In this document: piece after piece, positions 1-64,000 of the stretch
How positions within the stretch are numbered: position 1 is the stretch's first letter
Layout: each line of letters starts with the position of its first letter
Translations under genes and position numbers: made by a program
Source of the DNA: Polyangium mundeleinium
GTDB taxonomy: Bacteria > Myxococcota_A > Polyangia > Polyangiales > Polyangiaceae
Direction: 5' to 3'
Assembly: GCF_028369105.1 (NCBI RefSeq)
Contig: NZ_JAQNDO010000001.1
Span: 186,001 to 250,000, forward strand
DNA length: 64,000 nucleotides
The notes under the pieces: generated by a model
The model's input: only the letters and a program-made list of their open reading frames with translations
The model's database searches: none
What the model was told of the DNA's origin: nothing

Positions 1-2
1 CG

Positions 3-1913
3 GGCACGCTCTCGCGCGTGAAGCAGGTGGGCGGGCGCAAGATTGCGTATGCGCGGCCGACGGATGCGGTGGAGGAGCCGGGGGTTCTTCGCGGGCAAGC
101 CGCGTCGGTGCTGGCGCTTTTGCGGTCGAACGGGGAAATGCCGATCGCGCGGCTCGAAGAAAAATTCGGCAATGCGCGGGCCGCGGTGAAGAAGCTCGCC
201 TCGCTCGGGCTCGTGGTGACCGAGGAGCGGGAGCCGCCGCGCGACGCGTTTTTCGCGAGTCCCGAGCCACGCGACGAGCCGCCGGAGTTGAACGAGGCGC
301 AAAGCGCGGCCGAAGCGCGCATCGAGGCGGCCCTCGCGGAAGCGAAGTCGTCAGCGTTTTTGCTTTTCGGCGTCACGGGGTCCGGAAAAACCGAGGTCTA
401 TCTGCGGGCGATCGCGGGTTGCCTCGCGCGGGGGCGGGGCGCGATCGTGATGGTGCCCGAAATCGCGCTCACGCCGCAGCTCGTGGCGCGGTTCCGGGCG
501 CGGTTCGGGGATGATCTCGCCGTCTTGCACAGCGGTTTGTCGGAGGCGGATCGGCACGCGATGTGGAAACGCGTGCGGACGGGGACGGTGCGCGTGGCGA
601 TCGGGGCGCGTTCGGCGATTTTCGCGCCCGTCGCGAACCTCGGGCTCATCCTCGTGGACGAGGAGCACGACGGCTCGTTCAAGCAGGAGGAGGGCGTGCG
701 GTATCACGCCCGCGACATGGCTTTGCTGCGGGCGCACCGCGCCGCGGCTGTGGCCGTGCTCGGATCAGCGACGCCCTCGCTCGAATCGGTGCACCTCGTG
801 CGGCAGGGCAAACTGACCGAGCTACGCCTGCCCGACCGCGCGCACCGGGAGGCGACGTTGCCCGAGGTGACGACCGTCGATCTGCGGCGGATCGGGCCGG
901 GGGCGACGGGGAACAAGCTCATTTCGTTGCCGCTCCACCGAGCCATCGAAAAGACGCTCGCGGCGGGGGAGCAGGTGATCCTGTTCCTCAATCGACGCGG
1001 GTTCGCGCCGAGCGTCGTGTGCGAGTCGTGCGGGCACGTGGCGACGTGCCTCGCCTGCTCGGTGGCGCTCACGTTTCACCGGGCGCGGGGCGGGCGCATG
1101 CGGTGCCATTATTGCGACTGGGAAGGGCCGATGCCCGCGGCGTGCTCGGAATGCAGGGCGCCCTCGCTCGCGCTCGAAGGGCTCGGGACCGAGCGGCTGG
1201 AGGAGACGATCGCGGAGGCGTTTCCCACGGCGCGCGTGGCGCGGCTCGATCGGGACGTGGCCGACGGCGCGAAGGCGGAGGCGATCCTCGCGAAAATGCG
1301 GGCGGGCGAGATCGACGTGCTCGTGGGCACGCAAATGGTCACGAAGGGGCACGACCTCGGCAACGTGACGCTCGTCGGCGTGCTCAATGCGGACGCGGCG
1401 CTCTCCTTGCCGGATTTTCGCGCGTCGGAGCGTGGGTTTCAGCTCCTCGTGCAGGTCGCGGGGCGCGCGGGGAGGCGGGATCGTCCGGGCCGGGTGATCA
1501 TCCAGACGCGCAATCCCGAGCAGCCTGCGGTGCAATTCGCGAAGCGGCACGACGTGAACGCGTTCCTGGAGCACGAGCTCGCCGATCGGGCGGAGGTCGG
1601 CTATCCGCCGTTCTCGCGTTTGTCGCTCTTCCGGGTCGACGCGCTCGACGAGGAGGCGGCGCGGCGCGCGGCGGGCGTGATCGCGGCGCACGCGAAGACC
1701 TCGCCGGAAGGACAATCGCGCGTGGTCGAGGTCCTCGGCCCCGCGGCGGCGCCGCTCGCGCGCCTGCGAGGCCGGTATCGATTCCGTGTTCTTTTGCGCT
1801 CCAAGGATCGCCGCGCGCTCCGGGCCGCGACCGCGGTGGCGGCGGCGGCGATCCCGGAGATCGATCGGCGCGTGCGAGTCGTCGTGGACGTCGATCCCGT
1901 GGCGATGCTCTGA
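3..1913 (+). CDS. priA: PriA, primosomal replication-restart helicase (5' truncated by window edge)
   Basis: Superfamily 2 helicase that reloads the replisome at stalled forks. About 635 residues are visible against roughly 730 for the family, and the reading frame is open to the window edge, so the N-terminal DNA-binding part lies outside. Visible: a winged-helix region, Walker A GVTGSGKTEVYL near nt 369, the DEEH box near nt 655, a Zn-binding insert with paired cysteines (CESCGH, CLAC, CHYCDW, CSEC) at about nt 1020-1160, and the late helicase motif VAGRAGRRDRPGRV near nt 1455. A GTG at nt 18 is in frame but is unlikely to be the true start. The stop codon abuts the stop of the convergent downstream gene with no spacer. 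Confidence 0.96.
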   Translation, partial: GTLSRVKQVGGRKIAYARPTDAVEEPGVLRGQAASVLALLRSNGEMPIARLEEKFGNARAAVKKLASLGLVVTEEREPPRDAFFASPEPRDEPPELNEAQSAAEARIEAALAEAKSSAFLLFGVTGSGKTEVYLRAIAGCLARGRGAIVMVPEIALTPQLVARFRARFGDDLAVLHSGLSEADRHAMWKRVRTGTVRVAIGARSAIFAPVANLGLILVDEEHDGSFKQEEGVRYHARDMALLRAHRAAAVAVLGSATPSLESVHLVRQGKLTELRLPDRAHREATLPEVTTVDLRRIGPGATGNKLISLPLHRAIEKTLAAGEQVILFLNRRGFAPSVVCESCGHVATCLACSVALTFHRARGGRMRCHYCDWEGPMPAACSECRAPSLALEGLGTERLEETIAEAFPTARVARLDRDVADGAKAEAILAKMRAGEIDVLVGTQMVTKGHDLGNVTLVGVLNADAALSLPDFRASERGFQLLVQVAGRAGRRDRPGRVIIQTRNPEQPAVQFAKRHDVNAFLEHELADRAEVGYPPFSRLSLFRVDALDEEAARRAAGVIAAHAKTSPEGQSRVVEVLGPAAAPLARLRGRYRFRVLLRSKDRRALRAATAVAAAAIPEIDRRVRVVVDVDPVAML

Positions 1914-4133
1914 TCAGGGTTTTCCGCCGTCCGCCTTCGCGTCCTCCTCGATGACGAGGTCGCGCACGGCGTCGTCGAGCTCGGCGCGGGCGATGGCCGC
2001 GTCGTCGCTGCGCTGGGTGATTTTCACGGCGAGCTCGTCGCCGGCCTTCGTCACGCTTTCGAGCCGTTCGAGCAGCATCTTGCGGAGTTTGTCGGCCTGG
2101 GGCGTCTTTTCGATCGCCTTCACGTTCTCGCGGAGCTCCACGGCGCGATCGGTCGCCTCCTGCCGCTTTTCGCGCAATCGACCGAGCTCGTCGTTCGCGG
2201 CGCCGAGGGTGCGGCGGAGCTCGACGATGCGGGCCATTCGTTTCTGCGTGCCCTCCGGGAGCGCCGAGCCTTTCAGGTAGAGCGCGAGCCGCTCGCCGTC
2301 GGCCGTGAGGACGAGCCATTGCCGCTCGACGGGGCGCGCCTCCTCGATGGCGATTTTCGTAGGCTTGTGCGGCGTGAGCGCGACGCGGATGAGGTAAGCG
2401 TCGGGGGTCTTTTCGGTGCCCTCGGGCAGCACGACCGGCTCGTAACCGAACGTCCTCGGGTGCCGGAGCACGAGCGTATTCGGCACGTTGTGGCCGGGCT
2501 CCACGTCGTAGGTGGTCACGAGCCGCTGCCGGTCCGTGACGCGCAGGACGCCGCGCGCGAGGGCCACGATGCGCACGGGTTCGTCGAGCGAGATCCGGGC
2601 TTGCGAGACGCGCGTCGAATCGTCGATGGCGTAGGGAATGGTCGAGCGTTCGCCCGGGAGGAGGCGCGTGATCACGCCCTCGCCGACGAACGTGCCGCCC
2701 GAGAAGATCGAGACCGAGCCGGGTTGCAGGCCGATGTCGCTCTTGTTTTCGATCTCGGCCGCGCGGAAAGGATGCGTCGAGCTTTGCGGGGCTGCGGGGT
2801 CGGGGCGATAGAGGAGGACGTCGTCGCCGCTCATCGGTCGATTGATGAGCGTGATCAGCGCCGACGACTTTTTCGCGAGGGTGACGGGATTCGCGATCTC
2901 GTACCGATAACTCCCGCTCGAAGCGTCGATGCGGCCCGCGCCCTCGGGCACGCGCGCGAGCGCCTCCGTCGTGATCGGCGAGAACGTTCCCGTCGTGGTT
3001 TGCGTGGCCTCTCGCCGGACCTGCTCAGCGACGCGGAATGCGACGCGCCTGTTTTTCGCGCGTCCCTGCTCCGTCGCATTGCTGTCCACGGGCCGGTCCG
3101 CGCCATACGAGCGCATCGAGAGCCGGATGGGGGGCACGCCCCGCTTGACCAGCGCGGACCGGACGGCCGCGGCGCGTCGCGTCGCGAGATCGAGCGATTT
3201 CGTCTCGTCCGTCGAGGTGTGTCCTTCGATTTCGAGGAGCGCGATCACCGGGTTTTCCAGGAGCGCCTGCGCGACCTGGTCGAGGAGCACCTGGCTCGTC
3301 GGCTTCACGGTATCGGAGCCCTTGTCGAAGAGAACCTGCGTGAGGACGTGGATCTCGGTCGAGCTCACGCGCACGTGCGAGGGGCAGCCGGTGCGCGCGG
3401 GATCGGTATGCACGGTGCCGCGCTCGTTGGGACAGACGTCCTCGCGATCGGGGACGCCGTCCGCGTCCGTGTCGCGGGCGGCGACGTTCTCGGCGAGGAC
3501 GGGGCCCACGGCGCCGCCCTGCGGGCCGTAAATGCCCTTGAGCTCGGGCCGCTCGATCATCGTGGGCGAGCGGAGATCGGAGCTGTACGAGAGCGGCGCG
3601 CCCGTGGCGAGCGTGACGCGTACGTCGTTCCAGTCTTCATCGCCGACGTTGTCGATGAGCGCCCAGGCTTGCAGGAGCGCGCGGCGGTCCTTTTGCTCCT
3701 TCGTCGGGAGGATGATGCGATACGTGGCTTTCCAGGCGGCCGTGGGGACGGCGTACGCAATGGAGACGGGGCGCGACGGGCGCGGGGAGAAGACGAGCTC
3801 GAGCTCGGTCGCCTCCTCGGGCGAGGCGCCGCGGCCCGAGCGCGGCAAATGCGCGCTGACGGTCGAGGGCGTCTCGTTCGGGCCGAGCCCCTCCTCGACG
3901 ACGACCACGCTCTTCAGGACATCGTCGACCTCACGCTCGCGGAACCGAAGCGCGAGTTTGTCCGAGGACATCTCGCCGGTGCGCTCGAAGTAGCCGAGGC
4001 CATTCTGGTAGAGGACGACATGGCGTAGGCGCAGGCCCTTCGAAGGGCCGTGGGCGAGCGGCGTGGTGCAGGCCGAGAGAAGGAGAAGAGGGGCGAACAG
4101 GAGCGCCCGTAACGAGAGCGAGGGAGCGCGCAT
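1914..4133 (-). CDS. Lipoprotein: DUF4139 protein with nested TSP3/OmpA domain
   Basis: 739 residues. The start was chosen at the ATG that gives a clean lipoprotein signal (lipobox LLLSAC, Cys22). The frame stays open another 106 codons upstream, but that part does not look like protein. The N-terminal half of a DUF4139-like beta-rich region (VVLYQNGLGYFERTG, WKATYRI) is interrupted at about residues 215-360. The insert is a calcium-type thrombospondin-3 repeat (DTDADGVPDREDVCP) followed by an OmpA peptidoglycan-binding domain (IEGHTSTDE, SYGADRP, GRAKNRRVAF). The DUF4139-like region then resumes, and the C-terminus (about 625-730) is a charged coiled coil. Inferred role: an outer-membrane lipoprotein tethered to peptidoglycan. 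The function of DUF4139 is unknown. Confidence 0.85.
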   Translation of the reverse strand: MRAPSLSLRALLFAPLLLLSACTTPLAHGPSKGLRLRHVVLYQNGLGYFERTGEMSSDKLALRFREREVDDVLKSVVVVEEGLGPNETPSTVSAHLPRSGRGASPEEATELELVFSPRPSRPVSIAYAVPTAAWKATYRIILPTKEQKDRRALLQAWALIDNVGDEDWNDVRVTLATGAPLSYSSDLRSPTMIERPELKGIYGPQGGAVGPVLAENVAARDTDADGVPDREDVCPNERGTVHTDPARTGCPSHVRVSSTEIHVLTQVLFDKGSDTVKPTSQVLLDQVAQALLENPVIALLEIEGHTSTDETKSLDLATRRAAAVRSALVKRGVPPIRLSMRSYGADRPVDSNATEQGRAKNRRVAFRVAEQVRREATQTTTGTFSPITTEALARVPEGAGRIDASSGSYRYEIANPVTLAKKSSALITLINRPMSGDDVLLYRPDPAAPQSSTHPFRAAEIENKSDIGLQPGSVSIFSGGTFVGEGVITRLLPGERSTIPYAIDDSTRVSQARISLDEPVRIVALARGVLRVTDRQRLVTTYDVEPGHNVPNTLVLRHPRTFGYEPVVLPEGTEKTPDAYLIRVALTPHKPTKIAIEEARPVERQWLVLTADGERLALYLKGSALPEGTQKRMARIVELRRTLGAANDELGRLREKRQEATDRAVELRENVKAIEKTPQADKLRKMLLERLESVTKAGDELAVKITQRSDDAAIARAELDDAVRDLVIEEDAKADGGKP

Positions 4134-4182
4134 GGGTCGCCAGCCTACTACGAATTCGAAGTCTTTCGGGATCAAAAGACGG

Positions 4183-4211
4183 TTTTCAAACGGCCAAGCC
4201 CGCCCTATAAC
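4183..4211 (+). promoter_or_regulatory. Sigma-70-like promoter of the PAS-STAS gene
   Basis: TTTTCA at 4183-4188 and TATAAC at 4206-4211 are separated by 17 bp. The -10 hexamer ends 10 bp before the ATG at 4222, so the transcript would have a leader of only a few bases. It lies in the 88-bp divergent gap between the DUF4139-OmpA lipoprotein gene and this gene. Confidence 0.5.
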
Positions 4212-4221
4212 CGCCCGGCTC

Positions 4222-5433
4222 ATGCTGTATCCGCTGCCTTCCGCCGTGCTCGTCGCCCTGCGTTCCCGGCGTGAAGCTCTGCTGGAAGAGGCGCGCCGGG
4301 ACCTCGAAGACCCCGCCCAGCGGGGAGAGACGAACGCCCCCGTTTCGAGCCTCGTGCCGATCGTGGACGGAATGCTCCGGGGGTTCGAGGACGGCGATCC
4401 GGAGGCTCTCTCCGCGACGTTGCGTGAATCTCTGGAAAGCATGGGGACCACGCTCGATGGTGCGCTCTTCGCGCTCGGCGTGGTCCGACGCGCCTTCGTT
4501 CGTCACGTCGTCGCGTCGAGCGGGCCCGAGATCGCCGGCGCGGCGGCCGATTTTGTGGAGGAGGTCGCGGAGCGTGTCGCCGCGTCCCTCGCGAGGCAAT
4601 CGGTCGAGGTCCTCGCGGAGACGCGCCGCACGCTCGCGCACGTGGAGTCGCATCACGAATGGCTGTTCAGCCATTTGCCGGCCATCATGCATTCGATCGA
4701 CGCCCAAGGCCGGCTCAGCGCGGTCAATGATCGATGGATCGAGGCGCTCGGGTACACGCGCGACGAGGTGATCGGGAAGCGCTCGACGGAGTTCTTGACG
4801 CCGGAGTCGGCTCGGTATGCGCGCGAGGTCGTCCTGCCCGCGTTTTTCAAGGCAGGCCGATGTGACAACGTGCTGTATCAGTTCGTCCGCAAGGATGGGT
4901 CGCTGCTCGACGTGATGCTCTCGGCGATCGTCGACCGGGACGAGGCAGGCAATGTGGTCCGATCGCAGGCGGTGCTGACGGACGTGACGGAGCGGCTCGC
5001 GGCGGAGCGGGCGGCGCAGGCGGCGGCCGCGCAGGAGGAGACCATTCGCGCGCAGCGGGAGATGCTCCGGGAAATCTCCACGCCGCTCGTGCCGCTCGGC
5101 AACGGGGTCTTGCTGATGCCGCTCGTGGGGAACGTGGACCACGCGCGGGCCGAGCAAATGATGGCGGCGCTGCTCGACGGCGTGGTGACGCACGCGGCCG
5201 AGGTCGCCATTCTCGACGTGACGGGCGTGCCGTCGGTGGACGCGGCCGTCGCAGAGGCGCTCGTGGGCGTGACGAAGGCGGTGGGGTTGCTCGGTGCGCG
5301 CGTCGTGCTCACGGGCCTCGGGCCATCCGCGGCCCGCACGTTGGTGGAGCTCCATTGGGAGCTCGGCAGCATCACGACGAAAGCAACGTTGCGGGATGGA
5401 CTCGCGGCGGCGCGGAGGTTCGCGCGGCACTGA
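4222..5433 (+). CDS. RsbR-type regulator: helical N-domain, PAS, STAS
   Basis: 403 residues. The ATG follows a good promoter; the open frame extends 53 codons further upstream into non-coding sequence. Residues 1-135 are helical and could be a sensor module. A PAS domain follows (about 150-265; HEWLFSHLPAIMHSIDAQG, VNDRWIEALGYTRDEVIGK). A linker helix leads to a STAS domain (about 285-400; ISTPLVPLGNGVLLMPLVG) typical of RsbR/stressosome proteins. The residue after the conserved Asp of the STAS phosphosite (VD[S/T] in RsbS/RsbRA) is Ala here (GVPSVDAAVAEAL), so this site is probably not phosphorylated. No RsbS, RsbT or RsbU partner is adjacent. A related PAS-STAS gene lies at 31480. Confidence 0.85.
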   Translation: MLYPLPSAVLVALRSRREALLEEARRDLEDPAQRGETNAPVSSLVPIVDGMLRGFEDGDPEALSATLRESLESMGTTLDGALFALGVVRRAFVRHVVASSGPEIAGAAADFVEEVAERVAASLARQSVEVLAETRRTLAHVESHHEWLFSHLPAIMHSIDAQGRLSAVNDRWIEALGYTRDEVIGKRSTEFLTPESARYAREVVLPAFFKAGRCDNVLYQFVRKDGSLLDVMLSAIVDRDEAGNVVRSQAVLTDVTERLAAERAAQAAAAQEETIRAQREMLREISTPLVPLGNGVLLMPLVGNVDHARAEQMMAALLDGVVTHAAEVAILDVTGVPSVDAAVAEALVGVTKAVGLLGARVVLTGLGPSAARTLVELHWELGSITTKATLRDGLAAARRFARH

Positions 5434-5442
5434 GGGGGTTCG

Positions 5443-6093
5443 TCAGCTCTTCGGCGGCGTCATCTTCGCCGGGTCGACGGCGACGTCGCGCTTCAGCTTG
5501 CCGAATCGAATGACGCTCTGGTCGCCGGTCTGCTCCTCGATCGTGACCTCGCTGATCGTCCAGAGCTCGATGCCGAGGCGCATTTCGAGTCGCTTGACGT
5601 GTTTTTTCACGTCCTCGGCGCGCGGGACGGCGCGGAGGGTGATTCCGTCTTTTTTGCTGGGGATGCTGAGGTCGTAACGGGCGCGGAGTTTTTCCAGGTC
5701 GCCGCCCATGAAGATCAGGAGATCACCGAGCACCGCGCCGAACCGGCCCGCCGCGGCCTTGCCGACGCTCGCCGCGCCGCGCGGGGTCGCAAAGGAAAAC
5801 CCTTCCGGGCCGACCCAGTACGTGACCGCGTCCGGGGGCAAGAGCTCCCAGCGCAATCGGTCGGGGCGAACCAAAGTCATCTCGCCGGCGCTCTTCACGG
5901 CCGTCGCGAGCAGGCCAATCGTGCGCTCTTGCTCGAAGGGGCCGACGAGCGTCTTGAGATCCGCGCGCGCCTTCGTGATCCGGCCGAGGGCCTCGGAGAC
6001 CTCATCGGCATGGGCCTCGGCGGAATACGACGCGGGGACGAGGAGCGCGCCCGAGGCGGCGAAGGCATTTCGCAAGAAATCACGTCGGTCCAT
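5443..6093 (-). CDS. LolA-like outer-membrane lipoprotein carrier family protein
   Basis: 216 residues. The N-terminus MDRRDFLRNAFAASGALLVP is a Tat-type signal (RRDFL), unusual for a LolA-family protein. The body has the LolA/LppA-like half-barrel pattern: EQERTIGLLATAVKSAGEMTLVRPD, then RWELLPPD, then a C-terminal strand set around LWTISEVTIEEQTGDQ. The family carries lipids or lipoproteins across the periplasm. The start ATG overlaps the stop of the upstream C45-type gene by one base (TGATG), so the two are translationally coupled. Context with a GT2 glycosyltransferase and an Ntn acyltransferase suggests export of a glycolipid or similar product; this is inference. Confidence 0.75.
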   Translation of the reverse strand: MDRRDFLRNAFAASGALLVPASYSAEAHADEVSEALGRITKARADLKTLVGPFEQERTIGLLATAVKSAGEMTLVRPDRLRWELLPPDAVTYWVGPEGFSFATPRGAASVGKAAAGRFGAVLGDLLIFMGGDLEKLRARYDLSIPSKKDGITLRAVPRAEDVKKHVKRLEMRLGIELWTISEVTIEEQTGDQSVIRFGKLKRDVAVDPAKMTPPKS

Positions 6094-7559
6094 CAGAGCT
6101 CTCCATGATGCGGCTTGCCCGCCTTTTCCCAGGTTTCGTAGGCCGGGGACCGATACAGCGGGTCCTCGGGGGCGGTGACGAGCGGCTCGTCGTCCTTCGG
6201 TTCGTAGCTCGATTCGAGGAGCCGGGCGACGTCGAAGCGCACGAAACGGCCGAGCAGGTGCGGGCCTTCGCTGACCCAAAGGACACGCGCCGTCGTGTCC
6301 ATGACGACGGCGTGCGTGGCGATGAGGGCGTCGAGGGAGCGGCGGTGGCCGATCGGGAGGTCCACCCCGCCGAGGCCTTTTTTGTCGCGCAGAACGCCCA
6401 TCACGTGTTCGACGGACGCGGCCGGCGGGAGATTCGAGAGGAGCTCGTCGAGGCGCTCGCGGCGCGGGTGCGTGGACGTCGTGGTCTCGACGCGTTTGTT
6501 CGCGGGGTCGCCCGCGAGCGGGCCTTCGAGGTGGTTCGTGAGCGGGACTTTTCCGCGTCCACGACGGACGTGGATCGGCTCGCCCGGGGCGCGCTCGACG
6601 ATCGCGACGTCGCCCTTGGCGTCGGTGAGCATGATCATGTGCGAGACCATGGGGGACCGATCGCGGAGCAGGTCGATGGCCTCGGCGGTGGTGCGGGCGC
6701 GGCCGAGGAGGTCGCGTGTGGTGTGGACGACGGGCTCGCCGACGTTGCGAGGCTCGCGGGCGCGGGCGCCGTGGACGACGAGCGCGAGGCCCTCGGCGTT
6801 CATGCCGCTGACGGCGCCGATGAGGCCGGGCCAGGCGACGGAGGCATACGGAATGCGGTCTTGCTCGCGGACGAGGAAGACGGCCTTGCCCGTGTCGAAG
6901 ATGCTGCCGGCCTCGAAATCGAAATTGCGGGCGAGGACGGTGTGGCCGTCCTCGAAGGCGCCGTCGCCGAGGGCGAAGCTCGTGCAGCCGATGAGCGGCG
7001 AATGCTCGAACGAGAGGGCGATGTCGTAGAGGGAATGCAAAAAGACGAAGCGATGGTAGGTCGAGAGGAAGCCGTCGTACGGGTCGGGCGAGAAGCCGCG
7101 GGCCTGGGCGGCGATCTCGCGGCGGCGTTCGTCCTGCATTCCCTGGTCGACGTGGCGGAATTCGAGGCGGCTCAGGTCGACGAGCAGCCAGCGCAAGGGC
7201 GGGACAGGGACGTAATGGCTGAACTGGTCGTAGAGCGTGCCCTCGTTCTCGACCATTTCGCGGTAGAGGAGGCGCGAATGCTGGTGGCCGATCTCCTCGG
7301 GCGTGCCGGCGAGGCGGACTTCGAGGATCGCGCCGCGCTTTCGGGCATACGCAGGGCCGAGGACCCGCAGGCCGGGGCGCGCCTCCACGGCCTCGCCGGT
7401 CGCCTGGGCAATGGCGGGGGGCTCGATCCGCGTGCCGGCGAGGATGGAGACGTGGGCGAGGCTCGGAACGACGACGAGGAGGACGAACGCCACGAGGAGG
7501 CGCCGTTTCCAGCGCGCACGCGGCCTCGGGGCGGGGGTCTTCGGGCCTTCTTCGGTCAC
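6093..7559 (-). CDS. Membrane-anchored C45-type Ntn hydrolase / acyltransferase
   Basis: 488 residues from a GTG with a GAGG Shine-Dalgarno-like sequence, 11 bp after the upstream gene's stop. One N-terminal membrane helix (WKRRLLVAFVLLVVVPSLA) is followed by a periplasmic Ntn-hydrolase domain of the acyl-CoA:6-aminopenicillanate acyltransferase / peptidase C45 type. The probable catalytic Cys192 lies in IGCTSFALGDG, followed by LARNFDFEAGSIFDTGK and MNAEGLALVVHG, all characteristic. These enzymes self-process before the Cys and transfer or hydrolyse acyl groups on amines. Substrate unknown. Middle gene of the GT2-C45-LolA operon. Confidence 0.82.
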   Translation of the reverse strand: MTEEGPKTPAPRPRARWKRRLLVAFVLLVVVPSLAHVSILAGTRIEPPAIAQATGEAVEARPGLRVLGPAYARKRGAILEVRLAGTPEEIGHQHSRLLYREMVENEGTLYDQFSHYVPVPPLRWLLVDLSRLEFRHVDQGMQDERRREIAAQARGFSPDPYDGFLSTYHRFVFLHSLYDIALSFEHSPLIGCTSFALGDGAFEDGHTVLARNFDFEAGSIFDTGKAVFLVREQDRIPYASVAWPGLIGAVSGMNAEGLALVVHGARAREPRNVGEPVVHTTRDLLGRARTTAEAIDLLRDRSPMVSHMIMLTDAKGDVAIVERAPGEPIHVRRGRGKVPLTNHLEGPLAGDPANKRVETTTSTHPRRERLDELLSNLPPAASVEHVMGVLRDKKGLGGVDLPIGHRRSLDALIATHAVVMDTTARVLWVSEGPHLLGRFVRFDVARLLESSYEPKDDEPLVTAPEDPLYRSPAYETWEKAGKPHHGEL

Positions 7560-7570
7560 GGCGCCTCGAA

Positions 7571-8353
7571 TCAGTGCTCCTGGGCGCTTTCGAGCGACGT
7601 GTCCCGCGAGGGCCGCGAGGGTTTGGCCGAGGGCGCAGGCGGGGTCGCCGGGGGAATCGTGGCGGGGGCGAGCCTCGATTCGGCGAGGGTGCTGACGACG
7701 CGGAAGACGATGCGCGCCGGGTCGCGCACGCTGTGGAAATGGGTGAGGCGCTCGTCCTCCGGCGGATACACGACGTCCATGGGGACCTCGACGATCCGGA
7801 CGCCCGCGGCAATGGCGCGGAGGATGATCTCGGCCTCGAACGCATACCCCTCGTCCCGGGCGCCGAGCGAGAGCGTGGTCTGGAGGGGATACCGGCGCAG
7901 GCCACATTGCGTGTCGGCGAGCGGGCGGCCGCTGAAGAGCGAAAGGAAAAGGTTCGAGATGCGGTTCGACATCTGGTTCGCGCGCGGCGCGCCGGCGCGG
8001 ACGAGGTCACGCACGCCGAGGACGAGGGCGCGCGGGTCGGGGTCGACGAAGGCGATGCGATGCGCCTCGGCCGGCGGATGCTGGGCGTCGGCGTCGAGCG
8101 TGACGGCGACGTCGAAGCCGCGCCGCAGGGCGTGCATCATGCCGGTGCGGAGGGCCGCGCCCTTGCCGCGATTGTTGGGGTGCGAGAGGACGGTGGCGCC
8201 GGCCGCGCGGGCGAGGTCGGCGGTGCCGTCTGTGGAGCCGTCATCGACGACGAAGACCGCGGAGGGCTCGGGCCAGAGGGCGCGCGTGGCGCGGACGACC
8301 TCGGCGACGGTGCGGGCGGCCTGATAAGCGGGGATGATCGCGCAAGGACGCAT
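7571..8353 (-). CDS. GT2-family glycosyltransferase (DPM1/polyprenyl-phosphate type)
   Basis: 260 residues beginning MRPCAIIPAYQAARTVAEVV. Nucleotide-sugar binding motifs are DDGSTDGTADLA and the DXD-equivalent TLDADAQH, and NNRGKGAALRTGM is typical of dolichyl/undecaprenyl-phosphate sugar transferases. There is no C-terminal membrane pair; the tail after about residue 225 is Pro/Ser-rich. It is the first gene of a three-gene operon with the C45-type and LolA-like genes. It could glycosylate a polyprenyl phosphate or a lipid; the acceptor cannot be told from sequence. Confidence 0.88.
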   Translation of the reverse strand: MRPCAIIPAYQAARTVAEVVRATRALWPEPSAVFVVDDGSTDGTADLARAAGATVLSHPNNRGKGAALRTGMMHALRRGFDVAVTLDADAQHPPAEAHRIAFVDPDPRALVLGVRDLVRAGAPRANQMSNRISNLFLSLFSGRPLADTQCGLRRYPLQTTLSLGARDEGYAFEAEIILRAIAAGVRIVEVPMDVVYPPEDERLTHFHSVRDPARIVFRVVSTLAESRLAPATIPPATPPAPSAKPSRPSRDTSLESAQEH

Positions 8354-8449
8354 CGGTTCGAGAACCGTTACCACGCCAAGCGCGCCTCGGGGAGCGCTGC
8401 GCAGGACACCGGCGTGCGTGGGGGGGACGTTCGGGGTAGGGTGGCGGCG

Positions 8450-9055
8450 ATGGAAGACTTCGATCCCGAGGCGATGCGGGTGCTGCGTTACCGCGCGAAG
8501 GGCGTGCTGCGGCAGCGGATGCGGGCGCTCCGGAACTCGATCCCGCGTGAGTCGCTCGCCGAGCGATCGGGCAAAATTCGGGCGGGGCTCCTCGGGAGGC
8601 CGGAGGTCGTCGGGGCGCGGACGGTCGCGCTTTTCTGGCCGATCGTGAAGCGCGGCGAGGTGGACCTCCGGCCGCTCGTCGCGGAGCTTCGGGGGCGGGG
8701 CGTGCGCGTGGCATTTCCCTCGATCCACCCGGAGACGCGCGTGATGACGTTCCGCATCCCGGCCGATCCCGCGGCCATGGAGGAGCACGGGCTCGGCTTT
8801 CAGGAGCCGCTGCTCACGGATCCGGAGGCCGGGGAGGTCGACGTGGTGGTGGTGCCGGCGCTCGGCGTGGACGGGGAGGGGAACCGGATCGGGTATGGGG
8901 CGGGGTATTACGATCGAACCATTCCGCGATTCTGCCCGCCGGGCGTGGCGATTGGCGTGGTGTACGATTTTCAGGTGTTATCGGAGGTGCCGGTGACGGA
9001 GGGGGACGTGCCGCTGCCGGTCGTGGTGACGGACGAGCGTGTGATCGAGGTCTGA
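8450..9055 (+). CDS. 5-formyltetrahydrofolate cyclo-ligase
   Basis: 201 residues. ATP-dependent conversion of 5-formyl-THF to 5,10-methenyl-THF in one-carbon metabolism. Family marks: N-terminal RYRAKGVLRQRMRALRNSI with the Lys/Arg ATP-binding pattern, central VAFPSIHPET, and C-terminal VVVPALGVDGEGNRIGYGAG followed by YYDR, the folate/ATP site signature. Length is normal for the family (YgfA-like). An in-frame GTG three codons upstream could also start it. Divergent from the GT2 operon. Confidence 0.93.
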   Translation: MEDFDPEAMRVLRYRAKGVLRQRMRALRNSIPRESLAERSGKIRAGLLGRPEVVGARTVALFWPIVKRGEVDLRPLVAELRGRGVRVAFPSIHPETRVMTFRIPADPAAMEEHGLGFQEPLLTDPEAGEVDVVVVPALGVDGEGNRIGYGAGYYDRTIPRFCPPGVAIGVVYDFQVLSEVPVTEGDVPLPVVVTDERVIEV

Positions 9056-9213
9056 GGCGCGGACGTCTTCGGCGGAATGGGGAGGGCGCGCGCCACGATC
9101 TTCGGTGAATCCGGCGAGTCGGGTGGTCCCGCGCGCTGCGTGGTGTAAACCTAGCGCGTTTTGATTTCCAGGAATCACGCGCGGAGCGCCCGCGCGCGAT
9201 GCGGGGGGAACAC

Positions 9214-10779
9214 ATGCGCACCAATTCTTCCGTGCTGTGCTGCGGGCTCGTCCCGCTTTTGTGGCTCTGCGCCGGATGCGGGGCCGACGGGTTCGAGCGC
9301 ACCGGAGTGGCGGTCGATTCGCTGGAATGGAAAGAGGGCGCCAAGCTCGTGGCGCCCGAGGGGACGAAAGAGGCGGAGTTTGGCGTGTCCGTCGCCATCG
9401 ACGGAGATATCGCGATCGTCGGGGCGCACTCCGACGATGGGATCGCCGAGAACGCCGGCGCCGCGCAGGTCTTCGTGCGAAAAGACAACGTCTGGCTCCC
9501 GCAGCAGAAGATCGTGGCCTCCGATGCAGAGGCGACGGATGGATTCGGCTACGCCGTTGCGGTTTCGGGCGATATCGCGATCATCGGCGCGCCGAACGAG
9601 GACGACCCGGCCGAAAACGCGGGCGCGGCGTACATCTTCGTGCGCGAAGGCGACGCATGGAAGGAGCAGCAGAAGCTCGTCTCGCCGAATCCGGAGTTCA
9701 TTGGTTCGTTCGGCACGTCGGTGGCGATTTCAGGCAACCTCGTGCTTGTCGGGGCCAGCCGCGAGGACGGGCTCGGCTTCGATTCCGGCGCGGCGTACGT
9801 CTTCGTTCGCGACGGGTCCGGAACCATGTGGGGCCTGCAAAAGAAGCTCTTGCCGGCGGACGGGGCGCCGAGCCATTTCGGCTCCGCGGTCGCGCTCTCG
9901 GCGAACGCCGCCGTCGTCGGGGCGCCGCGGGACAACGCCGGTATGCCGGTCTCGGTCGGCGCGGCGTACGTCTTCGACCGCGCAGAGGGCGCCTGGCCGC
10001 TCGAACAGATTCTCGTGGCGGACGACGCGGGCGAGCAAGATTATTTCGGAGCTTCCGTGGCGATCTCGGGAGACACGACGCTCGTGGGCGCGACGGGAGA
10101 CGACGACGTCGCCGAGGACGGCGGCGCGGCCTATGTCTTTTCGCGGGTGGACAACGTGTGGAGCGCGCAGCAGAAGCTCGTCCCCTCCGCGCCGGAGAAG
10201 TTCGGCAGGTTCGGAATGGCGACGTCGGTCGCGGGCGACGTGGCGCTCGTGGGGACCTATCTCAGCGGGCCCAACGTCACGGGCGCAGGGTCGGCCTACG
10301 TATTCGTGCGCGAGAGTGACGTGTGGGTCCCGGATCACCGGCTCCTCGCGTCGGACGGGGCCGACGGCGATTTCTTCGGCATCGCGGTCGCGCTCTCCGA
10401 AGGCACGGCGATCGTCGGCGCGCCGGGCGACGATAACGACAAGGGCGAGAATGCCGGCTCGGTGTATACGTTCGGGGCGCTGATCGCCTCGGGGGCGAAC
10501 GGCGCCGGTGGAATGGGCGGCGCCGGCGGATTCGACGGCGTCGGCGGCGCGGGCGGCGCGGGCGCACGTCCGAACCAGGCGACCATCGGCGACGACAGCG
10601 CGATGATGACGGGCGGATGCGGCGCGTGCACCGCCGCGGGCGGGAGCGAGGAGACGCGGGGGCTGATGGCGGCGATGATGGCGCTCGGGATGGCGTTCGT
10701 CGGCGGGCGCCGGCGCTCGCGCCTCAATGCAAGGGGTCGCCGAGGATCTTCTTCCGATCGAGCTGCTCGGCGAGGGTGA
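9214..10779 (+). CDS. FG-GAP repeat surface lipoprotein with MYXO-CTERM-like tail
   Basis: 521 residues. The ATG was chosen after a GGGGGAA Shine-Dalgarno sequence; five codons upstream is another in-frame ATG. Signal with lipobox-like LWLCAGC. The body is about seven repeats of roughly 55 residues carrying DGDIAIVGA, ENAGAAQVF and similar motifs, the FG-GAP/integrin-alpha-like beta-propeller blade. A Gly-rich linker (about 435-455) leads to GCGACTAAGG, a hydrophobic stretch and RRRSR, resembling a MYXO-CTERM sorting signal. The frame runs on 18 residues past the Arg cluster, overlapping the convergent PilZ gene by 56 bp. Probably a cell-surface protein; ligand unknown. Confidence 0.82.
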   Translation: MRTNSSVLCCGLVPLLWLCAGCGADGFERTGVAVDSLEWKEGAKLVAPEGTKEAEFGVSVAIDGDIAIVGAHSDDGIAENAGAAQVFVRKDNVWLPQQKIVASDAEATDGFGYAVAVSGDIAIIGAPNEDDPAENAGAAYIFVREGDAWKEQQKLVSPNPEFIGSFGTSVAISGNLVLVGASREDGLGFDSGAAYVFVRDGSGTMWGLQKKLLPADGAPSHFGSAVALSANAAVVGAPRDNAGMPVSVGAAYVFDRAEGAWPLEQILVADDAGEQDYFGASVAISGDTTLVGATGDDDVAEDGGAAYVFSRVDNVWSAQQKLVPSAPEKFGRFGMATSVAGDVALVGTYLSGPNVTGAGSAYVFVRESDVWVPDHRLLASDGADGDFFGIAVALSEGTAIVGAPGDDNDKGENAGSVYTFGALIASGANGAGGMGGAGGFDGVGGAGGAGARPNQATIGDDSAMMTGGCGACTAAGGSEETRGLMAAMMALGMAFVGGRRRSRLNARGRRGSSSDRAARRG

Positions 10780-11053
10780 GCCGGTCGGCGTCATTCATGG
10801 AGACGAACCGAATCGCCTGCAGCCGGTCTTTCATCCAGATCGGGCGGCCGCGCAGGCGAATCGGTCGGCCCGCGCCGACGTCCAGCTCGAACGCGGTGAT
10901 CATGCTGAGCTCCCGATCCACGAGGGTCCGCGGTGTTTCGAAGACGAGCCCGCTCACCGAGAGGTCGACGGCGCGGCACGCGTGGCGATGACCATCCACG
11001 ATGGCAACCAGGGGATAGTCGCAGAGCGCGCGAGGGCCGATCCGTCGTTCCAT
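10724..11053 (-). CDS. PilZ-domain c-di-GMP-binding protein
   Basis: 109 residues, single domain. It starts MERRIGPRALC, giving the RxxxR c-di-GMP motif at the very N-terminus, followed by the second PilZ motif DLSVSG and a beta-barrel pattern (GRPIRLRGRPIWM). A TTG 15 codons upstream is an alternative start. Stand-alone PilZ proteins are usually c-di-GMP-responsive adaptors for motility or exopolysaccharide. The 3' end overlaps the tail of the convergent FG-GAP gene by 56 bp. Confidence 0.85.
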   Translation of the reverse strand: MERRIGPRALCDYPLVAIVDGHRHACRAVDLSVSGLVFETPRTLVDRELSMITAFELDVGAGRPIRLRGRPIWMKDRLQAIRFVSMNDADRLTLAEQLDRKKILGDPLH

Positions 11054-11151
11054 GAAGGTCCGTCTGCCGCGATACGGGAAGAAGATCGACCGGGCCAACT
11101 TTTTGCCGTCGCCCGAGCGCGGGCTAGGATCGGCGTCGAGGAGGATCCGGA

Positions 11152-11328
11152 ATGCCCACGTGCCGCGAGTGCGAGAACGAGGTCGACGAGCTGAAGACCG
11201 TGAAGGTCGGGACCAAGAAGAAGAAGATGTGCGAGGACTGCGCCGACCGCGTCGCCCAGGAAGGCGCGATCGCCGAGGAGAGCGAGGCCGTCGTGCAAGG
11301 GATGATGGGCTTCAAGGGGCGACGCTAG
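11152..11328 (+). CDS. Small zinc-ribbon protein (58 aa)
   Basis: A short gene reading MPTCRECENEVDELKTVKVG, then a KKKKMCEDCADRV segment, ending in MMGFKGRR. Two CxxC pairs (Cys4/7, Cys27/30) separated by a Lys-rich turn fit a small zinc ribbon, and the rest is an acidic helix. Third codon positions are nearly all G or C, as in the neighbouring genes, which supports real coding. It is preceded by GAGGATCCGGA. Its TAG stop lies inside the left end (CTAG) of the palindromic element at 11325-11454. Function unknown; it may bind nucleic acid or a protein partner. Confidence 0.72.
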   Translation: MPTCRECENEVDELKTVKVGTKKKKMCEDCADRVAQEGAIAEESEAVVQGMMGFKGRR

Positions 11329-11454
11329 CAGCCTGTGGACTTATCTGCTGCGCGCCCCGAATCGTCGGTCGACATCGCTCGAAATCCTTCAGGATTCCTC
11401 GCTCCGTCGCCCTAGCTTCGGGGCGCTCGCGACGATAATTCCACAGGCTGCTAG
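11325..11454. repeat. MITE-like near-perfect 130-bp palindrome
   Basis: The two ends are a perfect 15-bp inverted repeat (CTAGCAGCCTGTGGA at 11325-11339 and its complement at 11440-11454). Pairing continues inward with mismatches: TTATC/GATAA, GCCCCGAA/TTCGGGGC, and a central AATCCT-TC-AGGATT centred at 11389/11390. The whole element could therefore fold into one long hairpin. It contains no ORF with support and sits exactly between two convergent genes. Size, terminal repeats and CTAG at both borders suggest a non-autonomous transposon (MITE). A bidirectional terminator is the alternative. Confidence 0.6.
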
Positions 11455-11467
11455 GGCGCGCCGCGCC

Positions 11468-12541
11468 TCATCGCATGATTTGATCGATCTCGTTCGAGGT
11501 CGCGTCCGCGAGCCCCTTCGCGAGCTTCTTCGGATCGAGCTCGACCGCGATCGCCACGGCGTCGGGCGCGTGCGTCGGCAGCGGCGCCGTCGCGGGGACG
11601 TCGAGGCCGAGCAGACGGCCAAACGAGCCCTGCGCGAGGTCCCGCCACGACGCCGCGAGCTCCTCGGAGGCCGCCTCGCCGGTGCGGGAGAAGTCGCCGG
11701 CGACGGCGATGGAGAGCAAGATGCCCTCGCGCGCGCTCGGCCTCGCCGCCGCGCCGATCGCGGTGGCCGCGGCGAGCAGGCCCCGCGCGCCCCGCGCGAG
11801 CTCGCCCTCGAACGGGCCGAGCGCGAACGCGCGGGCAGGCGCCGGGCCGAGGCGCTCGGCGAGCGCACGCAAGGACGGATCGGCGAAGGCGCGCGTGGCG
11901 CGGGAGAGGGCGCCGCGCGCGAAGAGGGAGGCGATCCGGCAAGGGCCCCGCTGGATCGAGCCCGCTTGCTGGAAGCAGACGACGTCGGGGCCGATCGCGG
12001 CGAAGGCGTGCGCCCCGCGCCCGATCTTGCCGGAGACGCGGACGAGGTCGGGGCGGTCGACGGCGCGCGTGGCGCCTCCGCTGAGGCGGTCGCGGAAGGC
12101 GCGCTCGACGGCGCGCGTGTCGCTCGTGTGGCGGAGGATCTCGACGGTCGCGTCGCCCTCGTTCGTCGCGTAGGACGCGACGACGGCCTCGGGCGTCCGG
12201 CGAAGATCGACGGCGGTGCCTTTCGCGAAGCGGTTGAAGCGCGCCTCGGAGATGACGGTGCCGACGAAGGGGACGAGCCACGGGATCGAGGTGATCTCGT
12301 GGGGATGCACGAGCACGACCCAGCGCAGGCCTGCGAGGGGCAAGAGGCCGTCGAGCGAGGGGACGGCGAGCGGCGGCTCGGGCGTGGCGGGCTTCGTGAC
12401 GGGCGCGGGCGCGCCGCAGCCGGCGAAGGCCGAGGCGAGCGCGGCGAGCGTGGCGGCGAGGAAGGCGCGCCGCCCCGGATCCGTGGCGTCAGCCGACGAC
12501 GAGGTGCGCGAACTTGCGGTTCTTCGATCCGACGCGGACAA
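11468..12541 (-). CDS. Predicted lipoprotein of unknown function
   Basis: 357 residues. The only start that includes the signal sequence is a TTG inside the 3' end of tyrS (53-bp overlap). The N-terminus has a twin-arginine-like GRRAFLAAT, a hydrophobic stretch and lipobox FAGC. The rest is Ala-rich alpha/beta sequence without a recognised domain ([20 protein letters not shown], then repeated acidic/Ala helices ending [11 protein letters not shown]). It resembles large uncharacterised envelope lipoproteins of myxobacteria in composition only. Overlap with tyrS suggests co-transcription. The MITE-like palindrome lies 13 bp past its stop. Confidence 0.65.
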
Positions 12542-13718
12542 GATACCTCCGGCCCCGCTCGAGCTTCTGTTGCTCGTCGCGCACGACCTCGCCGTCGAGG
12601 TGGACGGCGCCGCTCTTCACGAGCCGAAGCCCCTCGTTCGTCGACTTCACGAGGCCCGCCAGCGACAAGGCCTTGGCGATCCAGAGCGACTCGGCCTCGG
12701 CGGCGACCTTGATCTCCTCGATGTCGTCGGGCACGCCGCCGGCGGCCACGCTGCGGCGCCGTTCGAGCGCGGCGTCGGCGGCCGCGGCGTCGTGGAAGCG
12801 CGTCACGACCTCCTTCGCGAAGAGCTCCTTCAACTCGACGATGTTGCGTTGCCCGGCGCGCACGTCCTCGCGCAGCTCGGCGATCTCCTGGTTCGATCGC
12901 GACGAGAGCAGCTCCATGTAGCGCCAGATCACCTGGTCATCGACGAGCATGAGCTTCTGCAACATCTCGAAGGGCGGCTCGCTCACGCCGACGTAGTTGT
13001 TCGCGCTCTTCGACATCTTCATGCCGACGACCTTGCCGCTCTCGACGCGCGCGTTCGTGCCTTCGAGGATCGGCGTGGTCATCACGATCTGCGCGCGCTT
13101 GCCGTAACGCGGCATGAGGTCGCGGCCGACGAGCAGGTTGAAGAGCTGGTCGGTGCCGCCGAGCTCGACGTCGTTCTCCAGCACGACCGAGTCGTAGGCC
13201 TGGAGCAGCGGGTAGAGGAACTCGTGGATGTGGATCGGCACGTTGCCGTCGAAGCGCTTCGAGAAGTCGTCGCGCTCGAGCATGCGCGCGACGGTGTACT
13301 TCGCGCCGAGCTCGACGATCTCGAAGGGCGAGAGCTTGCCGAGCCACTCGGAGTTGTAGCGGACCTCGGTCTTGTCCTTGTCGAGGATCTTGAACGCCTG
13401 CGCCTGGTAGGTCTCGGCGGCGGCGCGGACCTCTTCGCGCGTCAGACGCGGGCGGGACTCGCTCTTGCCCGTGGGGTCACCGACCATCGCCGTGAAGTCG
13501 CCGACGAGGAAGATGACCTGGTGCCCGAGCTCCTGGAACTGCCGCATCTTCTGCATGAGCACGGTGTGCCCGAGGTGCAGGTCTGGACGCGTGGGGTCGA
13601 AGCCGGCCTTGATGCGCAGCGGCCGGCCCTCCTTCAGGCGCTCTTCGAGTTCGGCGCGGACGTGGAAGTCCACGACGCCCCGGCACAACTCCTCCAGTTG
13701 ACGCTCGGCGGAAAGCAT
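12489..13718 (-). CDS. tyrS: Tyrosyl-tRNA synthetase
   Basis: 409 residues, a class I synthetase charging tRNA-Tyr. HIGH-type motif PDLHLGH at residues 45-51 (HLGH 48-51) and MKMSKSANN with KMSKS at 234-238. The tyrosine-pocket region has [14 protein letters not shown] and [14 protein letters not shown]-terminal S4 RNA-binding domain (about 345-409; [20 protein letters not shown]) completes it. The start MLSAERQ was chosen over a GTG 14 codons upstream because homologues begin there. Confidence 0.95.
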
Positions 13719-13806
13719 GGGGCGAACTTTGCCGGACGGCGCGCCGGGCGCAAGCGTCACGCGGCCGGAGAGGCGCGCAGAGAGGCGCTTCGCCTGGCCG
13801 GGGCGA

Positions 13807-14154
13807 TCATTCGTCCTCGTCGTCCTCGTCGTCCTCGTCGTCCTCGTCGTCCTTGCCGCCGGTGATCGCGAAGGCGCGGCTCTGGTTGACCAGCTCCTTC
13901 AGCTCCTTGCCGACCTTGAAGAAGGGCAGGCGCTTGGCGGGCACCGGGACGGGCTGACCCGTGCGCGGGTTTCGGCCGCTGTAGGGCTTGTACGGGCGGA
14001 CCGTGAAGCTTCCAAAGCCGCGGATCTCGATGCCTTCGCCGCGTTGGAGCGCCTCGGTCATCGCATCGAAGATGCAGTTGACCACAAGCTCGGCGCGCGC
14101 CTTGGTGAGCTCGCCACGGCCCGCGATCGCGTCGATGAGCTCGCTCTTTGTCAT
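13807..14154 (-). CDS. IHF/HU-family DNA-bending protein with acidic repeat tail
   Basis: 115 residues. Residues 1-95 form the HU/IHF fold: [19 protein letters not shown], then [15 protein letters not shown], the DNA-intercalating arm [16 protein letters not shown] and FFKVGKELK. This most resembles IHF beta. The last ~16 residues are Asp/Glu only, encoded by a 9-bp tandem repeat, unlike ordinary IHF/HU proteins. Such tails on DNA-binding proteins typically weaken or tune DNA affinity; that is inference here. Start ATG at 14154, with a GC-rich leader up to the next gene at 14283. Confidence 0.9.
13811..13852. repeat. 9-bp microsatellite in the IHF-like gene
   Basis: Four exact copies plus six bases of TCGTCCTCG on the + strand encode the Asp/Asp/Glu tail. 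The unit is a multiple of three, so gain or loss of copies would lengthen or shorten the tail without shifting frame. Confidence 0.85.
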
Positions 14155-14282
14155 GGACACCCCTCGGCGGCCGTCACGCCGCCCCCCGTCCCTACGTCCC
14201 TCCCGACCTGTGTGACGCCTGGACGGATACGACTTACGATTCCAGGAACTTAGGACACCCCTCGCACCCTGGACGCTCAGCG

Positions 14283-16403
14283 TCAACGACTTTCGTTCTC
14301 GAAGAAATCCAAGCGGTCCAGCGCGACATGCGAATGCGCGGGCTGCGGGCCGAGGCGCAGCGTGAGCGCGACGGATCGCGCCGCGCGCGGGATCGAGAAG
14401 GCCGGGAGCGTGACGCAGGGCGGATGCGGGGCCGCGGCGGGGTCGAGCGCGTGGGTGTGCAACGTGTCTCCGTCGACGACGAGCGAGACGGTGACGGAGG
14501 CGGGGCCGAGGACGGCGAGGCGCGGCGCGACGCGGCGGCCGGCGAGGAAGGGCGCGGGGAGGGCGAGGGAGACAGCGCCGCTTTTTGTGGGATCGGCGGG
14601 CGTGACGGAGAGCCAGCGGCGCTCCGAGGCGCAGGCGTCCGTGGCCCAGGCGGGCAAGGCCCAGGCGTCTTGTTGTGCGAGCGCGGGCCAGAGGTTTTCG
14701 CCTTCGAGGGCGATCGGCGCTTGGAGATCAAACGAGTACGGGACGAGGTGCGGCGTGGAGGGGGGCGCCTCGCCGTCGGGCGGGATCGGGAAGAGGTAGC
14801 GGTACGCAGGAGGACGGCCGTGCGCCTCCCAGGCGAAGCGATCGAAGGCGTCGCCGCGATGACGGGCGATGGTTCGTTCGTTCGAGGTCCAAGGGTCGTA
14901 GGCGAGGTTGAAGCCGTGGTCGGTGTCGACGAACACGAGCGCACGTGCGGGGAGGCTCGCGAGGCGGGCCGGCTCGAACATCGGGAGGCCGGCTTCACGA
15001 TCGCGCAGCAAGGCGTGATCGAAGCCGGCGCGGAAGGCGAAGCCGAGCGGGACGAGCGCGACGAGCGCCGCGACGCGGCGTGACGCGCGGCCGAAATCTT
15101 TTCCGCGCGCGGCGAGGTGCGCGACGGCGAGCGCGGCGAGGATGTGTTCGAGCGGGAGGACGTCGGCATAGAAGCGCGCGCCGCCGCCGGGGTAGTTGCC
15201 GTCGAAGTAGAAGGGGACGTACGCGGCGATCTGGAGGGCGACGGCGATCGGGAGCAGGCGCGCGCGCGGGAGGCGCGCGGCGAGGATCGCGCCGAAAAGG
15301 ACGAGGAGCGTGAAGGGCTCGGCGTTGCCGGCGTCGACGAGGTGCTGCTTGAGGCGGCGAAGCGTGGTCGCGGCAGCGGCGTAAGCACCGTAGCCGTGCG
15401 GGAGGTTGTGCTGAACGAAGTCGCCGTGCTCGCCGAGGCAACCGATCGAGGCGCCGAAGCCGTACCGAAAGCAACCAGGCGGGCCGTCCGAGAGCGCGTA
15501 ATAGAGGCGCTGCGACGAGGTGAAGAGCTCCCCGGTGGCCGCGTGTTGATGGGCGAGGAGCAAGCCGAGGCCAGGGAGCGCGCCGAGGGCGAGGAGCGCG
15601 AGGGCGGTGAGGCGCGAGCTGCGGGACGCGCGTGCCGTGGCGCTGCGCGTCGTGACGACGAGGAAGGTGAGCGCGAGGAGGAGGGCGAGCGCGGAGGGAG
15701 GGCGCGTCGCGGCAAGCCAGCCTGCAAAAAAGCCTGCGCCGAGCGCGGGGAGAAGGGCGCGCTCTCCGGCTTCGAGCGCACGCACGGCCGAGAGCGCGAG
15801 GGCGAGCGCGCTCGTGACGCAGAGCGCGGCGAGGCCGTGCGACATGGTGTCGGCCGTGTGGTAGCGGAGCGCGGCGCAGAGGACGGAGAAGAGGGTCGCG
15901 AGGCGCGGGATCGCGACGCGATCGGCGGCGGGTGTGCCTTCGGGGAGGGCACGCGCGGCGAGGGCGTAGGTCGCGATCGTGAGGGTCGCGGCGAGGAGCG
16001 GGCCGACCGCGAGGGGCGCGTGGGCGAGGAAGCCGAGCGCGAGGAGCGCGGGATACCCGGGCGGAAAGAGGACGGCCGCGGTGGGCCCGTCGGGGCCATC
16101 CGTGCGCACGAGGAAGCGGCCGAGCGTGGAGGCGACGGGCTCGTCGAGCGGGAAGGCGAGGTGGCCCGCCGCGAGGGCGCGCGCTTCGAGGAAGTAACTC
16201 GTGGCGTCGATGATGCGAGGTCCGCCGCGGAGGTAGAGCGCGACGTACGCGGCGGAGAGGGCAACGGCCGTGAGGGCGGCGAGGGCGAGGAAGAGGCGGG
16301 ATTTGGTTGCAGGTCGAACGATGCGCGGGGCGAACGCGAGGGCGATCAGCGCGGCGAGGAGGGCGGCGATCTGCGCGGGGTCACGGGGGAGGCCGAAGCG
16401 CAC
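14283..16403 (-). CDS. Polytopic membrane protein, GT-C (PMT/ArnT-like) fold
   Basis: 706 residues with about 10-11 membrane helices in residues 5-420, then a periplasmic-looking C-terminal domain (about 430-706) of beta character ending VALDRLDFFENESR. A GT-C-like first loop is present (IDATSYFLEARALAAGHLAF, LFPPGYPALLALGF), matching lipid-linked-sugar glycosyltransferases such as dolichyl-phosphate mannosyltransferase or ArnT in topology. The catalytic Asp cannot be assigned with certainty. GTG start without a clear Shine-Dalgarno sequence. The 43-bp repeat array lies directly upstream. A second protein of similar architecture is at 17810-20011. Confidence 0.7.
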   Translation of the reverse strand: MRFGLPRDPAQIAALLAALIALAFAPRIVRPATKSRLFLALAALTAVALSAAYVALYLRGGPRIIDATSYFLEARALAAGHLAFPLDEPVASTLGRFLVRTDGPDGPTAAVLFPPGYPALLALGFLAHAPLAVGPLLAATLTIATYALAARALPEGTPAADRVAIPRLATLFSVLCAALRYHTADTMSHGLAALCVTSALALALSAVRALEAGERALLPALGAGFFAGWLAATRPPSALALLLALTFLVVTTRSATARASRSSRLTALALLALGALPGLGLLLAHQHAATGELFTSSQRLYYALSDGPPGCFRYGFGASIGCLGEHGDFVQHNLPHGYGAYAAAATTLRRLKQHLVDAGNAEPFTLLVLFGAILAARLPRARLLPIAVALQIAAYVPFYFDGNYPGGGARFYADVLPLEHILAALAVAHLAARGKDFGRASRRVAALVALVPLGFAFRAGFDHALLRDREAGLPMFEPARLASLPARALVFVDTDHGFNLAYDPWTSNERTIARHRGDAFDRFAWEAHGRPPAYRYLFPIPPDGEAPPSTPHLVPYSFDLQAPIALEGENLWPALAQQDAWALPAWATDACASERRWLSVTPADPTKSGAVSLALPAPFLAGRRVAPRLAVLGPASVTVSLVVDGDTLHTHALDPAAAPHPPCVTLPAFSIPRAARSVALTLRLGPQPAHSHVALDRLDFFENESR

Positions 16404-16476
16404 GGGGGGATGTCTCGGAACCAGAAGGGGAGCGAGGGGTTCGTGGAGCGAGTTTTCTCACATCCACGGGCGCGAA

Positions 16477-16820
16477 GAGGGGTCCGGGCGGGGCGGGCAG
16501 GGTCTGGCGATACGCCAAAAGCATGTCCGGGCGGGGTGGGTAGGGCCTGGCGATACGCCAAAGGCATGTGCGCGTGTCCCGGGTGCGGAGTGGCGCTGCG
16601 CCAAAGGCATGTGCGCGTGCGCCGGGTGCGGAGTGGCGCTGCGCCAAAGGCATGTGCGCGTGCGCCGGGTACGGAGTGGCGCTGCGCCAAAGGCATGTCG
16701 GCGTGTTCCGGGTGCGGAATGGCGCTGCGCCAAAGGCATGTCGGCGTGCTCCGGGTACGGAGTGGCGCTGCGCCAGAGGCATGTTCGCGTGTCCCGGGTG
16801 CGGAGTGGCGCTGCGCCAAA
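16477..16820. repeat. Eight 43-bp tandem repeats with central dyads
   Basis: Eight units, exactly 43 bp apart, each carry the dyad TGGCGnnnCGCCA, at 16505, 16548, 16591, 16634, 16677, 16720, 16763 and 16806. The spacer is CTG in six units and ATA in the first two. The dyad is followed by AAAGGCATGT in most units. The first two units differ most, the inner six are near-identical. All of the unit repeats, so there are no spacers as in CRISPR. The array fills most of the 510-bp gap between 16403 and 16914; the rest of that gap (16404-16476 and 16821-16913) shows nothing recognisable. Because 43 is not a multiple of 3, the open frames through it are not credible genes. Confidence 0.92.
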
Positions 16821-16913
16821 GCCGTCTTCGGGCGCGCCGACCGATTCATCACCCGTCGCGACGCCCATTCGCCTGGCTCCGTTCGATGCGCAGAAGGGGA
16901 GCTGTACGCGGAA

Positions 16914-17810
16914 TCAGGTCGCCCCCGCCACACACCGAAACCCATACCAAGGGTGCCGCTCGCTCGCGACGGGATGGTTGTCCGCCGGCGACTGGTTGCC
17001 CATGAGCCCGTGATCGTGCCAGGTCCCTCCCGTCACGCGGAACATCTTTTCCCGCGGACACGGGAGCTCGCCTTCCATCGAAATGCACGTGATCGGCTTC
17101 GGGTCGAACACGAACTCCGCCACGTTCCCCGCCGTATCGTAAAGCCCGAAGGGACTCCGATCCCCCGTGTAACTCGCGACCGGGCACGTGCCGAGATCCA
17201 CGGCGACCGGCGGCGCGCTGCTCGTGATCGGGGAGACCACGCCGCCCTGCGTCCCGCCCATCGCGCCGCGTTGCCAGCAATGCTCGATCTTCTCCGGCTC
17301 GTCGCGGCCCCACGGATAGGTGCGGTGCCGCTCGCCGAGCCGCTCCGATTCGCTCATGCGCGCGTCGCCGAGCGCGGCCCAGTACGCCTCGTAAATCGTC
17401 GGCAGGCGGCGGCCGCCGTTCCACTTGCAGTAGGCCTCCGCTTCGGACGGGCTCACGCAATTGATCGGGTGATCGCCGCGGCCAGGCTTGCCCCAGTTGC
17501 ACATCGGCTCGTGGAACTTCTCGACGCGGCCTTCGCCGGCAGGCACGAGACACGCCTTCGCGCCGACACACGCGGCATACCCGGAGACCGTTACCTCCGT
17601 CGCTTCGATCTGGAAGGGTTGCACCGTGACGACGGTGCGGTTCGTGGCCATCGATTCGCGGAACGAGAAGGTCGCGCCTGGGATCGAGACCAGGCGCGCG
17701 CCCCGCGGCGAGACCGCCAAGCGCCTCGCGTTCTCCGCATCCGTCCGGCCGCAGCCAGTCAGGGCGACGGCGAGCAAGAGGCCGAGCGGGATGCTCGTCA
17801 GGGATTGCAT
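16914..17810 (-). CDS. SUMF1/formylglycine-generating-enzyme-like lipoprotein
   Basis: 298 residues. Signal with lipobox ALTGC (Cys20). The body has the SUMF1 (FGE-sulfatase) fold: IEATEVTVSGYAACVGAK, then CVSPSEAEAYCKWNGGRRLP, TYPWGRDEP, YDTAGNVAEFVFDP and WYGFRCV. These are the hallmark segments of C-type-lectin-like FGE relatives. The active-site Cys pair of true FGE is not evident, so a binding or structural role is more likely than formylglycine formation. The start overlaps the stop of the upstream membrane glycosyltransferase-like gene by one base (TGATG), so they are coupled. Confidence 0.85.
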   Translation of the reverse strand: MQSLTSIPLGLLLAVALTGCGRTDAENARRLAVSPRGARLVSIPGATFSFRESMATNRTVVTVQPFQIEATEVTVSGYAACVGAKACLVPAGEGRVEKFHEPMCNWGKPGRGDHPINCVSPSEAEAYCKWNGGRRLPTIYEAYWAALGDARMSESERLGERHRTYPWGRDEPEKIEHCWQRGAMGGTQGGVVSPITSSAPPVAVDLGTCPVASYTGDRSPFGLYDTAGNVAEFVFDPKPITCISMEGELPCPREKMFRVTGGTWHDHGLMGNQSPADNHPVASERHPWYGFRCVAGAT

Positions 17811-20011
17811 CAGCGTCCCGCCGACGGCGCTCCGCCGTCCTCCAGGATCCACGCGTGGTACGTGATCCACTCGCCCTCGACGGGCGTGATCGCGAGCTGG
17901 AAACGCGGCGGGAGGTCCGCCGGGAGGTCGATGCTCGGCTCGGTCCACGTGGGCCCAGGGCGCGCTTCGAGCTTGCCGAGGAGGCGGCCGTCGACGCGGA
18001 CCTCGGCCGCGACTTGCCGGCCCGCGACGGTGCGCACGACGAGCCGGCCGCCGCGCTTCGGCGCGTTCATCATGGCGAGCTCGGGCTCGCCGTGCGGGAC
18101 GATGCGGCCGGCGTCGAAGAGCTCGCGCAGGCGCTGGCCAGGCTCGGGCAGGACGCGGTGCACGACGAAGCCCTTGCCGGGGCGCGGGAAGTTGTAGCCG
18201 TGGGCCTTTTCGTTGACGAGATCCGCGACGTCGAGCTCGTCGATCACGCGCTCGCCTTCCCGCTGCGTGCGGGGCCAGCCGTTTCTGTCGAGCGCGCTCC
18301 AGTCGGCCTTGTAGATGACCTTCTCGGCGCCGCCGCAGATGACGTTGCCGACGACGGGCACGCCGACGAGGCGGCGGCCAAAGAGGCCGGGGAGGTCGCC
18401 CCACCACGACGGGTAGATGGCCATGTGGTCGGGCCGATCCTCGGGCGGGATGCGCTCGAGGAGCTCGATCGTGGCGCCGAGGCCGTTCACGCCAGCGCGC
18501 GCGAAAGGCAGGTCGTGGTAGCCGCCGAGGCCGATGATGTCGAGGCCAGGCAGGTCCGACGCATACATGAGCGCGCCCGCGTCGCCGACGAGCACGCGCT
18601 TGGCCTTGCGCTCGGCGAGCACCTTGCCCGCGACCACGTGCTGGTCGCGGATGTTGCGGCTCGCGCGGCCGAAGAACCAGATCTGGTCGCGCATGTTCGG
18701 CGCCTGGTGGACGCCGTAGAGGACGACCACGCCGCACGCGATCGCGATCCGCAACGCAAGGAGGCCCCGCGCGCGCCGCGTCGCTTCGAGCGCGGGCGTG
18801 AGGAGCACGCCGAGGCCCATCGCGGCGAGGATGAACAGCCACGCGACGGCGCTCATCGTGTAGCGCTCGTTTTGCCAGCGGACCTGGCCGTTCAGCGAGA
18901 CGAGCAGGAGCCAGCCCGCGACCTGCGCCCAGAGCATCGCGGCGATCCCGCGCGTCTTCTTCGAGAAGAAGGGGAGGAGCGCGACGAGGGGGACGATCCA
19001 GCCCCAGGGGAGGTTCTGGCCGGGGATCCAGTCGGCGAAGTGGTGCTGCGTGTTGCGGAGGACGACGTACTTCAGGTGCGAGAGGTACTCGTCGAGCTTC
19101 TGCTCCCCGTTCATGTAGGGGTGGTTCAGCGCGAGCTTGACGATCGCGCCGGCCGCCGCCCATTCGCCGGTGAAGACGCGGTTCGCCACGGCCTGCGCCA
19201 CGGCGACGATCGCGCCGGGGACCGAGGCGCGGAGCAAGGTCGCGAACGCGGCGCGGAGGCCGAGGGGCTTCCAGACGACGAGCGCGGCGTAGAACGCGAA
19301 GATCGCGATGCACACGACGGACTCGGGCCGCGTCGCGTAGAGCAGCGCGCCTGCGAGGCCCGCGAGGAAGCCGTCGCGACGCACGGCGCGGGGATCGGCG
19401 GGCGTGTCTCCGATCGAGAGGATCGGCAGGAGCATGAGCGCCCACACGCCGAGGTGGAACGCGTTCTCCATGCCGCTGAAGAGCGACCAGTCGAGGGCGC
19501 CGAGCGAGAGCACGGCCGGGGGCACGAGGTACTTCGCGGCGCGCCCGAGCGGCTCACACGCGCGTCCGGCGACGACGAGGAAGAACGTGGTCGAGAGGCA
19601 CGCGATGAGCGCCGCCCACGCCATGAGGTCGAGGCTGCGGAAGCCGAGCAGGTAGCCGAGCGAGAGCGTGAACGGGTAGAGCAGGCTCGTGTTGCCGCTG
19701 GAGAAGCCGTTGCCCTCGGACCACTGGAAGGGAAAGCCGCGGGCCGCGGCGCGCGCGTAGTCGAAGTGGATGAAGACGTCGTCGAGCGGCGCCGACCAGC
19801 CGCCCCGCGTCTGCACGAGCATGTACCCGTAGAACACGGTGGCCGCGTAGAGGACGCAGGCCGAGGCGTAGACGGGGTAGAGCACGCGGTCGATCGCGGG
19901 CCAGCTCTCGAGGACGCGCGCGAAAAAACCCGGGTCGTAGGTGTCGCCGCGTCGTCGGGCCCCGAGGGGGGCCGCCGCTTCCGCTTCGTCTTTGTCCAGT
20001 GTGGCGGGCAC
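17810..20011 (-). CDS. Polytopic membrane protein, GT-C (GT39-like) architecture
   Basis: 733 residues from GTG. A cytoplasmic N-terminus of ~45 residues precedes about 10-11 membrane helices (to ~430) and then a large soluble domain (VLVGDAGALMYASDLPGLDI, YPSWWGDLPGLFGRRLVG). The first loop has the acidic pair APLDDVFIHFDYARAAARG and GNGFSSGNTSLLYPF, seen in uncharacterised GT-C-type proteins where Asp residues of the first loop are catalytic. It presumably transfers a sugar from a lipid carrier. Operon with the SUMF1-like lipoprotein. A related architecture occurs at 14283-16403. Confidence 0.72.
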   Translation of the reverse strand: MPATLDKDEAEAAAPLGARRRGDTYDPGFFARVLESWPAIDRVLYPVYASACVLYAATVFYGYMLVQTRGGWSAPLDDVFIHFDYARAAARGFPFQWSEGNGFSSGNTSLLYPFTLSLGYLLGFRSLDLMAWAALIACLSTTFFLVVAGRACEPLGRAAKYLVPPAVLSLGALDWSLFSGMENAFHLGVWALMLLPILSIGDTPADPRAVRRDGFLAGLAGALLYATRPESVVCIAIFAFYAALVVWKPLGLRAAFATLLRASVPGAIVAVAQAVANRVFTGEWAAAGAIVKLALNHPYMNGEQKLDEYLSHLKYVVLRNTQHHFADWIPGQNLPWGWIVPLVALLPFFSKKTRGIAAMLWAQVAGWLLLVSLNGQVRWQNERYTMSAVAWLFILAAMGLGVLLTPALEATRRARGLLALRIAIACGVVVLYGVHQAPNMRDQIWFFGRASRNIRDQHVVAGKVLAERKAKRVLVGDAGALMYASDLPGLDIIGLGGYHDLPFARAGVNGLGATIELLERIPPEDRPDHMAIYPSWWGDLPGLFGRRLVGVPVVGNVICGGAEKVIYKADWSALDRNGWPRTQREGERVIDELDVADLVNEKAHGYNFPRPGKGFVVHRVLPEPGQRLRELFDAGRIVPHGEPELAMMNAPKRGGRLVVRTVAGRQVAAEVRVDGRLLGKLEARPGPTWTEPSIDLPADLPPRFQLAITPVEGEWITYHAWILEDGGAPSAGR

Positions 20012-20117
20012 GGGGGACTCTTATTACACGATCCCCGGTTCGGCCCGCGCGCCGACCTCGTCGTGACGCACGGGGCCCGGCCGAACCCGGGGGCCATGAA
20101 TTCCAAGGGCGCGCGCG

Positions 20118-20146
20118 TTGACCGGCCCTTGCCGCACCTGTAGAAA
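20118..20146 (+). promoter_or_regulatory. Sigma-70-like promoter of the GAF-kinase-rSAM cassette
   Basis: TTGACC (20118-20123) and TAGAAA (20141-20146) are separated by exactly 17 bp. They lie in the divergent gap upstream of the five co-directional genes from 20197 to 26681, about 50 bp before the ATG at 20197. Confidence 0.55.
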
Positions 20147-20196
20147 AGAACCGCGTTCGAGCGTCGCGGAAGGCGCCGACGCCGAATGGACGACCG

Positions 20197-21649
20197 ATGC
20201 GCTGGTTCGTGGAAATCTCGTCGGCCGGGCCCTCCGCCGAACCTCCGGCAAAGCTCACCGTGGAGGCCCCGCAGTGGCAGGAAGGCCCGCGCGATGCGCG
20301 GGGACGACGGGTCGCTCGGAAACTTCTCGATCGAGCTTCTCGACGACGGTTACAAGGCCGTCGATCCTGTAAAGAAGCTCCGCTACGTGGTGCGCAAAGC
20401 GCCCGACACGGCCGAGCTCTCCCCCGGCGGGCAAGCCGTAGCCGAGCCGCCGAAGGGCCGGCCGGCCGTCACCGCGCCCCCGCGCGTCGCCGCCCCGCCC
20501 CGCGCGACGCCGGCGCCCGCGGCCGCGCCGCTCCCGAACCACCGTGTGCTTTCGAGCCGTGAGGTGGCCGCCACGGCGAGCTCGTCGCTGACGTACCGGG
20601 AGTACGTGTACGTCGTGCCCGAGGGGACGTCGGTCGACGTGGCGCGGCGGGTCGTGCTGGATCGGTTCGAGGCCGTGAAGAAGGCGCTCGAAGGCGTGCG
20701 CGGCGTGCTCGTGAACCTCGCCGTGTTCGATCACGCCTATGAGGGCAAACCCGCGCGCGCGCCGCTCGTCACGCTGATGTGGAAGGACTGGCGCGGCGAG
20801 CCGGACGTGCGTCCGCCGGCGCCGCAGCCGAGCAAGCCCGTGGCCGCAGCCGCGCCGCGTCCCGCTTCGACGCCGCCGCCCGCGCAGCGCGCCGTCTCGA
20901 CGCCGCCTCCGGCGCAGCGGTCCGTCTCGACGCCGCCTGCGCGTTCGCCCTCGGCGCCGCCGCCCGCGCAGCGGTCCGTCTCGACGCCGCCTGCGCGTTC
21001 GCCCTCGGCGCCGCCTCCGCGCGCGGCAGCCGGGTCGAGCCCCGCGATCAAGGCCGCGGTCACGACGACCACGAAGTCCACGCCGCCGAAGGCGCGTGTT
21101 CGCTCCGCCGAAGAGCTGATGAAGGAGCTCGAAGGTGCCTCGACGGATCTGCACTTCCTGAGCGACGCGCTCGAAGGCGCCGACTTCGTGGTCTCGATCC
21201 TCCGGGAGCAGCTCCCGAGCGAGCTCATCCTCGTCTGGTTCCACGACGCCGAGAAACGCGAGCTCGTTCTCGTGCGCCAGCAGGGCGGCAAGCACGACCG
21301 GCTCCTCGCCCGCATGCCCGATCGAGCGGGCCTGGCGCAGGCTGCCATCGCCTACAAGAAGGCCCTCGTCATCACCGACGCGCAGCGCGATCCGCGCGCC
21401 GTCGACGCGCGCTGGAAGGCCTTCGGCATCGACCCGAAGAGCATCGCCTGCGCGCCCGCGATCGGCGGCGGCAAGACGCTCGGCCTCATCGAGATCGTGA
21501 ACCCCACGGGCGGCGGTCGTTACGCCACGGCCGAGGGCAACGCGCTCACCTACGTCGGCAAGGAGCTCGCCGAGTTCCTCACCATCCAGGGCGTCGTGCT
21601 CGATCCGGAGAAGATCCGGGCCACGGCGAACAAGGCGGCGGCGCGCTAG
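20197..21649 (+). CDS. GAF-domain protein with Pro/Ala-rich repeat linker; apparent N-terminal frameshift
   Basis: Two frames must be joined near 20280-20294. The first (from 20197: MRWFVEISSAGPSAEPPAKL, to VEAPQWQ) has strong G/C third positions and follows a good promoter. The second continues as ARAMRGDDGSLGNFSIELLD and so on. Alternatively translation starts at the ATG at 20294. The middle (about nt 20450-21040) is Pro/Ala/Ser-rich with copies of STPPPAQRSV and STPPARSPSAPPP, and contains a small well-folded segment (YREYVYVVPEGTSVDVARRV). The C-terminal 170 residues form a GAF domain (LHFLSDALEGADFVVSIL, VWFHDAEKRELVLVRQQGG, GKTLGLIEIVNPTGG). 26 bp upstream of the histidine kinase gene, which suggests joint signalling. 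Confidence 0.75.
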
Positions 21650-21675
21650 GCGCGCGGCGCGCGGGGGGACCGTCC

Positions 21676-23286
21676 ATGCAGCGTCGTCGGCTGCGCGAAC
21701 GGCTGCTCTATTTCGCGATCGTCCCTGCGATCGTGTTCGCCGTCCTCGTGCTCGGCGGCATCGCGCTGCGCACGACGCTCCAGATCGAGAAGGCCCGCCA
21801 GCAGACCGTCTTCGACGCGACGCTCACGCTCGCCGACGAGCGCGTCGACCGCCTCGACAAGCTGATCATCGCGCAGGACAACGTCGTCGCGGCGCACGTC
21901 GACATCGCGAACCTCAACACGATCGCGCGCCGCTGGTTGCCGACGGCCTCCCGCGAGACGCCGACGGTGCGCGCGATCCTGGTGCTCGACCTGAGCCACG
22001 AGTCGCGCGACGTGCTCGCGTTCGCCTCACGCGCGCCGGGACGCGAGGACGACGCGTTCCGCAGGCTGCTGCTCGGCCGGCTCTTCTCCAGCCTGAACTT
22101 CGACGGCGACACGGAGGAGCTGCGCCACCTGCACCAGATCATCGATCAGCAGAGCATCCTGATCAGCTACTGGCAGCGCACCTACGCGGCCCGGCGTTAC
22201 CTCGTCATCGCCTGGCACGATGTCCCGCGCCTCGTGCACGACGTCTTCCCGCGGCTCTACCGCGACATCGATCGCGGCAACAGCCGCATGAACGTCATCG
22301 ACGAGGAGGGCCGCATCGTCTTCGGCCCGCCCATCAAAGGCGGCGAGTTCACCGTCGGCCGCCCCTTCCCGACGACGCTCTACAACTGGCGCCTCCAGAT
22401 CGCGCTCACCAGCGCCGACGACCTCGGCGACAAGGTCGAGCGGCAGCGCATGGTCGAGCTCGGCATGGTCGGCTTCGCGGCGATCGTCGTGCTCGTCGGC
22501 GTGACGATCATCATCTTCGCGTCGATGAAGGAGCGCAGGCTCGCCGCGCTGAAGAGCGACTTCGTGGCGAACGTCTCGCACGAGCTCAAGACGCCGCTCG
22601 CGCTCGTCCGCATGTTCGGCGAGATCCTGCTCGCCGATCGTGTGGCCAGCGAGGACAAGCGGAGGCAATACCTCCAGATCATCGTGAGCGAGAGCGAGCG
22701 GCTCACGGCGCTTATCGAGAACGTCCTCGATTTCGCCAAGGTCGAGCGCGGAAAGGCCGCGTACGAGTTCGCGCCCGGCAAGCTCGAAGAGGTCGTCGGC
22801 CGCGCCGTCGACGTCTATCGCTACCGCGCCGAGCGGGACGGCATCGTCGTGCACCTCGTGAGCGCCGAGGACATGCCCGAGGCGATGCTCGACGCCCGCG
22901 CCATGGAGCTCGCGATCATCAACCTGCTCGACAACGCCTTCAAGTACGCGAAGGACGGCGGCCGCGTCGACGTCGAGGTCGCCTCCGAGGACAGCTCGGT
23001 CGTCGTGCGCGTGAGTGATCGTGGCCCCGGGATCGATCCCGACGAGCAGGAGCGCATCTTCGAGCGCTTCGTGCGCGGGCGGGGGGCGGGCGAGCAACGC
23101 ATCCGCGGCAGCGGCATCGGGCTCGCGCTGGTCAAGCACATCGCCGAGAGCCACGGCGGCAGCATCGAGGTGAAGAGCCCCATCACGGAAGACGGCCGCG
23201 GCAGCGTGTTCGTGCTGCGAATTCCGGCGCTCCGTGGGCAGGCGCCTCGGAAGTTGCCGATCGCAGGGGCTGCCTCCGTGGCGTAG
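21676..23286 (+). CDS. Membrane sensor histidine kinase
   Basis: 536 residues. TM1 at about 12-32, a periplasmic sensor of ~230 residues with no recognised fold, TM2 at about 262-285, then HisKA and HATPase_c. The phosphoacceptor is His302 in NVSHELKTPLALVRMFGE. Nucleotide-binding boxes: INLLDNAFKYAKDGG (N), VSDRGPGIDPDEQERIFERF (G1/F), GSGIGLALVKHIAESHGG (G2). There is no receiver domain and no response regulator nearby, so it is an orphan kinase. It is second in a five-gene cassette, 9 bp upstream of the radical SAM gene. Confidence 0.95.
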   Translation: MQRRRLRERLLYFAIVPAIVFAVLVLGGIALRTTLQIEKARQQTVFDATLTLADERVDRLDKLIIAQDNVVAAHVDIANLNTIARRWLPTASRETPTVRAILVLDLSHESRDVLAFASRAPGREDDAFRRLLLGRLFSSLNFDGDTEELRHLHQIIDQQSILISYWQRTYAARRYLVIAWHDVPRLVHDVFPRLYRDIDRGNSRMNVIDEEGRIVFGPPIKGGEFTVGRPFPTTLYNWRLQIALTSADDLGDKVERQRMVELGMVGFAAIVVLVGVTIIIFASMKERRLAALKSDFVANVSHELKTPLALVRMFGEILLADRVASEDKRRQYLQIIVSESERLTALIENVLDFAKVERGKAAYEFAPGKLEEVVGRAVDVYRYRAERDGIVVHLVSAEDMPEAMLDARAMELAIINLLDNAFKYAKDGGRVDVEVASEDSSVVVRVSDRGPGIDPDEQERIFERFVRGRGAGEQRIRGSGIGLALVKHIAESHGGSIEVKSPITEDGRGSVFVLRIPALRGQAPRKLPIAGAASVA

Positions 23287-23295
23287 ACTCGCTGC

Positions 23296-24672
23296 GTGTC
23301 TTCGGCTTCTGATCCTTCCTTGATCCCTTCCCGTGAAGCCGACGGCTTCGAGCCGCCGGTGCCCACACCTCTCCTCACGCCGCGAACGGTCCTCGTCCGC
23401 AATCGTTCGCTCCCCGTGGCGCCGCTGGCCGATCCGCCGCGACGTCATTTGCCGCTCGCGGGTCCTTCGCGTGGCGTCGACCAGGCCTGGCGGCCGATCT
23501 ACGTGATCTGGGAGATCACGCTGCGCTGCGATCTCGCCTGTCATCACTGCGGATCACGCGCTGGGCGAGCGCGACCCGAGGAGCTCTCCACCGAGGAGGC
23601 GCTCGACCTCGTGCGGCAGATGCGCGACCTCGAGGTCACGGAAATCACGCTGATCGGCGGCGAGGCGTATCTGCGTGACGATTGGGACGTCATCGCGAAG
23701 GCGATCGTCGACGCCGGAATGATCTGCACGATCACCACGGGAGGTCGAGGTTTCTCCGCGGAACGCGCGCGGCGCGCGAAGGCCGCGGGTGTGCGCAGCG
23801 TGTCGGTGTCGATCGACGGGCTCGCCGCGACACACGACATGTTGCGCGGCGTGAAGGGCAGCCACGCGAGCGCGATGGAGTCGCTCCGGAACACGAAGGC
23901 GGCGGGCCTCGTGGTCAACGCCAACACGCAGATCGGCCGCCTCAACCTCGCCGAGATCCCCGCTGTGTTCGACGGGTTGATCGCGGCGGGCGTCGACACC
24001 TGGCAGGTGCAGATCACGGTCGCCATGGGGCGCGCCGCCGACCAGCCCGAGGTGCTGCTCGAGCCGTGGCAGATGCTGGAGGTGATGCCGATGCTCGCGG
24101 CCTTGAAAGAGCGCGGCGATCAGCACGGCCTGCGCATCTGGCCCGCCAACAACATCGGCTATTTCGGCCCGTACGAGCACGTGCTGCGGGGCTCGTTCCC
24201 CATGGGATACAACGGCTCCTGCGGCGCGGGCCGCACGTTGCTCGGCATCGAGGCCAACGGCGATCTCAAGGGTTGCCCGTCGCTACCGTCGCAAGCGTAC
24301 GTGGGCGGCAACATCCGGGAGCGATCGTTGCAAGAGGTCTGGGAACAGACCGATGCGCTGCGCTTCACGCGTGATCGCACCGTGGACGAGTTGTGGGGCC
24401 ACTGCGGCGATTGCTACTACGGCGACGCCTGCATGGCCGGTTGTAGCTGGACGGCGCACGTGCTCTTTGGGCGACGCGGCAACAACCCATTTTGCCATCA
24501 CCGCTCGCTCGAACTTTTGCGCAAGGGGCGACGCGAGCGGCTCGTCCCCGCGGAGGCAGCCTCGGGCAAGCCCTTCGATCACGGGCGTTTCGAGCTGATC
24601 GAGGAGGACTGGCCCGCGCACGATCTCGACGACGCGCGGCGACGCTACGGCCTCGCTCCGGTTGTGCCTTGA
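23296..24672 (+). CDS. Radical SAM/SPASM enzyme
   Basis: 458 residues from GTG. The 4Fe-4S site binding SAM is C78-x3-C82-x2-C85 (CDLACHHC), followed by IGGEAYLRDDW. The C-terminal SPASM auxiliary-cluster domain matches the canonical spacing: C-x12-G-x4-C (CGAGRTLLGIEANGDLKGC), then C-x2-C-x5-C-x3-C (CGDCYYGDACMAGC) and a last Cys in NPFCHH. SPASM enzymes modify peptides or proteins, as in anaerobic sulfatase maturase and RiPP maturases. The ~60 residues before the core are Pro-rich. The Gly-rich protein 31 bp downstream is the most obvious substrate candidate, by position only. Confidence 0.92.
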   Translation: MSSASDPSLIPSREADGFEPPVPTPLLTPRTVLVRNRSLPVAPLADPPRRHLPLAGPSRGVDQAWRPIYVIWEITLRCDLACHHCGSRAGRARPEELSTEEALDLVRQMRDLEVTEITLIGGEAYLRDDWDVIAKAIVDAGMICTITTGGRGFSAERARRAKAAGVRSVSVSIDGLAATHDMLRGVKGSHASAMESLRNTKAAGLVVNANTQIGRLNLAEIPAVFDGLIAAGVDTWQVQITVAMGRAADQPEVLLEPWQMLEVMPMLAALKERGDQHGLRIWPANNIGYFGPYEHVLRGSFPMGYNGSCGAGRTLLGIEANGDLKGCPSLPSQAYVGGNIRERSLQEVWEQTDALRFTRDRTVDELWGHCGDCYYGDACMAGCSWTAHVLFGRRGNNPFCHHRSLELLRKGRRERLVPAEAASGKPFDHGRFELIEEDWPAHDLDDARRRYGLAPVVP

Positions 24673-24703
24673 CATGAAGCGCGAGTCCGGAGACCTGTAA
24701 GGA

Positions 24704-25183
24704 ATGAAAGCTTCATTCGCGCCTTGCCTTTCTTGCAACCGTCACATCCGCATATCCGAGGCCGCGTGCCCGTTCTGCGGACAAACCGTCCCCGAGGACA
24801 TGGAATCGCGCGCGCGCACGCTCCCGACGGGGCGCCTGACCCGCGCGATGATCTTCGCGTTCGGCAGCACGCTCGCCGCGTCCGCGTGTGGCAGCGACGT
24901 CAAAGACGGCTCCAGCACGGGTGACGTGGGCGGCTTCGGCGGCTCTCCCAGCGTCGGTGGCGCCTACGGCGGCGGCCCCGGTTGGGGTGGCGGCGGCTTC
25001 GGCGGCAGCCCCGGTGTCGGCGGTGCGTACGGCGGCGGCCCGGGTTGGACGACCGGTCCCGGCGTGGGCGGCGGCGGCATGGGCGGCGTGGGTGGCGTGG
25101 GCGGCGTGGGCGGCGAAGGCGGCGCAGGTGGCTCCGGCGGCGACGGTGGCTCCGGCGGCGACGGCGGCTCCGGCAGCAAGTGA
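24704..25183 (+). CDS. Gly-rich lipoprotein with N-terminal zinc ribbon; candidate rSAM substrate
   Basis: 159 residues, preceded by GTAAGGA. Cys8/11 and Cys22/25 (CLSC, CPFC) form a zinc ribbon. A hydrophobic segment ends in LAASAC (Cys62), which looks like a lipobox although it is preceded by a folded domain. The remaining ~95 residues are mostly Gly, with a near-exact internal duplication around GGAYGGGPGW and GGFGGSP, and VGGVGGVGG/GGSGGDGG tails. This is either a surface lipoprotein or a maturase substrate whose Tyr/Trp/Phe residues sit in Gly runs. It lies between the radical SAM and HTTM genes, 4 bp before the latter. Confidence 0.75.
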   Translation: MKASFAPCLSCNRHIRISEAACPFCGQTVPEDMESRARTLPTGRLTRAMIFAFGSTLAASACGSDVKDGSSTGDVGGFGGSPSVGGAYGGGPGWGGGGFGGSPGVGGAYGGGPGWTTGPGVGGGGMGGVGGVGGVGGEGGAGGSGGDGGSGGDGGSGSK

Positions 25184-25187
25184 TGCG

Positions 25188-26681
25188 ATGACCGAACCCG
25201 GATCCATCCGGGCGTCGTATTTCTCGATCGATCGGCGCCTGCTGGGTCTGTTTCGGATCTACCTCGGCGTGGTCCTGCTCGGGGATCTCGGCCGCAGGCT
25301 GCCCGAGCTCGCGCTTTTCTACAGCGACGAAGGCGTCTTGCCTTCCCACCTGTCGCTGTTCGCGCCGCTCGCATCCCCGAACTTCTCGCTCCTGCACGCC
25401 TTCACCTCGCCGGGCGAGGTGTCCTTCGCGTTCGTCCTGTTCGCGTGTGTTTATCTCGCGCTATTTGCGGGCTTTCATACGAGGATTGCGCAGATCCTCG
25501 CGCTCCTCGTCTGGACGAGCCTCGGCGCGCGCAACCTCTTCCTGGAGAACTCGGGCAACGCAGCCATGGCGGCGCTGCTCGTGTGGACGACGTTCCTCCC
25601 GCTCGGCGATCGGTATTCCGTCGACGCCTGGCGAAAGGCGCGTCGTGGAGAGCCTGAGGGCGATAGGGCCTTCACCTCGCTCGCCGTGCTTGCCCTCGCG
25701 CTCCAGATCGCCGCGATCTACCTGCTCAACGCTGTGCAGAAGAGCGGCGCGACGTGGCGCGTGGGCGAGGCGGTGCACGATGTCCTCTGGCAACACCGCC
25801 TCACCACGTCGGTCGCGGGTGTGCTTCGCCTGCACGAACCCGCGTGGCTATCGCCTGCGCTGTCGTGGCTCACGCTCGCCATCGAATGGAGCGCGCCGTT
25901 GCTCGTGTTGTCTCCGCTGCGGACAGGCGCCACGCGGACGCTCCACTTCGTGCTCACCACGGCGCTGCACCTCGGCATCGCGGCGCTCTTTTCGGTGGGC
26001 GTCTTTTCCTGGGCGATGATCGGCTTCAACCTGCTGCTGTTGCCGCCGGTAGCCGTCGACGCCCTGCTCCGTCGCGCCACCTTTTCTGCGTGGCTCTCCC
26101 GGTCGACCCCGGCGCCGAGCCTCCCGTCGTCGATTCCTTCGCCCTTTCAAGAACACGTTCATCGCTGGGCACGCGCGCTCCGCGAGACGGCGGTGCTCCT
26201 CGTGATGATCACGATCGGCGCGCAGATCACCCAGGACAATGCCGTCGTGCCGATGTGGCTGCGCGTGCCTCCGCCTTTTCCCACGCCGGTCCGTTATCTG
26301 CGCCTGATTCAGGGCTGGAACCAATTCGCCCCCGAGGCGCCGCGCCACGACGGGACCTTCGTCGTGGATGCACGAACCGAATCCGGTCGGCACATCGACC
26401 CGCTCACCGGAGCGCCGCCCGATTTCGACGTGCTCTTGCGCGGGCCGGGCGCGATGAGCCAGCTCCGATGCGAGTATTTCTATCACGTGCGGCGTGAGCC
26501 CTTCGCGCGCTACCGCGATGCGCTCGCGCGATGGCTGCTCGACTGGCACCGTCGTGAGGGGCTCGCCGCCTCCGAGCGGATCGTGGAGCTCGACGTCTGG
26601 TGGGTCTCCGCCGATGCCCCGCCGCCCGGCGAGACGACGCCCCGCAATCTACGGAAGGCGCTGCTTCTCCATCACCCTTGA
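25188..26681 (+). CDS. HTTM-domain membrane protein (vitamin K-dependent carboxylase-like)
   Basis: 497 residues. The first ~300 residues hold 7-8 membrane helices of the HTTM type (RASYFSIDRRLLGLFRIYLG, NAAMAALLVWTTFLPLGDRY, HLGIAALFSVGVFSWAMIGF), related to the membrane core of gamma-glutamyl carboxylase. Another helix lies at about residue 335, and a soluble C-terminal domain follows (YLRLIQGWNQFAPEAPRHDG, about 360-497). The catalytic Lys of the mammalian enzyme is not identifiable, so carboxylase activity cannot be claimed. Last gene of the cassette; its stop is 7 bp from the stop of convergent crtE. Confidence 0.85.
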   Translation: MTEPGSIRASYFSIDRRLLGLFRIYLGVVLLGDLGRRLPELALFYSDEGVLPSHLSLFAPLASPNFSLLHAFTSPGEVSFAFVLFACVYLALFAGFHTRIAQILALLVWTSLGARNLFLENSGNAAMAALLVWTTFLPLGDRYSVDAWRKARRGEPEGDRAFTSLAVLALALQIAAIYLLNAVQKSGATWRVGEAVHDVLWQHRLTTSVAGVLRLHEPAWLSPALSWLTLAIEWSAPLLVLSPLRTGATRTLHFVLTTALHLGIAALFSVGVFSWAMIGFNLLLLPPVAVDALLRRATFSAWLSRSTPAPSLPSSIPSPFQEHVHRWARALRETAVLLVMITIGAQITQDNAVVPMWLRVPPPFPTPVRYLRLIQGWNQFAPEAPRHDGTFVVDARTESGRHIDPLTGAPPDFDVLLRGPGAMSQLRCEYFYHVRREPFARYRDALARWLLDWHRREGLAASERIVELDVWWVSADAPPPGETTPRNLRKALLLHHP

Positions 26682-26688
26682 GGCCGCT

Positions 26689-27612
26689 TCAAACCTCGGG
26701 TTGTTCGGCCTGCGCGCCTTGCGACATGGCCACGTGGGCGCGGCGGCGGATGCGTTCGACCACCTGCGTGGCCCAGCGCGAGAGATCCTCGCGGCCGGGG
26801 CAGTCCGGGATCGACAGGATCGCGGCGTCGACGAGCTGTTCGAAGAGGTGCGTCGAGGCGCCGAGCCCGAGGTCGGACGCTGCGTTCGGGCGGCCGAGCG
26901 CTGCGTCGCGGCCCACGGGTTTGCCTGCGCTCGCCGCGCTGCTGAGCACGTCCAGCATGTCGTCGGCGATCTGGTAGGCCTCGCCGATCCGCTGGCCGAA
27001 CCCGCGCCACGCCTCCGCCTCTTCCGTATTGGCGCCGGCCGCGACGGCGCCGCCCACCGCAGCGGCCTCGAAAAGTGCGCCCGTCTTGGCCCTTCGGTAG
27101 AGCGTCGCCGGGATGCTCGGCTCGCTCTCCCAGCCCTGGCCCGCGATGATCCCGTACGGCATGCCCACGCCGCGGCCGACCGTGGTCACGAGTTTTCCCA
27201 GCCGCAGCGGCGCAGAGGCCGACGCGCGGGCCAGGATCTCGAAGGCGAGCGTGATGAGCTGATCGCCTGCGAGCACGGCGAGCGGCTCTCCGAAGGCACG
27301 GTGTGTCGAAGGTTGTCCGCGTCGGGTCAGGGCGGCGTCGAAGCAGGGCAGATCGTCATGGACGAGCGACGCGCAATGCATGAGCTCGATGGCCGCGGCG
27401 ACCCCGTCGGCGAGCCCCGGAACGTCTTCCCCGCAGGCCATGGCGACGCGCAGGCAGAGCTGCGGCCGGATGCGCGCGCCTGCCGGGAACACCGAGTGAT
27501 AGACGGCGGCCGCGAGGCGGGGCGGGGCGCCCGGGGCGTACATCGGATCGAGGGCAGCGCGCAGAGCGCGCTCGACGCGACTGGAGACGTCCATGCGAAA
27601 GGTATCGTCCAT
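26689..27612 (-). CDS. crtE: Geranylgeranyl diphosphate synthase
   Basis: 307 residues from MDDTFRMDVSS (an in-frame ATG 12 codons upstream is possible). Condenses IPP with allylic diphosphates to supply GGPP for phytoene. Polyprenyl-synthase marks: GARIRPQLCLR, first Asp-rich motif LVHDDLPCFD (the DDxxxxD form of bacterial short-chain enzymes), CH-type GQGWESEP, KTGALFEAAAVGGA, and second Asp-rich motif YQIADDMLDV. Divergent from crtD across a short region with candidate light-repressor sites. The convergent HTTM gene ends 7 bp away. Confidence 0.92.
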   Translation of the reverse strand: MDDTFRMDVSSRVERALRAALDPMYAPGAPPRLAAAVYHSVFPAGARIRPQLCLRVAMACGEDVPGLADGVAAAIELMHCASLVHDDLPCFDAALTRRGQPSTHRAFGEPLAVLAGDQLITLAFEILARASASAPLRLGKLVTTVGRGVGMPYGIIAGQGWESEPSIPATLYRRAKTGALFEAAAVGGAVAAGANTEEAEAWRGFGQRIGEAYQIADDMLDVLSSAASAGKPVGRDAALGRPNAASDLGLGASTHLFEQLVDAAILSIPDCPGREDLSRWATQVVERIRRRAHVAMSQGAQAEQPEV

Positions 27613-27626
27613 GGATGTGGAACCCT

Positions 27627-27680
27627 TGTCAAGGGTTTGGTGGGCCATGCTGAACAAACTCTAGACAGATGTCCAAGGTT
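27627..27680. promoter_or_regulatory. Candidate CarH-type operator half-sites between crtE and crtD
   Basis: TGTCAAGGGTT (27627-27637) and TGTCCAAGGTT (27670-27680) match the 11-bp unit TGTACAAGGTT found upstream of the YtfJ-like gene at 8 and 10 of 11 positions. Their centres are 43 bp apart, about four helical turns. They sit in the divergent crtE/crtD promoter region; TGAACAAACTC (27651-27661) between them is a weaker match. Assignment to the MerR/B12 protein at 35687 is inference. Confidence 0.4.
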
Positions 27681-27697
27681 GTTGTAGGAACGGGCTC

Positions 27698-29230
27698 ATG
27701 GCGAACGGGACGAGCCGTGCGGTGGTGATCGGCGCCGGCGTGGGGGGCCTCGTTTCGGCGCTGGAGCTGGCTCGTCGGGGGATCGATGTCGTGGTCCTCG
27801 AACGTGCGCCCAGGGTCGGCGGCAAGATGCGGCAGGTCGACGTGGACGGACGCGCGATTGATGCCGGTCCTACGGTCATGACCATGCGTTGGGTCCTCGA
27901 AGAGGTGTTTTCTTCGGCGGGAGCCTCGCTCGACGCTGAGCTCACCCTTCGGCGGGCGGAGGTCCTGGCGCGACACGCCTGGGGAGAGGGGCCCACGCTC
28001 GATTTGTACGCCGATCTCGACCGTTCCGTCGAGGCCGTATCGACGTTCGCCGGCCGCGCCGAGGGCGAGGGATACCGGCGGTTCTGCGCGTACACGCAGC
28101 GCATTTACGAGACCGTGCAGAAGCCGTTTTTGTGTTCGGAGCGCCCGAGCCTCGGCTCGGCGATGGTCGCGGTCGGCTCGCTGGGCCTGCAGGGAATGCT
28201 CTCCATCGACGGCCACCGGACCCTCTGGAAGGCCCTCGGCGAGTTTTTCCAAGACGCACGTTTGCGCCAGCTCTTCGGCCGCTACGCCACGTATTGCGGC
28301 TCCTCGCCGTTCCTCGCGCCGGCCACGCTCAACGTGATCGCCCACGTCGAGCGCGACGGCGTCTACCTCGTCGAGGGCGGCATGTACCGCGTCGCCGAGG
28401 CGCTCGCGCGGGTGGCCGAGCGCCTCGGGGTCACGATTCGCTGCGGCGAGCACGTGACGGAGCTCGTCGTCTCCGGCAACCGGGCCGCGGGCGTGCGCCT
28501 CGCCTCGGGCGAGCGCCTCCAGGCCGACCTCGTCGTCCACAATGGAGACCCCGCGGCGCTCTTCCAGGGAATGCTCGGCGCGTCCGGCAAGCGTGCGATT
28601 CCGGCCCCTGCGGAGCGTTCGCTCTCGGCCATCACCTGGGCGTTCGTGGCCGAGGCCCGGGGCGCCTATCCGCTCACGCGCCACAACGTCTTTTTCTCGA
28701 AGGATTATCACGAGGAGTTCCGCGACCTCTTCGAGCGTGGTGTCTTGCCCCGAGAGCCCACGGTGTATGTCTGCGCCCAGGATCGCGACGACGGGGATCA
28801 CGCGCCTTCGGGCCCCGAGCGGTTCCTCTGCCTCGTCAATGCGCCGGCCCGCGGGGATCAGCGCGCCCTTACCACTTCGGAGATCAAGCCATGCGAAACA
28901 GCAGCGTTCTCGCTCCTCGAACGGGCGGGTCTCGTCTTTCCGCCGTTTGCCGCGCCGCCCGTCGTGACGACACCGAGCGAGTTCGATCGCATGTTCCCGG
29001 CGACGGGGGGGGCCCTGTACGGTCCGGCGTCACACGGGTGGAAGTCCCCGTTTGTACGGGCGGCGTCGCGCACGAAGATCCCGGGGCTCTACCTGGCGGG
29101 TGGAGCCGCGCATCCGGGGGCGGGCGTGCCGATGGCGGCGCTGAGCGGGCGCCTGTGCGCGAAGGCCGTGATCGAGGACCTCGGTTCGACGAGCCGATCG
29201 CGCGAAACGGTTATGGGTGGTGGTATCTAG
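27698..29230 (+). CDS. crtD: Carotenoid 3,4-desaturase (CrtD-type phytoene-desaturase family)
   Basis: 510 residues. FAD-binding dinucleotide fold at the N-terminus (VVIGAGVGGLVSALELARRG, LERAPRVGGKMR). The C-terminal GLYLAGGAAHPGAGVPMAAL is the CrtI/CrtD signature. The segment AHVERDGVYLVEGGMYRVAE and the adjoining crtC favour CrtD (1-hydroxycarotenoid 3,4-desaturase) over a second phytoene desaturase; CrtI proper is at 34112-35611. The 3' end overlaps crtC by about 76 bp. If not CrtD, it would be a CrtIb-like desaturase as in Myxococcus. Confidence 0.8.
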   Translation: MANGTSRAVVIGAGVGGLVSALELARRGIDVVVLERAPRVGGKMRQVDVDGRAIDAGPTVMTMRWVLEEVFSSAGASLDAELTLRRAEVLARHAWGEGPTLDLYADLDRSVEAVSTFAGRAEGEGYRRFCAYTQRIYETVQKPFLCSERPSLGSAMVAVGSLGLQGMLSIDGHRTLWKALGEFFQDARLRQLFGRYATYCGSSPFLAPATLNVIAHVERDGVYLVEGGMYRVAEALARVAERLGVTIRCGEHVTELVVSGNRAAGVRLASGERLQADLVVHNGDPAALFQGMLGASGKRAIPAPAERSLSAITWAFVAEARGAYPLTRHNVFFSKDYHEEFRDLFERGVLPREPTVYVCAQDRDDGDHAPSGPERFLCLVNAPARGDQRALTTSEIKPCETAAFSLLERAGLVFPPFAAPPVVTTPSEFDRMFPATGGALYGPASHGWKSPFVRAASRTKIPGLYLAGGAAHPGAGVPMAALSGRLCAKAVIEDLGSTSRSRETVMGGGI

Positions 29231-30108
29231 ACGCGCTCAGCGACGACGGCCGCAGCGGCGTCACCATCATCGGCCTGCTCGGGAGCGTCTTTTCGCCGTT
29301 TTATGCGGCCGCACGCAAGCGCGGCCTCGCCGACCCGCTCGCCCATTGCTCGATGAACGTCGCGCTTTATGGGCCGCAGCGTGATGCGTGGTCGTTCACC
29401 GAGCGCGGCGGGACCGACGTGCGCCGGTATCGCACGTCGCTCGTCATCGGCACGAGTTCGATGGAGTGGCAGGACGACACGTTCCTCGTCCGCTTCGACG
29501 AGGAGACAGCGCCGCTGCCCGGCCGCGTCTCCGGCACCGTGCGGATTCATCCGCTCGCGCTCGCCCACGAGTCGTTCGTCCTCGACACGCACGGCCGCCA
29601 CCGCTGGGCCCCGATCGCGCCGATCGCCCGCGCCGAAGTCGACATCCGCCGTCCCGAGAGCACGCGCTGGACGGGCATGGCGTACGTCGACTCGAACTTC
29701 GGCAGCGAGCCGCTCGAAGACGGCTTCACCGGCTGGAACTGGAGCCGCGCCACCACGCGGCGCCGCACGGTCGTGACGTACGACTCGGTTCGTCGTGATG
29801 GAACCCGTGATCTCATCCAGCACAGCTTCGGCGCTGACGGACGGTCCGAGCCGCTCGAACCGCTCGCCCTCGCGCGCGCGCCGCGCACGCTGTGGGGGAT
29901 GGAGCGGCCCGTGCGGGTCGATCCGGGCACGTCCCCGCGGCTCGTGCGCACGCTCGAAGACACGCCGTTTTACGCGCGCTCGCAGCTCTCGGGCCGTTAC
30001 CTCGGCGAACAGGCGCACGGCGTGCACGAGGCGCTCTCGCTCGATCGGTTCCGGACCCGGGTGGTGCAGTTCATGCTGCCGTATCGGATGCGACGCGTCT
30101 CGCCATGA
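29155..30108 (+). CDS. crtC: Carotenoid 1,2-hydratase (hydroxyneurosporene synthase)
   Basis: About 317 residues. The N-terminal segment GPRFDEPIARNGYGWWYLDA, then LSDDGRSGVTII and GSVFSPFYAAAR, is characteristic of CrtC. It is encoded inside the last codons of crtD in another frame, so the start is placed at GTG 29155. Later motifs: NVALYGP, RRRTVVTYDS, ETPFYARS-like EDTPFYARSQL. It adds water to the terminal double bond of acyclic carotenoids to give 1-hydroxy end groups, the substrate of CrtD. Stop and the next start overlap as ATGA. Confidence 0.85.
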   Translation: MREGRDRGPRFDEPIARNGYGWWYLDALSDDGRSGVTIIGLLGSVFSPFYAAARKRGLADPLAHCSMNVALYGPQRDAWSFTERGGTDVRRYRTSLVIGTSSMEWQDDTFLVRFDEETAPLPGRVSGTVRIHPLALAHESFVLDTHGRHRWAPIAPIARAEVDIRRPESTRWTGMAYVDSNFGSEPLEDGFTGWNWSRATTRRRTVVTYDSVRRDGTRDLIQHSFGADGRSEPLEPLALARAPRTLWGMERPVRVDPGTSPRLVRTLEDTPFYARSQLSGRYLGEQAHGVHEALSLDRFRTRVVQFMLPYRMRRVSP

Positions 30109-31298
30109 CGACGGACGTTCCAAGCCTCCTCGGTTTCCTGCTCTTCGGCTGGTCCTTCGCGGTCGCGTCGACCTCGCTCGAAGCCGTCCGGCGCGCGACC
30201 TTCGCCCCGCGCGCCGCCCGCCGGGAAGGCGCGGAGGCGGCCGTCCAAAAGGAAAACCTCACCGTCCTCGTCGTGCGCCCGTGCGCGGGCAGCGAGCCCT
30301 CGCTCGAACGTACGCTCGCCTCGCTCGCCCGCGCGAAGCGCTCCTTCGACGTCCGGTGCCGCTTCGCGATCGAGGAGGCATCCGACCTCGCCTTGCCCGC
30401 GGCGCGCAGGGCTGCCGAGGTGCTCACGTGTGCCGGGATCGAGGCCGAGATCGTCTTCACCGGCGGCGGTGGACCGAACCGCAAGGCTGCGCAGCTCGCG
30501 GCCGCGGCCGAGGGCGCCGACCTCCTGATCGTCACCGACAGCGATGTCGATCTCGCCGGGGTCGACCTCGATGTCCTCGTCGCGCCGCTCGTCGGCGCCT
30601 CGCCTGCGTGGGTCGCGTGGGCGCCGCCGGCCGAGCATGCGCCTCCGCGGACGCTCGGCGATCACGCCTCCGCGGCCGTCCTCGGCGCTTCGCTCCACGC
30701 CTTCCCGCTCCTCGCGCGCCTCGATCCGCGTGGCCTCGTCGGCAAGCTCTTCGCCATCCGCGCGAGCGCGCTCGCCGCGATCGGCGGCTTTGGCTCACTC
30801 GTCGACTACCTCGGCGAGGACATGGAGATCGCGCGGCGCGTCCGCGCGAAGGGCGGCACGGTCGTGGCCGTGCCGATCGTGGCGCGCTCGCTCGCCGAGG
30901 GACGATCGTGGGAGGCCGTGATCGCCCGCTTCTCCCGGTGGCTCACGGTGATCCGTGCGCAGCGCCCGCTCCTCCTGTGGAGCTACCCCGCGCTCTTCTT
31001 CGCCACCTGGCCCATCGTCTTGCTCGCGGCCGCGTTTGCCTTCGTCGTCCCGCAGGTCGCCCTTTCCGCCGCGCTGCTCGCGCTGCTCGCGCGTCTCGTC
31101 ATCGCGCTCGTCGCCGCGCAGGCTGCGGGGCGCACGCTGGGCCTCGCCTCTGCGTTGCGGGATGCCGTTCTCGCCGACGTCGTGCTCGCCTTCGCGTTCG
31201 CGCGTGCTCTACGATCTCGTACGGTCCTGTGGCGGGACCGTGTCCTCGTCGTCGACCGTGCCGGCCTTTTGCGTCAGCCCTCTGCCGTGAAACCGTGA
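30105..31298 (+). CDS. GT21/HpnI-like membrane glycosyltransferase, probable carotenoid glucosyltransferase
   Basis: 397 residues. One N-terminal membrane helix, a GT-A domain with VRPCAGSEPSLERTLASL, TDSDVDL (D2), YLGEDMEIARR (D3) and FSRWLTVIRAQRP (R-x-x-R-W), the D1-D2-D3-(Q/R)XXRW pattern of ceramide glucosyltransferase and HpnI. Membrane helices follow at about 285-350. Coupled to crtC by an ATGA overlap, which argues that it glycosylates the 1-hydroxycarotenoid; myxobacterial carotenoids are known as glucosides and glucoside esters. The substrate is inference; a hopanoid or sphingolipid acceptor is possible. Confidence 0.82.
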   Translation: MTTDVPSLLGFLLFGWSFAVASTSLEAVRRATFAPRAARREGAEAAVQKENLTVLVVRPCAGSEPSLERTLASLARAKRSFDVRCRFAIEEASDLALPAARRAAEVLTCAGIEAEIVFTGGGGPNRKAAQLAAAAEGADLLIVTDSDVDLAGVDLDVLVAPLVGASPAWVAWAPPAEHAPPRTLGDHASAAVLGASLHAFPLLARLDPRGLVGKLFAIRASALAAIGGFGSLVDYLGEDMEIARRVRAKGGTVVAVPIVARSLAEGRSWEAVIARFSRWLTVIRAQRPLLLWSYPALFFATWPIVLLAAAFAFVVPQVALSAALLALLARLVIALVAAQAAGRTLGLASALRDAVLADVVLAFAFARALRSRTVLWRDRVLVVDRAGLLRQPSAVKP

Positions 31299-31479
31299 GA
31301 TCGGCCCTCGGGGGAATCTCGGTATCGACGACGACGCGAGGCGATCGTCCAAAAATTGGCGCCTTTTCTCGGATGGATCGCATCGCTCGGCTCTGCCACG
31401 ACGGCGACGGTTCGTGGTATCGATGATGCTCTGTCGGGGGGCTCGGTGGTCGTTGCGCCTTCAAATCGTTTGAGGACCC

Positions 31480-32355
31480 ATGAACCAGCCTGCCCAGTAT
31501 GCGCGCCGCGAGGACTCCATCGGTCGTGACGTCGACCCGAGCACCCTGAGCGACGACACGATCCGGCGCACCGTCATCCTCCTGCAGCAGACGCAGGCGC
31601 TCGCGAAGGTCGGCGGCTGGGAGCTCGATTGCCGCTCGAACCAGCTCTTCTGGACCGAGGAGACCTACCGCATCCACGAGACGCCGCCCGGCTTCGCGCC
31701 GGACCTTTCGAGCGCGATCGACTTCTACGCGCCCGAGTGGGTCCCGACGATCTCCCAGGCGGTCGAGCGGTGCGTGGGCGAGGCCGAGCCGTTCGACCTC
31801 GAGCTCGAGTTGCTCACCTACCAGAAGCGCAGGCTCTGGGTGCGCGCGGCTGGCCACGCGCAGGTGGAGGAGGGCAAGGTCGTGCGGATCTTCGGCGCCT
31901 TCCAGGACATCAACGAGAAGAAGCGGCGCGAGATCGAGCTCCAGGAAAAACTCGCGATCATCGAGCAGCAGCGCTCGACGATCCACTCCATGTCCGCGCC
32001 GATCATCCAGGTATGGGACGGCGTGCTCGCGCTCCCCGTCGTGGGTCAGCTCGACGAGACGCGCGCCGCGGACATCACCGAGCGCCTCCTTCAGACCGTC
32101 GTCTCGCTCGGCGTGGCGCAGGTGATCCTCGACCTCACCGGCGTCGAGACCGTCGACGACGCGACCGCCGATCACCTCCTGCGCATCATCCGCGCCACGT
32201 CTCTCCTTGGGGCACAAAGCATCATCACGGGCGTTCGCCCCGCCGTGGCGCAGACGCTCGTCGCGCTCGGCGCCGACCTCACGAAGACGACCGTGCGGAG
32301 CAACCTGCGCGAGGCGATCAAGGCCGCGATGAGGGACGCGCGTCCCCGGCGCTGA
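31480..32355 (+). CDS. PAS-STAS regulator (RsbR-like)
   Basis: 291 residues, start preceded by GAGGACCC. A PAS domain (about 35-155; ALAKVGGWELDCRSNQLFWT, RIFGAFQDINEKKRREIELQ) is joined by a helix to a STAS domain (about 172-288; MSAPIIQVWDGVLALPVVGQ). The STAS phosphosite has Asp where RsbS/RsbRA have Ser/Thr (GVETVDDATADHL), which could mimic a phosphorylated state. It interrupts the carotenoid genes: the 181-bp gap upstream shows no clear promoter, and its 3' end overlaps the convergent acyltransferase gene by 38 bp. Paralogue in architecture of the gene at 4222. Confidence 0.85.
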   Translation: MNQPAQYARREDSIGRDVDPSTLSDDTIRRTVILLQQTQALAKVGGWELDCRSNQLFWTEETYRIHETPPGFAPDLSSAIDFYAPEWVPTISQAVERCVGEAEPFDLELELLTYQKRRLWVRAAGHAQVEEGKVVRIFGAFQDINEKKRREIELQEKLAIIEQQRSTIHSMSAPIIQVWDGVLALPVVGQLDETRAADITERLLQTVVSLGVAQVILDLTGVETVDDATADHLLRIIRATSLLGAQSIITGVRPAVAQTLVALGADLTKTTVRSNLREAIKAAMRDARPRR

Positions 32356-33115
32356 GCGGCGGCGCGGACTTCGGCGCCCGGATCACCCACGGCCGCGTCA
32401 TCGTGGCGAGCATCGCTTCGAGCACGCCGCCCATGCGCGAGGGCGCCGCGCGAAATACCACCTCGAAGCCTTCCGCGCCCTCGCCACGCAAAGCGCGCTC
32501 GATCCGGACAAGCTCCGCTTCCACGGCCGCTTCCTGCGCCGCGCGGCCCTTCGTCGTGTCCCGCTCGGCTGGCACGGGCTCGCCGAACGAGAGCCACAAC
32601 GTCGGCCGCTCCGTTCCGCCAAACTCGTACCGGAGCCCCACCGGCACCGTGCGCGCCTTGCGCGAGACCCGCGCGATCTCCGCCGAGCCAGGCCGAAACC
32701 CGAGCGGCCTCTCCGTGATCGGCCGCTCCTGCCCTTGCGGATACACCCACACGAGCTTGCCCGGTGTATCGAGCAGCCGCGCCGCGTGGCGCATCCCGAG
32801 CGCGCCGTCCGCGGGTTTGTCGAGGTCCACGCCGAACGCGCCGACGAGCGCGAAGAACGGCAGGCGCCGGAGGTTTTTCGCGTCCATCATCGCGTAGCCG
32901 TCCGTGCCGAGCAGATGCGTCGAGACGTGCATCGCGACGAGCGGATCCCACCACGACGTGTGGTTCGAGACGACGAGCAGCGGCGCCTCCTTCGCGAGCG
33001 CCCGCGCCCGATCGAGCCCCTGCACGCGCACCTCGCCGAACGTCGCCTGGATCCGCGAGCGCGCGTGGGCCGAGAACCAGGTGTTGAACCAGGACACCTT
33101 GCGTGCAGGGATCAT
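32318..33115 (-). CDS. PlsC-family acyltransferase, probable carotenoid-glycoside acyltransferase
   Basis: 265 residues. Acyltransferase box NHTSWWDP (H-x4-D) and VYPQGQERP in place of the usual FPEGTR place it in the PlsC/LPLAT family. The ATG overlaps the stop of crtB (ATGA), so it is coupled in the crtI-crtB operon. This position, with a glycosyltransferase in the facing operon, fits acylation of a carotenoid glucoside, as in the fatty-acid esters of myxobacterial carotenoids. A housekeeping lysophosphatidate role is the alternative. The C-terminal ~25 residues are Pro/Ser/Arg-rich. Confidence 0.82.
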   Translation of the reverse strand: MIPARKVSWFNTWFSAHARSRIQATFGEVRVQGLDRARALAKEAPLLVVSNHTSWWDPLVAMHVSTHLLGTDGYAMMDAKNLRRLPFFALVGAFGVDLDKPADGALGMRHAARLLDTPGKLVWVYPQGQERPITERPLGFRPGSAEIARVSRKARTVPVGLRYEFGGTERPTLWLSFGEPVPAERDTTKGRAAQEAAVEAELVRIERALRGEGAEGFEVVFRAAPSRMGGVLEAMLATMTRPWVIRAPKSAPPLSAGDARPSSRP

Positions 33116-34131
33116 CGACCCCTGCGGTTCGAGCGCGCGCAGGCGTCGACGAGGAACTGCACCTCGGGCAGCGCCGGCGGATCGACCTGCGTATCGCTGG
33201 CGACGCGCGGGAGCGGCACTCGCGGCGTGGGCGCGGCGAGCGCGCGCAAAAGCAGCCAGAGCTTGCGCCCGAGCGGCACGTAGGCGCGGCTCGTCACGGA
33301 GTCGAAGCCCGCGCCCTCGACCACGCGCCCGATGTCCGAATAGATCAAGCTCGCCGCGCGGATCGAGGCCCGACAGTCGCGCGGCAGCATCGTGATTCCG
33401 AGGTCCGCGCGGGCGTAGAGCACCGACGCTTGGCGCAAGAGCCGCTCCACCACGCCGCCGAGCGCCGCGGTGAACGCGGGCCGCGCGACCCATTTCGCCA
33501 CGTCGATCTCGGCCTCTTCCAGCCACGCGAGGGGCAGGTACACGCGCCCGTTTCGCGCGTCCTCGCCCACGTCGCGCGCGATGTTCGTGAGCTGCATGGC
33601 GACGCCGAGGTCACACGCGCGCGCGAGCGCTTTCGGGTCTCGCACGCCCATGAGCACGCTCATGATCACACCGACCGTCGCGGCGACACGCGCGCAGTAC
33701 GCATGCAAATCCGACAACGTCTCGTACCGCCGCCCCGCGGCGTCCCAAGCGAACCCCTCGATGAGCCCTTCCATCACAGCGCGCGGCAGCTCGTGCGCGC
33801 GCGCCACGTCCGAGAAGGCCCGGTCGACCGGCGAATCGTGGGGTTTGCCCTCGTACGCCGCGGCGAGCCGCGCTTGCAGCGCCTCCACTGCGCCGGGCTC
33901 GCTCGCCTGATCGACCACGTCGTCGGCCACGCGGCAGAACGCGTAGACCGGCAGCATGGGCACGCGCACCCGCTTCGGCAGGAGCAGCGACGCGGCGAAG
34001 AAGCTCTTCGAGCCTTTTCGCAAAAGCTCCCGGCACGCGGCGAGATCGTCGGCCGAGGCCGTGCGCTCGGCTGGCGACAGGAGAAGCGGCGCGCCGAGGG
34101 GCATGGCGGGTTCAATGGAGCGAGGAAGCAT
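33112..34131 (-). CDS. crtB: Phytoene synthase
   Basis: 339 residues. Joins two GGPP molecules head-to-head to phytoene. Trans-isoprenyl synthase motifs: SKSFFAASLLLP, first Asp-rich YAFCRVADDVVD, GLIEGFAWDA, then second Asp-rich QLTNIARDVGEDARNGRVYL. Start MLPRSIEP overlaps the crtI stop by 20 bp; ATG at 34104 is an alternative. The C-terminal tail (about 300-339) is Pro-rich and variable. Confidence 0.95.
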   Translation of the reverse strand: MLPRSIEPAMPLGAPLLLSPAERTASADDLAACRELLRKGSKSFFAASLLLPKRVRVPMLPVYAFCRVADDVVDQASEPGAVEALQARLAAAYEGKPHDSPVDRAFSDVARAHELPRAVMEGLIEGFAWDAAGRRYETLSDLHAYCARVAATVGVIMSVLMGVRDPKALARACDLGVAMQLTNIARDVGEDARNGRVYLPLAWLEEAEIDVAKWVARPAFTAALGGVVERLLRQASVLYARADLGITMLPRDCRASIRAASLIYSDIGRVVEGAGFDSVTSRAYVPLGRKLWLLLRALAAPTPRVPLPRVASDTQVDPPALPEVQFLVDACARSNRRGR

Positions 34132-35611
34132 CGGGCACCACCCTGTCGAGCACCCGCGCCGAAGAAAGCACGCCTGGGAGACCCGCGCCTGGATGGGTCC
34201 CTGCGCCCACGATGTAAAGCCGCTCTACGTCCTCGCTCTCGTTGTGCGGCCGGAAGAACGCGCTTTGCATCAGCACCGGCTCCATTCCGAAGGCTGCGCC
34301 GCGGAACGAGAGCAGCCGGTCCTGGAACTCCTGCGGATGCGTCACCCGCGAGGCCACGATCTCCTTTTCGAGCCCGGGCATCAGCGTCGTTGCGAGGTAC
34401 CGCTCGACCCTCTTCCGATAGGGCTCCGCTTCTTTCTCCCAGTTCGTCCCGCTCGCCAGGTTTGGCACGGGCGAGAGCACGTAAAACGTGTCGCAGCCCT
34501 CGGGCGCGAGCGACGGATCCGTCGCCGTCGGCCGGTGCAAATAAAGGCTGAAATCATCCGCCAGCACGTGCCTCTGGAAGATGTCGTCCAAGAGCCCCTC
34601 GTAACGCGGACCGAGGCAGATCGTGTGATGTGCGACGTCCTCGTATTTTCGCTTCGTCCCGAAGTACCAGACGAAGAGCCCCATCGAATATCGTTGCTTC
34701 TCCAAACGGTCGTTCGTCCAGCGCTTGCGGACGTTGTCGTCGACGAGGTGCCGATAGGTCCAGGCCGAATCCGCATTCGAAACCACCACCTCGGCCTCGA
34801 TGCGCTCGCCGCTCTCGAGCTCCACGCCGCGCGCCCTTCGCCCGTCGAGCAGGATGCGTCGGACCTCCGCGTTGCAGCGGACCTCGCCGCCCTGGCCCTC
34901 GATGAGGCGCACGAGCCCCTTCACGAGCGCGCCCGTCCCACCCATCGGGAAATGCACGCCCCACTTGCGCTCCAGGAATGCGATCAGCGTGTAGATCGAG
35001 GTCGTCGAGAACGGGTTTCCCCCGACGAGCAGCGGGTGGAAGCTCATCACCTGCCGCAGCCGGTCGTCCTTCACGTGCTTGGCGACGAGGTTGTAGACCG
35101 AGCGATAACTCTCGAGCTTCATCATGGCGGGGACGATCTTCGCCATGTCCCACCACGAGCCGAACGGCACGTGCGCGAGCTCTTCGAAGCCCACGCGGAA
35201 GATCTCCTCACTCGTGCGGAGGAACCGCTCGTAGCCCTCCACGTCCCCCGGCGCGAGCGCTGCGACCTCTTTGCGCATCGCCGCGGCGTCCCCCGTGTAG
35301 TCGAACACGGCCCCGTCGTGGAACCGGATGCGGTAGAAGGGGGTCACCGGCCGCATGTCGATGTCGTCGCTCATGCGCCGGCCCGCGAGCGTCCATAACT
35401 CTTCGAGCAAGAAGGGCGCCGTGATCACCGTCGGCCCCGCGTCGAAGGTAAAGCCGTTGATTCGGTGGACATAGGCTCGTCCGCCCGGAGCATCGAGCTT
35501 CTCCAGCACCGTCACCCGGTAGCCACGCGCGCCCAGGCGGACCGCCGCAGCCAGGCCACCAAAACCGCTGCCGATGACGACCGCGTGAGGCTTGGGGGTT
35601 GAACCTTGCAT
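34112..35611 (-). CDS. crtI: Phytoene desaturase
   Basis: 499 residues. FAD-binding N-terminus (VVIGSGFGGLAAAVRLGARG), SFHPLLVGGNPFSTTSIYTL, PMGGTGALVKGLVRLIEGQG and the C-terminal YIVGAGTHPGAGLPGVLSSA are classic CrtI. It converts phytoene stepwise to neurosporene or lycopene. First gene of the crtI-crtB-plsC operon. The -10 of its promoter is only 7 bp before the ATG, so the mRNA is probably leaderless. The promoter overlaps tandem repeats thought to bind the divergently encoded CarH-like repressor. Confidence 0.95.
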   Translation of the reverse strand: MQGSTPKPHAVVIGSGFGGLAAAVRLGARGYRVTVLEKLDAPGGRAYVHRINGFTFDAGPTVITAPFLLEELWTLAGRRMSDDIDMRPVTPFYRIRFHDGAVFDYTGDAAAMRKEVAALAPGDVEGYERFLRTSEEIFRVGFEELAHVPFGSWWDMAKIVPAMMKLESYRSVYNLVAKHVKDDRLRQVMSFHPLLVGGNPFSTTSIYTLIAFLERKWGVHFPMGGTGALVKGLVRLIEGQGGEVRCNAEVRRILLDGRRARGVELESGERIEAEVVVSNADSAWTYRHLVDDNVRKRWTNDRLEKQRYSMGLFVWYFGTKRKYEDVAHHTICLGPRYEGLLDDIFQRHVLADDFSLYLHRPTATDPSLAPEGCDTFYVLSPVPNLASGTNWEKEAEPYRKRVERYLATTLMPGLEKEIVASRVTHPQEFQDRLLSFRGAAFGMEPVLMQSAFFRPHNESEDVERLYIVGAGTHPGAGLPGVLSSARVLDRVVPDASSLH

Positions 35612-35617
35612 GCGGAC

Positions 35618-35650
35618 AATATAAGGTCTGTATCAAGTTTGACAAAGGTT
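35618..35650. promoter_or_regulatory. crtI promoter overlapped by three tandem 11-bp repeats (CarH-type operator)
   Basis: Three consecutive 11-mers, AATATAAGGTC, TGTATCAAGTT and TGACAAAGGTT, resemble the unit TGTACAAGGTT seen at 37260. On the minus strand TTGTCA (35645-35640) and TTATAT (35624-35619) form a crtI promoter with 15-bp spacing lying entirely within the repeats. Known CarH proteins bind as tetramers to tandem 11-bp direct repeats overlapping the promoter of their target, so the arrangement fits light-relieved repression of crtI and possibly autoregulation of the divergent gene at 35687. Confidence 0.5.
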
Positions 35651-35686
35651 TCTCTTGGTCGGTCCTGACGATCGGTCGGGGCGACC

Positions 35687-36649
35687 GTGGAGAGCGATCC
35701 GTTGAGCCTCTACCGAATCCGCACCGTCTCGGAACTGACAGGCGTGAGCTCTGCGACGCTGCGCGCCTGGGAGCGTCGTTACGGCGTCCCTGCGCCGTCG
35801 CGCACGTCGTCCGCGTACCGGCTCTACAGCGAGGAAGACGTCGCGCTCATCGTCAAGATGCGCGACCTCGTGAAGGCGGGCATGGCGCCGGCCGAATCCG
35901 CGCGCCTCCTGCTCAGCGAGCCCGCGATCGTCGCCGCGCCCACCGCGCCTCCGCCGGGCGCCGCGCCCCTCGACACCGACCCGTTCACCGTCGCAAAGGA
36001 TCGGATCGTCGAGACCACGCGCCGTTTCGACCCCGACGGGCTCGAAGAAGAAGTGTCGAAGACCCTCACCCTCGGCCCTGCCGTGGCGATCTTCGACCGG
36101 ACGATCGGCCCTGCGCTCCGCGAGATCGGCGACCTCTGGCACGCGGGCACGATTACCGTCGCGCAGGAGCACCTCGCCTCCAATGTGCTCGGCGGCACCC
36201 TCATCCACCTCTTGCGCCTCGCGCAACCGGCGGACGCCACGCGCCGCGTCGCGCTCGCTTGTTTCGCCGACGAGGACCACGTCCTCGGCCTTTACGGCGC
36301 CGGCTTGCGCTTCACTTCGTGGGGCTTCCGCACGCTCATGATTGGCGCGCGCACGCCGCCGCCGGCCATCGCTCGTGTCGTCGACTCGCTCGCGCCCGAC
36401 CTCGTCGGCCTCAGCGTCACCATGGCCGTGCCGCCGCCGCGCGCGCGTGAGCTCGTCGACGCGTACGCCGACGCTTGCCGCGGCGTCGCGTGGCTCGTCG
36501 GCGGCGACGGCTCGGAGGCGATGCGCGCGTGGGTCGAGGATCGCGGCGGCATTTGCGTCGGGCGCGACCTCGCGGCCGCGCGGCAGACGATCGAGCGCGT
36601 CCTGGCGGCGCAGAAGCGGCGGCGCCCGTCGCGGGGCAGCAAGGAGTGA
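35687..36649 (+). CDS. CarH/LitR-type MerR regulator with B12-binding photoreceptor domain
   Basis: 320 residues from GTG. N-terminal MerR helix-turn-helix (YRIRTVSELTGVSSATLRAW, ERRYGVPAPSRTSSAYRLYS). The C-terminal half has a B12 cap and a cobalamin-binding Rossmann fold. The light-sensing W-x9-EH motif is intact (Trp151, Glu161, His162 in LWHAGTITVAQEHLASN), and the lower axial ligand motif E-x-H is Glu196/His198 in DEDHVLG. This is the signature of adenosylcobalamin-dependent light-responsive repressors that switch on carotenoid genes. Divergent from crtI, with the putative operator in between. Confidence 0.92.
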   Translation: MESDPLSLYRIRTVSELTGVSSATLRAWERRYGVPAPSRTSSAYRLYSEEDVALIVKMRDLVKAGMAPAESARLLLSEPAIVAAPTAPPPGAAPLDTDPFTVAKDRIVETTRRFDPDGLEEEVSKTLTLGPAVAIFDRTIGPALREIGDLWHAGTITVAQEHLASNVLGGTLIHLLRLAQPADATRRVALACFADEDHVLGLYGAGLRFTSWGFRTLMIGARTPPPAIARVVDSLAPDLVGLSVTMAVPPPRARELVDAYADACRGVAWLVGGDGSEAMRAWVEDRGGICVGRDLAAARQTIERVLAAQKRRRPSRGSKE

Positions 36650-36662
36650 GGGGGCGAGCGCG

Positions 36663-37211
36663 TCAGCCTTCGACCTGCGCGCCGAGCAGCTCGATGAGCT
36701 TCTTCCGATCGGCAACGCCGAGCGCGCCCGAGCCCGCGAACAGCACGCGCCCGTCTTTGCCGACGAGGATCACGTTGCTCACGCCCTTGCGAACGCCATA
36801 GGCCTTCCCGAACGAGCCGTCCCAGTCGCAGTAAATCGTGGTCTTCTGCTTTTTCGACTCCTCGCGAATGGCGTCCTTCACGAAGCCTTTCGCGGGCCAC
36901 CAGTCGTAGCCGCTCACGTCCGCGACCGCGGCGAGCGCGATCTTTTGCTTGTACTTGTCGCCCTGGCCGAGCTTCGACAGGTCGTCCTTGAGCGGCTGGT
37001 TTTGCGCCGCGGAGTCCTTGTCTTCGTATACGATGAGGATCGGCTTGCCCTTGAGAGAGCTCATCTGCAGCGCGCGACCGTCGGCGTCCTCCACCCGCGC
37101 ATTCGGGGCTTCGGCGCCTTCCTTCGGCAGGGCGAGGGAGACCCCGGGCACGAAGGCGGCCACGAGGGCGGCCGCCGAGACGAACTTCGAAGCTTTTCCC
37201 TTGGAGCTCAT
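36663..37211 (-). CDS. YtfJ-like periplasmic thioredoxin-fold protein lacking CxxC
   Basis: 182 residues with a Sec signal (FVSAAALVAAFVPGVSLALP). Thioredoxin-like fold: PNARVEDADGRALQMSSLKG, KPILIVYEDKDSAAQNQPLK where the redox CxxC would be, then SNVILVGKDGRVLFAGSGAL. The C-terminal part matches YtfJ-family proteins (VVLDKDGRV pattern). Only one Cys (YCDWDG) remains, so it is not a disulfide oxidoreductase. Role unknown. Two perfect-phase 11-bp repeats upstream and its place beside the CarH-like gene suggest light control. Confidence 0.72.
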   Translation of the reverse strand: MSSKGKASKFVSAAALVAAFVPGVSLALPKEGAEAPNARVEDADGRALQMSSLKGKPILIVYEDKDSAAQNQPLKDDLSKLGQGDKYKQKIALAAVADVSGYDWWPAKGFVKDAIREESKKQKTTIYCDWDGSFGKAYGVRKGVSNVILVGKDGRVLFAGSGALGVADRKKLIELLGAQVEG

Positions 37212-37248
37212 CGCCGATTCCTCCGCGTAACACGCGTCCCGTCGAAGC

Positions 37249-37270
37249 TGTACACTCTTTGTACAAGGTT
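37249..37270. promoter_or_regulatory. Two tandem 11-bp repeats TGTACANNNTT upstream of the YtfJ-like gene
   Basis: TGTACACTCTT (37249-37259) is followed directly by TGTACAAGGTT (37260-37270), sharing TGTACA and TT at the same register. TTGACT on the minus strand at 37286-37281 could be a -35 element whose -10 would fall within the repeats. The spacing matches the direct repeats bound by CarH-type regulators. Confidence 0.5.
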
Positions 37271-37374
37271 CGACGCGGAAGTCAATCTTTGTTTCGTGTT
37301 CATACGGTCGCGCCTCGGGGGACGGGGAGGGGGCCTGCGGCGGGTGGGGTGAGGGTGGGTTGCGGGTGCTGCTC

Positions 37375-37450
37375 TTGACAGCGGCCGACCCATGTAGAGA
37401 TTGCAGGTCGTTCGAACCCGAGTGGCGGAAGAGAATCGAGACCGGTTCTC
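37375..37450 (+). promoter_or_regulatory. Leader of the Hsp20 pair: TTGACA element and hairpin
   Basis: In the 370-bp gap 37212-37581 the right half belongs to the Hsp20 genes. TTGACA at 37375-37380 is followed after 14 bp by TAGAGA (37395-37400), a short spacing, so this is a weak promoter call. GAGAATCG-AGAC-CGGTTCTC at 37431-37450 can form an 8-bp hairpin about 130 nt before the first ATG and could be part of a structured 5' leader. Nothing else recognisable was found in the gap besides the operator repeats near 37250. Confidence 0.35.
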
Positions 37451-37581
37451 CGCGCTTGGGGATGGGTGCACGAGACGGGACCGAGCGCGCGTTCGCGGTC
37501 GGGGCATGGTTTGCCCTGCCGGCGGCGTCTCGGGGCCCGTGGGGGCGGAGCCACGCCCTGCGAGGGCATACGGAGGCGACC

Positions 37582-38076
37582 ATGTTGATGCGATTCGGCG
37601 ACGTGAACAGGACTTTTGCTGCCATGGATGAGCTTCGCCGGAGAATGGACCGGCTCTTCGACGAGTACGATTCGCGCGGGGGCGCCTGGCCGCGATCGAC
37701 CTTCTTCTTCGAGCCCTTCGAGGCCGGGCTTTCGTCGCGCACGGTCGCGACGTGGCCGCGCCTCTCGGTGTACGACAAGGGCGACGCGCTGGTGATCGCG
37801 GCCGATGTTCCCGGAATGAAGGAATCGGACATCAAGCTGGAGATCGATCAGGACGTGCTCACGCTCTCGGGCGAGCGCAAGGCCGACGTCCCGGAGGGAT
37901 ATGCGCTCCACAAGAGGGAGCGCGCTCCCGTGAAGTTCTCGCGCAGCGTGGCCTTGCCTTGCAAGGTCGATACGGAGAAGGCGAGCGCGGTGCTGAAGGA
38001 CGGCGTCCTCACGCTCACGCTGGCGAAGTCGCCCGAGGCGCAGCCCCGGAAGATCGCCGTGAAATCGGCTTCGTGA
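37582..38076 (+). CDS. Hsp20 small heat-shock protein
   Basis: 164 residues, ATG preceded by a GGAGG Shine-Dalgarno sequence. Alpha-crystallin domain at about 55-160: WPRLSVYDKGDALVIAADVP, GMKESDIKLEIDQDVLTLSG, FSRSVALPCKVDTEKASAVL, and the consensus A-x-x-x-n-G-V-L as AVLKDGVLTLTL. An ATP-independent holdase for unfolded proteins. The upstream frame is open for 74 codons but lacks Hsp20 character. Followed after 33 bp by a second Hsp20 gene. Confidence 0.93.
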   Translation: MLMRFGDVNRTFAAMDELRRRMDRLFDEYDSRGGAWPRSTFFFEPFEAGLSSRTVATWPRLSVYDKGDALVIAADVPGMKESDIKLEIDQDVLTLSGERKADVPEGYALHKRERAPVKFSRSVALPCKVDTEKASAVLKDGVLTLTLAKSPEAQPRKIAVKSAS

Positions 38077-38109
38077 AATCGATTCTGGAAGGAAAAGGAG
38101 AGAGCAGCC

Positions 38110-38493
38110 ATGAACGCGCAGATCAGCCGTGACGAGCGGGACCATCAGACCGAGGCGCCGGAGACGCGGCGCGGCGTGGCGCCTGCGGTCGATATCTTCG
38201 AGAACAAGACCGAGCTCTTGATCGTCGCCGACCTGCCCGGCGTCGGCCCCGGCGACATCGCGGTCCGCCTCGACAAGAACGAGCTCACGATTGCGGGCAA
38301 GCGAGCGAGCGCACCGGAGGGCAACGTCCTCGCCGTCGAGGGCCGGCTGGGGGACTTTTCGAGGACCTTCCTGGTCCCGCAGGGCGTCGTGGCCGACGGG
38401 ATCACCGCCGAGGTGGCCCAGGGCGTCCTCAAGGTCCGCCTGCCCAAGGTGTCCACCCAGAAGCCTCGGCAAATCGCGGTCAAGGCGAGCTGA
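38110..38493 (+). CDS. Hsp20 small heat-shock protein (second copy)
   Basis: 127 residues with a strong Shine-Dalgarno region (AAGGAAAAGGAG). The crystallin domain covers almost the entire protein: PAVDIFENKTELLIVADLPG, ELTIAGKR, FSRTFLVPQGVVADGITAEV, AQGVLKVRLPK. It lacks the longer N-terminal arm of its neighbour, so the pair may form mixed oligomers. Same transcription unit as the first copy. Confidence 0.93.
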   Translation: MNAQISRDERDHQTEAPETRRGVAPAVDIFENKTELLIVADLPGVGPGDIAVRLDKNELTIAGKRASAPEGNVLAVEGRLGDFSRTFLVPQGVVADGITAEVAQGVLKVRLPKVSTQKPRQIAVKAS

Positions 38494-38535
38494 TCACCTT
38501 TCGCGGCGCCCGGCGGTCGGCGTAATCTCGACCGT

Positions 38536-41500
38536 ATGCGCCTGCGCCGCCTTTCCCGCCTCGCCCTCCTCGTCCTCGCTCAAGCCCTCGCGAGCTGCGG
38601 CCCGGGACCCACGATCGTCACGGGCCCGCAGTCCGCGGACTTCGGCGGCGCGGGCGACAAGAATGGGGGCACCGCGGGCGACCTCCCGATCGTCCCCGTG
38701 CGCTGGGAGGAGCAACCGGCGCAGACCCTCGAGGTCGCCGGGGGCGATCGCAGCGGCGCGCCCGTCTCGCTGACCTCGCCCGACGGCGTCGGCCTCGTGA
38801 TCACCTCGCTCGAAGTCGCGGCGGCCGTCGAGGACCCGCTCGCGTTCACCGAGCTCCATTTCACCTTCAAGAACCCCGAGGATCGAACCATCGAGGGCCG
38901 CTTCGAGCTCGTCCTTCCGCCCGGGGCCACGATCAGCCGGTTCGCCATGAAAAACGCGGACGGCTGGAAGGAGGGCGAGGTCGTCGAGCTCCAGGCGGCG
39001 CGCGCCGCATACGAAGATTTCCTTCACCGCAGGGCTGACCCGGCGCTGCTCGAAAAGCAGGCGGGCAACCGTTTTCAAGCCCGGGTGTTTCCCATTCCGG
39101 CCTCGGGCGAGAAGGAGATCATCGTCTCCTATTCACAGTCGCTCGCGTCGCGCGCCGATCCTTACCGCACGTATCTCCGGGGCCTGCCGCGTATGGGCAA
39201 ATTCGACATGCGCGTCATCGAGCGCCGCCGCGGGGACAAGGGCGAGCCCGTGCGCCGCATGCACGCCTTCAAGCAGGCCGATTTCGCCCCGGACCGTGAT
39301 TTCGTGCTCCCGCTCGGCGCGGGCGGGGCATCGGCTGTCGGCCTGCGGCACGAGGAACTCGCGGTCGCGCGGGTCACGCCGCTCGCGGAGAATCGCCCCG
39401 AGCCGGTCCGGGACCTGCTCGTCCTGCTCGACACGAGCGCCTCGCGCGCGCTCGACCTTTCCACCCAGGCCGAGCGGCTCGCGGCCTTGCTCGCGGCGCT
39501 ACCGGATGAGCCGGGCAGCGACATGCCGGTCGCCGTCGCGTGCTTCGATCAAGGGCTCGAACCCGTGTACACGGGGCCCAGGAAGGGGTTTGGCCGCAAG
39601 GAGATCGAGGCCATTCTGCAGCGCAAGGCGCTCGGCGCCTCGGACCTCGGGCTCGCACTGGAGAGCGCGGCGGGATATGCAAAAAAGCAGGGCGGCCGCT
39701 TCACGCGCGCCTTGCTCCTCACGGACGGCATTCCCACGGCCGGGCCCACGACGCCCGGCGAGATCGCGGCCGAGCTCGGGAAGCTCCGGGACGCGGGCAT
39801 TCGCCGGCTCGACGCCATCGTGGCCGGCGGCATTCGCGACGAGGCGCTCCTGCGCCGGCTCACGACGGGCTCGTTCCCGCAGGACGGCGTGGTCCTCGAC
39901 GCCGCGGAAAGCCCGCGCGTGCTCGCCGATCGTCTCGGCCGCGCCACCGTCTCGGGCCTCAAGGTGCGGGTTCCTGGCGCAAAATGGGTGTACCCGGAAA
40001 AACTCGACGCCGTGCAGCCCGGGGACGAGGCGCTCGTGTATGCGGAGATCCCGCCGAGCGCGCCGTTCGAGGTCGAGGTGCAGGGGCCTTCCGGCACGGC
40101 GCGGACGAAGGTCGCGACGGAGTTCGCCGAGCGCCCGCTGCTCGAACGCGCGGCGACGCGGGCGAAAATCGAGCGCCTCTCTCTCGAAATGGAGGCGGCC
40201 CCGGACGAGGGCCGGCGCGCGGCGATCGGGCGCGAGATCGTCTCGCTCTCGACGCGCTTCCGGGTGCTCTCCGACCTCACGGCGCTGCTCGTCCTGGAGA
40301 CCGAAAACGATTACGCTCGGTTTGGCATCGACCGGACCGCGCTCGCGGACATCCTCGTCGTTGGTCGCTCGGGCGTCGAGCTGCAAAGCCGCAAAGGGGG
40401 CCCCGTGGCCGTCGCCGCGGGCTCGGACGAACCCCCGAAGGTCGCCCAGGAAAAAAACGAGAGCGAGACCAAGGAAAGGCAAAAGAAGGATACCGGCGCC
40501 CCGGACGCGCAACCCGCGGCGGCACCGGTGGCCGAGGCAGCGCCTCCTCCTCCGCAATCGGAGACCCTCTCCCGGGACGAGCTTGCGCGCGAGGCGAAAG
40601 CCGAGCCTGCCGACGAGGCACCACGCCCGTCCCCGCGCCCCGCGAGCCCGCCCCGCGCGGCCGCGAAGCCCGCTTCATCCGCGGCCTCGGGCGCATCAAG
40701 CCCCAGCCGCATCGAGGCCGAGTTCGGCGACGCGCCGAGCACCTCCTGGCGACCGCCGCCGCACCGCAGGCCGCCGCCCCCGCCGCCCCCGCCGCCGAGC
40801 GAATTCGAGGACGACGAGGATTCAAGTGACTCCGGCGTCCTGCCCTACGAGGGCAAATTCGCCGACGTCATGAACCTGATCCAGGCGAAGAAACACGCCG
40901 AAGCGCTCTCCCTGGCCTCCACGTGGCGCGCGGCCGAGCCGGGCGACGCGCTCGCGCTCGTCGCGCTCGGCGAATCGTTCGAGGGGCTCGGCGACCTCCA
41001 CCAGGCCGCGCGTGCCTACGGCTCGATCATCGACCTCTTCCCGTCCCGCGCCGACCTCCGGAGGTTTGCCGGCGCGCGGCTCGAGCGCATTGGCAATCGC
41101 GCCGACGGCGTCTCGTTCCTCGTCGTCGACACCTACGAAAAGGCCGTCGCGTCGCGCCCCGATCATCCCTCCGGGCACCGGCTCCTCGCGTATGCGCTCG
41201 CCCGCGCCGGAAAGTTCGCCGAGGCCTTCGAGGCCATCACCGCGTCGTTCGCGCGCCGTTATCCGAGCGGCCGTTTCGCCGGCGTGCGCCGCGTCCTCGC
41301 CGACGACGTCGGCATCCTCGCCGCCGCGCTCATTCGCGCCAAACCCGAGCGCCGCGCCGAGGTGGAAAAGACCCTGCGCGAGCTCGGCGTCCCCCTCGCC
41401 AAGCGCCCCTCGCTCCGGTTTGTCCTCACGTGGGAGACGGACGCGAACGACGTCGATTTCCACATTCGCGACGGCCGCCGCGGACACGCCTATTACAGTC

Positions 41501-41781
41501 ACCGGAAGCTCCGCTCGGGTGGCGAGCTCTTCGCCGACGTCACCACGGGCTATGGCCCCGAGTGTTTCGCCATCGACGGCCGCGCCGCGGCCTACCCGTA
41601 TCGCCTCCAGGCCCATTATTACTCGAAGGGCCCGATGGGCTACGGCATGGGAAAACTCCAGATCGTCGAGCACGACGGAAATGGAGAGATCCGGCTCGAA
41701 GAGCGGCCGTTCGTGGTCATGACCGACCGCGCGTTCGTGGATCTCGGGGTCGTCACCGGCAAGCTGCCGGCGTCGCGCTGA
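38536..41781 (+). CDS. Large lipoprotein: VIT, VWA, Pro-rich, TPR and DUF2135 domains
   Basis: 1081 residues. Lipobox QALASC (Cys21). VIT domain at about 75-215 (LVLPPGATISRFAMKN, ARAAYEDFLHRRADPALLE). VWA domain from about 290 with an intact MIDAS DTSAS (Asp299). A Pro/Ala-rich low-complexity stretch (about 640-770) includes a run of prolines, followed by TPR-like helices (about 775-920; FADVMNLIQAKKHAEALSLA) and a C-terminal DUF2135 domain (LRFVLTWETDANDVDFHI, GYGPECFAIDG). VIT-VWA proteins resemble inter-alpha-trypsin inhibitor heavy chains and are thought to mediate surface protein interaction. Domain order like E. coli YfaS-neighbour YfaP at the C-terminus only. Confidence 0.88.
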   Translation: MRLRRLSRLALLVLAQALASCGPGPTIVTGPQSADFGGAGDKNGGTAGDLPIVPVRWEEQPAQTLEVAGGDRSGAPVSLTSPDGVGLVITSLEVAAAVEDPLAFTELHFTFKNPEDRTIEGRFELVLPPGATISRFAMKNADGWKEGEVVELQAARAAYEDFLHRRADPALLEKQAGNRFQARVFPIPASGEKEIIVSYSQSLASRADPYRTYLRGLPRMGKFDMRVIERRRGDKGEPVRRMHAFKQADFAPDRDFVLPLGAGGASAVGLRHEELAVARVTPLAENRPEPVRDLLVLLDTSASRALDLSTQAERLAALLAALPDEPGSDMPVAVACFDQGLEPVYTGPRKGFGRKEIEAILQRKALGASDLGLALESAAGYAKKQGGRFTRALLLTDGIPTAGPTTPGEIAAELGKLRDAGIRRLDAIVAGGIRDEALLRRLTTGSFPQDGVVLDAAESPRVLADRLGRATVSGLKVRVPGAKWVYPEKLDAVQPGDEALVYAEIPPSAPFEVEVQGPSGTARTKVATEFAERPLLERAATRAKIERLSLEMEAAPDEGRRAAIGREIVSLSTRFRVLSDLTALLVLETENDYARFGIDRTALADILVVGRSGVELQSRKGGPVAVAAGSDEPPKVAQEKNESETKERQKKDTGAPDAQPAAAPVAEAAPPPPQSETLSRDELAREAKAEPADEAPRPSPRPASPPRAAAKPASSAASGASSPSRIEAEFGDAPSTSWRPPPHRRPPPPPPPPPSEFEDDEDSSDSGVLPYEGKFADVMNLIQAKKHAEALSLASTWRAAEPGDALALVALGESFEGLGDLHQAARAYGSIIDLFPSRADLRRFAGARLERIGNRADGVSFLVVDTYEKAVASRPDHPSGHRLLAYALARAGKFAEAFEAITASFARRYPSGRFAGVRRVLADDVGILAAALIRAKPERRAEVEKTLRELGVPLAKRPSLRFVLTWETDANDVDFHIRDGRRGHAYYSHRKLRSGGELFADVTTGYGPECFAIDGRAAAYPYRLQAHYYSKGPMGYGMGKLQIVEHDGNGEIRLEERPFVVMTDRAFVDLGVVTGKLPASR

Positions 41782-41802
41782 ATGTAGGGCAGGGGTGGAT
41801 CG

Positions 41803-44223
41803 TCAGGGCACGGCGACGATCCGACCTTCGACGGTCGGCGTGATCGTGCCGAGGGCCTGGATGTGCTCGATGAGCACCTCCGCGTGGATCTCGCGCGAGG
41901 TCCCCTGCCCGTCGAGCAGCATCGTGTAGCCGTCGCCGCCCGCGTTGAGGAAATCGGGCACCGCCAGGGTATAGGTCGTCCCGTTTGCCGCAATGGGCGT
42001 CCCATTGGCGAGGTGGATCTCCTGGATACGTGATCCCGCCGGCGCACTCGCGCTGTAGGTGAACCCGAAGCCTGAGATTTGCGGGAATCTCCCGGCCGCC
42101 GTGGGGAGCCCGCTGATTCCATTCTCCATGGCCTGCCAGAGCTGCGCCCCCGTCACCGTGCGGGTCATGATCACGTTGCCGAATGGCAGGACCGCGAGCG
42201 CGTCGCCCCGCACGATGTCGTACGGCGGGCCGGCCGCATACCCGGGTGTGAGGCGCCGGAGCATCGTGTTTGCCGGCGTATACGACGAGGGGATCGAGGT
42301 ACGCAGACCGCCGCCATTGCAGAACGCGAGCTGCGTGCCGTACTTGACGCGCATCGCGTCGGCGGCGAGGTTCCCGATCGCCACCTCGACGAGCCGCTCG
42401 ACGTTGTTGCCGCGCGGAAACACGTCCGTGGCGACGCCGATCACGGCATCGAGCTCGGCCGCGAGCTGCGCGCGATAAGGCTGGAGCATCGCCTCGACCG
42501 CGGGATCGGGCGTCACCTGGCTCTTCACGGGCGAGAGGATCGTCGCGGAGCTCTTCGCCACGAAACCATTCCACGGCACGACCGTGAGCTCGACGCGCGC
42601 GTACGTCAAACCCTTGCTGCGGTTCTCCACGACACGCGCGCCGTTGATCACTGTATTGACCTGGATGTCCGTGTGATCGCCGAGGATCACGTCGAACCCG
42701 TTCACGCCCTTCGCGAAATCGAGCAGCGGGCCCTGGCACGTCCCCGTCGCCTGGTCGCAGAGCGAGGCGCCGAGGTGCACGATCGCCACGAACACCTTCG
42801 CGCCCGCGGCCTCTGCGGCATTGCGCGCCTCCATCGCCGACGTGATGGGATTCTTGATCGTGATCGTCCCGAAGCTCCCGGGCGCCGTGCTCGCGGGCGC
42901 ATCCGGGCTCGTGATGCCGATGATCGCCACCTTCAACCCGCCCACCTCGACCATGTGATACGGCGTCGCCACGCCCGTGAGGTTTCCGTCGATGTTCGCG
43001 AGGTTCGACGTGACCCACTCGAACGTCGAGAGGTCGATCATCGATTGCAGATGCCCGACGCCGCGATCGAAATCGTGATTGCCGAACGTGTACGCGTCGA
43101 TGCCCATCAAGCTCATCGCCTTGATGGCCGGCTCCTCGTTGAAGTACGAGGCGAGGGGAGGGCTCGCGCCGATGCCGTCCCCCGCGGTGAAGACGAGCGT
43201 GTTCGGGTTCGTCGTGCGCTCCTTCTGGAAATAGGCCGAGAGCACCGAGGCGCCGCCGATTTCGACGTTGTTCACGACGAGCGGGTCGAGCTGCCCGTGC
43301 CAGTCCGAAACGCTGAGGAATTGCAGATCGACCGGCGTCGTGCTCTCGCACGTCCCGTTCGAGCAGACCTCGTCGAACTTGCACGTCGTCCCGCACGCCC
43401 CGCAATGGGCCGGGTTCGTCGCCGTATCCACGCAGAGCCCATCACACGCCACGAGCTCGGCCTGGCAGGAGAGCGCGCACATGCCGTTCGAGCAGACCTC
43501 GCCCGGAGCACACGCCTGCCCGCAAGCCCCGCAGTTGCCGAGGTCCGTCTGCAGATTGGCGCAGACCCCGCCGCAATCGGTCAGATCCACCTGACACGAG
43601 AGCGCGCACATGCCATTCGAGCAGACCTCGCCCGGAGCACACGCGAGCCCACATCCGCCGCAGTTCTCGACGTCCGTTTGCTGGTTGACGCAGGTGCCGC
43701 CGCAATCGGAGAGGCTCGCCTGGCAGGAGAGCGCACACGCGCCGTTCGAGCAGACCTCGCCCGCGGCGCAGGGATTGCCGCAGGCCCCGCAATTCGCGAG
43801 GTCCTTCGAGGTATCCACGCAGGTGCCGCTGCAATCGGAAAGGCTCGCCTGGCAGGAGAGCGCGCAGGTGCCATTCGAGCAAACCTCGCCCGCGGCGCAG
43901 GGATTGCCGCAGGCCCCGCAGTTCGCGAGGTCCTTGGAGGTGTCCACGCAGGTGCTGCCGCAGGTCGTTTGTCCAGACACGCAGTCGAGAACACACGCGC
44001 CGTCCGAGCACGTCTCGTCTGCGCTACACGTCGTCCCACATGCGCCGCAATTTTGCGCGTCCGCAGCGACGTTCACGCACGTCCCGTTGCAGGACGTCGT
44101 GCCACCGGCGCAGGCTGGTGGTGGGGCTGGATCGTCGCCGCAGGCCGCCGTCCAGAGGACGAGGAGCAAGGAGAAAAGAAGCGCCGGGAATCCCGGTCTG
44201 CGTCGGGTATCGACGGAAAGCAT
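41803..44223 (-). CDS. Lipoprotein 5'-nucleotidase / metallophosphatase with Cys-rich repeats
   Basis: 806 residues, ATG after a perfect AGGAGG. Lipobox LWTAAC. Residues ~38-290 are seven Cys-rich repeats of about 39 residues with the consensus NCGACG then AAGEVCSNG and CALSCQ. A 5'-nucleotidase domain follows: metallophosphatase motifs DWHGQL, FTAGDGIG, GNHDFD, IVHLGAS, and GDHTD where classic enzymes have GHTH. The C-terminal substrate domain includes FCNGGGLRTSIP and FGNVIMTRTVTG. Probably an extracellular phosphatase scavenging nucleotides, displayed on a Cys-repeat stalk. Convergent with the VWA gene. Confidence 0.88.
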   Translation of the reverse strand: MLSVDTRRRPGFPALLFSLLLVLWTAACGDDPAPPPACAGGTTSCNGTCVNVAADAQNCGACGTTCSADETCSDGACVLDCVSGQTTCGSTCVDTSKDLANCGACGNPCAAGEVCSNGTCALSCQASLSDCSGTCVDTSKDLANCGACGNPCAAGEVCSNGACALSCQASLSDCGGTCVNQQTDVENCGGCGLACAPGEVCSNGMCALSCQVDLTDCGGVCANLQTDLGNCGACGQACAPGEVCSNGMCALSCQAELVACDGLCVDTATNPAHCGACGTTCKFDEVCSNGTCESTTPVDLQFLSVSDWHGQLDPLVVNNVEIGGASVLSAYFQKERTTNPNTLVFTAGDGIGASPPLASYFNEEPAIKAMSLMGIDAYTFGNHDFDRGVGHLQSMIDLSTFEWVTSNLANIDGNLTGVATPYHMVEVGGLKVAIIGITSPDAPASTAPGSFGTITIKNPITSAMEARNAAEAAGAKVFVAIVHLGASLCDQATGTCQGPLLDFAKGVNGFDVILGDHTDIQVNTVINGARVVENRSKGLTYARVELTVVPWNGFVAKSSATILSPVKSQVTPDPAVEAMLQPYRAQLAAELDAVIGVATDVFPRGNNVERLVEVAIGNLAADAMRVKYGTQLAFCNGGGLRTSIPSSYTPANTMLRRLTPGYAAGPPYDIVRGDALAVLPFGNVIMTRTVTGAQLWQAMENGISGLPTAAGRFPQISGFGFTYSASAPAGSRIQEIHLANGTPIAANGTTYTLAVPDFLNAGGDGYTMLLDGQGTSREIHAEVLIEHIQALGTITPTVEGRIVAVP

Positions 44224-44312
44224 CGTTGCCTCCTGGCAAATGGAAGGCTCCCCTCCCGGAGAGCGCGGAACGCCTCCATTTTACACAGAATCGACGACGC
44301 TCGTGTGACCGA

Positions 44313-45488
44313 TCAGAGGAGCGTGCGAATCAGCTCGTCGAGCGACCCGGCGCCGGCCACGAACGCGCGCCGCAGCCGCTCCGCCGGCCGCACGTCCGGG
44401 GTCCGCCCGCATGCGGCTTGCGCCTCGTGGAGCAGCCGCTTTTCGGCGCTCGTGTAGCGCCCGTCGATGATCGCCGCCGAGAGCAGGATCTGCAGCGCCA
44501 TTCGTTGCTCCGCGGGTGGGAGGCGCGCAAGGACGTCGAGGAACACCCGCGAATCGTCGATGTCCTCCGGCAGCGGATCGTCCACGCGCCGCAAGACCTC
44601 GACGAGCACCGCGTGCAGATTCGGATGCAAATCCTCCGTGCGCACGATCGAGCTCGCCACGGCGCGCACGAGCGCGAGGCGCCCCTCGGCCGAAAGCGTG
44701 ATTCCCTGATCGAAGATCGCGCCCACGAGCTCGCGCGCGGCCGAGGGGCCCATCACCCGGATCTTCGCCTCGCGCAGCACGATCCAGCAAACGAGCCCGT
44801 TCCACGCGGCCGTGCCGGGCACCGCAACAAAAGGCAGCCACGTGCGCACGAGCGCGCGGCCGGCGAGGCGACGGACGAGCACCTTCACCGCGAAATTGGT
44901 GACGCTCACCTTCACCTTGTAGAGCAGCGATGCGATCGCCAATTTGATCTTCGACGCCTCGCGCCGCGGATCGACCCCGAACACGCGCTCCGTCGGGTTC
45001 GGCAATTCGAGCGCGGCGCGCGCGAGCGCTGCCGCCACGGCCGCCCCATCGCTGCTCGCCTCGGTCGCGAAGGGATCGAGCCCCGCGGCGCGGGAAAGCT
45101 GATGCACCGCGCGGAGCGAATCCCAATAAAGATAAAGGATCTCTGCCACCGCCGTGACGATCGTCACGCCGCCGACGAGCGCCCAGTATCGCGCGGTCAC
45201 GTCGAAACTTGCGTGCTCGGCCCCGAAGAGCCGATCCGCGAGCACCTCCGCGCCCGCCGCGAGCGCCGCGCTCACCGCGCCCGCGAGGCTCGCGCGGATG
45301 ACGGCGCCGCGCACCACGACAGAGAGGTGTCGCCGCTCCTCGGCGTTCAGCACGCTCACCGCGTCGGCCGCGGCGACGCGCGGCAAGGACGCCGAAAGCC
45401 GGCGAAAATAAAGCACACCGAGTCGTTCGAGCAGCGGAGCTTTCGTCTCCACTTGCGCCGCCGGATCCGTCCCGCTCGCGCTGACCAT
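44313..45488 (-). CDS. Membrane protein with C-terminal TerB-like domain
   Basis: 391 residues from MVSASGTDP; the open frame extends 90 codons upstream into the promoter region of the divergent PPK2 gene. Membrane helices at about 65-85 and 100-120 and again near 225-250 (WLPFVAVPGTAAWNGLVCWI). The C-terminal ~130 residues end in a TerB-like helical unit with AIIDGRYTSAEKRLLHEAQA. A family of this shape is known in Myxococcota and Leptospira without assigned function. TerB modules are linked to membrane-stress and metal-resistance complexes, which is only a hint here. Confidence 0.65.
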   Translation of the reverse strand: MVSASGTDPAAQVETKAPLLERLGVLYFRRLSASLPRVAAADAVSVLNAEERRHLSVVVRGAVIRASLAGAVSAALAAGAEVLADRLFGAEHASFDVTARYWALVGGVTIVTAVAEILYLYWDSLRAVHQLSRAAGLDPFATEASSDGAAVAAALARAALELPNPTERVFGVDPRREASKIKLAIASLLYKVKVSVTNFAVKVLVRRLAGRALVRTWLPFVAVPGTAAWNGLVCWIVLREAKIRVMGPSAARELVGAIFDQGITLSAEGRLALVRAVASSIVRTEDLHPNLHAVLVEVLRRVDDPLPEDIDDSRVFLDVLARLPPAEQRMALQILLSAAIIDGRYTSAEKRLLHEAQAACGRTPDVRPAERLRRAFVAGAGSLDELIRTLL

Positions 45489-45597
45489 GCGAGCACCAAC
45501 GATACACGAATGACCCTTGACGTGCGGCGAATCTTTGCGTTTGCTCGGTTCGCGGGGCGGGCCTCGTGGCCAAGGGACCTCGACAAGGAGAGTGCGC

Positions 45598-46425
45598 GTG
45601 GGCGTCGTCACGTTCGACAAGACCGGGGAGAAAGTGAATCTCGGCGCGATCAGCGAGTCGCCGCCCGGCGGGGTGACGCGCGACGAGGCGGCGCGGGAGC
45701 TCGAGGAGCTCGGCGAGGAGCTGTTCGAGCTCCAGGATCTCCTGTGGGGCGCGCGCACGCATTCGGTGCTCGTCGTTCTTCAAGGCCGCGACACCGCGGG
45801 CAAGGACGGCGCGATCAAGCACGTCGTGGGCCTGCTCAATCCGCGCGGCGTGCACGTCACCTCGTTCGGCGTGCCCACCGAGGAGGAGCGCGAGCACGAT
45901 TTCCTCTGGCGCATTCACCGCCATACGCCCCGCAAGGGCGAGTTCTCGATCTTCAACCGCTCCCATTACGAGGACGTGCTCGTCGTGCGCGTCCACGACC
46001 TCGTCCCCCGCGACATCTGGGGCGAGCGATTCGGCCACATCCGCGATTTCGAGGAGCTGCTCTGCGAGCACGGCACGATCGTGCTGAAGTTTTTCCTTCA
46101 CATCAGCAAGGACGAGCAGAAAAAGCGCCTCGTCGAGCGTGAGCAGGACCCGCGCACCGCCTGGAAGCTGAATCCCGGCGACTGGAAAGAGCGCGAGAAA
46201 TGGGGCGAGTACACCGATGCCTACGAGGACGCCATCTCGCGCACCTCGACGAAGCGCGCCCCGTGGACGATCGTGCCCGCGGACTCGAAATGGTACCGGA
46301 ACCTGGTCATCGCCCGTGAGCTCGTGCAGACGCTCCGGCCCTACAAAAAGGTCTGGCAGGACAAGCTCGACGCGGTTGGTCGGGAGCGCAAGGCCGAGCT
46401 CGACGCCTATCGGGCCCGCAGATAG
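45598..46425 (+). CDS. ppk2: Polyphosphate kinase 2
   Basis: 275 residues. GTG start with AAGGAG at 7-bp spacing; a second in-frame GTG lies two codons upstream. It uses polyphosphate to phosphorylate nucleotides. Walker A GRDTAGKDGAIKHV (from residue 63), Walker-B/lid FNRSHYEDVLVVRVH, FFLHISKDEQKKRL, and WTIVPADSKWYRNLVIAREL. The FNRSHYED form is typical of PPK2 enzymes that act on AMP and/or ADP (class III-like), but class cannot be fixed by eye. Divergent from the TerB-like gene. Confidence 0.92.
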   Translation: MGVVTFDKTGEKVNLGAISESPPGGVTRDEAARELEELGEELFELQDLLWGARTHSVLVVLQGRDTAGKDGAIKHVVGLLNPRGVHVTSFGVPTEEEREHDFLWRIHRHTPRKGEFSIFNRSHYEDVLVVRVHDLVPRDIWGERFGHIRDFEELLCEHGTIVLKFFLHISKDEQKKRLVEREQDPRTAWKLNPGDWKEREKWGEYTDAYEDAISRTSTKRAPWTIVPADSKWYRNLVIARELVQTLRPYKKVWQDKLDAVGRERKAELDAYRARR

Positions 46426-46449
46426 ATCCTGACCCCGAGGCGCCTTGCC

Positions 46450-46812
46450 ATGCGAACGATGATTCTCGGCGCGGCGATCGGCCTGTCCCTCGCGGGCGCG
46501 GCTTGCAAGAACGAGGAGGCCGCTTCGGTCGAGGCCGAATCCGCCGAGAATGCCAAGGCGAGCGCCGCGCCCCTCGCTCTGCCCGAGCCGCCGCGGCCGG
46601 AAAACCGGGCGCCTGAGACCCCGCCGCCTCCGAGCCCCTTCCTCGTCGGGGCCCCGCCGATCGACCCGCCGTCCTTGCCCGAGCTGCCGCGACCCGTGGA
46701 CACCGCGCCCGCGGATGCCGGCGTCGCGGACGCTGGTCGAGCCGTCGTTCGCCCACCGCCTCCGCCCCCTCCACCCTCCGACGAACCCGACGGCTGGCGG
46801 CGCAACCGCTGA
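46450..46812 (+). CDS. Small Pro-rich lipoprotein
   Basis: 120 residues. Signal peptide with lipobox SLAGAAC (Cys19). The mature part is disordered-looking: Ala/Glu at first, then Pro-rich with a run of prolines before SDEPDGWRRNR. No domain. Lies 24 bp after ppk2 and may be co-transcribed with it. Probably a surface or periplasm-spanning linker lipoprotein. Confidence 0.65.
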   Translation: MRTMILGAAIGLSLAGAACKNEEAASVEAESAENAKASAAPLALPEPPRPENRAPETPPPPSPFLVGAPPIDPPSLPELPRPVDTAPADAGVADAGRAVVRPPPPPPPPSDEPDGWRRNR

Positions 46813-46827
46813 TGCGCCCGCCTCGGC

Positions 46828-47202
46828 TCAGGCCCGCGGCTTCGCGAATAGATCCTTGATGAAATCGAGCACTGTGAGGTTTTTGTAATCGCGGAACTCG
46901 CCCGCGTCGAAATATGCGCCGCCGCAGGTCGAACACGTCTCGTACCAGAGGTGCGTCTGCGCCGGGTCCACCATTCGCACGAGCGGGTTTCCGTCGCGTG
47001 GACAGCGCACGTACGGGATCGTGTTGTTTTTCCGCCCGGTCTTCGGGTCCCCGGAATCGATGATCTCCGAGCCTCGCATCGACTTGAGCCGCTCGTTCTC
47101 GCGGCTATCGAACCAGAGGCCTTTGCAGCCCGTGCAGCGATCCACCTCGACGTCCTCGAACACCACGATCTCCATCGCCGCTTTGCACTTGGGACAATTC
47201 AC
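46828..47202 (-). CDS. Double zf-TFIIB zinc-ribbon protein
   Basis: 124 residues from GTG, with a GAGAGGAAGG Shine-Dalgarno sequence. Two zf-TFIIB-like zinc ribbons: CPKCKAAM..CTGCKGLWFD at residues 3-36 and CPRDGNPL..CSTCGGAYFD at about 70-107. The second has Cys-x-x-Asp in place of the first CxxC. GTGA overlap with the end of the BNR-propeller gene indicates coupling. Function unknown; such proteins are common and uncharacterised. Confidence 0.85.
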   Translation of the reverse strand: MNCPKCKAAMEIVVFEDVEVDRCTGCKGLWFDSRENERLKSMRGSEIIDSGDPKTGRKNNTIPYVRCPRDGNPLVRMVDPAQTHLWYETCSTCGGAYFDAGEFRDYKNLTVLDFIKDLFAKPRA

Positions 47203-48545
47203 GGTCGCCTTCCTCTCGGCTCGCCCGAGCGAAATCCTTTTCGGTGCGCGCGACGCGCCCCGATGAACCCGAAGGCGGCGAGGGCCGCCCAAAAAACGCC
47301 CGCCTCGCCGCCCGGGACCCCCCGCGCGAGGCCACATGCACAATCGCCCGGCGGCTCCTTCCCCGGATTTTCCCAGGGCGGCACACCGGCGTCCACCGGT
47401 CCTCCGCCGCCGGCGCCGTCACAGGACACCGTATTCAGCATCGTCTGCAACATCGGCCAGCGCGGCTCGCAAGACGAGCGCGTCGTGCTGCCTGCGGGGC
47501 AGGGGAGCGGCCCGCAGAGGTCGGCGAGGCGCGAGGCCACGCCGAACGTCGAGCCCTCGGTCACGGACAAACCCACGGAGAAGCCGTCGAGCACCTCCTC
47601 GGTGCATGCGTACACGCCCGGCTCCGCCCAGCGCAAACATCGCGCGTGCAATCGAGACACCTGCTCGAACGCCCATTCCGGCGCCGGCGAGCGCCAGATG
47701 CCATCCTTTTCGCCGCCCACGACGAGCGCGCTGCCGTCGGGCGACAGGGAAAAACCCAAGAGCGTCCCTTCCCCGACGAAAAGCTCCTCCCACGTCTTCG
47801 CGCCGTCTGCCGAATGGAGCAGCCTTCCCGGGGCGCCGTCGAGCCGCACGTACACCCGGTCCGCGTCCGCCGGATCCACGGCGCCGATGAAAGGCCCGCG
47901 CGTGTCGTCGCTCCCGGGCACCGGCGTGATTTCGTAAGTCTTTCCGCCGTCCGTCGACCGAAGCACGACGCCCATCGGCATCGATCCGCCGAGCACGCCG
48001 CTCACGTAGACGATCGACGGATCCGGCGTGAGATCGACCGTCAACCCGCGCAGATTGTCCGGGAAAACAGCCTCCGCGTCCGTGAACGACGCGCCGCCGT
48101 CCTCGGTCCAGAAGAGCCGCGTATCGAAGCCCGCGCCGACCGGCGACGACGTGAGCACCACGGCGCGGGCTGGGTTTTTCTTGTCCACCGCGAGATCGAT
48201 GACGAGCTTTCCTTCGAGCGCGCCGGCCCGCGAAAATCCGCAACCGTCGGGCGTCGAGACGGTGAGCCCATCGGGCAACCCCACGAGCAGCGCGCCGCCC
48301 GCGGTGATGCCGATCGGCGGGTCCCAGATCCCCGCGAACGACATCGCCTCCTCGCACACCCACGACCAGCGCGCGCCCCCGTCCGTGCTCACGATGAGCC
48401 CGTACGTCGCCCGCAAGACCACGTGCGCCGGATCCATCGGATCGACCTCGACGTGCCCGGCCGAAGGAAATCGACCATTCGCGAGCGCCGGGCCCGAAGG
48501 TAGGGCGAGCGCGGCGAGGACGGCGAGGCCTCCGAGGCGCCTCAT
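47199..48545 (-). CDS. BNR/sortilin-like beta-propeller protein with MYXO-CTERM-like anchor
   Basis: 448 residues. Sec signal (LAVLAALALPSGPALA). Repeated Asp-box/BNR motifs STDGGARWSW, TEDGGASFTD, STDGGKTYEI and SADGAKTWEE mark a propeller of the sialidase/YCF48/sortilin type. No sialidase Arg triad is obvious, so binding rather than glycosidase activity is likely. The C-terminus has a Cys-containing GDCACGLAR, a hydrophobic helix (FWAALAAFGFIGA) and RRAHRK, resembling MYXO-CTERM. ATGA overlap with the upstream Cys-repeat lipoprotein gene. Confidence 0.83.
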   Translation of the reverse strand: MRRLGGLAVLAALALPSGPALANGRFPSAGHVEVDPMDPAHVVLRATYGLIVSTDGGARWSWVCEEAMSFAGIWDPPIGITAGGALLVGLPDGLTVSTPDGCGFSRAGALEGKLVIDLAVDKKNPARAVVLTSSPVGAGFDTRLFWTEDGGASFTDAEAVFPDNLRGLTVDLTPDPSIVYVSGVLGGSMPMGVVLRSTDGGKTYEITPVPGSDDTRGPFIGAVDPADADRVYVRLDGAPGRLLHSADGAKTWEELFVGEGTLLGFSLSPDGSALVVGGEKDGIWRSPAPEWAFEQVSRLHARCLRWAEPGVYACTEEVLDGFSVGLSVTEGSTFGVASRLADLCGPLPCPAGSTTRSSCEPRWPMLQTMLNTVSCDGAGGGGPVDAGVPPWENPGKEPPGDCACGLARGVPGGEAGVFWAALAAFGFIGARRAHRKGFRSGEPRGRRP

Positions 48546-49867
48546 GGCAAGCAATGCCCCTGGAAGCAGTAAAAGTCCGGGACGCAGTCGAGGCTCGTGT
48601 TGCAATGGCCGCCCTCGGGGCATTTCTTGGGGCACGGGCCGCCGCAATCCGGATCCGTCTCGCCACCGTTCTGGTAGCCGTCGGTGCAGGTCGGCGTGCA
48701 CGTGAGCTTCACGGGATCACACACGCCGCCCTTGCAATCCGCGTGGACGAGGCACGGGTAGAACGGCGGGCATTTCACGTCGCACGAGCCGCCGCAGTCG
48801 TAGCTCGTCTCGTCGCCGTTGTGCTCGCCGTCGAAGCAGGAGGGCGTGGAGCAGACGGCGCTGCCCGCCGGTCCCTCGCAGATCTTGCTCGCGCAATCAA
48901 GCCCGTTCGTGCACGGCGCGCCCGGGGCGCATCCGGTCGGACAAACCGTGCCGCAATCGATCCCCGCCTCGTTCCCATTCTGCACGCCGTCCGCACACGA
49001 GGGGCCCGCGCACACCCCGGCCACGCACGACGCGGTGTCGCAATCGACCCCGCCCTCGCAAGCCCCGCCCACGACGCATTTCACGCAGTCCGGCCCGCCA
49101 CAATCGACGTCCGTCTCGGCCCCGTTCTTCGCGCCGTCCGAGCAGGTCGGGATCGCCGCGCAGACGCCGGTCTCGCAGAACCCGGAGACGCAATCCGCGT
49201 CGATCTCGCAGGCCACGCCGAGCGGGCACGCGGGACACGTCGGCCCGCCGCAATCCGCGCCCGTCTCCTCGCCGTTCTTCGCTCCGTCTTTGCACGTCGG
49301 CGCGCACGTGCCCGCCTCGCAGAGCCCGCCGACGCAATCGTCGTCCACGACGCACCCCGCGCCTGGTCCGCAATTCGCGACGCACGACCCGCCACAATCG
49401 ACGTCCGTCTCGTCGCCGTTCTCGATCGTGTCGCTGCACGTCGCCGGGATGCACGTTCGATCCGGCCCGCACTTGCCGCTCGCGCAGTGCACGCCGGCCG
49501 TGCACTCCACGCAATGGCCCTTGCCGTCACACGCGGCCCCACCTTCGTCGCAGGGCGCCCCGATGGGCTGGTTGTCGAAGCCGCACCGCCCGTCCTCGAA
49601 GCACCGCGGCTCGCCACACGCGGCGGCGAGCCCCGGACAATCGGCGTCGTTCGTGCACGAAGACGCGCCACCCGCGCCGCCTTGTCCGCCCGTGCCGGTC
49701 GACGCGGACGAGCTTCCGGACGACGAAGCGGACGACGCGTGATCTTTGGGGATCCGACGTTCATCGACGTCGGTGATGAGGACACACCCGGCGAGGGGCG
49801 CGAGCATGATGAGCGCGAGCGATGGCGCCTCTCGAACGAACGAAACGAGGCGCGCCGGGGGGATCAT
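48542..49867 (-). CDS. Cys-rich repeat lipoprotein
   Basis: 441 residues. Lipobox LAPLAGC, then a Ser/Gly linker (about 45-70), then some six to seven repeats of about 40-50 residues of the form CxDGxxNGxETDxDCGGxC followed by CxxxxDCxSGxC. Every repeat carries eight or so Cys in regular spacing, typical of secreted myxobacterial disulfide-rich repeats (seen in many multi-copy surface proteins). Likely structural or adhesive. First gene of the coupled three-gene set ending at 46828, 16 bp downstream of thrS. Confidence 0.83.
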   Translation of the reverse strand: MIPPARLVSFVREAPSLALIMLAPLAGCVLITDVDERRIPKDHASSASSSGSSSASTGTGGQGGAGGASSCTNDADCPGLAAACGEPRCFEDGRCGFDNQPIGAPCDEGGAACDGKGHCVECTAGVHCASGKCGPDRTCIPATCSDTIENGDETDVDCGGSCVANCGPGAGCVVDDDCVGGLCEAGTCAPTCKDGAKNGEETGADCGGPTCPACPLGVACEIDADCVSGFCETGVCAAIPTCSDGAKNGAETDVDCGGPDCVKCVVGGACEGGVDCDTASCVAGVCAGPSCADGVQNGNEAGIDCGTVCPTGCAPGAPCTNGLDCASKICEGPAGSAVCSTPSCFDGEHNGDETSYDCGGSCDVKCPPFYPCLVHADCKGGVCDPVKLTCTPTCTDGYQNGGETDPDCGGPCPKKCPEGGHCNTSLDCVPDFYCFQGHCLP

Positions 49868-49883
49868 CGAGTCCCCCCGGAAA

Positions 49884-51713
49884 TTACCACGACTTCACGT
49901 GCCGCCGCTCTTTGATCTCCTGCGACAGCATCTCGACGAAGCCCGCGAGCGGCATCGCCTTCTGCTCCTTGATGCCGTACCTGCGCACGGTCACCGTCTG
50001 CTCCGTCTCTTCCTTGCCGCCGACGACGAGCAGGATCGGCACCTTCCGCGTCGCGCCTTCCTGGATCTTCTTGCCCATCGTGGCCGAGCTCGTGTCGAGC
50101 TCCACGCGCACGAGATCCTCGCGCAGCAGCGCCTCGATCTTCTTGCCGTACGCGAGGAACTTGTCGCTCACGGGGATGATCACGACCTGCACCGGCGCGA
50201 GCCACGTCGGGAACGCGCCGCCAAAGTGCTCGATGAGGAACGCGATGAAGCGCTCGTGCGTGCCCATCGGCGCGCGGTGGATGCAGTACGGCGTCTTCTC
50301 CTTGCCGTCCTTGTCCGTGTACGAGAGCCCGAAGCGCGGCGGGACCGCGAAATCGAGCTGATTCGTGGAGAGCGTGAACTCGCGGCCCGTCACGGTGATG
50401 AACTGGAAATCCACCTTCGGCCCGTAGAACGCCGCCTCGCCGGGCGAGAGCTTGTAGTTCGCCCCCATCTCCTCCAGCGCCTCGGTCACGAGCCGCTCCG
50501 AGAGCGCCCAGTTCTCCGGATCGTCGACGTACTTCGCGCCGCGCTTCGGATCCGCCGGATCCCAGAGCGACAAACGCATGAAGTAGTTCGTCAATCCGAA
50601 CAGCGAGTAGTACCGCTCGTGGAGCTTCATGACGGCCTGGAACTCCTCCTTGAGCTGCTCGGGCGTCACGTAGATGTGCGCGTCGTTCATCGTCATGCCG
50701 CGCACGCGGGTGAGGCCCTGGAGCGCGCCCGCGCGCTCGAAGCGGTAGACCGAGCCGTACTCGGTGTAACGCAGCGGCAGATCGCGGTACGAGTGTTTCT
50801 CCGAGGCGAACACCATGTGGTGGTGCGGGCAGTTCATCGGCTTGAGGTAGTACGACTCCTCGGGCCCGCCCGCGCCGCGCCCCTCCTCTTCGAGGACCAT
50901 GGGCGGGTACATGCCGTCCTCGTAGAGCGGGATGTGCCCCGAGGTCTCGAAGAGGCCGCGCCTCGTGATGTGCGGCGTCGCGACCTTCTTGTAGCCCGCG
51001 CGGAACTCCATCTCGTGCGCGAGCTTCTCGAGCTCGTGCCGGATCGCCGCGCCGTTCGGCAGCCAGAGCGGCAGGCCCTTGCCGATCTCGTCGCGGATCG
51101 CGTAGATGCGAAGCTCCTGCCCGAGCTTGCGGTGATCCCGCTGCTTGGCCTGCTCCACGGCCGCGACGTACTCGTCGAGCTCCGCCTTCGTGTTGAACGC
51201 GTAGCCGTAGATCCGCGTCATCATCGCGTTGCGCTCGTCGCCGCGCCAGTACGCGCCCGCCAGCGCGTGCAGCTTGAAGGCGTCCGCCGGGATGTCGCTC
51301 GTGTTCGAAACGTGCGGCCCTTCGCACATGTCGACGAAGCCACCGTTTGCGTAGAAACTAATTTCGCGGTGGCCCTTCTTGTTCGCGAGTTCCCGCGCGT
51401 ACTCGGCCTTGAAGGGCTCGCCCATCTGGCCCTCGATGCGCGCGAGGGCCGCGTCGAGGGGCAGGTCCTCGTGCGAAAAGGTCTGCGCCGCCGCGATGAT
51501 GTCGCGCATCTTCGCCTCGATGGCGGGCAGCTCCGTGTCGCTCACCGTCTTCGGCAGGATGAAGTCGTAGTAAAAGCCGTCGTCGATGGCCGGTCCGAAC
51601 CCGAGCTTCGTCCCCGGGTAGAGCGTCTGGACCGCCTGCGCCATGACGTGAGCGAGCGAGTGGCGGATGCGAAACAGCTTCTCGTCCTGGGGCTTTTCTT
51701 CGATGACGGGCAT
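49884..51713 (-). CDS. thrS: Threonyl-tRNA synthetase without TGS domain
   Basis: 609 residues. The protein starts MPVIEEKPQDEKLFRIRHSL and goes straight into the editing domain (HSLAHVMAQAVQ, HxxxH); the ~60-residue N-terminal TGS domain of E. coli ThrS is missing, and only 24 extra in-frame codons exist upstream. The class II core is intact: zinc ligands in MNCPHHHM, MTMNDAHIYV and CIHRAPMGTHERF, and motif 2 RYTEYGSVYRFERAGAL. The C-terminal anticodon-binding domain ends the protein. A 9-bp-stem hairpin lies in its leader. Confidence 0.95.
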   Translation of the reverse strand: MPVIEEKPQDEKLFRIRHSLAHVMAQAVQTLYPGTKLGFGPAIDDGFYYDFILPKTVSDTELPAIEAKMRDIIAAAQTFSHEDLPLDAALARIEGQMGEPFKAEYARELANKKGHREISFYANGGFVDMCEGPHVSNTSDIPADAFKLHALAGAYWRGDERNAMMTRIYGYAFNTKAELDEYVAAVEQAKQRDHRKLGQELRIYAIRDEIGKGLPLWLPNGAAIRHELEKLAHEMEFRAGYKKVATPHITRRGLFETSGHIPLYEDGMYPPMVLEEEGRGAGGPEESYYLKPMNCPHHHMVFASEKHSYRDLPLRYTEYGSVYRFERAGALQGLTRVRGMTMNDAHIYVTPEQLKEEFQAVMKLHERYYSLFGLTNYFMRLSLWDPADPKRGAKYVDDPENWALSERLVTEALEEMGANYKLSPGEAAFYGPKVDFQFITVTGREFTLSTNQLDFAVPPRFGLSYTDKDGKEKTPYCIHRAPMGTHERFIAFLIEHFGGAFPTWLAPVQVVIIPVSDKFLAYGKKIEALLREDLVRVELDTSSATMGKKIQEGATRKVPILLVVGGKEETEQTVTVRRYGIKEQKAMPLAGFVEMLSQEIKERRHVKSW

Positions 51714-51731
51714 GACTCGGATCTCTCGGTT

Positions 51732-51760
51732 GGGCTCGGCCCTGTCCACCGGCCGAGCCC
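51732..51760 (-). promoter_or_regulatory. Perfect inverted repeat in the thrS leader
   Basis: GGGCTCGGC (51732-51740) and GCCGAGCCC (51752-51760) form a perfect 9-bp stem with an 11-nt loop, ending 18 bp before the thrS ATG. It could be a leader hairpin for translational control or a protein-binding dyad. There is no U-run after it, so it is not an intrinsic terminator. Confidence 0.5.
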
Positions 51761-51989
51761 TCTCGGTCGAGGTCCCGGCCAGCACAAAGCTCTTGGTTTG
51801 GGGCGCAGAACGTGCGCCACCGCGGCCCCGAAAGCAAGCGAGGTCCGCCCGCGCTGGCCGCCGCCGGGTCGGAAAAACGCCTGGGGGAGCGCAGGCCGAG
51901 GTTGCCTCCGAGGGGCCGCCTCGCTACCTTCCGCGCGCTTTGCGGCGCGGTGCGCCCGGGGCGCACACTTTCTGAGGAGTAGTGAAGGC

Positions 51990-52739
51990 ATGAGCGGCCA
52001 CTCCAAATGGGCCACGATCAAGCGCAAGAAGGGCGCGCTCGACGCGAAGCGCGGCAAGCTCTTCACGAAGCTGATCAAGGAGATCACCGTCGCGTCGCGC
52101 ATGGGCGGGGGCAACGTCGACGGCAACCCGCGCCTGCGCAAGGCGGTCACGGACGCGCGCAGCCAGGCGATGCCCGCCGACACGATCAAGCGGGCGATCC
52201 AGCGCGGCACCGGCGAGATCGAGGGCGTGAACTACGAGGAGATCGTCTACGAGGGCACGGGCCCCGGCGGCACGCTCTTCATCGTCGACGTGATGACGGA
52301 CAACAAGAACCGCACCGTCGCCGAGGTTCGCAAGATCTTCGAGAAGCACAACGGCCAGATGAGTTCGGGAGGCTCGGCGGCGTGGGCCTTCGATCGCAAG
52401 GGCCTCATCACGCTCGCGAAGGACGCGGCGACCGAGGACCAGCTCATGGAGATCGCCGTGGGCGCGGGCGCCGACGACTACTCCGACCAGGGCGAGGAGT
52501 GGCAGGTGACGTGCAGCGTCGAGCTCACGGACCCCGTCGTGAAGGCGCTCGAGGACGCGAAGATCGCGGTCAAGTCGAGCGGCCCTGCGTACGTGCCGAA
52601 GAACAAGAAGCAGGTCGAGGGGCGTGACGCCGAGCTCTGCTTGAACCTCTTCGACACGCTCGACGATCACGACGACACGCAGAACGTCTACGCCGACTTC
52701 GACGTCTCCGAAGAAGAGCTCGCCCGCATCGCGGGTTGA
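51990..52739 (+). CDS. yebC: YebC/PmpR-family protein
   Basis: 249 residues, with GAGGAG upstream. Starts with the family signature MSGHSKWATIKRKKGALDAK, continues RGKLFTKLIKEITVASRMGG and ends in the acidic DTQNVYADFDVSEEELARI. YebC proteins were described as DNA-binding regulators (PmpR) and, for the related family, as factors aiding translation through difficult peptides. Divergent from thrS, so the two share a regulatory region. Followed by an intrinsic terminator. Confidence 0.95.
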   Translation: MSGHSKWATIKRKKGALDAKRGKLFTKLIKEITVASRMGGGNVDGNPRLRKAVTDARSQAMPADTIKRAIQRGTGEIEGVNYEEIVYEGTGPGGTLFIVDVMTDNKNRTVAEVRKIFEKHNGQMSSGGSAAWAFDRKGLITLAKDAATEDQLMEIAVGAGADDYSDQGEEWQVTCSVELTDPVVKALEDAKIAVKSSGPAYVPKNKKQVEGRDAELCLNLFDTLDDHDDTQNVYADFDVSEEELARIAG

Positions 52740-52752
52740 GGCACACAAACGA

Positions 52753-52783
52753 GGGGATCTTCCGCACGGGAAGGTCCCCTTTT
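52753..52783 (+). terminator. Intrinsic terminator of yebC
   Basis: GGGGATCTTCC, a 5-nt loop (GCACG) and GGAAGGTCCCC form an 11-bp stem with one G-T pair, followed by TTTT. It starts 13 bp after the yebC stop and is the clearest rho-independent terminator in the window. Confidence 0.85.
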
Positions 52784-52925
52784 GCGTGTGGAGCAGCATT
52801 CGGACCCGGACGAGCGCTGCAACGAGCCTGGGGAAAGACCGTCTTACGAGGCCGTCCACGTGATCGCGTGGGCCTCGATCCAACGGTCCCTGATACCCTC
52901 TGCCTTCGCATCGGAAGGAGACCCC

Positions 52926-53768
52926 ATGGCTGACTTCGGCAAGCTCGTGCTTTCGGTCCTCACGTTCCCGGCGTTGCTCCTCGCCTCCTCCCAGGCGCTC
53001 GCCATCACGACCCCTCCCGAGTGCGGGAAATTCGATTTCGACAAGAACGGCCTCGGCTGCGAGATCCGCGTCGAGGGCGGCTGCGAAGCCGACTGCACGT
53101 CGCTGCGGTTCACCGCCGGCTGCGAGGGCGGATGCACCGCGTCGGCGTCGACGTCGTGCACCAACAACTGCGGCGAGAGCTGCATCGCGGAGTGCGACCC
53201 CTCGAAGCTCGATTGCATCCAGGGCTGTCACGACGAATGCGAGCAGCCGTTCATCGCGGATTGCCAGGCGAACTACCCGCAACGTGATTGCGTGACGGAC
53301 GCGAAGGCGAGCTGCACCAGCCGCTGCCGCAGCCAGTGCCAGGTGCAACCGAGCAACTGCATCGAGCACTGCGACACGTGCTGCACGGGCGCGTGCACGG
53401 CGAACATCAACATGGACTGCGACCTCACCTGCTACGCGAAGCTCGAAGGCGGCTGCAGGGTGCAGTGCCAGGAGCCCACGGGCGCGCTCTTCTGCAACGA
53501 CCAGTACGTGTTCGCCTCCGACGTGAAGGGGTGCATCAACGCCCTCCTCGAGCAGGGCCTCAAGGTCGACGTCTCGGCCCAGGCGCAAGGCGAGTGCACG
53601 ATCACGCTCGGCGGCGCGGATTGCGGGGGCTCGGGCGAGGCCAGCGGGCTCGGCTGTTCGGCCTCGCCGGGACAAACCGAGTCGCCCTTCGCCATGACGG
53701 GCATCGCGCTCGGCCTCGCGGCGATGGGCATCTCGGTCGGTCGGCGTCGCAATCGCAAGAACGGCTGA
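52926..53768 (+). CDS. Cys-rich secreted protein with MYXO-CTERM-like anchor
   Basis: 280 residues, ATG after GGAAGGAGA. Sec signal (LTFPALLLASSQALA). The mature part has more than 30 Cys, often in CxxxC spacing at ~10-15 residue steps (GGCEADCTSL, GCEGGCTAS, NNCGESCIAEC, CRSQCQ, CDTCCTGAC), suggesting disulfide-linked repeats. A C-terminal Gly-rich piece with GLGCSAS, a hydrophobic helix (FAMTGIALGLAAMGISVG) and RRRNRK resembles a MYXO-CTERM anchor. Function unknown. Confidence 0.8.
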   Translation: MADFGKLVLSVLTFPALLLASSQALAITTPPECGKFDFDKNGLGCEIRVEGGCEADCTSLRFTAGCEGGCTASASTSCTNNCGESCIAECDPSKLDCIQGCHDECEQPFIADCQANYPQRDCVTDAKASCTSRCRSQCQVQPSNCIEHCDTCCTGACTANINMDCDLTCYAKLEGGCRVQCQEPTGALFCNDQYVFASDVKGCINALLEQGLKVDVSAQAQGECTITLGGADCGGSGEASGLGCSASPGQTESPFAMTGIALGLAAMGISVGRRRNRKNG

Positions 53769-53837
53769 TCCGCTCGCGTGATCGAGGCGGAGGCGAGGCG
53801 CTCGCGGGCTGTCCGCGGGCGCTTCGCCATTTCGGCC

Positions 53838-54596
53838 TCAAGGGCTCCAGATCGGGAACTCGAACACGCCCCACGTGAAGAGCGCGTGCGCGAAGAGGGC
53901 CGGCGGCAAGCGATCCATCCGCATCGCGAGTCGCCCCCACACGAGCGAATACGCGACGCCGGCCGCGACGAGCAGCGGGTTCGGCCCCACGCGCGCATCA
54001 CCGAGCAGGAACATCGTCGGCAGGTGCGCCACGCCAAACAGCGCCGCCTGCAAGAGCCACGCGCGCAGCCACCCGAACGACGCGAGCAGCACGCGCTGCA
54101 CGAGGCCCCGCCAGACGAGCTCTTCCAGCGCCGCCACCACGAAGACCACGCCTCCGAGCAAGTGCCGCCCCTCCGCCGACGGATCGCCGAGCGTGGCGTA
54201 CACGTGCATGATCCACGCGGCCCGCGGCGACGGCGGCGACGTCACGAGCAGGTGCACGCCCGTCGCGACGCCGTACAGCACCGCCGCCACGATCGCGCCC
54301 ACGGTCAGATCCCCGCTGCGCGGCCGGAGCTGCTCATCGAGCTCGCCCCGCGCGTGCTGGCGCCACACCGTGAACGCCGCGAGCGCCGCGTACACGAGCA
54401 CGAGCGACCCGAGCATCCACGGCGTGCCCGCGTGCTCGTCCGAGAAGGCAAACCCCACGGCGAGCCCGCTCGCCACGGTCACGCCGCCCGCGACGAGGAG
54501 GGCCTCTCGCTTCGACGTGGGTTCACCGTCGACGTCTTCGCTTGTGTCGACGTCCTCGTCCGGGGTCTCTTCGTCCGAGGCCTCGCTCACCGGCAC
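53838..54596 (-). CDS. CPBP-family intramembrane metalloprotease
   Basis: 252 residues from GTG. The first ~30 residues are acidic. About seven membrane helices follow, with the active-site EE-x3-R as EELVWRGLVQRVL (about residues 158-170) and a second conserved part FGVAHLPTMF (His). The family (CAAX proteases and bacteriocin-processing enzymes, ABI/CPBP) cleaves peptides within the membrane. The start overlaps the coaBC stop by 10 bp, so it is coupled to it. The substrate is unknown. Confidence 0.88.
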   Translation of the reverse strand: MPVSEASDEETPDEDVDTSEDVDGEPTSKREALLVAGGVTVASGLAVGFAFSDEHAGTPWMLGSLVLVYAALAAFTVWRQHARGELDEQLRPRSGDLTVGAIVAAVLYGVATGVHLLVTSPPSPRAAWIMHVYATLGDPSAEGRHLLGGVVFVVAALEELVWRGLVQRVLLASFGWLRAWLLQAALFGVAHLPTMFLLGDARVGPNPLLVAAGVAYSLVWGRLAMRMDRLPPALFAHALFTWGVFEFPIWSP

Positions 54597-55849
54597 CTCT
54601 GCGCCACGCGATCGAGGATGTGATCCGCGAGATCACGCTTCGACAGGACCCCGAACGCCTCCGCGCCGTGCGAGGTCACGATCGTCGCCCGGTTGTCCTC
54701 GCGGCCGAACGAGTCCTGCGCGTGGTTCGCGACCACCATGTCCACGCGCTTCGCCTGGAGTTTTCCGCGCGCGTACGCCACGATCCCCGCGTCGTCGGCC
54801 GTCTCCACGGCGAACCCCACGAGCACCGGCCGCGCCCCCGTCCGCGCCGCGCCCACCTCGGCGAGCAGATCCGGGTTCGGGACGAGCTTGATCTCGAGCG
54901 GCTCCGCCGAGCGCTTTCGCTTCGTCGCGCTTTGCTCGGCGGGCCGGTAGTCGGCCACCGCGGCCGACATGATCAGCGCATCCGCGCGCCCGAGATCGGC
55001 GCCCATCACCTCCCAGAGCGCCTCCTTCATCGCGAGCGCGCCGCGCACGTCGACCCGCGTCACGCCCCGCGGCGTCGCGAGCGCCACCGGCCCCGAGACG
55101 AGCGTCACCGACGCGCCCCGCGACGCCGCGCGCTCCGCGATCGCGAAGCCCATCTTCCCCGTCGATCGGTTGCCGAGGAACCGCACCGGATCGAGGTCCT
55201 CGACCGTCGGCCCCGCCGTCACCACGATCCGGATCCCCGTGAGATCCCGCGTCTCCACGGCCGCGAGCGCCGCGCGTGTGATCTCCTCGGGATCGGCCAT
55301 TCGCCCCATGCCTCGTTCGCCCGAGGCGACCTCGCCCTCGACGGGACCGAGCAGCGACACGCGCCCGTCCGCCGCGAGCGTCGCCACGTTCCGCATCGTC
55401 GCCGGGTGTCCCCACATGCGCGGGTGCATCGCGGGCGCTGCAAGCACGGGCCCGCGCGCGCAGAGCACGAGCGCGGTCAGCAGATCATCCGCGCGGCCCG
55501 CGGCGAGCCGCGCCAGGAGATCCGCCGTCGCCGGCACGATCAACACGAGATCCGCGGCGCGCCCGAGCTCGACGTGTTTTTCTCCGGGGTAGCCCGGATC
55601 GAACATCTCCTCGTGCACCGGCTCGCCCGTGATGCCGGCGAGCGTTTGAGGTCCCACGAATTCGCGCGCCGAACGGGTCATCATCGGGATGACCCGCGCC
55701 CCGGCCTTCTTCAGGAGCCGCGCGACCTCCACGGCCTTGTAGGCGGCGATGCTGCCGCTCACGGCGAGCACGATCGTGGGGGGGACGGACGAGGGCAGGG
55801 CGGCGAGCACGGGGCCGGAAAGGTTGCACGAAATGGGGCGAGCGTACAT
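54587..55849 (-). CDS. coaBC: CoaBC: phosphopantothenoylcysteine synthetase/decarboxylase
   Basis: 420 residues. The N-terminal CoaC flavin decarboxylase has the catalytic His in EKHVEL, then IVPATADLLARLAAGRADDL. The PAMN motif reads PAMHPRMW, and the flap that carries Cys158 in E. coli reads VASGERGMGRM (Ser instead of Cys); both variants also occur in actinobacterial CoaBC. The CoaB ligase follows (VVTAGPTVEDLDPVRFLGNR, SAAVADYRP, VANHAQDSFGREDN). Makes 4'-phosphopantetheine for CoA. Divergent by 26 bp from the MutS-like gene. Confidence 0.95.
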   Translation of the reverse strand: MYARPISCNLSGPVLAALPSSVPPTIVLAVSGSIAAYKAVEVARLLKKAGARVIPMMTRSAREFVGPQTLAGITGEPVHEEMFDPGYPGEKHVELGRAADLVLIVPATADLLARLAAGRADDLLTALVLCARGPVLAAPAMHPRMWGHPATMRNVATLAADGRVSLLGPVEGEVASGERGMGRMADPEEITRAALAAVETRDLTGIRIVVTAGPTVEDLDPVRFLGNRSTGKMGFAIAERAASRGASVTLVSGPVALATPRGVTRVDVRGALAMKEALWEVMGADLGRADALIMSAAVADYRPAEQSATKRKRSAEPLEIKLVPNPDLLAEVGAARTGARPVLVGFAVETADDAGIVAYARGKLQAKRVDMVVANHAQDSFGREDNRATIVTSHGAEAFGVLSKRDLADHILDRVAQRCR

Positions 55850-55875
55850 GCCCCCCGCCGCGGTAGGCTCCGGCC

Positions 55876-57744
55876 GTGTCCGACGCGCCCGAAACCTCTT
55901 CGACTTCCGACGATCCTCACGCCGCGCAGCACGCGCGCCGGGACACGCTCGCGGCTGAGGCGGACGAGCTCGCGCGCCGCTCTGCGCGCCTCTCCGGCCT
56001 CCGCGGGCTCCTCTTCCTCGTGGCCCTCGGCTCGCTCGGATACGGATTTTTCCGTTCGCTCCCGACGCTCGGCTGGGTGCTCGTCGCGCTCGGCTGGGTC
56101 GTCTTCATCGCTGTCGTGGCTGTGCACGGCGCGCTCGTCACGCGCGAGTCCGAGGTGCAGACGCGGCTCGGGATCGTGGACCGCTCGCTCGCGCGCCTCG
56201 CCGGCAAACTGCCCGACGCGCTCCCGCATGGACCCGCGGCCGAGCCGCGTCATCCTTATGCGGTCGACCTCGACGTCTTCGGATCCGCCTCGCTCTTCCG
56301 CCTCCTCGACGAGACGCGCACCGCGCCTGGCACCACGACGCTCGCGCGCTGGCTCGGCGAGCGCGCCTCGCCCGCTGAGATCGCGGCCCGACAGGATGCC
56401 GTGCGCGAGCTCGCGGGCATGCCTGCGTTCCGGGAAGACCTCGCCACGATCGGCGCCTCCGCGGGCACGCGTGGCCGCCCCACCGAGCCTCTCGTCACAT
56501 GGGCCGAGGCCGAGCCTGTGCTCCGCGGCGGTTTTGCGCGGACGCTCGTGCGCGCGGCGTTCGTCCTCGTGCCGCTCACCGTGGGCCTCTTTGCGCTCTC
56601 GCACGGGCTCGGGAGCGCGCTCCCGCCGCTGCTCCGCCGGGTGTACCTCGTCCCGTTCGTCCTCCAGGTCGTCGTCCTTTTCCTCATCAGCGCGAGGATC
56701 CAGCCCGTGCTCGCGCAGGCGGCGTCGAAGGAGGCTCCGTTCGGCCGATACCGCGACCTTTTCGCGCGCATCGAGGCCGAGCCGCTGCGCGCGCCACGCC
56801 TCGTCGAGCTCCGCGCGGCGCTGCTCGGCGGCGACGACGGCGCCTCGGCTTGCCGCGAGCTCGCCACGTTCGAGCGTGTCCTCGGCTTCGTCGAGCTCCG
56901 CCACTCCGGGCTCGTGCACATGCTCGCGAACGTCTTCTTGCTTTGGGACGTCTTCTGCATCGCCGCGCTCGAGCGTTTCCGCCTGCGCGCGGGGCGCCAC
57001 GTGCGCGGCTGGTTCAAGTCCCTCGGCGAGATCGAGGCGCTCGCGAGCCTCGGCGCGTTCGCGTACGAACATCCGACGTTCGTGTTTCCCGTCGTCGAGG
57101 AGGGCCCGCCGTGCTTCGTGGCCGAGCGGCTCGGGCATCCGCTGATCCCGACGCGCTCGCGGCGGGAGAATGACCTTTCGATCGACGGGCCGGGGCGGGG
57201 GATGCTGGTCACCGGCTCCAACATGAGCGGCAAGAGCACGTGGCTCCGCTCGATGGGCCTCGCGGCCGTGCTCGCGCAGGCGGGGGCACCCGTGTGCGCG
57301 AAAAAGCTTCACATGACGCCGCTCTCGGTGCGCACGAGCATGCGGATCAGCGACTCGCTCGAGCAGGGCGTCTCGCATTTTTATGCCGAGCTCGAGAAGC
57401 TCAAATCCGTGGTCGACGCGGCGGATCGCGACGAGCCCGTCTTTTTCCTCCTCGACGAGGTCCTTCACGGAACGAACTCGCGCGAGCGCCACATCGGCGC
57501 GCGCGCCGTCGTCGTCCACCTCCTCGACAAGGGCGCGATCGGCGCCGTCACCTCGCACGACCTCGCGCTCGCGGACCTCGAAGAGCAGACGGGTGGCCGC
57601 GTCGTGAACGTGCATTTCGAGGAGCACGTCGAGGAGGGGAAGATGACGTTCGATTACGTGCTCCGGTCCGGCGTCGTCTCCACCACGAACGCCCTGCGGC
57701 TCATGCGGCTCGTGGGGATCAACGTCGCGCTCCCCGAGGCGTGA
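55876..57744 (+). CDS. Membrane-anchored MutS-family ATPase
   Basis: 622 residues from GTG. Two membrane helices near the N-terminus (about 43-82) and two around 225-275, then a MutS-type core (about 300-430) and MutS ATPase: Walker A TGSNMSGKSTWLRSMG from residue 446, DSLEQGVSHFYAELEKL, Walker B FFLLDEVLHGTNSRER, and HDLALADLEEQTGG. There is no mismatch-recognition domain (F-x-E) and no Smr domain. This resembles the sparsely studied membrane MutS relatives, whose role is unknown and unlikely to be mismatch repair. Confidence 0.88.
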   Translation: MSDAPETSSTSDDPHAAQHARRDTLAAEADELARRSARLSGLRGLLFLVALGSLGYGFFRSLPTLGWVLVALGWVVFIAVVAVHGALVTRESEVQTRLGIVDRSLARLAGKLPDALPHGPAAEPRHPYAVDLDVFGSASLFRLLDETRTAPGTTTLARWLGERASPAEIAARQDAVRELAGMPAFREDLATIGASAGTRGRPTEPLVTWAEAEPVLRGGFARTLVRAAFVLVPLTVGLFALSHGLGSALPPLLRRVYLVPFVLQVVVLFLISARIQPVLAQAASKEAPFGRYRDLFARIEAEPLRAPRLVELRAALLGGDDGASACRELATFERVLGFVELRHSGLVHMLANVFLLWDVFCIAALERFRLRAGRHVRGWFKSLGEIEALASLGAFAYEHPTFVFPVVEEGPPCFVAERLGHPLIPTRSRRENDLSIDGPGRGMLVTGSNMSGKSTWLRSMGLAAVLAQAGAPVCAKKLHMTPLSVRTSMRISDSLEQGVSHFYAELEKLKSVVDAADRDEPVFFLLDEVLHGTNSRERHIGARAVVVHLLDKGAIGAVTSHDLALADLEEQTGGRVVNVHFEEHVEEGKMTFDYVLRSGVVSTTNALRLMRLVGINVALPEA

Positions 57745-57846
57745 CGAGATTCGCCGTGATGTTGATCTGCGGGCCCCACGTTCCGTAGAATCGACGTTCG
57801 CTTTTCCTCGCTCGGTCTCTGGGGCCTCGCCCCGAGGAGCCTCGCC

Positions 57847-59649
57847 ATGGTCCGCCGAAGACGAACCTACCTGCGCCTCGCCGCCGTGGGGCTCGTCTCG
57901 CTCTTCGCTTCCGCGCTCCCTTCGGCCTGCGCGCTCGACGTGTACGGCTCGTTCGACCCCGACGCGCCCTGCACCGTCGGCGTCTCGGCGCCCTGCTACT
58001 CGGGTCCTCTCGGCACGGCCGGCGTCGGGGCCTGCAAGCCCGGCACGCACGTTTGTCGTATCGATCGCACGTTCGGCGCGTGCGTGGGCGAGGTCGTCCC
58101 CCAAAAGGAAGATTGTTTCGCGCCCGCGGACGAGGATTGCGACGGCAAAGCCCTCGGGGACGACGAGTGCCTCTGCGCGCCCGGCGACACGCTGCCATGC
58201 GAGACCGGGCGGCCCGGCGTGTGTGCGGGCGGCGTCCGCACGTGCACGCCCGACGGCCTCTCCTTCGGGCCCTGCCTCCCCGCCATTTCGCCTCTCCCCG
58301 AGGATTGCGCGACCGAGGCCGACGACGATTGCGACGGCATCGCGCCCGGATGCACGGGGACCACGGATCTCGGCCTCTCTCGTGGCGGCCCGCTCTCGGA
58401 CGTGGCCTTCGCGGTCGCGACGAATGGAATCGTTCACGCGACGGCCGGCGTGGTCGATGGCGACGTGACGTTCCGCTCCGTCAATACCGGATCGCTCTAT
58501 GTGGATCGGCGCCTTTCGAGCCTCGCCTCGATGTGGAGCCTGGAGGTCCCTGCCACGGACGGCCGGGCGCTGGCGCGTGGCGTCGCCGTCGCGGCCGTGT
58601 CCGGGGACATCATCGCCGCGGGTGAATTCAAGGGCTCGATGAATTTCGGCAATGGCAAGGTCCTCACGAGCGCGGCGAGCGGCGTCGATTCCTTCGTCGT
58701 CGCGGTGAACGCGGGCGGCACCGTGCGGTGGGCGCGGGCGTTCGGAGATGACCAGGTCCAGGTCGCGAATGCCGTCGCGGCCGGGCCGGACGGGTGGATC
58801 GCGGTCGCGGGCGAGGCGTCGGGTGTCGTCAATTTCGGCGGCGGCGACCGTACGGCGAGTGGCATCGACGGATTCGTGGCCATCCTCGACGGCGAGGGCA
58901 AACACATCTGGAGCCGCGTGTTCGGCGACGCCGCCCCGCAGGCGGCCTACGGCGTGGCGTTCACGGGCAGCGGCGACGTCGTCGTGGCGGGCGAGTTCGA
59001 CGGGTCGCTCGATCTCGGCAGCGGCGCCCTGCAATCCGCGGGCGGCGGCGACGCCTTCGTGGCGCGGCTCTCGGGCGTGAACACGAACTCGAAATGGAGC
59101 GTCAAGATCGGCGACGACGCGTCCCTGCAGCGCGCCTACGCGGTCGCGGTCGGCCCCTCGGGCGAAATCGCGGTGACGGGGATGTTCGCCGGATCGATCA
59201 CGGTCGCTGGCACGACGTTCACCAGCCTGACGTCGGTGGACGCATTCCTCCTCGTCTTCGAGCCCGACGGCGCGCTCCGTTTTGGAAAAAAGCTCGGCGA
59301 CACGACCGGCGGTGATCAGATCGGCACGGCCGTCGCGTTCGACGCGGCTGGCAACGTCGTCGTGACCGGCAGCTTCGACGGTGCCATCGATTTCGGCGCC
59401 GGCGCGGTTCCCTCGGCGGGGGCCTCCGACGTGTTCGTCGCGAAATACGGGGGCGTCGACGGCGCGCTCCTCTGGGCGAGGACGGACGGCGACGACCAGG
59501 CGCAACACGCCTTTGGCGTCGCGGCTCTGCCGGATTCGAAGACGCTCCTCTCGGGCGGGTTTGCCGGGACGATTGATTTCGACGCCCCGGTCGCGCCGCT
59601 CGTGAGCCAGGGCATGCTCGACGTGTTCGTGACGCGCCTCGCGCCCTGA
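57847..59649 (+). CDS. Cys-rich lipoprotein with SBBP-like beta-propeller
   Basis: 600 residues. Signal with lipobox ALPSAC (Cys28). Residues ~40-170 form a Cys-rich head with EDCDGKALGDDEC and DDDCDGIAPGC motifs (as in myxobacterial MopE/calcium-like secreted proteins). Then come about seven propeller blades with repeats such as VAGEFDGSLDLGSG and VTGSFDGAIDFGAG, typical of SBBP repeats. Probably a surface scaffold. No anchor other than the lipid. Confidence 0.83.
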   Translation: MVRRRRTYLRLAAVGLVSLFASALPSACALDVYGSFDPDAPCTVGVSAPCYSGPLGTAGVGACKPGTHVCRIDRTFGACVGEVVPQKEDCFAPADEDCDGKALGDDECLCAPGDTLPCETGRPGVCAGGVRTCTPDGLSFGPCLPAISPLPEDCATEADDDCDGIAPGCTGTTDLGLSRGGPLSDVAFAVATNGIVHATAGVVDGDVTFRSVNTGSLYVDRRLSSLASMWSLEVPATDGRALARGVAVAAVSGDIIAAGEFKGSMNFGNGKVLTSAASGVDSFVVAVNAGGTVRWARAFGDDQVQVANAVAAGPDGWIAVAGEASGVVNFGGGDRTASGIDGFVAILDGEGKHIWSRVFGDAAPQAAYGVAFTGSGDVVVAGEFDGSLDLGSGALQSAGGGDAFVARLSGVNTNSKWSVKIGDDASLQRAYAVAVGPSGEIAVTGMFAGSITVAGTTFTSLTSVDAFLLVFEPDGALRFGKKLGDTTGGDQIGTAVAFDAAGNVVVTGSFDGAIDFGAGAVPSAGASDVFVAKYGGVDGALLWARTDGDDQAQHAFGVAALPDSKTLLSGGFAGTIDFDAPVAPLVSQGMLDVFVTRLAP

Positions 59650-59717
59650 GCCCGGGATTTCGGCGCGGAGGATTTGCGGGCAATCGTGCATCGATTTCGC
59701 GTATCCTCTCCGCGCCC

Positions 59718-61826
59718 ATGACCTCGCTCGCCCTCGGCAGCCACATCCGCCGCGTCGTGGTCCACGCGCGCGGCGCCCTCGTCACCCGGGTCGTCACGCT
59801 CCCGGAGGCGCTCCCGAGCGAGCCGTGCGAGCTCGTCGTCTCCGGCGTGACGCCGCTCTCCGAGCCGTCGAGCTTCCGCGCGCTCGCCAAGGGCGCACGC
59901 GAGGTCGTCTCCGTCGGCGCGCGGTTCGTCGTCCCCGAGGGGCCCGCCAAGACGGGCTCGGCGCGTGAACGCCTGCGCGCCCTCGAAGCCGAACGCGACG
60001 CGCTGAACGACACGCGCACGCACGTCACGGGCCGCCGCAACTTGCTCGCCGGGTTGTCCTTCGACCTCGGCATGGATCGACGCCTCCGGCAGGCGAATCC
60101 CCGCACGCGGATCGAGGACGCCCTCGCGACCTCGCGCCTCGCCCAGGAGGAGCTCGCCGTGCTCGACGCGCGCCTCGCGGAGATCGAGGCCTCGCTCGAA
60201 CGCGTCCAGCGCGCCATCGACGCCGCGCGCCTCGCCGAATCGCAGGCGAGCGCCGAGGAGCGCGGGGGTTCGTCCCGACCGACCCTCGCTTGCCACGTAC
60301 GCCTTGGCGCGGGGCAAGGCGCGATCGAGGCGCTCGAAATCGAGTACGTGGTCCTCGCCGCGCGCTGGTGGCCGACGTACAAGGCTTGGCTCACGAAAAA
60401 TGCGACGCGCGTGCGGCTCGAGCTCGACGCGCTCGTCGTGCAGGACTCGGGCGAGGACTGGAAGGACGTCGAGCTCTCCCTCTCGACGGCCGACCTCGTG
60501 CACGACGCGCGTTTGCCCGAGATTCAATCGCTCCGATTTGGCCGGGCGCAACCTCCGGCGAAGCGTGGGTATCGCCCGCCGCCGCCGGGGCTCGACGCGA
60601 TGTTCGAATCGTACGACGCGGCCATGGCGAAGCTGCCGCGCGCCGTGGAGAACATCCCTGCACCGCCGCGCCCGCCGTCTCCTGCGCGGCCCGGGGCGCC
60701 GTCGCCTCCCCGGGCCGGCGTGGTGCCGCCGCCGCAAGCCCCCGCCCCGCCGCCTCCGCCGCCGGGGTTTGGCCCGTCGATGGATCTGCCTGCGCCCGCG
60801 GCGGCCATGCCAAGGGCGGCCATGCCGATGCCCGCGCGGTCGGCGCCTGCGCCGGCCAAAAAGGCGGCAAAGGAGGAGGGCGAGGTCTTGTATTCCCTCT
60901 CGGCGCAGCTCGGCGGGTATGGCGGCGGCGCTGGGGACTTCCTCGAAGAAACGAGAGGCGGCGCCCACGACGAAAGCGCGCCGCCGCCCGCCCTCGAGCC
61001 CGACGATAGCTGGCTCGAATTCGACGCCCTCGTGCTCGCCCCGGTCGACGACAAACCGCGCCGTGGCCGCCTCGGCCGCATCCCCGACGACGCCTCCCGC
61101 CGCGAGGCGAGCTCTGCGCGTGAGCGCATCGAGCACCTGCCGAGCCCCGCGCGCACGCAGGATCCCCTCGTCTCCCGCGGCCGCTTCGACCACCGGTACG
61201 ACGCCGAAGGCCGCGGCGACGTCCCCTCGAACGGCCGCCCACACCGCGTGCACGTCAAGGTCGGCGAGGGCCCTGCGAGCCCGCGATTCCGCGCCGTCCC
61301 GCGCGAATCGACCGAGGTCTACCGCGAGGCCCGCATCGAAAATCCCCTCGGCGCGCCGCTTTGCGCCGGCCCCGTCGATGTCTTCCTCGAAGGCGCGCTC
61401 GTCACGACCGCGGAGATCGCGGCCGTCGATCGCGGCGGCTACGTGCAGGTCGGCCTCGGCGTCGAGGAGCGCGTGCGCATCGCGCGAAACGCCCGCATCG
61501 AGGAGAGCTCGGCCGGCTTGCTCGGCGGATCCACCGTCGTCGATCATCACGTCACGGTGGACCTCACCTCGTCGCTCGGCGTGCCCATCCACGTCGAGAT
61601 CCTCGAGCGGATCCCCGTCACCGACGACAAGGACGTCACGGTGAAGCTCACCTCCGCCGAGCCCGAGTCCGAGGCCTACGATCAAGCGGACATCGGCGCG
61701 CCCGTGCGCGGCGGCCGTCGCTTCCGGGTCGAGGTGCCCGCGGGCGGCAAGTCGAAGATCACCTACGCCTATCGCATCAAGCTGCCTGCCAAGAGCGAGA
61801 TCGTCGGAGGAAACCGCCGTGAGTGA
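59718..61826 (+). CDS. DUF4139 protein (MuiA-like) with Pro-rich insert
   Basis: 702 residues, no signal peptide. N-terminal DUF4140-like strand region (RRVVVHARGALVTRVVTLPE), a coiled coil at about 75-190 (ERLRALEAERDALN, ELAVLDARLAEIEASLERV), then the DUF4139 core starting at ARWWPTYKAWLTKNATRVRL. A Pro/Ala-rich loop interrupts it (about 275-395), and it resumes to EVPAGGKSKITYAYRIKLPA. The family was named for a mucoidy inhibitor; function is unknown. GTG of the next DUF4139 gene lies within its last codons (8-bp overlap). Confidence 0.86.
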   Translation: MTSLALGSHIRRVVVHARGALVTRVVTLPEALPSEPCELVVSGVTPLSEPSSFRALAKGAREVVSVGARFVVPEGPAKTGSARERLRALEAERDALNDTRTHVTGRRNLLAGLSFDLGMDRRLRQANPRTRIEDALATSRLAQEELAVLDARLAEIEASLERVQRAIDAARLAESQASAEERGGSSRPTLACHVRLGAGQGAIEALEIEYVVLAARWWPTYKAWLTKNATRVRLELDALVVQDSGEDWKDVELSLSTADLVHDARLPEIQSLRFGRAQPPAKRGYRPPPPGLDAMFESYDAAMAKLPRAVENIPAPPRPPSPARPGAPSPPRAGVVPPPQAPAPPPPPPGFGPSMDLPAPAAAMPRAAMPMPARSAPAPAKKAAKEEGEVLYSLSAQLGGYGGGAGDFLEETRGGAHDESAPPPALEPDDSWLEFDALVLAPVDDKPRRGRLGRIPDDASRREASSARERIEHLPSPARTQDPLVSRGRFDHRYDAEGRGDVPSNGRPHRVHVKVGEGPASPRFRAVPRESTEVYREARIENPLGAPLCAGPVDVFLEGALVTTAEIAAVDRGGYVQVGLGVEERVRIARNARIEESSAGLLGGSTVVDHHVTVDLTSSLGVPIHVEILERIPVTDDKDVTVKLTSAEPESEAYDQADIGAPVRGGRRFRVEVPAGGKSKITYAYRIKLPAKSEIVGGNRRE

Positions 61827-63435
61827 GCCCGTGGTGGAGCAGGTTCGTTCGGACGAGCCTTCGCAGGATCGCGCTCAACATCCGAGCCGCGTCGCGCGCG
61901 TCACTCTTTTCGAGGACCGCGCCGAGGTCGTGCGTCGCGCCTCCTTCCGCGCCTCGAAAGGCGCGCGCTGGGAGGCCATCGCCGGCGTCTCGCTCCTCGT
62001 CGATGACGGCACGGTGCAAGCGAAGGTCACGAAAGGCGAGGCGCGTGTGCTCTCGGCCCGCGTGCTCCGGCGCGCGCACGAGGAGCGGGCGCTCGGGCGT
62101 GAGGAGATCGAGGCGCTCGAACGCGAAGCGCGCGCGGCGCGGGATCGCGTGGCCGCGGCCGACCGCGCGATCGAGCGTTCGCAGCGCGGTTTGCAGCACC
62201 ATTACGAGCTCGCCACGCAATGGGTAAAGAGCGCCGCGCTCGGCCCACGCAAGGCGTCGGATCCGGACGTCGCAGGCGCGTACCGCGACGGCTGGCGCGC
62301 GATCGACGGGGCCGCGAAGGCATCCCTCGACGAGGTCGCCCGCATCCGCGAGGAGCGCGCCCAGGCCGACCTCGATCGTCGCCGCGCCGAGGCGCGCCTC
62401 GCCGAGGGACGCGCGGAGAAACCACGGTACGACGCTGTCGTCGAGGTCGAGATCGACGCGGCCGAGGCGGGTGATGTCGAGGTCGAGATCACCTACCGCC
62501 TGCCCTGCGCGCTCTGGCGCCCCGAGCACCTCGCGCGCCTCGTCTCGGATGGGCCCGAGGCGACCGCGGGTACGGTCGAGATCGTCACGTACGCGACCGC
62601 GTGGCAACGCACGGGTGAGGCGTGGGACGACGTCGATCTGCGCTTCTCCACGGCCCGGCCCACGCGCGCGGCCTCGCCGCCGCTGCTCGCCGACGACGTG
62701 CTCGCGAGCCGCAAGAAGACCGAGGAGGAGCGCCGAAACATCGTCGTCGCCGCGCGCGAGCAATCGATCCAGCTCGCGGGCCTCGATCGCGGCGATCGTG
62801 CCGCCTCCGAGATGCCCGGCGTCGACGACGGCGGCGAGCCGATCACCTACATCGGCAAGGAGCGCGCCTCACTCCCCTCGAACGGACGCCCTTGCCGCGT
62901 GGAGATCGGCCGCGTGACCGTGAAGGCCGAACTCGCCCGTGTGGTCATCGCCGTTCGTTCGCCTGCCGCGCACCTTCGCGCCACGGCCACGCTCGAAGGC
63001 GCGGGGCCGCTGCTCGCGGGCCCGGTGCGTCTCGCGCGCGGGGCGAGCCTCGTCGGCCGCGCGCGCCTCGATTTCGTGGGCAAGGGCGAGCCCTTCGAGC
63101 TCGGCTTTGGCCCGGACGACGCGATCCGCGTGCGCCGCAGCGAGGACGAGAAGCGCGACACGCAAGCGATCACCGGCGCGCAACGCATCGAGCGCAAGGT
63201 CACGTTGTACCTCTCGAACCTGTCGAACAAGGCGCGGAAGGTCGTCGTCACCGAGCGGATCCCGGTCAGCGAGATCGAGGACGTCGAGATCCACCTCGCC
63301 GAGGCGGGCGGTTTTTCCCCGGACAAAGACGGCTTCCTGCGCGCGACGGTCGACGTTGGCGCGCACGCGACGCGCACGCTCGTGTACACGTTCGAGCTGC
63401 GCGCCGGCGCGCGCGTCATGCTGCCCGCGTTCTGA
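61819..63435 (+). CDS. DUF4139 protein (second of pair)
   Basis: 538 residues, GTG with GGAGG at 8-bp spacing. Layout parallels the upstream neighbour but is shorter and without the Pro-rich insert: a strand domain (RVTLFEDRAEVVRRASFRAS), a coiled coil at about 88-205 (GREEIEALEREARAARDRVA), then the DUF4139 core from PCALWRPEHLARLVSDGPEA to TLVYTFELRAG. Overlap with the first gene and shared architecture suggest that the two products form a hetero-oligomer. No signal peptide is seen, so both are probably cytoplasmic. Confidence 0.86.
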   Translation: MSEPVVEQVRSDEPSQDRAQHPSRVARVTLFEDRAEVVRRASFRASKGARWEAIAGVSLLVDDGTVQAKVTKGEARVLSARVLRRAHEERALGREEIEALEREARAARDRVAAADRAIERSQRGLQHHYELATQWVKSAALGPRKASDPDVAGAYRDGWRAIDGAAKASLDEVARIREERAQADLDRRRAEARLAEGRAEKPRYDAVVEVEIDAAEAGDVEVEITYRLPCALWRPEHLARLVSDGPEATAGTVEIVTYATAWQRTGEAWDDVDLRFSTARPTRAASPPLLADDVLASRKKTEEERRNIVVAAREQSIQLAGLDRGDRAASEMPGVDDGGEPITYIGKERASLPSNGRPCRVEIGRVTVKAELARVVIAVRSPAAHLRATATLEGAGPLLAGPVRLARGASLVGRARLDFVGKGEPFELGFGPDDAIRVRRSEDEKRDTQAITGAQRIERKVTLYLSNLSNKARKVVVTERIPVSEIEDVEIHLAEAGGFSPDKDGFLRATVDVGAHATRTLVYTFELRAGARVMLPAF

Positions 63436-63443
63436 CGTCGCGC

Positions 63444-63923
63444 TCAGCCGAGCACGAAATCGATCTCGAAAACGTCGTAATGCGCGGCGCGCATCCCCAT
63501 CGCCGCGTACGTCGCTTGCGCGCGATGATTCTCTTTGTCCACGTAGAGCCGCACGCCGCAGACGCCCTTGTCGGCCCGCGCCTTGCCGAGCACGTGATCG
63601 TGCAGCGCCCGGTAGACGCCCGTGCGCCGCGCGCCCTCGGCGACGTAGACCGACTGGATCCACCAGAACGTCCCGTTTCGCCAGTCGCTCCACTCGAACG
63701 TCACGAGGAGCTGCCCGACCGTCACGCCCTCGCGCTCGGCCACGAGGTAAAACCCTTTTGCCGAATCCTCGATCACCGCGCGCGTGCCCAGGATCGTCGT
63801 CTCCCGATCGAGGGTTTTCCCTTCGGTTTCGAGGGCCATCGCGCGGTGGTTCTGCGCGAGCGTCTCCACGTCCCCCGCGTGCGCGAGGCGAATCGACACG
63901 GTCTCCATCGGCGCTTGCCTCAT
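63444..63923 (-). CDS. GNAT-family N-acetyltransferase
   Basis: 159 residues. GNAT fold: N-terminal VSIRLAHAGDVETLAQNHRA, motif A around IQSVYVAEGARRTGVYRALH (acetyl-CoA pyrophosphate loop R/G-x-x-G/A as RRTGVY), then VRLYVDKENHRAQATYAAMG typical of motif B. The substrate is not predictable. ATG at 63923 overlaps the stop of the upstream partial gene (ATGA), making it the better start than the ATG at 63908. Confidence 0.85.
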   Translation of the reverse strand: MRQAPMETVSIRLAHAGDVETLAQNHRAMALETEGKTLDRETTILGTRAVIEDSAKGFYLVAEREGVTVGQLLVTFEWSDWRNGTFWWIQSVYVAEGARRTGVYRALHDHVLGKARADKGVCGVRLYVDKENHRAQATYAAMGMRAAHYDVFEIDFVLG

Positions 63924-64000
63924 TTGCCCGGTGGCGCGATCGAGGGCTTCTGCCGTTCGTCGGGGTAGAACGTGCGGGGGATCGGCTCGTGCTCCACGAG
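63920..64000 (-). CDS. 3' end of an unidentified gene (runs off the window)
   Basis: The last 26 codons and TGA of a minus-strand gene. The peptide reads LVEHEPIPRTFYPDERQKPS then IAPPGK. G/C third positions and the ATGA overlap with the GNAT gene support it. The product cannot be identified from this piece. Confidence 0.6.
   Translation of the reverse strand, partial: LVEHEPIPRTFYPDERQKPSIAPPGK

Follow-up and report, generated by a model that had tools for sequence, protein, structure and literature searches.

A dispersed family of intergenic arrays of phased 43-bp dyad units in Polyangium genomes

MITEs are small, non-coding, dispersed elements with terminal inverted repeats and a target-site duplication, and REP, BIME and REPIN sequences are built on a GTAG- or CGTC-tagged palindrome that is mobilised by RAYT. 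To our knowledge, a 43-bp period with one dyad per unit was otherwise known from the centromere of the F plasmid only. This centromere, sopC (parS_F), is described as a row of twelve tandem repeats of 43 bp, whose 16-bp inverted repeats are bound by ParB_F (SopB) (excerpts of PMC6238139 and PMC9178275). TRF analysis of the F plasmid record returned a 43-bp period with 10.7 copies and dyads 43 bp apart. The sopC array, with the dyad TGGGACCACGGTCCCA, is a single locus situated on a plasmid, downstream of sopAB.

An array of the same period was found in a stretch of 64,000 nucleotides (hereafter the window) of the 13.25-Mb genome of Polyangium mundeleinium. This phased dyad array, designated locus A, occupies positions 16482..16821 and was delimited by TRF, BLAST and aligned units; in family orientation it lies on the minus strand. 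TRF identified a repeat of period 43 at 16505-16821 (7.4 copies, 87% matches, 0% indels) and two further related copies at 16482-16569. A pattern search for GGCG-N3-CGCC located eight dyads, to which no strand was assigned, separated by seven intervals of exactly 43 bp each. Dyads 1 and 2 (16506..16516 and 16549..16559) have the core ATA, and dyads 3 to 8 (16592..16602, 16635..16645, 16678..16688, 16721..16731, 16764..16774 and 16807..16817) the core CTG; a T precedes and an A follows all eight. These results bore out the first-pass annotation of this DNA in its description of eight 43-bp units with dyads and of a core that changes from ATA to CTG. Its statement that all eight dyads present on one face of the helix holds as near-phasing, not as exactly one face: at 10.5 bp per turn, 43 bp corresponds to 4.10 turns, so that each dyad is rotated by approximately 34 degrees against its neighbour and the row of eight winds slowly round the helix. 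Single GGCG-N3-CGCC dyads are not rare: the window holds 24, where shuffled sequence would give 17.8, and 16 of the 24 lie outside the array; the departure from chance is the phased row, not the single dyad. Elsewhere in the window, at 43455-44010, TRF reported 129-bp tandem units (3.9 copies), perhaps a coding repeat.

The array at locus A is one copy of a dispersed intergenic family in Polyangium. A search for the 43-bp-period dyad in the same genome and in related Polyangiales, as proposed with the original description, uncovered a genus-wide family, present in all six Polyangium genomes examined and almost nowhere else searched. BLAST with the window array matched the same locus in three genomes (G005, 83% over 361 bp; G004, 73%; G002, 70%) and other loci in several genomes. 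Pairs of GGCG-N3-CGCC dyads 43 bp apart numbered 26, 27, 27, 44, 11 and 14 in the six genomes, against 0, 0, 1, 1, 0 and 0 for a reversed-pattern control; these counts include a few isolated pairs and an off-type array, L131 (three of the 26 two-dyad matches in the window's genome fall within L131 and one, at 7271493, is solitary). When the period was left free from 28 to 58 bp in this genome, 43 was far the commonest among the matches listed. An order-level scan allowing at most one mismatch yielded matches in 10 of 183 genomes, six of them Polyangium; the other four were G108 (one match; control four), G141 (one), G023 (one) and G169 (four, near-identical copies). Scanning GTDB returned 39 stretches, 20 from Polyangium and 19 from other organisms, and in the latter neighbouring spacers were identical at 27-32 of 32 positions except at row ends, indicating plain tandem duplications. 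Viral contigs contained no match to the 43-bp dyad pattern. A sequence model of 72 positions, built from 93 two-unit segments and searched with strict filters on, matched seven of 108 genomes at E 1e-4, namely the six Polyangium genomes and, with one weak match, G134. No description of the Polyangium arrays appeared among the records listed in searches of the open-access literature. A Phycisphaerae MAG (8 units) and three Oscillatoria genomes (3-4 units) contain palindromes resembling ACAGGCGAGACGCCTGT that recur every 43 bp; these stretches (L100, L105, L111 and L125) were picked by the 43-bp pattern and their units are near-identical.

Array anatomy was analysed in 28 arrays of this dyad type (type 1), the window included, with a parser that allowed 3 bp of drift per step and required six of the eight arm bases; L131, which has near-identical units and off-type dyads, and the remnant L141 were left out. 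Fourteen arrays contained eight dyads, ten contained nine, three contained ten and one contained six, so that 27 of the 28 had 8-10. Intervals were exactly 43 bp in 189 of 210 cases, 42 or 44 bp in 20 and double in one. The arms were perfect in 200 of 238 units, with one change in 26 and two changes, the parser's limit, in 12. In P. fumosum, locus A (L141:5966-6500) retains approximately 1.5 units, after which comes a repeat of 21 bp, readable as a protein repeat (FRKGG...).

Divergence was measured in eight of 42 ortholog pairs, picked for clear unit correspondence. Substitutions amounted to 24/536 (4.5%) in the arms, a value that is biased downward, because array detection relied on exact dyad pairs and parsing on the 6-of-8 threshold, which makes arm conservation partly ascertained, as compared to 49/201 (24.4%) in the core, 451/1876 (24.0%) in the linker and 60/268 in the TT/AA flanks. 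Only GGCG and CGCC therefore evolve slowly, and the core and outer stem drift as the linker does. This result sustained the proposal that the dyad is the most constant part of the unit and under selection, and it places that constancy in the arms. Absence of the array or free variation of the dyad, which had been named as evidence against the proposal, was not seen at most loci, as arrays were found in related species; at some loci, dyad letters have changed array-wide. Over ten pairs, the number of indel events per substitution was 49/777 in arrays versus 33/183 in 3' flanks, defined as 110 bp starting 43 bp past the last dyad (at locus B this flank still holds the element's 3' hairpins). Arrays had fewer indels per substitution than flanks in eight of these ten pairs, which are not independent, and more in two; between the window and G005, there were none in the array and six in the flank. 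The scarcity of indels is shown more weakly than dispersal, near-constant size and period, and slow arms; the firmest conclusions concern the occurrence of the family across the genus, the slow arms and the 43-bp geometry. Linkers within arrays were on average 63% alike (692 pairs; per-array range 0.48 to 0.92) and the constant part is mainly the eight arm bases, by which a CRISPR array, with its identical repeats and unrelated unique spacers, was rejected. We tentatively propose, at a little under an even chance, that this dispersed element serves as a platform of several phased sites for a putative dimeric DNA-binding protein.

A second dyad type, GGGG-N3-CCCC (type 2), was about as common as the first, with 23, 34, 17, 30, 15 and 30 pairs at 43 bp in the six genomes versus 0, 0, 0, 2, 1 and 1 in the control. 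Seventeen type-2 loci, part of those matched, were read; once seven parser rows judged spurious had been dropped from the counts, eleven had 8-10 dyads and six had 4-7. Synteny further revealed 43-bp arrays with dyads of different sequence at some loci first taken as empty, namely GGGGCCTCCCC at loci A and D in G001 and locus G in G000, TTGCACCTGCGCC at locus H in G000 and G005, and TGCACCGGCTGCA at locus F in G001. At locus H, the 43-bp period is retained and the dyad is broken.

TRF analysis of three 400-kb blocks of the window's genome, picked regardless of arrays, identified seven period-43 loci with 3.9-9.2 copies, all of them intergenic according to our own simple gene caller. No other non-triplet period between 20 and 70 with at least three copies occurred more than once in this 1.2-Mb sample, and a lag scan of the same 1.2 Mb, in which six of eight non-triplet loci were at 43, agreed with TRF. 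No direct homology could be traced between these seven arrays and type 1 or type 2, and their units were mostly unrelated to those of both types; within the seven, two pairs were related at 29 and 31 of 43 positions, and some weaker pairs passed. Two 43-bp arrays 18 kb apart, at G000:C1 8176861-8177163 and 8195028-8195314, have in common a unit containing GTTCGAACGTTCGAAC palindromes and are alike at 31 of 43 positions. A shuffling test detected a significant palindrome in two of the seven arrays, and it has little power, since it fails on the window and type-2 units too. Four successive exact 4-bp palindromes at one period were not found anywhere in the 1.2 Mb, and those arrays are thus not characterised by a strict dyad. 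No further 43-bp arrays were found in 536 kb around known arrays. In a 200-kb sample of Sorangium cellulosum So0157-2, the one non-triplet array had 15.2 near-identical copies of 43 bp, and a 200-kb sample of another genus (G024) contained no array at 43. Extrapolation, as distinct from a count, of six or seven arrays per 1.2 Mb would give approximately seventy 43-bp arrays per genome.

These unselected samples bear on the possibility that the arrays are neutral minisatellites: some replication or recombination process in these bacteria would favour tandem duplication in steps of 43 bp, as a mutational quantum, and the dyad would be incidental. The mostly unrelated units in the 1.2 Mb and the near-identical Sorangium copies are consistent with such a process. 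The approximately fivefold lower divergence of the arms than of linker and core, and a type-1 copy number that stays near 8-10, argue against it, as does locus C, where three species have retained period and unit order although the average similarity of linkers within an array is only 48-53%. On balance, a neutral origin appears unlikely. A different generalisation, somewhat less improbable but still doubtful, is that chromosomes of Polyangium, and perhaps Sorangium, carry dozens of arrays defined by geometry (approximately eight units of 43 bp) and not by sequence, the unit and often the dyad differing from array to array; these would form, on a chromosome instead of a plasmid, a class of centromere-like phased platforms with many specificities. 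This reading builds on 1.2 Mb of one genome and one Sorangium array.

Gene context was examined for associations with a particular function. Toward one side, the array at locus A points to a minus-strand gene for a predicted 706-aa protein (14283..16403, from the ORF list), hydrophobic by eye and without a Pfam match; toward the other lies a minus-strand gene call for a 298-aa lipoprotein-like protein (16914..17810) with an FGE-sulfatase domain (PF03781, E 1.5e-27). Both are given as context only. The glycosyltransferase-like character at first ascribed to the 706-aa protein was not confirmed, and a tie between array and membrane gene found no support, with other copies adjoining other genes in every orientation. 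According to our simple gene caller, 26 of the 28 type-1 arrays overlap no predicted gene and two touch a gene edge, and their nearest genes are divergent in 13 cases, tandem in 12 and convergent in 3. Pfam analysis of six window neighbours identified a tRNA synthetase, HU, FGE-sulfatase and GAF, with two proteins without a match and no partition domain of the parA/parB (sopAB) type among the six. A phmmer search with SopB as the only query (E up to 10) returned no SopB-like protein from 12,072 ORF stretches, drawn from approximately 1.26 Mb, about a tenth of the genome, and from the flanks of other arrays.

Like sopC, the Polyangium arrays thus consist of direct tandem repeats of exactly 43 bp with one dyad each, in rows of approximately ten units. 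Tandem 43-bp repetition characterises the window as well as the great majority of intervals in the 28 arrays, and the inverted repeat, perfect in most type-1 units and in GGGG-N3-CCCC form in type 2, is broken at locus H. Unlike sopC, the arrays occur in many chromosomal copies with other dyad letters and diverged linkers, and the window copy has no partition gene beside it. Since period and plan agree with sopC, while sequence, location and neighbouring genes do not, and no SopB-like protein was found in the part searched, we suggest with moderate confidence that the arrays may work like sopC and do not claim membership of that system.

Evidence for movement came from loci that are occupied in some species only. 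Four other species have an unbroken sequence at locus I where an array with three hairpins intervenes, and CGCGCC is found at both of its junctions. G000 and G002 lack the array at locus F, where G003 has other DNA; GCTAGC stands at both junctions where the array occurs. Hairpins of the form GCTCCRTTTTGGAGC end many type-2 copies as well as the type-1 copies at loci B and I, and of all other copies, the one at locus B of the same genome comes nearest to the locus I array of G002, by a small margin (0.67; next 0.65). Hairpins of a second type, equal or similar to GCTCC(A/G)TTTTGGAGC, were observed in up to three copies directly after the last dyad, at the 3' ends of most of L203-L219 and of L134, L140, L144, L148, L151, L155 and L158. 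First linkers of type-2 copies were 0.59 alike across loci (77 pairs), versus 0.50 to other linkers, which were mutually 0.66 alike; 13 of the 17 type-2 loci were used, with L203, L206, L214 and L218 left out. The first unit thus stands apart from the others, and copies appear to spread as entire arrays. By eye, the terminal sequence of the window array on the side of the 706-aa gene (16457..16485, minus strand) resembles one end of the locus F array in two other species, and that on the opposite side (16813..16839, minus strand) resembles the other end. The locus F arrays L143 and L156 have outer ends similar by eye to those of the window array, but their inner units lie in opposite orientation relative to these ends, an arrangement that an inversion of the interior between dyads would leave. 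Clustering near the origin was considered and rejected: the five first-found type-1 arrays of the window's genome lie at most 2.4 Mb from dnaA, but loci G (3.4 Mb), H (4.1 Mb) and the empty F (4.9 Mb) and most type-2 copies do not follow this pattern.

Presence or absence of whole arrays with 6-bp direct repeats at two loci, the many copies, the common 3' hairpins and the within-genome proximity at locus I could all reflect a purely selfish, non-autonomous mobile element similar to MITEs or REPINs, whose dyads would be sites for a transposase or similar protein encoded elsewhere and whose arms and size would reflect transposition instead of host function. Element ends differ between loci, however, the direct repeats could be microhomology, and orthologous copies persist across species; we regard this alternative as possible but not probable. 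Like MITEs, the arrays are small, non-coding, dispersed and present or absent with short direct repeats, but no terminal inverted repeat is consistent across loci by eye, and the body is a phased dyad array. They have in common with REP, BIME and REPIN sequences that these are short intergenic palindromes with many copies, taxon-restricted and sometimes clustered, and differ by units in one orientation, at fixed 43-bp spacing and in rows of approximately eight; no GTAG or CGTC tag is conspicuous in the consensus of the units (excerpts of PMC3733652 and PMC3116915, the tag from the former). STAR elements of staphylococci are likewise interspersed intergenic direct repeats (excerpts of PMC3532100), from which the Polyangium arrays differ in that their 43-bp geometry is fixed and the number of their units nearly constant.

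A structured RNA or single-stranded DNA hairpin array, in which dyads matter as stems, would predict covariation between the arms. When right arms were shuffled within arrays, outer-pair complementarity at offsets 6-8 gave z values of 0.1, -2.1 and 1.3 for type 1 and of 2.4 (pair 6), 1.1 and -0.3 for type 2; the value for type-2 pair 6 is in line with stems, but the other outer pairs do not covary within arrays. Pair 3 keeps its complementarity across types (226/238 C-G and 120/131 G-C) and in 32 of 34 array consensus sequences (28 C-G, 3 G-C, 1 A-T; out-of-frame row L173 excluded), which none of 2000 permutations reached. Both main types were, however, found by searching for those very arms, and the three G-C arrays have one dyad sequence in common, perhaps reflecting one old event. 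Predicted RNA folds had z values of -2.5 and -3.2, which favour a stem, but the minimum-energy fold pairs units with each other instead of forming eight separate hairpins, and Rfam yielded no match in the window at gathering thresholds. The RNA hairpin array suggested in the first-pass annotation thus remained unsupported. Little or no outer-stem covariation within units is expected of a site for a dimer on double-stranded DNA, and this was observed; as judged from sequence, the covariation pattern appears more like a dimer site than a stem. The standing of an RNA family was lowered by these results, and a stem function is considered very unlikely.

For the phased protein-binding platform proposed above, the following model is conceivable. 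Each copy is a row of approximately eight or nine direct 43-bp units with one dyad per unit, and a dimeric DNA-binding protein would occupy each dyad through two half-sites separated by a free 3-bp core. Spacing by four turns would stack the dimers into one nucleoprotein complex, in analogy to ParB_F/SopB on the twelve sopC repeats, so that the dyads, as we infer, would together constitute a protein platform. Copies may spread as whole arrays, with units within a copy homogenised by recombination and their number held near eight. Candidate benefits include chromosome anchoring, regulation and the element's own spread. A point against the model is that the dyad letters vary among the loci of one genome, where a single binding protein would lead one to expect the same letters throughout; the broken dyad at locus H, with its period retained, is another.

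On myxobacterial chromosomes, the exact 43-bp period with one dyad per unit is recurrent, with slow arms and steady spacing and with letters that change between loci. This recurrence suggests either that spacing by four turns is a widely applicable way to stack dimeric DNA-binding proteins or that platforms of this kind disperse as elements, and either reading makes the question of why sopC has a 43-bp period testable by comparison. The arrays also represent an additional repeat family in genomes that rank among the largest of bacteria.
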